Source of the DNA: an uncultured Wenzhouxiangella sp.
Lineage (GTDB): Bacteria > Pseudomonadota > Gammaproteobacteria > Xanthomonadales > Wenzhouxiangellaceae
Reading direction: 5' to 3'
NCBI GenBank assembly: GCA_913057195.1
Contig: CAJXNL010000019.1
Coordinates: 1 to 39,862 of the forward strand
Length of the DNA stretch: 39,862 nt
Shown here piece after piece: positions 1 to 39,862 of this stretch. Within the stretch, counting starts at the first letter, position 1. Every line of letters begins with the position of its first letter. The translations under genes were made by a program, and so were the position numbers. A model generated the notes under the pieces. That model searched no databases and was not told the DNA's origin. It saw nothing but the letters and a program-made list of their open reading frames with translations.

Positions 1-34
1 AGTGATGCCAATATCACGATTTATGAGGTGGATC

Positions 35-595
35 ATGAGCAGTGAGGCGATCAAGCAGGCATTTCGAGTACTGATCGCAGTCGTGCTTTCTGCTTTGTTA
101 GCCAGATATTCAGGGGCAAATTGCGATGGGGTTGAAGTGATTTCACAACAATCAGTCACTTTCGGTGAGGTTTATGTCAGCTCTAAGACTGAGGGATTTT
201 TACAGGTTGATCCTCTTATGGGCTATCTGAGCTCCGACAGCGCCACAGCTCACAGCGATAGTTATACTTCTGGCAAACTCCTTATTACAGGCTCTCCAGG
301 CGCAAAACTGGCTCTAGAGTTCCAATTTGAACCCATCGATTATGAGCAGCATAAACACGTCCAACTTGTTGAGCTCATAGTGAGGCATTCCGATAACGAA
401 GAGAAATTCGGAAATAAAGGAGGTAGGTTTATTTTCAGGTTACCGAATCGGGCTAACTCTAAGGGCTTAGCAACAGCTTCCATTGATATTGGTGCTGTCA
501 TTCGGTATCAATCTCTACGTAGATCTCAGACGGCTGATTTTAAGGTTTTTGTGGAGTGTTCGCAGTCGTTGCACGACAAAAAATCGAAAACATAA
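35..595 (+). CDS. Secreted DUF4402-like hypothetical protein
   Basis: Encodes about 186 residues. The frame is open back to position 2, but the ATG at 35 is preceded by a GAGGTG ribosome site and starts a normal signal peptide: a short charged start, then the hydrophobic stretch VLIAVVLSALLA. The mature part has the DUF4402 pattern: VTFGEV near the start, a G-x-L-x-V-D-P strand, then LLITGSPGAKLALEF, which matches the family core of the FTVTG-pGa-tyt type. DUF4402 proteins are small exported beta-rich proteins of unknown role, sometimes found with pilus or surface systems. No such partners are visible here, and the gene could belong to a cluster left of the window. It looks richer in A and T than the genes after 860. 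The family call is by eye; function unknown. Confidence 0.6.
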   Translation: MSSEAIKQAFRVLIAVVLSALLARYSGANCDGVEVISQQSVTFGEVYVSSKTEGFLQVDPLMGYLSSDSATAHSDSYTSGKLLITGSPGAKLALEFQFEPIDYEQHKHVQLVELIVRHSDNEEKFGNKGGRFIFRLPNRANSKGLATASIDIGAVIRYQSLRRSQTADFKVFVECSQSLHDKKSKT

Positions 596-880
596 GATAG
601 CTGGATGCTTTTTGCACTGATTCGGGAGACCTGTTCTTTTGCAGCTATTAAGTGTCGTAATCCAAACAATTTCTATTTTGGTTCACTATGTTTCTGAAGG
701 ATGGTTCTCAAATATACTCGGTACTGAAGGCGCACAGTGTCATGGTTTATGATGAGTTAGCCACTTGAGCATGGGCTTCTGTCCTCTGGACAGCACTTAT
801 GGCTGAGTGCGTGTATCCCATGAAGCCAAAACGCGCGTGCCAAAGTCGAGTGCTCAAAGTTATTGGGTAAGGATGATCTC

Positions 881-1762
881 ATGGAAAGTACAATCGTCTC
901 GGCAGTGATCTTGCCCTTATCGCTTTTTGCCGTGATGGCTGGGATTGGCTTGAGCCTGACACTTACAGATTTTGCCAATGTCATCAAATACCCAAGAACC
1001 GTGATTGTTGGTCTATGTGGCCAGTTGATCTTGCTTCCCCTCATCGCCGTGGCCATGATCTGGCTGATCCCATTTTCCACACCTCTCATAGCCGCTGGAT
1101 TTTTAATCATTGCACTGGCACCCGGTGGCGCGACCTCGAATTTGTTCACCTTTCTTGCCAAAGGCGAAGTGGCAGCCAGCATCTCTTTAACAGCGGTGAT
1201 CAGTCTCATCACGCCCTTTACCATTCCCATCCTGGCCTCTTGGTTTTTAAATGTGATTGAACCTGGTCAGATCCAAATCCCCATCGGCCAGACCATTGTT
1301 CAACTGGTGGCCATCACCTTTGTGCCTGTGACTCTGGGCATGGTGATTCGCCGCTTTGCCGAACGCGTGGCCCATCAGATGCAAACGCCTGTCCAGATCT
1401 TTAGTCTCGTGACCTTGTTTTTGATCATCATCGCACTGATGGTGGAGAACTGGACCGTGTTTATCGGTAATTTCGCCATGATGGCTCCTTGGGTGACTTT
1501 GCTGGTGATCATCGCCTTTGCCGGTGGCTATGCACTCGCCCGTATTGCCGGTGTTACCGAGGCAGGACAACGGACTTTGAGCTTCGAGATTGGTCTCCAA
1601 AACGGCACCGCCGCACTGTTGGTGACTGCGACCATTTTAAAAATTCCAGAGACCACCATCGCGCCGATGTTCTATTCCATCTTGATGTTTGTCTTCGCCG
1701 GACTGGCGTTGCTGATATTTAAGCGGATGGGCACCCCCGCAACCCGTGAGGCCACCGAATAA
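881..1762 (+). CDS. Bile acid:sodium symporter (BASS) family transporter
   Basis: A 293-residue, almost wholly hydrophobic inner-membrane protein with about nine or ten predicted helices. The family signature lies around residues 70-95: LAPGGATSNLFTFLAKG, the conserved glycine-rich crossover found in BASS proteins, followed by SISLTAVISLITPFTIP. Known members carry organic anions (bile acids, pantoate, pyruvate, other carboxylates) with Na+; the substrate here cannot be read from sequence. The frame can be extended upstream to a TTG at 863, but the ATG at 881 has AAGGA (869-873) at a 7-base spacing and is preferred. The 285 bases before it (596-880) show no convincing gene. The gene appears monocistronic, with nei following 148 bases later. 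Confidence 0.88.
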   Translation: MESTIVSAVILPLSLFAVMAGIGLSLTLTDFANVIKYPRTVIVGLCGQLILLPLIAVAMIWLIPFSTPLIAAGFLIIALAPGGATSNLFTFLAKGEVAASISLTAVISLITPFTIPILASWFLNVIEPGQIQIPIGQTIVQLVAITFVPVTLGMVIRRFAERVAHQMQTPVQIFSLVTLFLIIIALMVENWTVFIGNFAMMAPWVTLLVIIAFAGGYALARIAGVTEAGQRTLSFEIGLQNGTAALLVTATILKIPETTIAPMFYSILMFVFAGLALLIFKRMGTPATREATE

Positions 1763-1773
1763 TTGGTGAGGGA

Positions 1774-1795
1774 GGGTGAGGCCTAGCCTTCACCC
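1774..1795 (+). terminator. Possible weak terminator hairpin after the BASS gene
   Basis: GGGTGAGGC (1774-1782) can pair with GCCTTCACCC (1786-1795) with one bulged base and a CTA loop. No T-run follows, so this is at best a weak or factor-dependent stop. Confidence 0.3.
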
Positions 1796-1910
1796 AGACG
1801 GTTGCACAATACCCCACACGCGCTGGTATCCCTTTTTTATGGCCAGCGATTGAGCCCAAACGAACCGACACTGCTCGAGTGTGAGTGGTTGCGATGAGGT
1901 GTTTTGTCAC

Positions 1911-2732
1911 ATGCCAGAAGGACCCGAGATTCGACGCGCCGCCGATCAAATTGAGCGAGTGCTCAAGGGACAGGTTGCTCAAGCTGTTCAATTCGGGCTG
2001 CCTCCACTGAAGCAATACGAAAAATCGCTCACGGGTCAAAGCGTGTTGGGCATCGAAACTCGAGGCAAGGCCATGCTGACCCATTTCGACCATGGCCTGA
2101 CGATCTACTCTCACAACCAGCTCTATGGCGTGTGGCGAGTTGTCAAACGAGGAAAGTTGCCCAACACTCGTCGCCAGTTGAGGCTGGCCATCCACACCCC
2201 CCAACACAGCGCCTTGCTCTACAGCGCCTCCGACATCAGTGTCTGGTCGACATCTCAACTGGATCAGCACCCCTTCTTGGCCAGAATTGGCCCGGACATC
2301 TTAAAGCCCGACCTCACATGGCGGGCGGTGGCTGAGCGGTTGGCAAGCCAAAGGTTTTGTCGCCGTGCGCTAAGCTCGGTGTATCTCGATCAGGCCTTTT
2401 TGGCCGGGCTGGGCAACTACCTTCGATCAGAGATTCTTTTTATTGCCGGCGCACACCCCGCGAAAAAAGCCCAAGACTTGACCCGCGGTGAGCTTGGGAA
2501 GCTTGCACGGACCACGCTTGATGTCGCTCACAGAAGCTATCGACTCGGGGGCGTCACTGTGTCTGAGCGTCAATACAAAGCGCTCAGGAAACAGGGCCTG
2601 ACCCACGGCAAGGCCCGGTTTTTCGTTTTTGCTCGGGCCAGTCAGCGCTGTCGGGTGTGCAAGGCCAAGATTCAGCGCGAGTCAGCCAACGCCAGAAGAA
2701 TCTACATCTGTCCGGGCTGCCAGCCCATCTGA
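1911..2732 (+). CDS. nei: Endonuclease VIII (Nei), DNA glycosylase/AP lyase
   Basis: A 273-residue bifunctional glycosylase/AP lyase that removes oxidised pyrimidines in base-excision repair. The start is fixed by chemistry: after Met removal the family needs Pro1 as nucleophile and Glu2, and the sequence begins MPEGPEIRRAAD, so the longer frame from 1881 is rejected. The conserved beta-hairpin lysine is K53 (ETRGKAMLTHF). LYSHNQLYGVWRVV and LDQAFLAGLGNYLRSEIL match E. coli Nei closely, more so than Fpg/MutM. The C-terminus carries the zinc finger with CRVC and CPGC pairs. The last 51 bases overlap, in antisense, the 3' end of the convergent methyltransferase gene. It is slightly longer than E. 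coli Nei. Confidence 0.95.
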   Translation: MPEGPEIRRAADQIERVLKGQVAQAVQFGLPPLKQYEKSLTGQSVLGIETRGKAMLTHFDHGLTIYSHNQLYGVWRVVKRGKLPNTRRQLRLAIHTPQHSALLYSASDISVWSTSQLDQHPFLARIGPDILKPDLTWRAVAERLASQRFCRRALSSVYLDQAFLAGLGNYLRSEILFIAGAHPAKKAQDLTRGELGKLARTTLDVAHRSYRLGGVTVSERQYKALRKQGLTHGKARFFVFARASQRCRVCKAKIQRESANARRIYICPGCQPI

Positions 2733-4109
2733 GGCGGCGCGCTGGGCAAACACCAAATAACCCTCCACCGGCTCACCGCCGTTGTAGCGAATGACCGCCG
2801 GCTCGAAAGCCAATTGATCAAACCGCGGCGCCAGAATGCGCTCTAAATACGCCTTTGAATGGAGATATCGGCCCGTGGTGGGATCGGCGGTGTAGCTTTC
2901 ACCGCCGCAAAGCTCCACCGAGAAGGCCAGCCACCCGCCCTGATTGAGATGATCATGCGCCGATTGCACGATGTCATCAATCTCGCCGCAATAGATGAAG
3001 ACGTCTCCTGCGGTGATCGCATCCCAGCGGGCTGGGTTGTCATTGAGAAAGTCACGAATATCGCGCTGATGCAGCGATTGATAGACGCCTTTTTGTTTGG
3101 CCTCCTCGAGCATTTTTTCTGAGATGTCCACGCCGTCGATGGCGGCAACCAATGACCTTAACTGCTCACCAATCAGGCCCGTGCCACACCCCAAATCCAA
3201 AACCGACGCTTGATGCGGTGAGTCGAGTCGATCCAGCAGCGCCTTCGAAAGCACCACCGGCACGTCATACTTTAGGCCTTCCACCAAGTGTTTTTCAAAG
3301 TGGCCTGCATACCCATCAAAGAGCTGTTGGATGTAGGCACCGTTGGGCCTGGCGGGCTTTTCGGCATACGTCAAAGACAAAAAGTGGCTGGTGGTTGGGC
3401 ATCTTGGGTTCAAGGCATGGGCTTTTTCCAAGACTGGGCGGGCTTCATCAATGCGTCCAAAGCGCATCAAAAAAAGTCCCAGCCTCGACTGGGTTTGAGG
3501 GTGCTCAGGATTAAAATGCACCGCCTTTCGGTATAGGGCCTCAGCGGCGACAGGATTGCCCTCTTTGGAAAAAGCGTGGGCATCATCCAAAAGGCTTCCG
3601 ATCGGGCTCCAGCGGGTGGAGTCATCGCCTTTGCCTTGTTTTTCCAGCGCCTCGTTGAGGTGATGTTTCAACAGCGCATGATCGGGGTGTTGGATCAGCC
3701 CTTCGCGAAAAACGTTTTCGGCCTCGTCGTATCGCTCAGCGGCCATCAAGGCCAACCCCCAAGCATTCCACGCTGAGATTTTCTCCGGCGCGGCTTGGAC
3801 CGCTTGTGCGCCGGTTTCAATGGCGCGGTCGTGTTGATCCAGGCCGCGGTATGCGATCGCCAGGTTCGCCAAGAGGGCTGGCGATAAAGCGGCATGTGTT
3901 TGGTGTCTCTCCAGACACGCCATGGCCGCTGCAAAATTTTGTTTGTGCAACAACAGCCCGCTGTGGTTGAGTGCCAGTTGCTCATTGGCAGGCGCATCAT
4001 CAAACAGCGCTTGAGTGATGGCCAGCGCGGCGTCTTGGTCGCCACGGGCCCATAGGGTCATGGCGTGTTGGAGCGACTGGGCCAGGTTGTTTTTGCGGGT
4101 TGTACTCAT
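2682..4109 (-). CDS. TPR-repeat SAM-dependent methyltransferase
   Basis: About 475 residues. The N-terminal half is a run of tetratricopeptide repeats (e.g. AIAYRGLDQHDRAIETGAQAV, AEALYRKAVHFNPEHPQTQSR). The C-terminal part is a class I methyltransferase: SAM-binding motif VLDLGCGTGLIGEQL near residue 300, followed by the acidic ribose contact IDGVDIS. It resembles the predicted TPR-containing methyltransferases of gammaproteobacteria, whose substrate is unknown; the repeats suggest a protein or glycan partner. The frame stays open to 4319, but the upstream part is rich in Trp and Pro and lies over another short gene, so I place the start at MSTTRKNN (4109). ATGs at 4145 and 4160 remain possible, and no start has a good ribosome site. 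The tail overlaps nei in antisense. Confidence 0.8.
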   Translation of the reverse strand: MSTTRKNNLAQSLQHAMTLWARGDQDAALAITQALFDDAPANEQLALNHSGLLLHKQNFAAAMACLERHQTHAALSPALLANLAIAYRGLDQHDRAIETGAQAVQAAPEKISAWNAWGLALMAAERYDEAENVFREGLIQHPDHALLKHHLNEALEKQGKGDDSTRWSPIGSLLDDAHAFSKEGNPVAAEALYRKAVHFNPEHPQTQSRLGLFLMRFGRIDEARPVLEKAHALNPRCPTTSHFLSLTYAEKPARPNGAYIQQLFDGYAGHFEKHLVEGLKYDVPVVLSKALLDRLDSPHQASVLDLGCGTGLIGEQLRSLVAAIDGVDISEKMLEEAKQKGVYQSLHQRDIRDFLNDNPARWDAITAGDVFIYCGEIDDIVQSAHDHLNQGGWLAFSVELCGGESYTADPTTGRYLHSKAYLERILAPRFDQLAFEPAVIRYNGGEPVEGYLVFAQRAASDGLAARTDVDSSGVG

Positions 4110-4230
4110 TGCGGTTGACTTGGGCCGATGTGGATGAGGTTCCATTGTAAGTATACCCATCCCGCCTTGGGTCAGTCTCCCGGCGGGCGGGGCTGCGACC
4201 CTTGGGTCGGATGAGGGGGCAAAAGGCCCG

Positions 4231-4386
4231 TTAGGGGATGAGAAGCAAGGCCAAGCCCACAAGGGCCAATACAAACAAAAGGGCCAAACAGCCCAGACCC
4301 GTTCGAACCACATCGCCAAACGAATCGCCCCCGGCCAATGCGCCGATGATGATCACAATGACCAGGAGGGTCACAAGTTCCACCAT
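4231..4386 (-). CDS. Small hydrophobic membrane protein (51 aa)
   Basis: A short frame whose 51-residue product has two membrane-spanning segments: residues about 3-18 (LVTLLVIVIIIGALAG) and about 32-51 (GCLALLFVLALVGLALLLIP). The loop between them is GDSFGDVVRTGL. The composition is clearly that of a membrane hairpin rather than random frame translation. GAAGG lies one base before the ATG, which is too close for normal initiation; the adjacent GTG at 4383 would be spaced slightly better. It lies between the cytochrome c peroxidase terminator and the TPR-methyltransferase on the same strand and could be co-transcribed with the latter. I do not recognise the family; function unknown. Confidence 0.5.
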   Translation of the reverse strand: MVELVTLLVIVIIIGALAGGDSFGDVVRTGLGCLALLFVLALVGLALLLIP

Positions 4387-4427
4387 GCCTTCAGTCTCAC
4401 TCACCGCTGCAGTCTTGAGTCTCTCAT

Positions 4428-4454
4428 AAAAAACGGGCGCCCAGTCGGCGCCCG
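4428..4454 (-). terminator. Rho-independent terminator of the cytochrome c peroxidase gene
   Basis: A perfect 8-bp GC stem, CGGGCGCC (4434-4441) with GGCGCCCG (4447-4454), and a 5-base loop. Read on the minus strand it is followed by six Ts (4433-4428). It lies about 30 bases past the stop of the peroxidase gene. Confidence 0.9.
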
Positions 4455-4486
4455 CCTCAAACCCAAGATCAAGTGTCGGTTGGGAT

Positions 4487-5572
4487 TCAACGCATGCTGG
4501 GCCGTTCGGTTTGCGCGGTCGAGGCCGGCAAGACCGGCAAGGTCAGCGCATCGGCTGGGATCTCGCCTTCCAGCGCCCCATAAAATGCCATCAAGGCATC
4601 CAAGTCTTGCTCGCTTAAGTCATTGCCGAGTTGGACGCGGGCCATGATTTGGGTGGCATCCCGAAGATCCCACACCGAGCCATCGTGAAAGTAGGGATAG
4701 GTGCGGGTGATGTTTCGAAGCGATGGGGCCTTAAACACGTACAAGTCTTCTTGTTTTTGCGTGACCGCAAACTTGCCCACATCCATCGGCATGGTCGATT
4801 GGTTGATGCCAATGTATTCACGCGTGGCCTCCCAGTAGGACTCCACCACGCCAAAACGCGCCTCAATTTGTCCACCCAAGGCAGGACCGGCGTGGCAGCC
4901 GACGCAGCCTTGATTGATGAACACATCCAAACCCGCCAATTCGGTTTCTGTGAGCGCATCCAAGTCGCCTTTGAGAAACTCATCAAATCGGTCAGGGGTG
5001 GTCAAGGTGCGCTCAAAAGCCCCAATCGCGTTGGCGATGTTGTCATAACTGAGGGCATCGGTGCTTTCTGGGAAAGCCGCTTTGAAACGCGCCACATACT
5101 CAGGCATCGAGGCAATGCGCGCCACCGCCACTTCCTCGGACGGCAAGGCCATCTCAATGGGATTGAGCACCGGCCCTTTGGCTTGCTCTTCGACATCAAC
5201 AGCGCGGCCATCCCAAAACTGAGTGGTGTGAAGCGCAGCATTCAGCACAGTCGGGGAGTTTCTCGGTCCCGCACTCCAGCGATGGCCCAGTGACGTGGGG
5301 AGATTGTCTACGCCATAGGTGGCCAAGTTATGGCATGTGTTGCAAGAAATCACGCCGCTTTCCGACAACCGCGGATCGTAGTAAAGCATTTTCCCCAGCG
5401 CCACCTTGGCATCGGTGATGGGGTTGTCCGCCTTGTCCACCTGTGCGGGCAACGGTGCGAACAACGCCTGGGCGGTTTGGTGTAAGCGCTGGGCGTTGTC
5501 ACTGGCGAGCGCATGCCCGCCGCCGGCGAGCAGTGCGGCCCCAAAAGAAAGGCTCAGTAATGAACGATACAT
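4487..5572 (-). CDS. Di-heme cytochrome c peroxidase
   Basis: A 361-residue periplasmic enzyme that reduces H2O2 to water using electrons from small c-type cytochromes or the quinone pool. A signal peptide (LLSLSFGAALLAGGGHALA) leads to two haem c sites: C77-N-T-C80-H81 (N-terminal haem) and C223-V-G-C226-H227 (C-terminal haem). Typical family blocks are present: LGKMLYYDPRLS, RNSPTVLNAALHTTQFWDGRA, FKAPSLRNITRTYPYFHDG. It is a little longer than classic CcpA because of a Pro/Thr-rich C-terminal tail. Transcription probably starts near 5645 under an FNR-type activator, since a perfect box is placed about 41 bases upstream. A terminator follows. Neighbouring cytochrome c4 and KatG fit a peroxide and respiration theme. 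Confidence 0.93.
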   Translation of the reverse strand: MYRSLLSLSFGAALLAGGGHALASDNAQRLHQTAQALFAPLPAQVDKADNPITDAKVALGKMLYYDPRLSESGVISCNTCHNLATYGVDNLPTSLGHRWSAGPRNSPTVLNAALHTTQFWDGRAVDVEEQAKGPVLNPIEMALPSEEVAVARIASMPEYVARFKAAFPESTDALSYDNIANAIGAFERTLTTPDRFDEFLKGDLDALTETELAGLDVFINQGCVGCHAGPALGGQIEARFGVVESYWEATREYIGINQSTMPMDVGKFAVTQKQEDLYVFKAPSLRNITRTYPYFHDGSVWDLRDATQIMARVQLGNDLSEQDLDALMAFYGALEGEIPADALTLPVLPASTAQTERPSMR

Positions 5573-5649
5573 CGTGGTATTGACTCCCTGATTCGAACGA
5601 AAATAACGTGGATTGGTCGTGTTTTTGGATCACTCCTCTTGTGACCCTT

Positions 5650-5657
5650 ATATTATT
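5650..5657 (-). promoter_or_regulatory. Likely -10 region of the cytochrome c peroxidase promoter
   Basis: On the minus strand this reads AATAATAT, within an AT-rich run, about 80 bases before the peroxidase start codon. A start site near 5645 would put the FNR box centre (5686.5) at about -41.5, the class II position. The exact hexamer is ambiguous. Confidence 0.45.
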
Positions 5658-5679
5658 AGATAAAACTGATGTAAGATCT

Positions 5680-5693
5680 TTGATTTAGATCAA
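5680..5693. promoter_or_regulatory. FNR/ANR-type operator between ccp and the DUF6746 gene
   Basis: TTGAT-TTAG-ATCAA exactly matches the FNR/ANR consensus TTGAT-N4-ATCAA. The dyad extends one base each side to TTTGAT/ATCAAA. It lies in the divergent space between the peroxidase gene (minus) and the DUF6746 gene (plus). Cytochrome c peroxidase genes are a classic FNR/ANR target under low oxygen. Spacing to the AT-rich -10 on the minus strand fits activation of the peroxidase gene; no good -10 is seen at the matching place on the plus strand. Confidence 0.8.
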
Positions 5694-5764
5694 ATGCCCG
5701 GGTCACCACACCCCGGTGAGCGGGGGCGGGCCCAAGATGCACGCTGAGGAGGCGTTGACAATTG

Positions 5765-6181
5765 ATGTTGAAATGGATGGCGATCGGATTGGGATGGGTG
5801 GCGCTGACCGGGCTGAGTGCCCCGAGCTGGGCCGACAGTGACCGAATTGAACATTTTGAAGGTGAACCCGCTCAGTCGCTTGAGGCCGCGCTCAGACACT
5901 GGCGCACTTACAACGAGCGGCTGGAAGCCCTAGTGAACGACGAGGCGATCACCGCTGAGACCAGCTTTGAGGTGCATCGGCTGACCTACACGCTGGAAAA
6001 TGCGCTTTCGCGCCTGGATCAGGAGCTCGATGTATTGCAGGCCACGCTTGAGCGGGTGCATCTGGCCTCCGAAGCCAACCGGACGGATGTGCTGCGTGAC
6101 CAAGGCCGCCAATACCTCGAACACAGCGCGCGGTTATTGGACGCCTCGCCTGCCTCCACGCCCCAGGCAGGCTCGCCATAG
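5765..6181 (+). CDS. Small periplasmic DUF6746-type protein
   Basis: About 138 residues with a signal peptide (MAIGLGWVALTGLSAPSWA). The mature protein is mostly helical and matches the DUF6746 pattern as I recall it: an early HFEG motif, then SLEAALRHWRTYNERLEAL, then VHRLTYTLENALSRLDQEL and LERVHLASE. Family function is unknown. GAGGAGG (5746-5752) is the ribosome site; it suits either a TTG at 5762 (9 bases) or the ATG at 5765 (12 bases), so the start may be one codon earlier. It is divergent from the cytochrome c peroxidase gene and upstream of katG. A link to redox or peroxide stress is inferred from position only. Confidence 0.72.
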   Translation: MLKWMAIGLGWVALTGLSAPSWADSDRIEHFEGEPAQSLEAALRHWRTYNERLEALVNDEAITAETSFEVHRLTYTLENALSRLDQELDVLQATLERVHLASEANRTDVLRDQGRQYLEHSARLLDASPASTPQAGSP

Positions 6182-6254
6182 CCCCTTGATATCAAAGCCA
6201 TTCGTGATATCGATGGAGTCGAGGGGTTGAGGTCTCTATACTAGTTTGTGTTGA

Positions 6255-8528
<2,274 letters not shown>

Positions 8529-8657
8529 ACATCACGCCAACCGGGGCGGATAAACTCTGAGCGCCAAGACGCCGTCGATCAGCGTCAGACCATCGAAGCG
8601 ACTTCACTCGCTGTCCGCGCGCCAAAATCAGAACACTGAATTGATGATGCAATGGGC

Positions 8658-10250
8658 TCAGTTTAAGGCGCCCATCGTTGGAGGCACAAAGCCGCCCGAG
8701 ACGTATTCAAAGCCGCTGGCAATTTCAATCAATACTGGCTCGCTGAACTTCGCGCCAAAGATTGATAAGCCGACGGGCATACCGTGAATTTGGCCCATCG
8801 GGACAGTGATGTTCGGATAGCCTGAAATCGCAGCCAGAGATGAACTTCCGCCAAGAGAGTTATCGCCATTGATGAGGTCGATGCTCCAGGCAGGTGGTGC
8901 TGTCGGTGCAATCAACGCGTCAAGACCGTGCTCACTGAGCAGTTTGTCAATGCCGGCTTCTCGAGCGGCGCTTTGCACACCTGTAAGCGCATTGACATAG
9001 CGGTCGTCACTCAACGGCCCTTTTTCTTGAGCCGACTCGAAGATTTTCTGCCCAAACCAGCGCATCTCTTGATCGGCATTGTTGCGGTTAAATTGAATGA
9101 TGTCGGCCAACGTCATTTTGGCAAGTTCAGGATCGGGCAGACTGGCCAGGTAGGCATTGAGGCCATGCTTAAACTCGTATAAAAGAACGTCATAAGCCTG
9201 ACCGAACATGTCATAAGATTCAGCGAAAAGGTTGTCTGATGTTTGCCATTCAATGTCGTCGATAACGTGTGCACCGTTGGCACGCATTGAATCAATGGCT
9301 TTTTCCAGAAGCTGGTCTGCACCGCTATGGAAACCTGCCGAGGAGCGCAGCACGCCAATCCGTTTTCCTCTTAAGCCGTCAGTTTTGACGTGTGTCGCCA
9401 GCGTGGCCGGTGACCATTCCGGGCGCTCCTTTGTGGCGGGATCTGCTTTATCTTGGCCGGCCATTGCACCGAGCATCACGGCCACATCATAGACGTTTCT
9501 GCCCATGGGTCCAGCAGTGTCTTGGCTGTGTGAGATAGGCACAATGTGAGTGCGACTGACCAGTCCCACGGTGGGCTTGATGCCAACGATGCCATTCGCC
9601 GAGGCTGGACACACGATCGAGCCATTGGTTTCAGTGCCAACCGCGAGGACCGTCATGTCTGCGGCCACGGCGACGCCTGAGCCCGAACTGGAGCCACACG
9701 GACTTCGACTGGGATCATATGGATTGCGTGTTTGACCACCTGTGGCACTCCAGCCACTTGATGAGCGTTCAGAGCGGAAATTGGCCCATTCGCTGAGATT
9801 GGCTTTCCCTAAGATGATCGCACCGGCCTCTCTGAGCTGAGTGATGACGGGCGCGTCTCGTCCGGTATGGTTATCCGACAGTGCCAGCGAGCCGGCCGTG
9901 GTTGGCTGATCGCGGGTCTCGACGTTGTCTTTAATCAACACTGGAATGCCGTGGAGTGGACCGACCCAGTTGCCTCTCGCAAGCTCTGCGTCAAGGAGGG
10001 CTGCCCGTGCGCGGGCAGAGGGATCAATGGCAATCACCGCCTTGAGCTGGGGGTTGAAAAGCTCGATTTGAGTGATGTGGCGCTCCACCAGCTCCACAGC
10101 ACTGAGAGAGCCCTCGCGCATCGCTTCGTGCAGTTCAAGCACTCCCGCCCAGTCGGTGTGTGCTTTTTCGGTGGCCGCAGTGACAGAGTGCACCAGCAAG
10201 ACGGTAAGCGCAGTGATGATCAGAGACATTCGACGATGGATGTGGGGCAT
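8658..10250 (-). CDS. Exported amidase-signature family hydrolase
   Basis: A 530-residue serine amidase with a signal peptide ([18 protein letters not shown]), so probably periplasmic. The Ser-cisSer-Lys triad is visible: K107 ([18 protein letters not shown]), cis-Ser near S187 ([15 protein letters not shown]) and nucleophile S211 ([13 protein letters not shown]). The family hydrolyses amide bonds of many kinds, including peptide amides and aryl amides; the substrate here is unknown. The length fits the subgroup with a lid region after the signature. GAGGTG 5 bases before the ATG supports the start at 10250. It is divergent from a large TonB-dependent receptor, suggesting an uptake-and-hydrolysis pair for an amide or peptide, which is inference. 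Confidence 0.9.
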
Positions 10251-10545
10251 GTTTCACCTCATATCTTTTTGAGATCCAACCCGCTCAACCCAAGTGAACG
10301 GGAGCGTTTGATCATCATGCAGCACGCCAGTCGTGATTACAACGCGGACTGGGATGGTCAGGACCCCGATGGTTTCAATTGATATTAAAAAACGCATTTT
10401 CTGACCAAAAGTTGTCATGACAGTCTTGTTATTCCGTAAATATTTTGTTAAACCTACGCAAACGGTGCTGCTAAACCAACCTATAAACGCCCAAAGTGCT
10501 TCGTCTGCATCGTGAAGGGTGGAAATTGCAAAAAGGACAAGGCCA

Positions 10546-13500
10546 ATGAAAAGAAAACAACCCGACCATCCACCAATACTGGCTGTGGCCATCTCATTGG
10601 CGTTGAGCGGCATGCTCATTGGATCGACGAATGCTGTCGCGTCAGAAAGCACTGAAAGTGGTCTGTCGTCAAAGTCACTGCTGCGCACCACATCGACCGT
10701 TGCAGTCGAGCGCTCTCAGCAAGACAGCACGGCTGAACAAGACACAGAAGACAATCCGCAAGACACTGAGGTGGGGGATGTCGAACGTATGATCGTGACC
10801 GGTTCGCGGATCAAGCGAGCTGGATATGACACGCTGCAGCCTGCCGTGAGCTTGGGTTCGGAATTTATAGAGGATCGGGGATTTGCCAACGTGGCAGATG
10901 CTCTTAACGAAACACCCGCTTTTGGCATTGGCGTCGGTAATACAGGCCGTCAAGGTGGCCAAAGCGTTGGACAAAATTTCGTCAACACTTTCGGGCTCGG
11001 CACACAGCGCACCTTGGTGCTGATCAATGGCCGCCGCTCGGTGAGCCAGAACACACCCGGCCTAGGCAGTGGGGCCAGCTCGGGCCAGCAGGTGGATTTG
11101 AACATCATTCCCACTGCAATGATTGAGCGGGTTGAGACCGTGTTTGTCGGGGGGGCGCCGATTTATGGCACCGACGCCATTGCAGGCACCGTAAACCTCA
11201 TCATGAAGGAGGATTTCGAGGGCTTATCTACTGACTTTCAGTATGGGACCGATGAGGCAGGTGATTCGCAAAACGGTCGCTTCAGCGGCCTGTGGGGTGC
11301 GAACACGGCGGATAATCGAGGCAACGTGACCTTGGCTGCTGAGTTTTCAACCGTGGGCGGATTCGACGCTGAAGACAGCGCAGTCCTTCGCCGCAACACT
11401 GCATTTTGTGAAAACCCAGAGGCCGGTATCGGCGCCAATGGTCTTCCCATCGTCAATGCCAATGACGGAATTCCGGATGTTGTCTTGTGCGATGACGCAG
11501 TGAATGTGTGGCAGGTGCCCAATTCAGGGATGCCGCTGCTGCCGGGCGCTTTCGTCGCTTTTGGCAATGGCAATGGTGCTTTGCGGGATGCCCAGGGCAA
11601 TCCCTTGGTCTTCGATGCCAGTGGCAATCTCGTGACTTGGGAAGAGGCCAATCTTGGCACGCCGCGCGGAATATTTTTCTCGCGAGGGGGTGATGGCTTC
11701 AACAATCCGCTCGTTTTCCCATTGGTCAAGGCAGAAACGCCGATAGCGCCGCTCGATCGCTGGAATTTTATGGGGAATGCGCGCTACGACATCACCGATA
11801 ACACACGGCTCTTCGTTGAGGGGCTTTATGCGCGGTCGGAGTCCACGGATCGTGCCAATCAGCCGCCTTGGAGCTCTAACGTGTTTGCACCAGGCGCGGG
11901 CGGTGCTATCCAGGTGAACATTGACGAAAACCCGTTTGTGACCGAAGAATTGCGGTCTACGCTTGAACTTAACGGGGCTTACGATCCCACCCTTGAGGAA
12001 GATCAGTTTTTTCAGCTGACGCGTTCAAATTACGACATCGTGGAAGGCGCGCCCAACTTCAGAGATCAGGATGTTTTTCGCTTTGTTGTCGGGCTCGAGG
12101 GCGGTTTTGATCTTTTGGGGCGTGATTGGAGCTGGAACACGGCTTTCAATTATGGCGAAACCAACGCGACTTCTCGTCAAACGGATATCAATGGACCGCG
12201 TTATGCGCTTGCGCTTGATGCAGTGACCGATCCAGCAACGGGTGATATCGTGTGTCGATCACAGATTGAGCCGGCCTCAACGCCGTTCGATGGGGTGTTT
12301 TTGCCACCAGAAAATTCTGACATCGACAATTGTATTCCCTTCAACCCATTTGGTCTTCAGCAGATCACTGATGAGCAACGGGCATATTTGATCCAGCAGA
12401 ACTTCCAGAGCACAGAAATCCGGCAAATCACTTATGAGGGCAACCTGGCTGGAGAGGTGTTTGATTTGCCCGCGGGCCCAATCTCGTTGGCAGGCGGCTT
12501 CACGCACCGTCGCGAAAGTGGGCGCTTTGATGTTGACCGTGCAACCAATATCGGCATCGATCCTGTCACACCGGTGCCTAACATCTCTGGCCGATTCAAC
12601 ACCACAGAGGTCTACGGCGAGACGGTAATTCCCATCGTTGAAAACGGCGTTGGCCCAGGATTTGACGTGCCGTTTTTGGCATCTTTCCAGCTCGAGTCAG
12701 CTTTTCGATTTGTTGATAACTCACGTGCCGGCGAAGATGTGACCTGGACTGCGGGTGGGCGCCTCCGGCCAAACCTTCCTTGGTTGGAAGATGGCCTGAC
12801 AATTCGCGGGAACTTTACCAAGTCAATTCGAGCACCATCCATCCAGGAGCTCTTCTTGCCGCGTTCGCAGATTCAGACGTTTGCCGCAGACCCGTGCGAT
12901 CCGGAATTCATTGTCAGCGGTCCAGATCCAGCCCTCCGTCAGGCCAACTGTCAGGCTGAGGTGCAGGCGCTGATTGCTCAGGGTGTTCTTGAAGAAGGGT
13001 TTAATCTCGCCGAGTTCGAATCTTTGATCGATAATCGAACGGATACGGGTTTTACAGGCGGCAACCCGGGGCTTGAAAACGAAGTGGCGGATTCTTGGAC
13101 CGTGGGTGCCGTGGTGGCACCACCATCAGTGCCCGGGCTCAGCCTTTCGGTGGATTGGGTGAATATCGCTTTGCAGGATGAAATTGTCACCCTTTCAGCC
13201 ACCCAGGTTCTCAATGCCTGTTTTGACAGCCAGAGCTATCCTGAAGCCGAGGCCTGTAATCGCTTTGAGCGAGATTCTGGATTTCAAATCCGCAATCCAG
13301 AAACTGGGTTTTTGAATGCGGCACGGCGCGATTTTGAAGGCTTAGTTGCCAACTTTAACTATGACTTTGAGGCTGCCGGGTTGCTCAGCAACCTCCCCGG
13401 CAATTTTCAGATCTTTGGCAATGTCTTTCACAATGCTCGAGTCGAGCGCGAAGTGAGCCGCGGTGATCTCGAGGTTCTTACGGGTGAGCGTGGCTTTGAG

Positions 13501-13839
13501 CGTCTGCGTTATCAACTGAATGTGCGTTATGACCAAGAGCGATTCGGCTTTCTTTGGCAAATGCGTCATATCGGGTCATTCAAAGTTGACAAGCAGGCAG
13601 CCCCCGAACGATTTGCGCCTGGCGAGGGCACGGGACCATCGGTCCAGTTCCATAACTTGACCTTTGATTATCAGTTCACGGAGGCCATCAAGCTACAGGC
13701 CGTTGTCAACAATGTCTTTGATAAAGTCGATGGTCGAGTGCGAGCAGGCGCTGCACTGACTGGATCAGGCAGTGATCCATTTCAGCCGTTGGATGTGCTC
13801 GGACGGCGTTTCCGGTTCTCGGCAAGCGTCGATTTTTGA
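10546..13839 (+). CDS. TonB-dependent outer-membrane receptor (first)
   Basis: About 1,097 residues. A signal peptide (ILAVAISLALSGMLIGSTNAVA) is followed by a long polar linker rich in Gln, Asp and Glu. The plug domain begins at MIVTGSRIKRAGYDTLQPA. Plug blocks TLVLINGRRSVSQ and IERVETVFVGGAPIYGTDAIAGTVN are typical of large receptors in Lysobacterales and sphingomonads that import peptides or carbohydrates. The barrel ends RFRFSASVDF with the C-terminal Phe expected for outer-membrane insertion. Three surface segments carry paired cysteines (e.g. FCENPEAG and VVLCDD). The start is at 10546, with AGGA 8 bases upstream; the frame is open back to 10519. Ligand unknown; the divergent amidase hints at an amide or peptide. 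A strong terminator follows. Confidence 0.92.
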   Translation: MKRKQPDHPPILAVAISLALSGMLIGSTNAVASESTESGLSSKSLLRTTSTVAVERSQQDSTAEQDTEDNPQDTEVGDVERMIVTGSRIKRAGYDTLQPAVSLGSEFIEDRGFANVADALNETPAFGIGVGNTGRQGGQSVGQNFVNTFGLGTQRTLVLINGRRSVSQNTPGLGSGASSGQQVDLNIIPTAMIERVETVFVGGAPIYGTDAIAGTVNLIMKEDFEGLSTDFQYGTDEAGDSQNGRFSGLWGANTADNRGNVTLAAEFSTVGGFDAEDSAVLRRNTAFCENPEAGIGANGLPIVNANDGIPDVVLCDDAVNVWQVPNSGMPLLPGAFVAFGNGNGALRDAQGNPLVFDASGNLVTWEEANLGTPRGIFFSRGGDGFNNPLVFPLVKAETPIAPLDRWNFMGNARYDITDNTRLFVEGLYARSESTDRANQPPWSSNVFAPGAGGAIQVNIDENPFVTEELRSTLELNGAYDPTLEEDQFFQLTRSNYDIVEGAPNFRDQDVFRFVVGLEGGFDLLGRDWSWNTAFNYGETNATSRQTDINGPRYALALDAVTDPATGDIVCRSQIEPASTPFDGVFLPPENSDIDNCIPFNPFGLQQITDEQRAYLIQQNFQSTEIRQITYEGNLAGEVFDLPAGPISLAGGFTHRRESGRFDVDRATNIGIDPVTPVPNISGRFNTTEVYGETVIPIVENGVGPGFDVPFLASFQLESAFRFVDNSRAGEDVTWTAGGRLRPNLPWLEDGLTIRGNFTKSIRAPSIQELFLPRSQIQTFAADPCDPEFIVSGPDPALRQANCQAEVQALIAQGVLEEGFNLAEFESLIDNRTDTGFTGGNPGLENEVADSWTVGAVVAPPSVPGLSLSVDWVNIALQDEIVTLSATQVLNACFDSQSYPEAEACNRFERDSGFQIRNPETGFLNAARRDFEGLVANFNYDFEAAGLLSNLPGNFQIFGNVFHNARVEREVSRGDLEVLTGERGFERLRYQLNVRYDQERFGFLWQMRHIGSFKVDKQAAPERFAPGEGTGPSVQFHNLTFDYQFTEAIKLQAVVNNVFDKVDGRVRAGAALTGSGSDPFQPLDVLGRRFRFSASVDF

Positions 13840-13868
13840 TCGTCATCTCTTACAAAGCTCAGACATAG

Positions 13869-13896
13869 AACCGGGGGCCTGAGGTCCCCGGTTTTT
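13869..13896 (+). terminator. Rho-independent terminator of the first TonB receptor gene
   Basis: CCGGGG (13871-13876) pairs with CCCCGG (13886-13891), with further inner CC/GG pairing around a TGA loop, followed by five Ts (13892-13896). It lies about 30 bases after the stop codon. Confidence 0.92.
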
Positions 13897-13930
13897 CGTC
13901 ACATTTTACGTGTTGACCACAGTCTCGTAG

Positions 13931-14032
13931 CGCGTTGACAGCCAGGCAGCTGGTTCAGGTGAAAAGTCTGTCAAAGCGTTTGTTAACGAGCAGGTGAAAG
14001 TGATGGAATTGGATCGGTTCGATCTGAACTAG
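13931..14032 (+). pseudogene. Decayed katG 3'-end fragment
   Basis: In the KatG frame this reads RVD, then [24 protein letters not shown] and a TAG stop, against the intact KatG end [24 protein letters not shown]. The last 24 codons (13958-14032) align without gaps, with a 35-base identical core at 13994-14028. Upstream, RVD in the same frame may match KatG RVDLVFGS with the piece between deleted; that part is weaker. There is no start codon or ribosome site, so this is a remnant and not a gene. The katG-like terminator follows it. It marks either a former second katG copy or a duplication formed when the amidase/receptor block entered. Confidence 0.85.
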
Positions 14033-14093
14033 AAAAGCCCAATCTTATCAGTCACTTAGTGTCAAAAAAAGCCCCGTTGATCAGGGCTTTTTT
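13958..14093 (+). repeat. Direct repeat copy 2: katG 3' end plus terminator
   Basis: Counterpart of 8394-8528 in the same orientation. The TAGAAAAG after the stop, the TATCAGTCACTT segment (14046-14057) and the AAAAAGCCCCGTT terminator arm are all shared, so homology runs past the coding part into the 3' untranslated region. Confidence 0.85.
14064..14093 (+). terminator. Terminator copy after the katG remnant
   Basis: Seven As, then GCCC (14071-14074) pairing with GGGC (14084-14087), then six Ts (14088-14093). The stem is weaker than the katG original because GTTAATCGGGG became GTTGATCAGGG. Confidence 0.7.
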
Positions 14094-14207
14094 GTGTCTG
14101 GCATCGCGTGGTTTGATGCCTGTCGGGGGGCGCGGATGAAAGTGTTGTTTAGATCATGTTAAGATGATCGGTGAACTCAAAACGAAAGGTTAGGCTATTT
14201 TCCAAAC

Positions 14208-14504
14208 GGCTTGATAAAAGCCATTGAAGAAAACAAGTGAACTCGTGGACGGAGAGGTGTCACCGATCCGTACATCGGTAGAGTTTGATGCTAGAAACCA
14301 CGGGATAAGTGGTGACTCAAAGCCTCATAACAATTCAATATAAACGGCTTTTGAGCAATTAGACGCACAGCGTCTGCATATGAACCCAAAATCAGAGTCT
14401 GCACCTTAAACGGTGCCGGTGGTCTCCGACCACAGAACCCAAAGGCTTTGATGCTTTATCGATGCTTTTAGCATCACCAACGAAAATACAATTGCTTTTT
14501 GGTG
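14208..14504 (+). ncRNA. Candidate structured RNA or leader upstream of the second TonB receptor
   Basis: No gene lies between 14033 and 14684. Nine stem-loops are packed in about 300 bases: GGCTT 14208/AAGCC 14218; ACCGAT 14262/ATCGGT 14274; ACCAC 14297/GTGGT 14309; CTCAAAGCC 14316/GGCTTTTGAG 14346 (one bulge); AGACGC 14361/GCGTCT 14370; GCACC 14401/GGTGC 14412; GTGGTC 14419/GACCAC 14428; GATGC 14461/GCATC 14471; CACCAA 14475/TTGGTG 14499. GTCACC (14259-14264) can instead pair with GGTGAC (14311-14316), which would compete with the second and third stems, as in a switch. I recognise no known riboswitch or RNA family. Strand and promoter are unproven; + is chosen because the receptor gene lies downstream. 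It could be a leader, a small RNA, or DNA-level structure. Confidence 0.4.
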
Positions 14505-14640
14505 AAGTGATTCGTCAGTGACGTGGCTCCGTGGGCGTTTGTGCGTCCGCTCGATTCGTTATCGCCTGTTGATTGGCATCGACGGCCGGAATCTGTTCGG
14601 GAGCGCTTGTTTCTTGAAAAAGCCGATCTTGAGCTTTGCT

Positions 14641-14657
14641 TTCAATTTTTAATTGAA
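14641..14657 (+). repeat. AT-rich inverted repeat before the second TonB receptor
   Basis: TTCAATT (14641-14647), TTT, AATTGAA (14651-14657): a perfect 7-bp dyad directly followed by the palindrome GAATATTC (14655-14662), 16 bases before the ribosome site. It could be an operator or a weak hairpin near the ribosome site. Confidence 0.5.
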
Positions 14658-14684
14658 TATTCATTTAAACCAAAAGGACCAATA

Positions 14685-17171
14685 ATGAGACGAAATCGAT
14701 TATCCGAGGCCATTGGCTGGGTGCTCGCTGCAGGCGCAGTCACCACAGTTCAGGCGCAAGATACCGAGTCCCAGAATGAGTCAGAAAACAGTCGTGAAGT
14801 GGATCGGATGGTGGTGACCGCCACCCGGACCGAAGCCACTGACATGCAGTCGACGGCCGTGGCCGTTCAAGCGATGGATGGGGAAACACTCGATGACATG
14901 GGTGTGGACAACTTTGATGACTTGCAGTCATCAATGCCGGGGATCACGGCGGCCAGCCGCGGTCCCGGTCAGCAAACCATCTTCATTCGAGGGATGTCTG
15001 TCCAGCCCATTTCTGTGCTGCTCTCAGGCGCGCAGGGCACACAGCCCAACGTGGCGCTCTATCTGGATGAGCAGCCCGCAACGGCGCCGGGTCGGAACAT
15101 GGACATCTATGTGACCGATCTGGAGCGGATTGAGGTCCTGCCGGGGCCACAAGGCACGCTGTTTGGCGCAAGCTCGCAAGCGGGCACCATCCGCTACATC
15201 ACCAACAAACCTGAGTTGGGAACCTACGAGGCCGGCTTCACCGCCAGCACCGGGTTCATCAAAGGCGGTGACATGGATGCCAGCGGTGAGGGTTATTTCA
15301 ACCTGCCGGTGGGCGACAACACCGCGATGCGGTTGGCCTACTACAGCGTGCAGCTGGGGGGCTACATCGACAACACATTCGGCGAATTCACCCTCGACCC
15401 AAGCATCAATGCCGACTCGGCCGTTGATCTGGGGCCTGATGCGACTTATGAGTCGACCGATAACCTCGCGCTGGTTGAGGAAGACTTCAACGACGCGTTT
15501 TACAAAGGCGTTCGCTTGGGGCTTTATCACGAGATCAACAACGACTGGAATGTGCTGATCCAAAACACCTACCAGCAGTTGGGCTCGGATGGGGTGTTTG
15601 ACTATGACCCCGATGTCGGTGATTTGGAAGTGAACCGCTACTTCCCTGACAAGCTGCGCGATGACTTCAATCAGCTGTCGTGGACCATCAACGGCCGTGC
15701 CGGCATGTTGGACTTGGTTTACACCGGTGCCTATTTGGATCGCCAGGTGGACCAGTCGGTGGACTACACCGGGTACAACAACTCAGGCGGATTCATCGCG
15801 TACTACACCTGTACCTATGACAACCCCAACTATGTCACCAACTACAACATTGATCCGGCGTTTGTCACTGAATCTCGGGCGTGCTTAGACCCCACCAAGG
15901 GTGCAATCATTGATCAAAAGCATGAGCGATTCACCAACGAACTTCGGTTCTCGACACCGGCGGATAACCGCTGGCGCGTGGTGGGCGGCGTGTTTATGGA
16001 CGATTACACCATTGAGACGCAAGATGACTTTGCCTACTTGGCAACGCCTGATCTTGGTTTTGCGCCCAATGCGCCGATTTCGTTCTCTCAAAACATCAAC
16101 CCCGACACGCGGCCTGCGGGCATTGCCTTTTTCAACGACATCACCCGTGAAGAAGAGCAGTTGGCCTTTTTCGGTGAGTTCAGCTTTGATCTGATCCCCA
16201 ACACATTGAAGGCCACAGTCGGTGCGCGGCGCTATGACATTGAGTCCTCATTTGTGGGTTCATCGAACTTCGCCGATGGCATTTTCCAAGGCTCAGTCAA
16301 CACCGACCGCGGCCGCGACTACGAGAGTTCAGGTGGTCACAGCCCGGATCCGTTGGAGCAGGATGACACCATTACTCGGTTCAACCTGTCTTGGACGCCC
16401 AACGACAATGCGTTGTTCTTTGCAACCTACTCAGAAGGGTTTAGACCAGGTGGTTTCAACCGCGGCGGCGGGATTCCATCAGCCAACCCAGAGTTCCCAA
16501 CCGTTCAAGTGACTTACGACACCGATGATGTCACCAACTATGAATTCGGTTGGAAAACCTCATTGCTGGACAACACCCTTCGGTTCAACGGAAGCGCTTA
16601 CTGGATTAAGTGGGACAACATGCAGGTCTCGCGTTTTGATCCAGCCAACGTGTCAATCCTGACCTTTATCGAGAACTCAGCCGATTCTGAGATCTTCGGT
16701 ATCGAAGGTGATTTTGTGTGGCGCGCCACTCAAAACTTCACCCTGTTTGGGGCGTTTTCATACAACGACACCGAGCTGAAGTCGGTTCAGGCACGCGTTA
16801 TCGAGTTGGCGCCTGTGGGCTCCAGCTTGCCGCTGGTGCCTGAGTATCAGGCTTACTTGCGTGCGCGGTATGAGACGACCGTTGGATGGGACTTTGCTGA
16901 CACGGCGTTTGTCCAAGCTTCGGGGTCGTTTGCCTCGCATGCCTTCAGCTCACTGGTGGCTGATGTCCGCGAGCGTCAAGCGGGTTACTCGATCTTCAAC
17001 GCGTCGGCAGGGATTGCCAAAAATGACTGGTCAGCTGAGGTGTTTGTCGACAATGTGTTCGATAAGCGGGCTGAACTGTTCATTAATGAGCAAGACGATA
17101 TTCCTCGCATCACCACCAACCGTCCGCTGACGGCCGGTGTGAAATTCAATTACCAGTTCACTGGTTTTTGA
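14685..17171 (+). CDS. TonB-dependent outer-membrane receptor (second)
   Basis: 828 residues. A signal peptide (SEAIGWVLAAGAVTTVQAQ) and a short acidic linker with DRMVVTATRTEA (TonB-box-like region) lead to the plug: GVDNFDDLQSSMPGITAA, TIFIRGMSVQP, LERIEVLPGPQGTLFGASSQAG. The barrel carries the usual late strands (FATYSEGFRPGGFNRGGG, TNYEFGWKTSLLDNT) and ends VKFNYQFTGF with the terminal Phe. This architecture is common among receptors of unknown ligand in sphingomonads and marine gammaproteobacteria. The start at 14685 has AAGGA (14674-14678) 6 bases upstream; the frame is open back to 14523, but that part covers a non-coding leader. A structured region precedes the gene and a TPR-sulfotransferase follows after a terminator. 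Confidence 0.93.
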   Translation: MRRNRLSEAIGWVLAAGAVTTVQAQDTESQNESENSREVDRMVVTATRTEATDMQSTAVAVQAMDGETLDDMGVDNFDDLQSSMPGITAASRGPGQQTIFIRGMSVQPISVLLSGAQGTQPNVALYLDEQPATAPGRNMDIYVTDLERIEVLPGPQGTLFGASSQAGTIRYITNKPELGTYEAGFTASTGFIKGGDMDASGEGYFNLPVGDNTAMRLAYYSVQLGGYIDNTFGEFTLDPSINADSAVDLGPDATYESTDNLALVEEDFNDAFYKGVRLGLYHEINNDWNVLIQNTYQQLGSDGVFDYDPDVGDLEVNRYFPDKLRDDFNQLSWTINGRAGMLDLVYTGAYLDRQVDQSVDYTGYNNSGGFIAYYTCTYDNPNYVTNYNIDPAFVTESRACLDPTKGAIIDQKHERFTNELRFSTPADNRWRVVGGVFMDDYTIETQDDFAYLATPDLGFAPNAPISFSQNINPDTRPAGIAFFNDITREEEQLAFFGEFSFDLIPNTLKATVGARRYDIESSFVGSSNFADGIFQGSVNTDRGRDYESSGGHSPDPLEQDDTITRFNLSWTPNDNALFFATYSEGFRPGGFNRGGGIPSANPEFPTVQVTYDTDDVTNYEFGWKTSLLDNTLRFNGSAYWIKWDNMQVSRFDPANVSILTFIENSADSEIFGIEGDFVWRATQNFTLFGAFSYNDTELKSVQARVIELAPVGSSLPLVPEYQAYLRARYETTVGWDFADTAFVQASGSFASHAFSSLVADVRERQAGYSIFNASAGIAKNDWSAEVFVDNVFDKRAELFINEQDDIPRITTNRPLTAGVKFNYQFTGF

Positions 17172-17182
17172 TTGAGGGTTAA

Positions 17183-17215
17183 TCGATCAGGCTACAATTC
17201 TTGTGGCCTGATCGA
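17183..17215. repeat. Perfect 10-bp inverted repeat after the second receptor gene
   Basis: TCGATCAGGC (17183-17192) and GCCTGATCGA (17206-17215) with a 13-base spacer, 20 bases before the terminator. It could be an mRNA 3'-end hairpin protecting the receptor transcript, or a protein-binding dyad. Confidence 0.7.
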
Positions 17216-17235
17216 CTGCTTATGCTTATGCTTTT

Positions 17236-17268
17236 GGCAGGGCGCCGATCGGTGCCCTGCCATTTTTT
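17236..17268 (+). terminator. Rho-independent terminator of the second TonB receptor gene
   Basis: GGCAGGGC-GCC (17236-17246) pairs with GGT-GCCCTGCC (17251-17261) around GATC, followed after one A by six Ts (17263-17268). It ends 15 bases before the sulfotransferase start, so that gene depends on readthrough or its own promoter. Confidence 0.93.
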
Positions 17269-17283
17269 ATTGTGAAAGAGGTC

Positions 17284-19272
17284 ATGTCGAAAGCATCCCA
17301 CGGTTCATTTGATGACACGCTGGCGCAGGCCGAACAGCACCTTCGCCACCAGCAGCTTTTCCAGGCGGAGGCCTTGCTCGATGAGTGCCTCACCTTGAAG
17401 CCCAAGCATCACCAAGCCTTGTTTTTCAAGGCGGTCTGTCGCCGCGCCGATGGCGATCATGCAACAGCCATGGCACATCTTCGGGCAGCGTTGGAAGGCA
17501 AGCCCGATTACGGGCGTGCGTGGCAAGAGATTGCCCACAATCATCGCGACCAAGGGGAACACGCCCCTGCCATTGAAGCGTATCGTCGCGCTTGTGAGCT
17601 CAACCCAGGTTTGCTCGCCAGCTGGCGTGAATTGGCTCGGCTGCTGACTGAGGCAGGCCGCACTCAAGAGGCCGCCAACGCTCAGGCCAATCACGACCGT
17701 TTAGCAAAACTGCCTCGAGTATTGCAGTCGGTCACCTCCATGATGCATGAGGGCAAGCTTTTAAAAGCCGAGCAGGCGTGTCGGCAGCACTTAAAAGCCC
17801 ATCCCAAAGACACTGAAGGCATGCGTTTGTTGGCCGCCATTGGCGCAGAGCTCAACGTGTTGGATGATGCGGAATTCCTGCTGGAGAGTGCGCTTGAGTT
17901 TGAGCCGAAGTTTGATTTGGCGCGGTTGGACTATGTCAAGATTTTGCACAAGCGCCAAAAGTTTCAAAAAGCCTTCGACCAAGCCCAAGAGCTTCGCCGT
18001 CGAATGCCCAACAACTTGGCCTCAGAAATGATCTACGCCAACGAATGTGCAGCGATTGGTCGATATGAAGAGGCCCTGACGGTGCTGGCGCCGCTGGTCG
18101 ATGTCAGCCCCTATCCTGAAAACGTTCACATGCAGCGCGGGCACGCTTTTAAAACCATTGGCGATCAGCGCCAAGCCATCGATGCTTACCGCTCAGCCGC
18201 GGCCCATCGGCCAGAGTTTGGTGATGCGTGGTGGTCTCTGGCCAACCTCAAGACCTATCGCTTCAGTGACGATGATTTAGACCGCATGCGCCAGGCCTTA
18301 ACCTCCGAGCGGGCCTCGGTTATTGATCAATACCATCTTCATTTCGCGCTGGGCAAGGCGTTGGAAGATCGTGAGGAGTTTGCGCAGGCGTTCGATCACT
18401 ACGCCCAAGGCAACGCTTTGAAAAAAGCCCAGGTGCGCTACAGCGCCGATCGCATGCACGCTGACTTCGAGCGCCAAAAAGCCTTTTTCACACCACAGCG
18501 GGTGGCGTCATTCAAAGGCGCAGGCGACCCCGCCCCAGATCCCATTTTCATCGTCGGTCTGCCGCGTGCAGGCTCGACGCTGATCGAGCAGATTCTGGCG
18601 TCTCACAGCCAAATTGATGGCACTTTAGAGCTTCCCAACATCTTGGCCATGGTGCATCGATTAAACGGTCGCCAGCTGGTCAATGACACCCCTCGCTACC
18701 CTCAGGTGCTCGCAGACCACAGCGCCGATGAGCTTCGGGCGTTGGGCGCCAAGTACATTGAAGACACGCGCATTCATCGCCAAGGTGCGCCGCTGTTTAC
18801 CGATAAGATGCCCAACAACTTTCGCCACATTGGTTTGATCAAGACGATTTTGCCCAATGCACGGATCATCGATGCGCGCCGCCACCCCATGGCCTGCTGT
18901 TTTAGCGGGTTCAAGCAGTTGTTTGCCGAAGGCCAAGAGTTTTCATATGGCTTGGAGGACATCGGGCGGTATTGGACAGACTATGCCGATTTGATGGACC
19001 ACTGGCACACGGTGTATCCGGGCGAGATTTTGCAGATGGACTATGAGGCGGTGGTCGATGATTTAGACGGCCAGGTCAAACGTTTGTTGACATTCTTGGG
19101 CCTGGCGTTTGAGCCCCAGTGCGTTGAGTTCCACCAGACCCGGCGATCGGTGCGAACCGCCAGCGCAGAGCAGGTCCGACAGCCCATCTACAAAGCCGGT
19201 GTGGCGCAGTGGCGGCATTTCGAGCCGTGGCTGGGCCCATTAAAAGCCGCGTTGGGTGCGCATGCCGAATAA
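17284..19272 (+). CDS. TPR-repeat sulfotransferase family protein
   Basis: About 662 residues. Roughly the first 400 are tetratricopeptide repeats (e.g. ALEGKPDYGRAWQEIAHNHR, AIEAYRRACELNPG, AIDAYRSAAAHRPEFGDAW). The C-terminal 250 form a PAPS-dependent sulfotransferase: 5'-phosphosulfate loop IFIVGLPRAGSTLIEQIL near residue 420, then DKMPNNFRHIGLI and ARIIDARRHPMACCFSGFKQ, containing the usual 3'-phosphate-contacting Arg and Ser. Such fusions are often found next to TonB-dependent receptors; the acceptor is unknown (protein tyrosine or carbohydrate are options). ATG 17284 has GAGG only 2 bases upstream, and an in-frame GTG at 17272 has none, so the start is uncertain by 4 codons. Confidence 0.88.
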   Translation: MSKASHGSFDDTLAQAEQHLRHQQLFQAEALLDECLTLKPKHHQALFFKAVCRRADGDHATAMAHLRAALEGKPDYGRAWQEIAHNHRDQGEHAPAIEAYRRACELNPGLLASWRELARLLTEAGRTQEAANAQANHDRLAKLPRVLQSVTSMMHEGKLLKAEQACRQHLKAHPKDTEGMRLLAAIGAELNVLDDAEFLLESALEFEPKFDLARLDYVKILHKRQKFQKAFDQAQELRRRMPNNLASEMIYANECAAIGRYEEALTVLAPLVDVSPYPENVHMQRGHAFKTIGDQRQAIDAYRSAAAHRPEFGDAWWSLANLKTYRFSDDDLDRMRQALTSERASVIDQYHLHFALGKALEDREEFAQAFDHYAQGNALKKAQVRYSADRMHADFERQKAFFTPQRVASFKGAGDPAPDPIFIVGLPRAGSTLIEQILASHSQIDGTLELPNILAMVHRLNGRQLVNDTPRYPQVLADHSADELRALGAKYIEDTRIHRQGAPLFTDKMPNNFRHIGLIKTILPNARIIDARRHPMACCFSGFKQLFAEGQEFSYGLEDIGRYWTDYADLMDHWHTVYPGEILQMDYEAVVDDLDGQVKRLLTFLGLAFEPQCVEFHQTRRSVRTASAEQVRQPIYKAGVAQWRHFEPWLGPLKAALGAHAE

Positions 19273-19297
19273 CTTGTCTCGAGAGATTTAAAAAAAG

Positions 19298-19330
19298 AAA
19301 GCCCACCACACGCTGACGTTGGTGGGCTTT
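19298..19330. terminator. Bidirectional terminator between sulfotransferase and AraC-type regulator genes
   Basis: AAAGCCCACC (19298-19307) pairs with GGTGGGCTTT (19321-19330), a 10-bp stem. The T-run is much better on the minus strand (CTTTTTTT after the stem), so it best serves the regulator gene ending at 19483. On the plus strand only TTT follows, which may still help the sulfotransferase transcript. Confidence 0.8.
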
Positions 19331-19482
19331 GCCGGTTGCAGGTCATCACTTCACCTGCCATCCCCCTCCCTTCATAGCGATTCAATATCAGTCTGATAGA
19401 AAACCACCGGTTTGACCACGGCAAAACCCGACAGGCATGTCGACAAAGCCGACAGGTGAGGCATCGGTCAGATGCCGCTGAC

Positions 19483-21333
19483 TCAGGAGGAGGCGGTGTT
19501 GGCTTGGTTGGCCTTCAAACGATCCAAGTATTGCGAGGGAGACATGCCAACATACTTAGAAAATGCCCGATAAAACGAGGCTTTGGAGTTGAACCCGCAC
19601 GCCGCGGCCAGCTGAGCAATCGAAGGGGGGCTGGGCTGGTTCAGCTGGCGTCGCGCATCCATGATGCGGTAGTAGTTGACCAAGTTATTGAAGTTGGTGT
19701 TGGCAAACTGAGAGATTGCATTGGAGACATAAGTGCTGTTGCTGGCCACGTGGGCGGCGAGATCACCCAGCGACAGATTGGCGTCTCGATAAATCGTATC
19801 TTGCTGCAAGGCATCGGTGATTCGTTCAAACACTTTTTCTAAACTCGGTGTTGCGCCGTCTTTGCTCGATGACTCTTGATCGGGCTGAGTGCTGGGTTGA
19901 GGGTGGCGATGGGTGAGGCGTTGGTTGACCTCGTTTTGTCTGAGCAGGTCTTGGTTTCGCTCATACAGGCTTTGCAATGTGCGGGCCCTAAAGCTTAAAA
20001 AGAACACCGCCACCGCCAACAGGCTCACCACACCGATGGTCAACACCACCCCAAATTGGATTTGTGCCCGCTGACGCTCAATTTGCTCGGCCTGGATCGC
20101 CAGCTCGGCGTCTTTGAGCTCGGTTTCATAGCGGGTTTGAATTTCTTCAGCCGAGGCTTTGGCCTCAGCGCTGATCAGCTGACGATCGAGGGCTTGGTAT
20201 CGATCTGAATAGGTCAGGGCCAATTGATAATTCCCTTGATCTCGGTAGAGGTCGGCGTAGTTGTCCATCAACTGCCTTTCAATATAGGGATCATCGATTG
20301 ACTCAAGGTCCGCGGCGGTCATGTCGTAAAACCGAAGGGCTTGGGCAAAATCACCGGCCACGTAGTGTGCATGGCCGATGTTGAGATGGTTGAGCATGAC
20401 ACAATAGTCAAACCCCTCATCGCTGCACACCGTCAAAGACCGGTTCAGCGCGGCCAACCCCGCATCGATTTGATTCAAGTCGATATACAAATTGCCCAGG
20501 TTCATTTGAAACTGAGCTTCTAAGTCGGGCGAGTCGGTCGGCTGCAATGACGCCAGCCCAGCGCGATAGACCGCCAATGCCTCCTCGAGCTGGCCAGCGG
20601 CGCGATAGGTCGCCCCCAGGTTGGCTTGAACCAGCAGCACATCGGTGCGCTGATTGAGCCTATCGTAAAGCTCAATGGCCTCAAGGTAGTGCGCGCTGGA
20701 CTGTTCCCAATCTTCAAGATAGCTTGTGGTGTTGCCCAGGTTGTTATAGACATTGGCCCGAAACGTGGGGCTTCGGTCTAAGCGCAGCGCGTTGGTGTAG
20801 TACTCAATGGCACGCGGGTATTGGCCCAAGGTCTGATACAGATCGCCCAAAGTGCGTTGGATGGTCGCCTCAAACGCTCGGCCGGCGGGGTCGGCCGTCA
20901 GCGCCAACAGCCGGGTCTCGGCGCGCATCAAATCGTTCTGCGCTTGGATCTGCAAGGCGATGATGCCCAGCTCCAAAAACAGGGCCTGAGCGGGGGTCAA
21001 TTGATCCTGCTGCGCGGCTTCAAACGCTTCCAGGTCGTCGATGATGGACTCAAGATCGCCTGCGTACCGAAAATGCGTCAGCACCCGGTCAAGATAGGCC
21101 AAAAGCAGCGGCACATCGCCTGTGGTTAGCGCGCGCTGTCGGGCAGAATCAAGGGTTTGCCGAGCACGATCAAGGTCTTCGGTATAGATGGCGTCGAATG
21201 TTTCGATGAGCGCCTGTCCCTTTGCATCTTCGATGGCATCCAACGACTGGGCGGCGGCGGTGGGGGACCCGCCACTGATGCAGCACAGCATCAGCCAGCA
21301 CAGCGCCACTTTGATGGGATTGGATGTCAACAT
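19483..21333 (-). CDS. Membrane-anchored TPR sensor with AraC-type DNA-binding domain
   Basis: 616 residues. An N-terminal signal segment (ALCWLMLCCISGGSPTAAAQ) exports a region of about 400 residues built of TPRs (e.g. GDLYQTLGQYPRAIEYYTNAL, NLGATYRAAGQLEEALAVYR). A transmembrane helix (VVLTIGVVSLLAVAVFFLSF, about 430-452) and a short coiled segment (LYERNQDLLRQNEVNQRL) follow. The C-terminal 100 residues are an AraC-family double HTH (LSLGDLAAHVASNSTYVSNAI and AQLAAACGFNSKASFYRAFSKYVGMSPSQY). This suggests a one-protein periplasm-to-DNA regulator. Targets are unknown; the TPR-sulfotransferase and receptor next door are candidates. No strong ribosome site is seen before the ATG. It is 11 bases from the end of dusB on the same strand. 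Confidence 0.88.
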   Translation of the reverse strand: MLTSNPIKVALCWLMLCCISGGSPTAAAQSLDAIEDAKGQALIETFDAIYTEDLDRARQTLDSARQRALTTGDVPLLLAYLDRVLTHFRYAGDLESIIDDLEAFEAAQQDQLTPAQALFLELGIIALQIQAQNDLMRAETRLLALTADPAGRAFEATIQRTLGDLYQTLGQYPRAIEYYTNALRLDRSPTFRANVYNNLGNTTSYLEDWEQSSAHYLEAIELYDRLNQRTDVLLVQANLGATYRAAGQLEEALAVYRAGLASLQPTDSPDLEAQFQMNLGNLYIDLNQIDAGLAALNRSLTVCSDEGFDYCVMLNHLNIGHAHYVAGDFAQALRFYDMTAADLESIDDPYIERQLMDNYADLYRDQGNYQLALTYSDRYQALDRQLISAEAKASAEEIQTRYETELKDAELAIQAEQIERQRAQIQFGVVLTIGVVSLLAVAVFFLSFRARTLQSLYERNQDLLRQNEVNQRLTHRHPQPSTQPDQESSSKDGATPSLEKVFERITDALQQDTIYRDANLSLGDLAAHVASNSTYVSNAISQFANTNFNNLVNYYRIMDARRQLNQPSPPSIAQLAAACGFNSKASFYRAFSKYVGMSPSQYLDRLKANQANTASS

Positions 21334-21343
21334 GCGTTGTTGA

Positions 21344-22327
21344 TTATGACACGGCCCGTTGAGGCGTTAACGATGCAAAGTAGTTCTTTGTCAACCTCAT
21401 TTGTGTCTGGGCGTCGCTGGCCTGATTGACCACCGCCAGAAACGGTCGATTTTCCGGGCGGTCTTTGGCATACCACCCCAGGTGTTTGCGGGCCACACGA
21501 ACCCCTCGGTGGGGTCCATAAAACGCATACAGCGCACGCAAGTGACCCAGCAATATTTCCCCCACGGTCTCAGGCGGCGGCTCAGGCAAGTGCTCACCGG
21601 TGGCTAGGAAGTGTTTGATTTGCTCAAACACCCACGGCCTGCCTTGCGCCGCTCGCCCAATCAACACGCCGTCAGCGCCTGTGTAATCCAGCACGGCGCG
21701 GGCCTTTTGTGCGCTGTCGATGTCGCCGTTGGCCCACACCGGAAGATCGATGCTGGCTTTGATTTTGGCGATGGTGTCGTACTCCGCCACGCCTTGGTAC
21801 TTTTGGTCCCGGGTCCGGCCGTGAATGGCAAGCGCCTGGATCCCGCAGTCTTCGGCCATCCGCGCAATGGTGGGGGCGTTTTTATGGTTTTGGGCCCAAC
21901 CGGTTCGGATTTTGAGCGTCACCGGCACGTCCACCGCCGTCACCACCGCCTTCAAGATCGCCTCGACGCGCGGTTCGTCTTGCATCAGCGCCGATCCCGC
22001 CCAGGCCCGGCACACTTTCTTGGCCGGACAGCCCATGTTGATGTCGATGATGTCGGCGCCGTGTGACACGTTGAACTGCGCGGCGTGCGCCAGCTGCTCA
22101 GGTTCCGTGCCTGCAATTTGCACTGAGATGATGCCGGGTTCACCCCGGTGGTCCATGCGATGTTGAGATTTGGCGGTGTGCCAAAGCTTGGGATCGGCAC
22201 TGGTCATTTCCGAGGTGGCCAGTCCTGCGCCCATGGCTTTGCATAACAGCCGAAAGGGTTTGTCAGTGACCCCCGCCATGGGCGCCAGGCCCAAGTTGGA
22301 TGACAGCGTGTGCGGTCCGATGTGCAT
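21344..22327 (-). CDS. dusB: tRNA-dihydrouridine synthase B
   Basis: 327 residues. An FMN-dependent enzyme that reduces uridines in the tRNA D-loop. The TIM-barrel motifs are clear: APMAGVTDKPFR at the N-terminus, catalytic cysteine C100 in INMGCPAKKVC, KIRTGW, HGRTRDQ, and the FMN phosphate region GADGVLIGRAAQGRPW. KKVCRAWAGSALM resembles DusB rather than DusA or DusC. Its ATG (22327) shares one base with the engB stop (TGATG), so translation is probably coupled to engB. An in-frame TTG at 22330 is a less likely start. In many gammaproteobacteria dusB precedes fis; here a TPR/AraC regulator follows instead. Confidence 0.94.
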   Translation of the reverse strand: MHIGPHTLSSNLGLAPMAGVTDKPFRLLCKAMGAGLATSEMTSADPKLWHTAKSQHRMDHRGEPGIISVQIAGTEPEQLAHAAQFNVSHGADIIDINMGCPAKKVCRAWAGSALMQDEPRVEAILKAVVTAVDVPVTLKIRTGWAQNHKNAPTIARMAEDCGIQALAIHGRTRDQKYQGVAEYDTIAKIKASIDLPVWANGDIDSAQKARAVLDYTGADGVLIGRAAQGRPWVFEQIKHFLATGEHLPEPPPETVGEILLGHLRALYAFYGPHRGVRVARKHLGWYAKDRPENRPFLAVVNQASDAQTQMRLTKNYFASLTPQRAVS

Positions 22328-22980
22328 CAAGGGGCGGTTAGATTCATGTGTGGTTGATACCAGCGGTCAAACGCGGCAAGCAGCTCATCGATCCCTAAGC
22401 CAGATGTGGCTGAGAAGGCCTGCAGGCCGACTTGGGGGTGGATTTTACCGCGCACTTTATCCACAGCCCGCATCCATTGACTTCGTGAGAGCTTGTCGGC
22501 TTTGGTCAGCACCAAATGCTGAGACAGGCCACGCTGACCGGCCCATTCGATCAATTGAATATCGGTGTCTTTAAGAGGGTGTCTGATGTCCATCACCACC
22601 ACCAGGCCTTGGAGGGCTTGACGCTGATCAAGATAGCCTTGAATCAGGCCTTGCCAGTGGGCTTTCAGATCGCCGCTGACCTTCGCGTAGCCATACCCGG
22701 GCAAGTCGACCAATTTGCGCATTGGGTCGAGCTCAAAAAACACCAGTTGGCGGGTGCGCCCGGGGGTTTTGCTGGTTCGAGCCAAAGATTTTTGGTCGCA
22801 CAGGCGATTGATAAGACTGGACTTGCCGGCGTTTGAGCGTCCGGCCACCGCCACCTCGATGCCGCCATCGGGAGGCAGCTGGCTGGGGTGGTGGATGCTG
22901 TCGATATACCGAGCCTGGCGGAGCAGCTTGGCCGCGGCCGCTGGAGATGATGAAGACGGCGAGGATGGGGGTGGGGTCAT
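22327..22980 (-). CDS. engB: Ribosome-biogenesis GTPase EngB/YsxC (YihA)
   Basis: 217 residues. An essential Ras-like GTPase needed for assembly of the large ribosomal subunit. All G motifs are present: G1 GRSNAGKSS (47-55), G2 region TPGRTRQL, G3 DLPGYGYAKV, G4 TKADK, G5 SATSG. A Pro/Ser/Ala-rich N-terminal tail of about 18 residues precedes the domain. GAGGG 6 bases before the ATG supports the start. It is divergent from the cytochrome c4 gene, with dusB downstream and a 1-base overlap. Confidence 0.96.
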   Translation of the reverse strand: MTPPPSSPSSSSPAAAAKLLRQARYIDSIHHPSQLPPDGGIEVAVAGRSNAGKSSLINRLCDQKSLARTSKTPGRTRQLVFFELDPMRKLVDLPGYGYAKVSGDLKAHWQGLIQGYLDQRQALQGLVVVMDIRHPLKDTDIQLIEWAGQRGLSQHLVLTKADKLSRSQWMRAVDKVRGKIHPQVGLQAFSATSGLGIDELLAAFDRWYQPHMNLTAP

Positions 22981-23064
22981 GGGAATCCCTCAAAAACGGC
23001 CCAACGGCTGGCATAAAAAAGCGATAATATCAGGTCAGACCATGCATGCAGGAGTATCCGCACA

Positions 23065-23718
23065 ATGATTCGATGGGCAATGGCCACTGTTTTGACTGTT
23101 CTGATCGCGACTGTCGCGAGTCCCGCGCTGGGGCAATCGCTGGTGGGAGATCCGGAAGCCGGTCAAGCCAAGGCAGCCACATGCGGTGCCTGTCATGGTC
23201 AAGATGGCAACTCAAGCGTCTCCGAGTGGCCCAAGATTGCCGGCCAGCATGCCGATTATGCGGCCAGGCAAACGCGCATGGTGCGCGATCAAAAGCGCAA
23301 CGTTCCGACCATGTATCCCATGGTGATGAACCTAAGCGATCAAGACATTGCCGATATCGCCGCCTACTACGAACAGCAGGCCATTCAGCCCGGCGTGGCC
23401 GATGAGGCTTTGGTTGAGTTGGGTGAAGACATCTATACCGCGGGCAACATGGACTCAGGCGTGCCCTCATGCGCCGCCTGCCATGGCCCCTCGGGCCGCG
23501 GCATTCCTGGGGCGCATTATCCAAGCCTCAGCGGCCAGCACGCCGACTACACCGCCGATCGCTTGCGGCGCTACCGCAGTGGTGAAAACAATGGCGCAGA
23601 TGACCCCTACAGCAACATCATGGTGGCCGTCGCCGCGCAGCTGACCGATGAAGAAATCGAAGCGGTGAGCTCTTACATTGAAGGGCTTCACTTGGCCAGG
23701 TTCACCAATGCTGAATAA
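23065..23718 (+). CDS. Di-haem cytochrome c4
   Basis: 217 residues. A periplasmic electron carrier, typically feeding cbb3 or other terminal oxidases and sometimes cytochrome c peroxidase. A signal peptide (ATVLTVLIATVASPALGQ) precedes two similar haem domains with C40-G-A-C43-H44 and C136-A-A-C139-H140. Methionine ligands are probably in TMYPMVMNL and in YSNIMVAVAAQL. The two halves share the WPKIAGQHADY / YPSLSGQHADY repeat typical of c4. AGGAG (23050-23054) lies upstream of the ATG. Position next to engB and ahead of dsbA is the usual gammaproteobacterial order. Confidence 0.95.
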   Translation: MIRWAMATVLTVLIATVASPALGQSLVGDPEAGQAKAATCGACHGQDGNSSVSEWPKIAGQHADYAARQTRMVRDQKRNVPTMYPMVMNLSDQDIADIAAYYEQQAIQPGVADEALVELGEDIYTAGNMDSGVPSCAACHGPSGRGIPGAHYPSLSGQHADYTADRLRRYRSGENNGADDPYSNIMVAVAAQLTDEEIEAVSSYIEGLHLARFTNAE

Positions 23719-23728
23719 TGCATTGATG

Positions 23729-23761
23729 GCGATCTGCTAGCATCTGCTCATCGCTTTTTTT
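23729..23761 (+). terminator. Probable terminator after cytochrome c4
   Basis: GCGAT (23729-23733) pairs with ATCGC (23750-23754) over a long loop and is followed by seven Ts (23755-23761). The stem is short, so this may be only a partial stop before dsbA. Confidence 0.5.
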
Positions 23762-23792
23762 GTGACCCAGGACAAATGTGACCCAGGACAAA
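23761..23792 (+). repeat. Tandem 16-bp duplication before dsbA
   Basis: TGTGACCCAGGACAAA occurs twice head to tail (23761-23776 and 23777-23792), with a partial third unit AGGACAAA (23794-23801) containing the dsbA ribosome site. The units sit in the dsbA 5' untranslated region and add spare AGGA-like ribosome sites. Confidence 0.95.
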
Positions 23793-23803
23793 AAGGACAA
23801 ACC

Positions 23804-24478
23804 ATGACCCGACTTCAGACGTTTTTGATCCACGTGGTTGTGTTGGCGTGCATGACAACCATCGCCTCATCAAAGTTGATGGCGCAGCCTTATCAAGAGG
23901 GCCAGCACTACGATGTCATTGAAGCATCGGCGAATATGCCCGATGACAAAGTCGTTGTCACCGAAGCATTTGCCTACCCGTGTCCGGCGTGTCGGAACTT
24001 CTTGCCGGTGATCACCGCATGGGCAGACCAGGCGCCTGACTACGTTGAGGTTCGAAAACTTCCCGTGGCCCTGCGCCCCAGCTGGGCGCCTTTTGCACGC
24101 GCCTACTACACGGCCAAGGCCATGGATCTTGGCCCCGAGGCCCATGAAAAAACATTTAAAGCCCTGCACGACGAGCGCCAGCGCATCACCAGCATGGAAG
24201 ACATTGGCCAACTCTATGAGCCGTTTGGCGTGGATGCGGATGAGTTTGTGGAGATGTCTGAGTCATTTGCGGTCGAGTCGCAGATGGGGCGCAACCGGAC
24301 CGAAGTGCGCCGCTTTGGCATTCGCGGCACGCCGAGTGTGATTATTCAAGGCAAGTATCGGATGAAGCTGCGCGCGTTTGATTCTTATCAGGCGATGATG
24401 CGTGCGGTGGATGAGCTGGTGGCGCGTGAGGCTGAGGCCATGGGTTTGACGGCGTCAGGAGACACGTCGGCGCCGTGA
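23804..24478 (+). CDS. dsbA: Thiol:disulfide interchange protein DsbA
   Basis: 224 residues. A periplasmic oxidase that puts disulfide bonds into exported proteins. A signal peptide (TFLIHVVVLACMTTIASSKLMA) precedes the thioredoxin fold with active site C60-P-A-C63; E. coli DsbA has CPHC, and the His is replaced by Ala. The cis-proline loop is RGTPSVIIQG. AAGGA 6 bases before the ATG at 23804 fixes the start; the frame runs back to 23762 through a tandem repeat and is not used. The last 4 bases overlap the next gene (GTGA), so the two are co-translated. No dsbB is seen in the window. Confidence 0.94.
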   Translation: MTRLQTFLIHVVVLACMTTIASSKLMAQPYQEGQHYDVIEASANMPDDKVVVTEAFAYPCPACRNFLPVITAWADQAPDYVEVRKLPVALRPSWAPFARAYYTAKAMDLGPEAHEKTFKALHDERQRITSMEDIGQLYEPFGVDADEFVEMSESFAVESQMGRNRTEVRRFGIRGTPSVIIQGKYRMKLRAFDSYQAMMRAVDELVAREAEAMGLTASGDTSAP

Positions 24479-25302
24479 CCGGCTCCAGGCGCCAGCTTCG
24501 GCTGCTGAGCTACAACATCCAAGCCGGCACCACAACAGGCAAGTATCATCAATACCTCACTCGCAGCTGGCGGCAGGTGCTGCCCCACAACGAGCGCGTC
24601 GCCAACTTAGATGCCATCGCTGAGCTGGCGGCCGACTATGACATTGTCGCGCTTCAAGAGGTCGACTGTGGCTCCTTGCGATCGGGGTTTCTTAACCAGG
24701 CCAAGTACATGGCCACCCACGCCAACTTTCCATTTTGGAACTACCAAGGCAACCGAAAGCTGGGCGTGATTGCGCACGCCGGCATTGGGTTTTTGAGCCG
24801 CATCCGGCCCAGTGAAGTTGAAGAGCACCGGCTGCCGGGGGCCATCCCCGGGCGCGGTGCGCTGGTGGTGCGGTTTGGTGAAGGCGAGCATGCGCTTTAT
24901 TTGGTGGTGTTGCACTTGGCGCTGGGACGCCGCGCCCGCATCCAACAGCTTGACTACATCGCCGGGCTGGTGCGTGCCTTTCCCAACGTCGTGGTCATGG
25001 GCGATCTCAATGCCAGCCCGAGCGCTTGGGAGATCCAGACGTTTTGTGACAGCGCGGGCTTGGTGATGCCCAATGACCATCTGTTGACGTATCCCGCTTG
25101 GGATCCACAGCGCGCGATCGATCACATCTTGATCTCGCCGGGCATGGACATTTGCGACTTGGATGTGCTGCCGGTGACCTACTCAGATCATCGACCGCTG
25201 ACCATGACGGTGCGGTTAGGGGGGCGTGTGGATTTGCCAGAGCATACCGAAGGCCACCACAAGCAGCACCAGGCCGAAAAGACGTCGAAGTCGGGTCGAT
25301 GA
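24475..25302 (+). CDS. Endonuclease/exonuclease/phosphatase (EEP) family protein
   Basis: 275 residues. A DNase I-like metal-dependent phosphoesterase: LLSYNIQAG (Asn), VALQEVDCG (Glu), LHLALGRRAR (His), VMGDLNASP (Asp, Asn), AIDHILIS and YSDHRPLTM (final Asp-His). The family ranges from DNases to phospholipases; the real substrate of the dsbA-linked subgroup is not known to me. It begins at GTG 24475 inside the dsbA stop (GTGA). The last 29 codons, a His/Lys/Gln-rich tail, are antisense to the end of the TauE/SafE gene and look like a lineage-specific extension. Confidence 0.9.
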   Translation: MTGSRRQLRLLSYNIQAGTTTGKYHQYLTRSWRQVLPHNERVANLDAIAELAADYDIVALQEVDCGSLRSGFLNQAKYMATHANFPFWNYQGNRKLGVIAHAGIGFLSRIRPSEVEEHRLPGAIPGRGALVVRFGEGEHALYLVVLHLALGRRARIQQLDYIAGLVRAFPNVVVMGDLNASPSAWEIQTFCDSAGLVMPNDHLLTYPAWDPQRAIDHILISPGMDICDLDVLPVTYSDHRPLTMTVRLGGRVDLPEHTEGHHKQHQAEKTSKSGR

Positions 25303-26010
25303 CAAACGGTGGGCCAGGGCCACGCCAAAGGGGGCGCTGAGGGCGCCGGCGACGCCCACCCCAACAATCGGCCCGGCTTGCAACGCGGCCGGCTCGATCA
25401 CGGCAAACATCACCACCCCCATCAGGGCCAGCAGCCAGCCCATCGCCGAGGCCAGCGCAACGGCTTGCACGCTTTGATAACCATTCCACATCAGGTAGGG
25501 CACCAACAGCGATCCGCCTCCGATGCCCACCATGGCAGAGGCCGAGCCGATCAAAGGCGTGGCCCAGGCGGCACCGCGCGGGCGCGCCGAGCGCGCGGTG
25601 GGGGTCACTGAATGCGCCAGCGCCAAGCGAAGGCCCACCACCGTGACCAAACCGGCGAACGTCGCACTGACCCAAATGATGGGCAGGTGGTTGGTGAGCC
25701 ACACCCCAACCGCCGCGCCCACCAACATCCCAGGCGCAAGTCGGCTGACGCTGGCGCTGTCGAAACCGATTCGCTGATGATGTGACCAAACCGCCCGCGC
25801 CGATGTCAGCAACATCGATCCAAGCGATGTGGCGATTGCGGTGGGCAGCGCGGTCTGTGCGGGCACGCCTTGTCCAAGCAACACAAACGTCACTGCTGGG
25901 ACAATGATCAGCCCGCCACCGATTCCAAACAGGCCCGCCAGCACACCGGCCGAAAGCCCCACCCCGACCAGCAACATGGTTAGACTGAACATATGAGCAT
26001 AGTGTCGCAT
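25216..26010 (-). CDS. TauE/SafE family membrane permease
   Basis: 264 residues with about eight transmembrane segments in two similar halves. The repeated family motif appears as GLFGIGGGLIIVPAV near residue 30 and SAMVGIGGGSLLVPYLMW near residue 160. Members are proposed exporters of sulfite, sulfoacetate or other small anions; the substrate here is not deducible. Two starts are possible, ATG 26010 and ATG 25992 (MFSLTM), neither with a good ribosome site. Upstream the divergent lytic transglycosylase begins only 20-38 bases away. Its 3' end overlaps the EEP gene by 87 bases in antisense. Confidence 0.9.
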   Translation of the reverse strand: MRHYAHMFSLTMLLVGVGLSAGVLAGLFGIGGGLIIVPAVTFVLLGQGVPAQTALPTAIATSLGSMLLTSARAVWSHHQRIGFDSASVSRLAPGMLVGAAVGVWLTNHLPIIWVSATFAGLVTVVGLRLALAHSVTPTARSARPRGAAWATPLIGSASAMVGIGGGSLLVPYLMWNGYQSVQAVALASAMGWLLALMGVVMFAVIEPAALQAGPIVGVGVAGALSAPFGVALAHRLSSTRLRRLFGLVLLVVAFGMLWQIHTPP

Positions 26011-26030
26011 TCAGCGCAGTGAAGGCAAGC

Positions 26031-28061
26031 GTGAGCCACCTCAGCGGGGGCGTGCTGGCCTTGATGTTGGCCTGTGCACTGGCCGCGGGTGGGGTGCAAG
26101 CCCAAGACGAAGCGGTCCAATCGGCCTTGGCGTTGGACCCTCAAACCGAACGCATTTTTAAGGCGGGATGGGCCGCGGCGTCGGTGGGCGATCGCGCCGG
26201 TCTGGCGGCGGCGATCGACAGACTCAAAGCTCAGGCCCCGGACACGCCGCTGCTTGCTTATTTGCGGTTTGAACAGCTGCGCCAGTCGGTGGAGACGGTT
26301 GATGCTGGGACCATGACTCGTTTTTTGGCCACCCACCGCGATTGGTCTTTTGCCGACCGCTTGGAGCGCACATGGCTGCGACATCTGGCCGAGCGTGGCG
26401 ACATCGCCACGGTTGTAAGCCACCTGGAACACACCGGTCAATCGACCGAAGACACCCCGCTTCGCTGTGCGTTGGCCAGTCACCGCGTTCAAACGCCGCC
26501 GCCGAGCGGGCAGGGTGAGCACGCGGCCTTGATCGATGAGATTGAATCACTGTGGCTGGTGCCACGCTCACAACATGACGCATGCGATCCGGCTTTTGCT
26601 TGGTGGCGCCGGCAGGGCATGCCCACCGAGTCGGTGGCGTGGTCGCGATTTTTGATGGCGACCCAACGCGGTGAGCGCAGTTTGGCCGGCTATTTAAAGC
26701 GCTATCTGAGTGCGCCGTGGCGGGTGTGGGCCGATCGCTGGCTGATCATGCAGCGCTCGCCCCACCGGGGCTTGGCGGAGGCCCGGCAGTGGCCCGATTC
26801 TTCTCAAGCCCGGACATTGATTCAGTGGGGGTTGATTCAATTGGCGCGTCGCGATTGGTCGCGCGCGGCGGGGCATTGGGCAAATCTGGAACGGCGGTTT
26901 CAGTGGTCGGCGTCTGCCGCCGGCAAGATTGAGCGGGAGGTGGCTTTGTTTCAGGCGGTTGCCCTTGATGAGGGTGCGATCGAGCAGATTGATCAACTGC
27001 CCAAGGCCAACAAAGACCCCCAAATCTGGGCGTGGCGGGCGCGGGTGGCGATGGCGCACGGGCGGTGGGAGATGGTGCTTGAGAGCATTCAACAAATGCC
27101 CGCCCGCGACCAAATCGATGACCGCTGGCGGTATTGGCGGGGCAGGGCCTTGGCCGAACTCGGTCGGCCCGATGCGGTGTTGGCTTATGGGTCGGTGTCA
27201 ACGCGGGCCACCTACTACGGGTTTTTGTCCGCCAAAAAACTCCACCAACCGCTGTCGCTGTGCCCCGAGACCCTTCGCCCCGATCCTGAGGTTCAAGCCG
27301 AGTTGTTGGACGATCCTGAGCTGGTGCGCGCCGCCGCACTTTTCCAGGTCGGTCGCTTGAACGATGCGCGTTGGACCTGGCAGCGTTGGCTGTCCAAACA
27401 CTCAGACCGCACCCTCTATCAGGCCGCGTTGATCGCCAGCGCGCTGGGTTGGCATGACCGGGCGGTGACCACGTTGGCCAACGCGGGGATGATGCGCGCT
27501 TACGCCCAGCGGTTTCCTTTGGACCACCGCCAGGCCATCGAAGCGTTCAGCGAACAGCACCAGCTCGACCCGGCGCTGGTGTATGGGTTAATGCGAGCCG
27601 AGTCGGCATTACAACCCGACGCCCGCTCGCCGGTGGGCGCGCGCGGGTTGTTGCAACTGATGCCACAAACGGCACGCGCAGTCGCGCGTCGTGAAGGCCT
27701 TCCATGGGCAGGCGTGGACAGTCTGTACGATCCCAAGACCAACGTCGCCTTGGGCGCGGCGCACCTGGCGAAGTTGCAATCAGATTTTGGTCACAACTGG
27801 GCGCACGTGGCCGCGGCGTATAACGCTGGAGAAAATGCGGTGCGGCGTTGGTTGCAAAGGGGGCACGTGCCCGATGACATGCCAGCCGATGTCTGGGTTG
27901 AGACACTGCCTTTTTATGAGACGCGCGACTATGTGCCGAGGGTCTTGGCCTTTGCCACCATCTACGAGTGGCAATTGGGTCGGTCACCGCAGGTGCTTGC
28001 TGAGCATATTGTGCAAACGCCTGCGCCCGCGCCCACTGGGTTTGCCTGCGCCGTTCCCTAA
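26031..28061 (+). CDS. Soluble lytic murein transglycosylase (Slt family)
   Basis: About 676 residues. A periplasmic enzyme that cleaves peptidoglycan glycan strands to 1,6-anhydro products. A signal peptide (GGVLALMLACALAAGGVQAQ) precedes a long alpha-superhelical U/L domain and the C-terminal SLT catalytic domain from about residue 505. The catalytic glutamate is E524 in GLMRAESALQPDARSPVGA, followed by GLLQLMPQTA and AAYNAGENAVRRW. The frame opens at GTG 26019, but GAAGG (26021-26025) sits 5 bases before the in-frame GTG at 26031, so I prefer that start. cca follows after 18 bases, probably in one transcript. Confidence 0.93.
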   Translation: MSHLSGGVLALMLACALAAGGVQAQDEAVQSALALDPQTERIFKAGWAAASVGDRAGLAAAIDRLKAQAPDTPLLAYLRFEQLRQSVETVDAGTMTRFLATHRDWSFADRLERTWLRHLAERGDIATVVSHLEHTGQSTEDTPLRCALASHRVQTPPPSGQGEHAALIDEIESLWLVPRSQHDACDPAFAWWRRQGMPTESVAWSRFLMATQRGERSLAGYLKRYLSAPWRVWADRWLIMQRSPHRGLAEARQWPDSSQARTLIQWGLIQLARRDWSRAAGHWANLERRFQWSASAAGKIEREVALFQAVALDEGAIEQIDQLPKANKDPQIWAWRARVAMAHGRWEMVLESIQQMPARDQIDDRWRYWRGRALAELGRPDAVLAYGSVSTRATYYGFLSAKKLHQPLSLCPETLRPDPEVQAELLDDPELVRAAALFQVGRLNDARWTWQRWLSKHSDRTLYQAALIASALGWHDRAVTTLANAGMMRAYAQRFPLDHRQAIEAFSEQHQLDPALVYGLMRAESALQPDARSPVGARGLLQLMPQTARAVARREGLPWAGVDSLYDPKTNVALGAAHLAKLQSDFGHNWAHVAAAYNAGENAVRRWLQRGHVPDDMPADVWVETLPFYETRDYVPRVLAFATIYEWQLGRSPQVLAEHIVQTPAPAPTGFACAVP

Positions 28062-28082
28062 GCCGGCTACAATGGTGAGGTG

Positions 28083-29258
28083 ATGTCATCTGCGCGCACC
28101 ACAGAAGGGTCATCGCCCACCGACGGCTTAACGGTCTATCAGGTGGGCGGTTCGGTGCGCGATGCCTTACTTAACCTGCCGGTCAGTGATCGCGATTACG
28201 TGGTCGTGGGGGCCGATCCAGAGACCATGATTGCGCGCGGGTTTCGGCCGGTGGGCAAAGACTTTCCGGTGTTTTTGCATCCGTTCACTCATGAGGAGTA
28301 CGCGCTGGCGCGCACCGAGCGTAAGACCGCACCCGGCTATCGGGGGTTTCGATTCAATGCCAGTGCGGAGGTGACGCTGGAAGAGGATTTGGCGCGCCGT
28401 GACTTGACCATCAATGCCATGGCCATCGATGCCGACGGGCAGCTTGTGGATCCATTCAATGGTCGGCTGGATCTTGCACAAGGGCGGCTTCGTCATGTCA
28501 GCGAGGCCTTTGTTGAGGACCCGGTTCGGGTCTTGCGGCTGGCGCGATTTGCCACGCGCTTTCCCACCTTTGAGATCGCTGAGTCAACCTTGGCGCTGTG
28601 CCACGCCATGGCCCGCTCGGGTGAGCTCGATGCGCTTGTGCCCGAGAGGGTGTGGGCTGAACTCAGCCAAGCACTGATGTACGACCAGCCCTCCGGTGTC
28701 ATTTTGGCGCTTTGGGACATGCACGCCTTGCCCAAGATCTGGCCTGAACTGGCGCACACTGTAGACAGTGACGCTTATCGTGACGCACTTGGTGCGCTGG
28801 ACAAAGCCGCCCAGCAACACGCCCCGCTTGAGGTGAGGTTTGCATTGGTGTGCATGGCCATGGGCGATGATGCGGTCCAGCAAAGCCTGGAACGGCTGAA
28901 AGTGCCCAACCGCTGTCGTCACTGGGCGGTGTGGGCTCAACGCCACCTTGAGACCCTTTGGGGGGTTCGTGCCCAGGCCGCCGAGGATGTGTTGGCGTTT
29001 TTGCAGACCCTGGATGTGCTTCGCCAGCCTGATCGCCTCACGCCGTTGAATGCCCTCGCTCAAGCGTGGGCGAGTTTGGCCCATCCAGGGGGCGACGTGG
29101 ACGAGGATGTGGCCTTTCTGCGGCGGGTTGTCGATGCCATGGCTCACATTGATGCCCATGCATTGGCCGCGAAGGGGCTCAGCGGGCCGGACATGGCCGC
29201 TGCGATCCGAAAAGCCCGTCTGGCCTGCATCGAACAAGGCCAAACAAAGTCTCAATGA
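28083..29258 (+). CDS. cca: CCA tRNA nucleotidyltransferase with eroded HD domain
   Basis: 391 residues. Adds or repairs the CCA end of tRNA without a template. The class II head is intact: [10 protein letters not shown], catalytic D36 and D38 (SDRDYVVVG), [17 protein letters not shown] (106-115) and [17 protein letters not shown]. coli Cca has an HD phosphohydrolase domain with VRFATLCHDLGKG; here the aligned stretch (251-263) is [13 protein letters not shown]. The His-Asp pair is gone and about 20 residues after it are missing. The transferase should work, but phosphatase/phosphodiesterase activity probably does not. GGTGAGG precedes a GTG/ATG pair (28080/28083), and there is a 16-residue extension before the first strand. 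It follows slt by 18-21 bases. Confidence 0.93.
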
Positions 29259-29366
29259 GCGAGGATGCTTGAACCATTCATGGGTGCGCATGTCCCACTG
29301 TTCATTGTCTGATCCTCGACTTCGATGGTGGTAGGCTAGATCACCTTTTTGGGAGAACCTGGACGC

Positions 29367-32300
29367 ATGCCTTTAACTCGATTGGGACTGAGCAACCCTG
29401 TGGCGGTCGCGGTGGGCTGTCTATTGCTGGTGATTTTTGGCTTGCTGAGTCTGGCACGGTTGCCCATTCAACTCACCCCCGACATTGAGCGCCCCACCAT
29501 TTCAATTTCCACCGGCTGGCGGGCCGCGGCACCTTCAGAGGTCGAGTCTGAGATTCTAGAGCCCCAAGAAAATCAGCTGCGAGATGTCCCAGGGCTGCTT
29601 CGCATGACCGCCACCGCGAGCCAAGGGCAAGGCTCAATCAATTTAGAATTTGATGTCGGCTCAGACCTCAACCGCTCATTGATCGAGGTCATCAACCGCT
29701 TGAACCAGGTCCCGCGCTACCCAGCCGATGCCAACGAGCCAACGGTGCGGGTGGGGTCAGATCAGTTCGGCGACACCGTGGCCTGGTTTGCGATTCGGCC
29801 CTTGCCAAACAATGATCGGCCGATCATCGAATACCAAGATTTTGTTGATGAGGTCATCCGTGAGCGCTTGGAGCGCATCGAGGGGGTGTCTTCGGCCAAT
29901 CCGCGAGGGGGCCGGCCGTTTGAGGTCAGAATCACATTTGATCCGTATCAAGCCGCGGCGATTGGCGTGGACCTGACCCGAGTGGGTCAGGCTTTGGGCC
30001 AAAACGCGGACGTGTCGGGCGGCTTCCAGGAAGTGGGGCGGCGTCAATACACGCTTCGCTTTGCCGGGCAATACGCCATCGAAGATCTCGAAAACCTGGT
30101 CTTGGAGTGGCGCGAGGGTCGCCCGGTCTTTTTGGGAGACGTGGCCACCGTCGAGCGAACCATGCGCGATAAGTCTGGCGTGATGACTCAAAACGGCGGT
30201 CCATCGATCGCCATGAACGTGGTCGCAGAGCCGGGCGTCAACGTCTTGGAGGTGATGGGCAACCTGAAAGCAACGATCCAATCGTTGGAGCGCAGTCATC
30301 TCACGCCCGCGGGGCTGTCCATCACCCAAGTCTCAGACGACACCATTTACATCCGCCAGTCGATTGCCATGGTCGCCACCAACTTGATTGTGGGCATGGG
30401 CTTGGCAATTTTGGTGCTGTGGTGGTTTTTCAGGCGCTTGCGCGCGACTTTGATGGTCGCTTTGGCCATCCCGCTGTGCCTGTGTTTTTCGTTTCTGGTC
30501 CTCGACGGGGCGGGGCGAACGCTGAATGTGATCTCGCTGGCGGGCCTGGCGTTTGCCACCGGAATGGTCCTCGATGCCGCGATTGTCGTGCTGGAGAACA
30601 TTGTCAGGCAACGCGAGATGGGTCGTGCGCCGATGGAGGCCTCTGATCGCGGAACGGGACAGGTCTGGGGGGCGCTGTTGGCGTCCACCGCCACGACCGT
30701 GGCCATTTTCTTGCCGGTGATCTTTTTGCAAGATGAGGCCGGCCAGCTGTTTGCCGATTTGGCGGTGGTGATTTCAGCGGCGATCATTTGTTCGCTGCTG
30801 GTGGCGATTGTGGTGCTCCCCACCGCCAGCTATCGTCTCCTGGGTGAGGCCAATTTGGCCGATCGCCACGAGGGCTGGTGGCAAACGATCAGCGATCGGA
30901 TCATGCGCCTGACCGACACGCCGACACAGCGGTGGCGGTGGATTATTGGACTGACCGTGGTGCCGATTGTGATGGGCGCGCTGCTCATTCCGCCGGCGGA
31001 TTATCTGCCAGAAGGCAAACGCAACTTTGTTTTTGGGTACATCCAAACCCCCTCAGGCATGGGGCCCGATACCGCAGAGGCTGAGCTGGTGGATGTCATC
31101 AACGAGCGCATCCGGCCCTACCTGAGTGGCGAGAAACAGCCCCAGATTAGAAACAATTTCTTGGGCTTTTTTGGCAGCGGTGCGTTTTTTGGGGTGCGCG
31201 CCCAAAACCCCGACGAGGTGGATGAGCTGCTGACCATCATCAACACCGAGATCCTGACCGGATTTCCCGACACCTTTGGCGGTGCCAACCGCTCGGCGAT
31301 TTTTGGTGGGCGTGGCAGTCGCAATATTTCGGTGGACTTGCAAGCCGGGAATTTCGCCGATCTTTTGCAGGCCGGTCAGCTGGGCTTTGCTCGCATCAAT
31401 GAGCTGATGCCTGATGCCAACATTCGCCCGCAGCCAGGGTTGGAGTTGGCTGAGCCTGAGCTTCGTTTGGTGCCCGACGATCGGCGCATCGCAGAGCTGG
31501 GGTGGACGCGGTCGGATGTGGCCACCCTGATCCGGGCGTTGGGCAATGGCGCATTTTTAGGGGACTATTTTGATGGCGATCGCCGCTTGGATGTGATTTT
31601 GCGTGGTGAGGCGTGGCTCACCCCTGAAGAATTGATGTCCATCCCCTTGGCGACGCCGTCAGGTGAGATCGCCACTTTGGGCGAGGTGGCCCGTTTGGAG
31701 CGCACCGCTGGCCCGAACCAGATTCGCCGAGTGGATCGGCGTCGGACCCTCTCATTGCAGGTGACCCCCCCATCGGGGATGCCCATGGAGACCGCGCTGG
31801 AGCTGCTGCAAACCGAAGTCGAACCCGCCATTCGGGCCGCCTTGCCACCCGATGGCGTGGTGACTTATCGAGGCACGGCCGAGGCGCTGGGTGAGACGTT
31901 GGCCAACTTGGCGGGCAGTTTTGTGCTGGCGATTGTGATTTTGTATCTGTTGATCTCAGCGCTGTTTCGATCGTTTAAAGACTCGTTGCTGGTGTTGCTC
32001 ACCATTCCGATGGCCACCGTTGGTGGGGTGGTGGCACTCCGGTTGGTGGGCCTTTTAAGTGGTCAGGCCATGGACATGCTGACCATGATTGGGTTTGTGA
32101 TTTTGTTGGGGCTGGTGGTCAACAACGCCATTTTGCTGGTGTATCGAGCGCGCGACGGTGAGCGTGAGGGTTTGGATCGAAAAGCCGCGGTGGCCTCGGC
32201 GGTGCGCCTGCGCTTGCGTCCGATCTTGATGAGCACCACCACCAGTTTGTTTGGAATGCTGCCGCTGTTGCTCCTTCCGGGGGCGGGCACTGAGCTCTAC

Positions 32301-32432
32301 CGCGGGCTGGCAGCGGTGATCGTGGGTGGTCTGACCGTCAGCGCACTGTTTACGCTGATTTTATTGCCGAGCCTTTTGCGGATGAACGAGGACAAACTCA
32401 CCCAAACGGCCAGCGATGTGGTGCCGGCTTAG
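29367..32432 (+). CDS. RND-family efflux transporter (inner-membrane pump)
   Basis: 1,021 residues. A proton-driven RND pump with the usual 12-helix, two-porter layout: first helix NPVAVAVGCLLLVIFGLLSL, first periplasmic domain with QLTPDIERPTISISTGW, then helices from about 335, and a second large loop from about 540. The proton-relay helix 4 is GMVLDAAIVVLEN with D403 but Ala404 where AcrB has Asp408. On helix 10, LVVNNAILLV has Asn where AcrB has Lys940. Both changes occur in some other RND groups. The start at 29367 has GGGAG 11 bases upstream; the frame is open to 29349. The partner membrane-fusion gene follows immediately. No TolC-type gene is present. Confidence 0.93.
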   Translation: MPLTRLGLSNPVAVAVGCLLLVIFGLLSLARLPIQLTPDIERPTISISTGWRAAAPSEVESEILEPQENQLRDVPGLLRMTATASQGQGSINLEFDVGSDLNRSLIEVINRLNQVPRYPADANEPTVRVGSDQFGDTVAWFAIRPLPNNDRPIIEYQDFVDEVIRERLERIEGVSSANPRGGRPFEVRITFDPYQAAAIGVDLTRVGQALGQNADVSGGFQEVGRRQYTLRFAGQYAIEDLENLVLEWREGRPVFLGDVATVERTMRDKSGVMTQNGGPSIAMNVVAEPGVNVLEVMGNLKATIQSLERSHLTPAGLSITQVSDDTIYIRQSIAMVATNLIVGMGLAILVLWWFFRRLRATLMVALAIPLCLCFSFLVLDGAGRTLNVISLAGLAFATGMVLDAAIVVLENIVRQREMGRAPMEASDRGTGQVWGALLASTATTVAIFLPVIFLQDEAGQLFADLAVVISAAIICSLLVAIVVLPTASYRLLGEANLADRHEGWWQTISDRIMRLTDTPTQRWRWIIGLTVVPIVMGALLIPPADYLPEGKRNFVFGYIQTPSGMGPDTAEAELVDVINERIRPYLSGEKQPQIRNNFLGFFGSGAFFGVRAQNPDEVDELLTIINTEILTGFPDTFGGANRSAIFGGRGSRNISVDLQAGNFADLLQAGQLGFARINELMPDANIRPQPGLELAEPELRLVPDDRRIAELGWTRSDVATLIRALGNGAFLGDYFDGDRRLDVILRGEAWLTPEELMSIPLATPSGEIATLGEVARLERTAGPNQIRRVDRRRTLSLQVTPPSGMPMETALELLQTEVEPAIRAALPPDGVVTYRGTAEALGETLANLAGSFVLAIVILYLLISALFRSFKDSLLVLLTIPMATVGGVVALRLVGLLSGQAMDMLTMIGFVILLGLVVNNAILLVYRARDGEREGLDRKAAVASAVRLRLRPILMSTTTSLFGMLPLLLLPGAGTELYRGLAAVIVGGLTVSALFTLILLPSLLRMNEDKLTQTASDVVPA

Positions 32433-32482
32433 TGCCCCATGCGCCTGTGGCTGAGACACGAATGACAATAAAGGATATGGGA

Positions 32483-33523
32483 ATGAGAACAGCAATGGGC
32501 ATCGCCATTGGGGTTGTGGTGTTTGGGCTGTCCAGCGAAGGTTGGGCCCAGTGGGGAGGCAACTCGCCGGTGGTGTTGGACACCGCCAAGACCGCCACCA
32601 TGGCCCCGACCATGCAAGTGGCAGGGACCGTCGTCTCACGTGCCGACGCGTATTTGTCGGCCGAGGTCGCTGGTCGCTTGCTGGCGGTGGCCGAGCCGGG
32701 TCAGCGGGTGGACCAAGGTGATGTGATCGCGCGCGTGGACGATCAGACTTTGCGTTTGAGAGCACAAGAGCTGCGTGCCGAGATTGCTCGCGTCGAGGCA
32801 GAGCTTCAGTTTTTGGAAGCGGAACTGGCACGCTTTGAGCGCTTGGCCGAGACCAATTTGGCCGCGGCCAGCCAAATTGATCAAACACGCGCAGACCGAG
32901 ACGTGGCCAAAAGCAATCTGGATGTGGCGAATGCGCGGTTGGCACAGGTGGCCACGGAGCTTGAACGCACCTCAATCAAAGCACCGTTCCCAGGCCTGGT
33001 GGTGGAGCGGGTGGCTCAAGCCGGCGAGCGCGTGGGGGTGGGTGAGCGCGTGGTTCGTTTGTACAATCCTCGCGATCTAGAGGTGGTCGCGCGCGCGCCG
33101 CTGAACTACTACCGCTATGTTCAGCCGGGCGATACGCTGGCCGTCACCGCCGGTGAGCGCATCATCGATGCCCCGGTGCGGCGCGTGTACAGTGTCGGCG
33201 GCGAGGACAGCCACGTGTTTGAGCTGAGACTGAACATGGACAGCGCACTGGCGGTGGGTCAAACCGTTCGGGTCACACTCCCCACTGCAGACTTTCGTGA
33301 GGTGTTGGCGGTGCCACGCGATGCGCTGGTGCTTCGAGGCGATGGCGTGTCCATTTTTGTGATCGGTGAAGACAACACCGCGCGTCGCATCAATGTCACC
33401 ACAGGCATCGGCCAAGGCGACTGGATTGAAGTCAAAGGACCCATTCAGGCGGGTGATCGCGTGGTGGTCCGTGGCAACGAGCGTCTGCGGCCGGGTCAAG
33501 AGGTGACCATTCAAGAGGGGTGA
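32483..33523 (+). CDS. RND efflux periplasmic adaptor (membrane-fusion protein)
   Basis: 346 residues. Links the RND pump to an outer-membrane channel. A signal peptide (AMGIAIGVVVFGLSSEGWAQ) is followed by the lipoyl half-motif GRLLAVAEPGQRVDQGDVIARVDD, a helical hairpin (LRAQELRAEIARVEAELQ through SNLDVANARLAQVATELERT), the second lipoyl half IKAPFPGLVVERVAQAGERV, then beta-barrel and membrane-proximal domains. AAGGA (32471-32475) lies 7 bases before ATG 32483, which gives a clean signal peptide. The frame runs back to a GTG at 32432 overlapping the pump stop, but that would put 17 odd residues in front. The order pump-then-adaptor is the reverse of most operons. No lipobox is seen. Confidence 0.9.
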   Translation: MRTAMGIAIGVVVFGLSSEGWAQWGGNSPVVLDTAKTATMAPTMQVAGTVVSRADAYLSAEVAGRLLAVAEPGQRVDQGDVIARVDDQTLRLRAQELRAEIARVEAELQFLEAELARFERLAETNLAAASQIDQTRADRDVAKSNLDVANARLAQVATELERTSIKAPFPGLVVERVAQAGERVGVGERVVRLYNPRDLEVVARAPLNYYRYVQPGDTLAVTAGERIIDAPVRRVYSVGGEDSHVFELRLNMDSALAVGQTVRVTLPTADFREVLAVPRDALVLRGDGVSIFVIGEDNTARRINVTTGIGQGDWIEVKGPIQAGDRVVVRGNERLRPGQEVTIQEG

Positions 33524-33531
33524 TTGCGCCG

Positions 33532-34326
33532 TCAACCGGCCACGGCAAAGACTTTTTGCTCGCCGTCATCGACCAATCGCATGGGGCAGCCATACAGTCG
33601 AGAGAGATTGGCCGTGGTCAGCAGGGTTTCGGTTGGCCCGGCCAGCCAGGCCCCATCTCCGAACAACATCAAACAATGCGTGCAATAACAGGTGGCTAGA
33701 TTCACCTCATGCAAGGCCATGATTCCGGCTTTGCCCTGGGCGTGAATGTGTTGACCGACCACGTTGAGTAAGCTGACTTGGTTGGCGGGGTCGAGGTGAT
33801 TGGTCGGCTCATCCAGAACAAACACCGCCGGGTCTTGCGCCAGCACCGCGGCCATGGCCAAGCGCCGAGACTCGCCGCCCGACAGGTCCATGCATGAGCG
33901 CTGCGCCAAGTGCGCCAAGCCCAGCGAGGCCAGCGCGTCATCGGCGAGCTGGTGGTCTTGTCTGCGCTCACGCATCCAAGGTTTAAGGTGAGGATGGCGG
34001 CCGACCAAGACGGTTTGGTGACAGGTGGCCTCGAACGCATATTGGGTTTGTTGGGTCAGCATGCCTAAGCGTGTGGCGATCTCACGTCTGGATTGTCCGT
34101 GGATGGATTGATCCTCAAGGACAATCTCGCCCTCGGTGGCGGGATGGACACCCGCAAGCGTTTTTAAAAGCGTGGTTTTTCCTATGCCATTGGGGCCCAA
34201 CACGCCCCAAAAGTGGCTTGGGTGAATGGTGATGTTCAGATCGCGGACCACCCGCACGGGCCCTATGTCCACAGTCAGTGCGCGCGCTTCCAACAAAGCG
34301 GTGGTGTTCATGGGGGCGGGCGTCAT
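33532..34326 (-). CDS. ABC transporter ATP-binding protein, BtuD/FecE type
   Basis: 264 residues. Cytoplasmic ATPase of a type II importer for cobalamin, haem or siderophores. Walker A GPNGIGKTTLLK, Q-loop LTQQTQ, signature LSGGESRRLAMA, Walker B VFVLDEPTNHLD and the switch His in MALHEVN are all present. ATG 34326 overlaps the permease stop by four bases (ATGA), so the pair is translationally coupled; a later ATG at 34311 is an alternative. The frame open to 34473 is only shadow of the permease. The stop is 8 bases from the convergent adaptor gene, with no terminator between. Confidence 0.92.
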   Translation of the reverse strand: MTPAPMNTTALLEARALTVDIGPVRVVRDLNITIHPSHFWGVLGPNGIGKTTLLKTLAGVHPATEGEIVLEDQSIHGQSRREIATRLGMLTQQTQYAFEATCHQTVLVGRHPHLKPWMRERRQDHQLADDALASLGLAHLAQRSCMDLSGGESRRLAMAAVLAQDPAVFVLDEPTNHLDPANQVSLLNVVGQHIHAQGKAGIMALHEVNLATCYCTHCLMLFGDGAWLAGPTETLLTTANLSRLYGCPMRLVDDGEQKVFAVAG

Positions 34327-35297
34327 CCGCGCACCCGGGTGGCTTTGTTCAGCAACAGCAAAAAAAGCGGGACTCCAATCAGCGCGGTCAACACCCCCAC
34401 GGGCAACTGACGAGGGGCCAGGGCCGTGCGTGCGATGGTGTCGGCCACGACCAAAAACGCGCCTCCAAAGCAAGCCGAAGCCGGCAACAACACCCGGTGA
34501 TCGGCGCCGATCACCAGGCGCATGAGGTGGGGCACGATCAGCCCCACAAAGCCGATGGCGCCGGCCAATGAAACCGCCAGTCCAGTCAGCAAAGACGCCA
34601 AGAGATACACCTCCCAGAACCGAAACTGAACGGCTTCACCCAGCAGCGCGGCCTGCAGCTGGCCTTGGCTCATCACGTTGAGCGTTCTGGCCCGAAACCA
34701 CAACACCCCCAGGCCTAAAAACACCGGCACCAACCACGCCAAGGGCAGGCGGGCATAACTTAAATCCCCCATCATCCAAAACAGCATGCTCCGAAGGCTG
34801 GCATCCGAGCCCAGGGCCAACAGCAGTGAGATGATCGCTCCCCAACCTGCGGCCACCACCACGCCTGTTAACAACACCCGCGTGGTTGACCACGGCCCCT
34901 TGCCGCGTGCCAACACAAAAACGATCAGGGTGCTCACCAAAGCCCCCATAAAGGCGAGCACGGGCACGGGCACAGCGGGCAGGCCCAACCACGATGCGGT
35001 GCTCAAGCCCAGCAAAGCAAACACCGACGCGCCCCCCGATAAGCCCAACACGTAGGGATCGGCCAGGGGGTTTCTTAATAAGACCTGCATCAAGCACCCC
35101 GCCACGGCCAACAGTGCGCCGGTCACCCAGGCGGCGGTGGCCCGCGGCAAACGCAGCTCCCAAACCAGAGCCTGCGTGGACCCATCGGCAGCCCATGGCC
35201 ACAGCCACCCGGTTGAGCCCACGCTCATGGCCAACAGCAGTGAGCCAGGCAGCAAGGCCAGCAACGCTGCGCCCACCAGCGCCAATCGCTTGTTCAT
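34323..35297 (-). CDS. ABC transporter permease, BtuC/FecCD type
   Basis: 324 residues with about nine to ten transmembrane helices. FecCD family signatures are ELRLPRATAAWVTGALLAVAGCLMQ near the N-terminus, NPLADPYVLGLSGGAS, and GAIGFVGLIVPHLMRLVIGADHR (the coupling region that meets the ATPase), ending with APRQLPVGVLTALIGVPLFLLLL. It imports cobalamin, haem or a ferric siderophore; which one cannot be told. No substrate-binding protein or dedicated TonB receptor is adjacent. The 100 bases upstream, shared with rppH, are too short for a cobalamin riboswitch, and no B12 box was seen. No good ribosome site precedes the ATG. Confidence 0.92.
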   Translation of the reverse strand: MNKRLALVGAALLALLPGSLLLAMSVGSTGWLWPWAADGSTQALVWELRLPRATAAWVTGALLAVAGCLMQVLLRNPLADPYVLGLSGGASVFALLGLSTASWLGLPAVPVPVLAFMGALVSTLIVFVLARGKGPWSTTRVLLTGVVVAAGWGAIISLLLALGSDASLRSMLFWMMGDLSYARLPLAWLVPVFLGLGVLWFRARTLNVMSQGQLQAALLGEAVQFRFWEVYLLASLLTGLAVSLAGAIGFVGLIVPHLMRLVIGADHRVLLPASACFGGAFLVVADTIARTALAPRQLPVGVLTALIGVPLFLLLLNKATRVRG

Positions 35298-35368
35298 TGG
35301 GGCATCTGGCGGCGTGGAACAAAATTGATTAACATGGAAGTTAAGCTCATTTTTAAGATCGGGCCATC

Positions 35369-35374
35369 TATGAT
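35369..35374 (+). promoter_or_regulatory. Possible -10 element of rppH
   Basis: TATGAT, 23 bases before the rppH start, in an otherwise GC-rich stretch following an AT-rich run (35336-35359). No clear -35 at 17 bases. Confidence 0.3.
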
Positions 35375-35397
35375 AGCGCGCCGATCAACTGGACAAC

Positions 35398-35910
35398 ATG
35401 ATTGATCCTGATGGATTCCGGCCGAACGTGGGCATCGTTTTGACCAGACACGATGGTCGTGTGTTTTGGGCGCGGCGTTCGGGCCAAAGCGGATGGCAGT
35501 TCCCGCAAGGTGGCATGAACACCGATGAGACGCCGATTGAAGCGATGTATCGGGAGCTGACCGAAGAGACCGGCTTGCGCGAGGACCACGTCCGTGTCAT
35601 CGCCTCGACGCCGGGCTGGCTTCGCTATCGTCTACCGAAGCGGTATCAGCGCACCCAACAAAAACCGGTCTGCATTGGACAAAAACAGGTGTGGTTTTTG
35701 CTGGAGTTTTTGGCCGACGACGATGCCGTGATGCTGGATCATCTTCCCGAGCCGGAATTTGATGCCTATCGTTGGGTGGATTTTTGGTATCCCTCCAAGC
35801 ATGTGATTGACTTCAAACGCCCGGTGTATCGCCGAGCCTTGCAATTTTTTGAGCCGATGGTCAAGCCCCGGTCAAGCATTGAACAAAAGACCACTTTGAA
35901 TGAAGGATGA
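35398..35910 (+). CDS. rppH: RNA pyrophosphohydrolase RppH (Nudix)
   Basis: 170 residues. Removes pyrophosphate from the 5' end of mRNAs, triggering RNase E-dependent decay. The N-terminus [15 protein letters not shown] is the RppH hallmark. The Nudix box is complete at residues 38-60 ([20 protein letters not shown] and TGL, with the E-x-x-E-E metal ligands). [10 protein letters not shown] and [21 protein letters not shown] follow E. coli RppH. The stop overlaps an upstream in-frame ATG of the next gene. In enterobacteria rppH is followed by ptsP; here a peptidase gene follows. Confidence 0.95.
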
Positions 35911-35915
35911 GGACA

Positions 35916-37340
35916 ATGAAAGCACCCCTTTGGATAGCTACACTGAGCTTGGCCGTGGCCATGACTGACGCGCCGGCCGAGCGGCCTGATCCCATTTTTA
36001 GTGATGATGATCTGGCGATTGCGGCGCAACTGCGTGACAGCGCGCTTCAGGGCAATGGCGGTTTTGATGTGGTCGAAGAGCTGACGACTTTAATTGGGCC
36101 GCGCTTGGCGGGCAGCCCGGCCGATGCCAAAGCGGTTGAGTGGGCGGTGGCGTATCTCAACGAGGCGGGGTTTGATCGCGTCTTCACTGAGCCGGTGACT
36201 TTCCCCACGTGGCATCGCAATACAGAGAAAGCCACCATCACTGCACCCGTCGAGCGCGAGCTGGTGACTTTGGCATTGGGTTTTTCGCCGGCCACGCCTC
36301 AAGGCGGGATTGAGGCCGAGGTGGTGATGTTGGATGACTACGAGGCACTGCAAGCGGTCAGTGCTGAGCGAGTCGAGGGCAAAATTATCTTCATCCGCAA
36401 CCGGATGGAGCGTGCGCGCGATGGCTCAGGTTATGGACCGGCCGTTCGAGCCCGCTCACTCGGCGCGCGAATCGCGGCCGAAAAAGGGGCGGTGGCCTAT
36501 GTGATTCGCTCCATTGGCACTTCCACCAATCGGTTTGCCCACACCGGCACGCAGCGGTTTGATGTGGGTGTTCGCTCATTGCCGGCGGTGGCGATTTCAA
36601 ATCCAGATGCCGATCAGCTCGAGCGAGTGATGGCACTGGGCGAGCCGGTGTCCATGCATGTCGAAGTGGACGCTGAGTTTGTTGAGGCCTACACCTCACA
36701 AAACGTCATCGCTGAGATCACCGGCAGTCAGTCCCCCGAGCAGGTGGTGGCGATTGCCGCACACTTGGATTCTTGGGATGTGGGCACGGGCGCCTTAGAC
36801 GATGGCGCGGGCATCGGGATTGTCACTGAAGCGGGCCGTTTGATTCAGGCACTGGACCAAAAACCCAATCGTTCCATCCAAATCATTTTCTTCGCCGCTG
36901 AGGAGATCGGGCTTTGGGGGGGTCGCGCGTGGGCCGAGAAAAATAAAGACAACTTCCACAACATTCAAGTGGGTGCAGAGTCTGATTTTGGTGCGGGTCC
37001 AATCTATGAAATCACGGCCAAAGTCTCCGATGAGGCCAAGCCCGTCATCCGTGCGATTGCCGATGTATTGGCGCCGTTGGGGATTGAGTTGGGTGGCTGG
37101 GACGCCTGGGGCGGTCCCGACTTTCGACCGGCGGCCGCGTACGGGATGGCGGCGGTGGATTTGCGCCAGGATGGACGCAACTACTTCGACTACCACCACA
37201 CCGAAAATGACACGCTCGATAAGATCGACCCGGCGAACATGAAACAAAACGCCGCCGCCTACGCGGCGCTGGCGTGGCTGGCGGCGCAGTCGCCGGTGCG
37301 CTTTGGATCAGGCCCTGACCTCATTCAGCCTGAGGGGTGA
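35916..37340 (+). CDS. Exported M28-family zinc peptidase (carboxypeptidase Q-like)
   Basis: 474 residues with a signal peptide (LWIATLSLAVAMTDAPA). The N-terminal part resembles M28B peptidases with an inserted PA-like domain (about 95-260; GKIIFIRNRM, KGAVAYVIRS). The zinc-binding catalytic core follows: His near 283 (AIAAHLDSWDVGTG), Asp in GALDDGAG, the Glu pair in FFAAEEIGLWG, Asp in ESDFGAG and a late His in FDYHHTENDT. Predicted aminopeptidase or dipeptidase in the periplasm. AAGGA (35903-35907) lies 8 bases before ATG 35916; the earlier ATG at 35907 overlaps the rppH stop but has its ribosome site directly abutting, so it is less likely. Confidence 0.9.
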   Translation: MKAPLWIATLSLAVAMTDAPAERPDPIFSDDDLAIAAQLRDSALQGNGGFDVVEELTTLIGPRLAGSPADAKAVEWAVAYLNEAGFDRVFTEPVTFPTWHRNTEKATITAPVERELVTLALGFSPATPQGGIEAEVVMLDDYEALQAVSAERVEGKIIFIRNRMERARDGSGYGPAVRARSLGARIAAEKGAVAYVIRSIGTSTNRFAHTGTQRFDVGVRSLPAVAISNPDADQLERVMALGEPVSMHVEVDAEFVEAYTSQNVIAEITGSQSPEQVVAIAAHLDSWDVGTGALDDGAGIGIVTEAGRLIQALDQKPNRSIQIIFFAAEEIGLWGGRAWAEKNKDNFHNIQVGAESDFGAGPIYEITAKVSDEAKPVIRAIADVLAPLGIELGGWDAWGGPDFRPAAAYGMAAVDLRQDGRNYFDYHHTENDTLDKIDPANMKQNAAAYAALAWLAAQSPVRFGSGPDLIQPEG

Positions 37341-37351
37341 CTCGACAGGCC

Positions 37352-37729
37352 ATGCAAAAACGCCTGCTGTTAAACCTTCGCCACGTCCCCGACGATGAAA
37401 TCGAAGAGGTGCTTGCGCTGTTGGAGGACCATGGGATTGAGCACTACCTCACCCCGGCGGGGCCCTTTGGAATCAGCGCAGGCGGCATTTGGCTTCGGCA
37501 CCGCGACGATTGCGCTCGGGCCCAAGCGCTGTTTGATGACTATCAAAAAGACCGCGCCCGGCGTGCGCGGCAAATGGTCGACGAGACCAAAGCGCGTGGT
37601 GAGCAGGAGACTTTCTGGACGTTATGGCGTCGCCGGCCGTGGCATGTCACCGGGATGGTGATCTTGAGCGTGGTGATTTTAATGATCTTCTTTGCACCGA
37701 TGCTGCAGATCGCCCAAACGGTTCGATAA
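37352..37729 (+). CDS. DUF6164 family small membrane protein
   Basis: About 125 residues. The opening KRLLLNLRHVPDDEIEEVLALLEDHGIEHYLTP and GPFGISAGGIWLRHRDDCARA fit the DUF6164 family as I know it, a cytosolic alpha/beta domain followed by a basic linker and one C-terminal transmembrane helix (VTGMVILSVVILMIFFAPML). Function unknown. The family start corresponds to ATG 37352; a GTG at 37337 overlapping the peptidase stop (GTGA) would add five residues. It closes the rppH-peptidase run and converges on recQ with 11 bases between stops. Confidence 0.75.
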   Translation: MQKRLLLNLRHVPDDEIEEVLALLEDHGIEHYLTPAGPFGISAGGIWLRHRDDCARAQALFDDYQKDRARRARQMVDETKARGEQETFWTLWRRRPWHVTGMVILSVVILMIFFAPMLQIAQTVR

Positions 37730-37740
37730 TCTCAGGCGGC

Positions 37741-39543
37741 TTAGTGGCTGACCGAGTCGCGCCACAGGACTTCCAAAAGCGACTCGCCATGGGCTTTGAG
37801 TTTGTGTCGGCCGACCCCGTGAACTTGGCCAAGCTGTTCTAAGCTGTCGGGCCTGGCGTCGATGATCGCCTCTAAGGTCTTGTCGTGGAAAATCACATAA
37901 GGGGGAACGCCCTGCTCGCGCGCGAGTTCGTAGCGCCACTGTCTGAGCCGCGCCCACAGAGGGTCCTCGTGATGTGTGACGCGCTGGCGCGGCTTTTTTG
38001 CGCGGGTGACGGTATCGATGCGACACGCCAGGGTGGTTTCGTTTTTAAGCAGGGCGCGCGATTGTTCAGTCAACCTCAATCCACCCGAGCCTTCAGGCAC
38101 GGGTTCTATGTGGCCTTTGGCCAGCAGCTGGCGGATGATGGACAGCCACTGGCTCTGATCGAGCTCCAGGCCGATCCCAAACGTCGACAACTTGTCATGG
38201 CCTAAGCGCAGCACACGTTCGTTGGAGACGCCTCGAAGCACATCAACAATGTGTCCAGCCCCAAAGCGTTGACCCGTCCGAAAGACACACGACAAAGCCT
38301 TTCGTGCGGGTTCAGTGGCGTCCCACGTTTGGGGGGGATGAAGACAGTTGTCACACTGACCACAGTGGCCGGGGTGGTGTTCATTGAAATAGCCCAACAA
38401 GACGGGCCGACGACAGTTGCAGTGCTCTAAAAATCCCAGCATGGCCTCCAGGCGTGAACGGTCTTGCGCGTTGTTGTTAAGACTCTCCCCGAGCAGACGG
38501 CGGACTTGGATAATGTCTTGGATGCCATAGATGAGCCAGGCGTCGCTGGGCGCGCCGTCTCGACCCGCGCGCCCGGTTTCTTGATAGTAGGCTTCAATGC
38601 TTCGCGGAACGTCCAGGTGGGCAACAAAGCGGACATTGGGTTTGTCGATGCCCATGCCAAAGGCGATCGTGGCACACATGATCAGACCGTCCTCATTCAA
38701 AAAGCGCGCCTGATGCTCGTGCCGGGCTTCGGCAGATAAGCCTGCATGATAGGGCAGGGCCTTCAGTCCTTTATTTTGTAACCACTGTGCCAGCTGTTCG
38801 GTTTTCTTTCGGGAGGCGCAGTAGACAATGCCGGCATCATGGGGGTGTTCGGTTTGAATGAATGCGAGCAATTGCGCTTTGGGATTGTGCTTGAGCCCGA
38901 TTCGATAACGAATGTTGGTTCGATCAAAACTGTCGACGAAGACTTGGGCTTGAGGACCCAACAGACGCTCGATAATCTCGTGACGCGTGGTCTCATCGGC
39001 GGTGGCGGTTAGGGCAATGCGGGGCACCGTCGGAAATCGCTCGACAATGTCCCCCAGTCGCAGGTATTCGGGCCGAAAGTCATGCCCCCATTGAGACACG
39101 CAGTGCGCTTCGTCGATGGCAAACAGAGCAATCTTCGATTGATCGAGCCAGTGGCGGGTTCTCGATTGCACCAGACGTTCGGGCGCCACGTACAAGAGAT
39201 CCAGGCTGCCCTCGGCCAGGGCGGCCTCAACAGCGCGCTGATTCTCGACCGATTGGCTGGCGCTGAGCATCCCTGCCCGAACGCCGCACTGGTTGAGCGT
39301 CTCGACTTGATCGCGCATCAAGGCGATCAATGGCGAGACAACCACTGCAGTCCCGTCTCGCATCAACGCTGGGATCTGGTAACACAGCGATTTCCCACCG
39401 CCGGTGGGCATCAGCGCCAGGGCGGATGACCCGCGCGCCACCGCATCAATGATTTGGGCCTGCTGCCCCCTAAAATTGGGGTAACCAAAGACAGTTTGCA
39501 GGAGATTGAGGGCGCGTTCCGCGTGGGCAACATCGGCTGGCAT
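37741..39543 (-). CDS. recQ: ATP-dependent DNA helicase RecQ
   Basis: 600 residues. A 3'-5' helicase acting in RecF-type recombination and stalled-fork repair. Domain order is typical: helicase motif 0 FRGQQAQIIDAV, Walker A MPTGGGKSLCYQ, DEAH box AIDEAHCVSQWGHDFRPEY with the aromatic-rich loop, motif VI YYQETGRAGRDG, RecQ-Ct zinc-binding cysteines (CNCRRP, CGQCDNC), winged helix (TFGIGLELDQSQWLSIIRQL), and an HRDC domain in the last 80 residues (PPYVIFHDKTLEAI). Length equals E. coli RecQ. No obvious ribosome site precedes the ATG. Single gene facing the DUF6164 gene. Confidence 0.96.
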   Translation of the reverse strand: MPADVAHAERALNLLQTVFGYPNFRGQQAQIIDAVARGSSALALMPTGGGKSLCYQIPALMRDGTAVVVSPLIALMRDQVETLNQCGVRAGMLSASQSVENQRAVEAALAEGSLDLLYVAPERLVQSRTRHWLDQSKIALFAIDEAHCVSQWGHDFRPEYLRLGDIVERFPTVPRIALTATADETTRHEIIERLLGPQAQVFVDSFDRTNIRYRIGLKHNPKAQLLAFIQTEHPHDAGIVYCASRKKTEQLAQWLQNKGLKALPYHAGLSAEARHEHQARFLNEDGLIMCATIAFGMGIDKPNVRFVAHLDVPRSIEAYYQETGRAGRDGAPSDAWLIYGIQDIIQVRRLLGESLNNNAQDRSRLEAMLGFLEHCNCRRPVLLGYFNEHHPGHCGQCDNCLHPPQTWDATEPARKALSCVFRTGQRFGAGHIVDVLRGVSNERVLRLGHDKLSTFGIGLELDQSQWLSIIRQLLAKGHIEPVPEGSGGLRLTEQSRALLKNETTLACRIDTVTRAKKPRQRVTHHEDPLWARLRQWRYELAREQGVPPYVIFHDKTLEAIIDARPDSLEQLGQVHGVGRHKLKAHGESLLEVLWRDSVSH

Positions 39544-39612
39544 GGGACGACAGCATACCGGTTTATGTCGTCTGTGGGGCCACTGTTTGGCTGGTCACTG
39601 GCGCTTGGCATC

Positions 39613-39621
39613 TGATATGAT
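39613..39621 (+). promoter_or_regulatory. Possible extended -10 promoter element
   Basis: TGA-TATGAT, an extended -10 type motif, about 42 bases upstream of the ATG at 39663 in the gap between recQ and the partial gene. No matched -35 is evident. Confidence 0.35.
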
Positions 39622-39662
39622 GTTGGAGTCAGCGTGTATTAAAAGTAGGTCAATGTAGGACA

Positions 39663-39862
39663 ATGAGGCGCCTTGCCCCCCAAATAACGGCCAGCATGCA
39701 GCCGGGCCCCGCGGCGTGGTGCGCTCGCGTGGTCTTTGGCATGGCCTTGGTCCTGGCTGCAGGTGGGGCATGGGCCCAGCCGTATGGCTACAGCGTCAAC
39801 TCACGGGGCAATTTTGCCGACAGCAACGATGTCAACGCCCTGTGGCGCATCAACTTGGCCAC
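39663..39862 (+). CDS. Secreted protein, 5' part only (cut by window end)
   Basis: An open frame of 66 codons runs to the window edge. It starts with MRRLAPQITASMQPG, then a signal peptide hydrophobic core (VVFGMALVLAAGGAWA) with likely cleavage after AWA, then QPYGYSVNSRGNFADSNDV and NALWRINLA. The NSRGNF...LWRINLAT pattern resembles the first blade of beta-propeller proteins (YncE or DUF4394-like), but too little is seen to decide. AGGA lies only 2 bases before the ATG; a later ATG at 39696 is possible. A short direct repeat (AGGTCAATGT / AGGACAATGA) surrounds the ribosome site. Divergent from recQ. Confidence 0.6.
   Translation, partial: MRRLAPQITASMQPGPAAWCARVVFGMALVLAAGGAWAQPYGYSVNSRGNFADSNDVNALWRINLA

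Follow-up and report, generated by a model that had tools for sequence, protein, structure and literature searches.

The window analysed in this work, a stretch of 39,862 nt from an uncultured Wenzhouxiangella sp., carries a gene for a TonB-dependent receptor and, directly before it, a region without any open reading frame of at least 80 aa (13840-14522). The original prediction had described a gene-free, dense array of stem-loops at 14208-14504, and the listed stems are found at their places in the sequence, for example AGACGC-ACA-GCGTCT (14361-14375) and GTGGTC-TCC-GACCAC (14419-14433). The limits of the array had been drawn too narrowly: the element that is conserved in two aligned relatives, G021 and G007, extends from ~14152 to ~14545. 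It is followed by ~90 bases of low similarity and then by a conserved stretch around the ribosome-binding site of the receptor gene (~14674), which lies some 130 nt beyond the structured part. The main features of the locus are the following.

14152-14208, + strand: 5' block (model R2), CTCAAAACGAAAGG..AG..TATTTTCCAAACGGC, largely unpaired in consensus folds
14157-14165, + strand: extended -10 promoter-like motif TGTTAAGAT, with a predicted transcription start near 14171
14208-14222, + strand: hairpin GGCTT/AAGCC, whose length and sequence differ between relatives
14249-14271, + strand: hairpin ACGGA/UCCGU with inner GGU/ACC, from the consensus folds of unguided alignments; one pair is broken in G007
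14508-14540, + strand: 3' tract TGATTCGTCAGTGACGTGGCTCCGTGGGC, near-invariant in the three aligned sequences
14685-17171, + strand: TonB-dependent receptor of 828 aa, the presumed regulated gene (Pfam TonB_dep_Rec_b-barrel 1.2e-28, Plug 9e-16)
17272-19272, + strand: TPR-sulfotransferase, the next gene after the receptor (library match and locus comparison)

A similarity search of 61 genomes with 13850-14690 as the query (threshold E 0.001) gave matches in five of them, namely the window's own genome, G021 (73% identity), G007 (70%), G051 and G042. The last two are not real relatives, as their similarity is confined to the terminator region of the katG copy described below (32-37 bases). At the level of the genus, the region occurs in 3 of 30 genomes including the window's own, and in the two others (2 of 29) it precedes the same TonB-dependent receptor, in the order katG, region, receptor. 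In the window, where an insertion intervenes, katG is found 5.4 kb farther upstream. The katG 3' end and terminator (13948-14093) are a direct copy of 8384-8528 (84% identical), and the two copies bracket ~5.4 kb that hold an amidase and another TonB receptor. G021 and G007 have no such insert between katG and the leader.

Folding and conservation of the stem-loops

The predicted array folds better than its shuffled versions on the + strand (14208-14504: -92.8 kcal/mol versus a shuffled mean of -70, sd 4.81; z -4.74), with none of 200 shuffles as good. The - strand of the same interval reaches z -2.99, a value equalled in 1 of 200 shuffles, and the leaders of two relatives fold at z -2.82 and -3.59. 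Stem-loops had been said to be far more frequent here than elsewhere in the window outside terminators, which is overstated. In a scan of the two strands in 300-nt windows (528 in all), with only 20 shuffles per window and hence rough z values, the best leader window (14251, + strand) has z -3.91 and ranks 8th, and the adjoining windows 14101 and 14401 on the + strand reach only -0.96 and -1.96 (20 shuffles). Four of the seven windows that score better overlap a hairpin and terminator at 17183-17262, the others being 15901 (+ strand), 23851 (+ strand) and 20101 (- strand). The region is therefore unusual for the window, not unique in it.

Two of these other folds can be described further. The one at 17183-17262, in the gap between the receptor and sulfotransferase genes, is made of two parts, a 15-bp inverted repeat (3-nt gap) and, after it, a terminator-like hairpin of 14 bp with a T-run, and is the strongest of the window (z -10.2 for 300 nt and 20 shuffles; z -7.48 for 131 nt and 200 shuffles). 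Inside the receptor gene, 15901-16200 folds on the + strand at z -4.87 (20 shuffles).

Comparison with relatives shows that the helices are kept and that 10-12 pairs have changed on both sides, counts that come from three sequences of one genus (the window, G021 and G007), as do all comparisons of the core. More precisely, RNAalifold applied to an unguided alignment of 14238-14482 gives 68 pairs, 10 of which are changed on both sides, and a longer unguided alignment gives 87 pairs, again with 10. Because MAFFT misplaces two of the hairpins (P2a and P2b, see below), the 220-nt core was aligned by hand; this alignment is fitted to the structure and hence leans towards it, and it holds nine helices with 58 pairs, of which 12 have changed on both sides; of its 170 cells, 98.8% are paired. 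In the controls for this alignment, none of 500 shuffles attains any of five measures and structures slid along the sequence pair 34-44% of cells.

The consensus energy of the MAFFT alignments provides a control that does not lean towards the structure, in which column shuffles preserve the gap pattern and the variability of columns, not the dinucleotides. On the + strand it gives z -7.88 for the core (0 of 100 shuffles) and z -7.8 for ~14152-14560 (0 of 40), and on the - strand z -5.33 (0 of 100) and z -2.88 (0 of 40), respectively. Six 240-base stretches of receptor-coding sequence, each taken on both strands (12 tests), range from z +0.44 to -3.33.

We read the core as a multibranched structure of ~220 nt inside a leader of ~510 nt, for which our model has the following helices.

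14277-14284 with 14453-14460, + strand: P1, closing helix of the multibranched core, with three G-U pairs; invariant in 3 of 3 sequences
14288-14291 with 14376-14379, + strand: P2, which encloses P2a, P2b and P2c; invariant in 3 of 3
14297-14301 with 14309-14313, + strand: P2a hairpin; 5 of 7 model pairs changed on both sides (hand-fitted alignment, 3 sequences)
14316-14324 with 14346-14355, + strand: P2b hairpin with a large A-rich loop; 4 of 10 model pairs changed on both sides (hand-fitted alignment)
14362-14374, + strand: P2c hairpin GACGC-ACA-GCGTC; invariant in 3 of 3
14391-14399 with 14444-14452, + strand: P3, which encloses P3a (14401-14416) and P3b (14419-14433)
14461-14475, + strand: P5 hairpin GATGC-TTTTA-GCATC, with an invariant stem and a variable loop; 14461-14464 may extend P1 instead
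14474-14505, + strand: P6 hairpin TCACCAA/TTGGTGA, with an invariant stem and a variable loop (3 sequences); its 5' end competes with P5

Being invariant, P1, P2, P2c and P5 cannot be judged by covariation in either direction. The helices that support the structure are P2a, P2b, P3, P3a and, in part, P3b. In the hand-fitted alignment, P3 has one pair changed on both sides, three changed on one side and every cell paired, P3a has one pair changed on both sides, and 86.7% of the P3b cells are paired. The stem-loops are part of a conserved structured RNA of the + strand. The opposite strand would have A-C mismatches in place of the three G-U pairs of P1, which points to an RNA read from the + strand. 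As none of the three sequences has lost these pairs and folding is better on the + strand than on the -, the suggestion that the region could be an array of DNA hairpins is disfavoured.

The alternative pairings put forward for a two-state switch fare less well in the relatives. The pairing of GTCACC with GGTGAC is present in the window, but the GGTGAC half is absent in G007, and we rejected this switch as a conserved feature. The alternatives between GATGC and GCATC are only partly kept, the first GATGC (14450) being GGTGC in G021 and AATGC in G007. One competition is invariant in the three sequences: GAUG at 14461-14464 can pair with CAUC at 14273-14276, thereby extending P1, or with GCAUC at 14471 within the local hairpin 14461-14475. 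The 3' tract (14508-14540) could pair with the 5' end of the transcript or form a hairpin of its own (CGTC-AGT-GACG). A closing helix between the transcript 5' end and ~14508-14516 appears in one consensus fold and is absent from another; as the two folds disagree on the closing pairs, it is only tentative.

Linkage to the receptor gene

A model of the 220-nt core (R1) finds one copy in each of the same three genomes among 43 genomes of the family and 398 of the order. The receptor protein is present in 11 of the 43 family genomes (E 1e-80 or better): 3 of the 30 genomes of the window's genus (g1), six of genus g6, and one each of g5 and g3. Core and receptor co-occur in the same 3 of 30 genus genomes. 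At the eight receptor loci of other genera R1 remained unmatched even with the filters off (best 9.8 bits, E 0.079).

On reading the upstream DNA of these loci, we noticed that six of them, all in g6, share the 5' block. The core was not found in these six leaders, and the two modules therefore differ in range. R2, a sequence model built from nine loci (three in g1 and six in g6), matches those nine at E 1.3e-10 or better among the 398 genomes of the order, scores that follow by construction since the model was built from them. No other of the 398 genomes scores near these loci; nine weaker ones, at E 0.009-0.047, were presumed to be due to chance. A search of the class with R2 (369 genomes, E 0.001) returned the window's own match only. 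The 5' block thus precedes the receptor in 9 of the 11 receptor-bearing family genomes, across two genera, at ~390-530 nt from the receptor start, while R2 has no match at the g5 and g3 receptor loci (2 of the 11 family orthologues) or at four more distant receptor loci. Within the block, TGTTA (14157-14161) is invariant in 9 of 9 aligned leaders, and we read it as part of an extended -10 element, whence the start predicted near 14171. A consensus scan found no sigma-70 hexamer pair in 13840-14700, and promoter and start site are both putative.

The genes upstream of the leader change from one genus to the other. katG was not detected in up to 1.5 kb upstream of the eight other-genus receptor loci, where the longest reading frames, as judged by eye, encode on the opposite strand a GHMP-kinase-like protein in three loci (L069, L070 and L071) and, in L067, another protein. 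We rejected an attribution of the leader to katG, a homologue of which is found in 20 of the 30 genus genomes, compared with just 3 for the leader. As the upstream gene varies and katG is far commoner than the leader, the latter follows the receptor and not the neighbour. Downstream of the receptor, a TPR-sulfotransferase (50-60% identity) is encoded next in the window and at each of the eight loci compared from other genera (L066-L073). Judging from these loci, leader and receptor travel together, along with the sulfotransferase where it was looked for: at nine loci in two genera the 5' block precedes the receptor gene, and it stays with that gene where the upstream neighbour is a different one.

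Known families and wider searches

The original prediction recognised no riboswitch or RNA class in the region, in line with which no Rfam 15 family is matched at the gathering threshold in the whole window. The same holds for 10 related loci. Permissive scans gave four matches in 13840-14700 of the window, two in L069 (3970-4580) and two in L003 (1560-2060), all far below threshold. Neither the cobalamin riboswitch nor the group I and group II intron models are among the Rfam matches of the window, the 10 related loci and the permissive scans of these three stretches. Phage and plasmid collections gave no blastn match at 1e-5.

Searches for a wider occurrence of the leader yielded nothing convincing. 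They used stricter filters and scored only some of the first-look candidates of each genome (at most 6 for R1 in the order, 13 for R2 in the order and 14 for R2 in the class), so that weak relatives could be missed. The pattern CCGTACATCGGTAGAGTTT does not occur in the viral contigs. The pattern ATCGGTAGAGTTTNATGC is also absent from the viral contigs and occurs in 24 stretches of the genome contigs, near the chance number by our own arithmetic; at a threshold of E 1, R1 matches 2 of the 24 (best 9.6 bits). Finally, GACGCACAGCGTCTGC occurs in 20 stretches of the viral contigs. R1 matches 11 of these at a threshold of E 5 (best 10.2 bits), in every case within the P2c hairpin (model positions 98-112).

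The best-known case of TonB-dependent receptors under RNA control is that of vitamin B12, with the cobalamin riboswitch standing before btuB-type TonB receptors. Like riboswitches and structured leaders, the element described here is a long structured element of the + strand directly before a TonB-dependent receptor gene, with a multibranched core and conserved unpaired stretches. Unlike known riboswitches, it matches no Rfam family at the gathering score, and we identified neither a terminator nor a masked ribosome-binding site. OLE, GOLLD and ROOL are large structured non-coding RNAs of bacteria, which the element resembles in its elaborate branching and unusual size and from which it differs in being tied to a receptor gene and in lacking matches in Rfam, phages or plasmids.

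No such leader was found in the accessible parts of the literature, including those of PMC8040213 and PMC5864184, a large 2017 survey of candidate RNAs being covered only as far as Rfam includes it. There is a likeness to HMP2_1032 (PMC8040213), a palindromic candidate RNA of 106 bp that lies near TonB in Bacteroidetes, as both are candidate structured RNAs near a gene of the TonB system. By its description there, HMP2_1032 is set apart in that it belongs to Bacteroidetes, lies near TonB and not near a receptor, is palindromic and is smaller (PMC8040213). The conserved structured RNA of the window, which matches no catalogued family, is apparently undescribed.

Reading of the region and rival explanations

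We interpret the region as a long structured 5' leader (~510 nt) of the mRNA of the TonB-dependent receptor, most likely acting in cis, a reading to which we give a probability of roughly 0.7. Three options had been offered at the outset, a leader of the receptor, a stand-alone small RNA and a DNA hairpin array, and the first is the best supported of them, by the compensatory changes, the co-occurrence with the receptor, the differing upstream genes and the absence of an intrinsic terminator before the receptor in a simple scan.

Under this interpretation, transcription would probably start near 14171 from the extended -10 promoter. The leader would open with the conserved, mostly unpaired block and continue into the multibranched core, in which P1 closes a junction of P2 (three hairpins) and P3 (two), followed by P5 and P6. 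A small molecule, a protein or a small RNA may bind the 5' block or the core, and binding could shift which helices form and thereby alter transcript elongation or receptor translation; the use of GAUG 14461-14464 either to lengthen P1 or to form P5 is a candidate for such a two-state competition. As the ribosome-binding site lies ~130 nt past the structure, its direct masking, or an expression platform, is not evident, and the candidate outputs are Rho-dependent termination, transcript stability and small-RNA binding. It is possible, if rather doubtful, that the leader represents a large multibranched riboswitch of a new class, confined to few lineages, that would sense the substrate of the receptor or its product and set receptor production.

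The adjacency of the receptor could instead be incidental, the region being a structured non-coding RNA of ~350-380 nt that stands alone, has its own promoter and ends or is processed near 14545. The conserved structure does stop near that point, with ~90 poorly conserved bases before the conserved ribosome-binding region, and the core is elaborate for a leader. However, its presence tracks the receptor, and the 5' block stays within ~390-530 nt of the receptor start in two genera in which the upstream gene differs. A simple scan found no intrinsic terminator after the structure, nor elsewhere between 13840 and 14700; it also missed two upstream hairpin/T-run sites visible by eye (~13872 and ~14063), because their loops exceed its limit. 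On balance, we consider a stand-alone RNA unlikely.

We regard as quite improbable a reading in which a transcription regulator binds the 5' block as DNA, at the promoter, and the structure downstream is unrelated to this: the block extends over the presumed promoter and ~40 bases at the start of the transcript, and it is conserved in sequence with little consistent pairing, but the compensatory changes over the following 220 nt would be left unexplained. That the region encodes a small protein or a leader peptide is very improbable. In all three sequences one and the same frame is open across ~14227-14286 (best blastp E 1.8e-10, G007 versus G021), and a GTG frame from 14523 begins with M-[AT]-P-W-A in 3 of 3. 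Yet the frames do not share their starts and ends, the peptides become dissimilar at the compensated RNA pairs, and the GTG frame (14523-14685) ends after 14 codons in G007 and enters the receptor in the window and G021; we rejected the coding reading for this inconsistency of frames and this divergence at compensated pairs. Finally, chance folding without function, which would fit the - strand and some coding windows also beating their shuffles (one receptor-coding control has z -3.33), has a negligible probability in view of the double-sided changes in several helices and a consensus energy of z near -7.9 on an unguided alignment.

Taken as the leader of the receptor mRNA, an element without a known family would be a lead to a signal, and perhaps to the substrate of the receptor and its sulfotransferase partner. 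If the riboswitch reading were true, the 5' block shared by two genera, with different downstream domains in each, would make this a modular leader. The finding suggests that elaborate RNA structures may be confined to few species and thereby escape catalogues of widely shared motifs.
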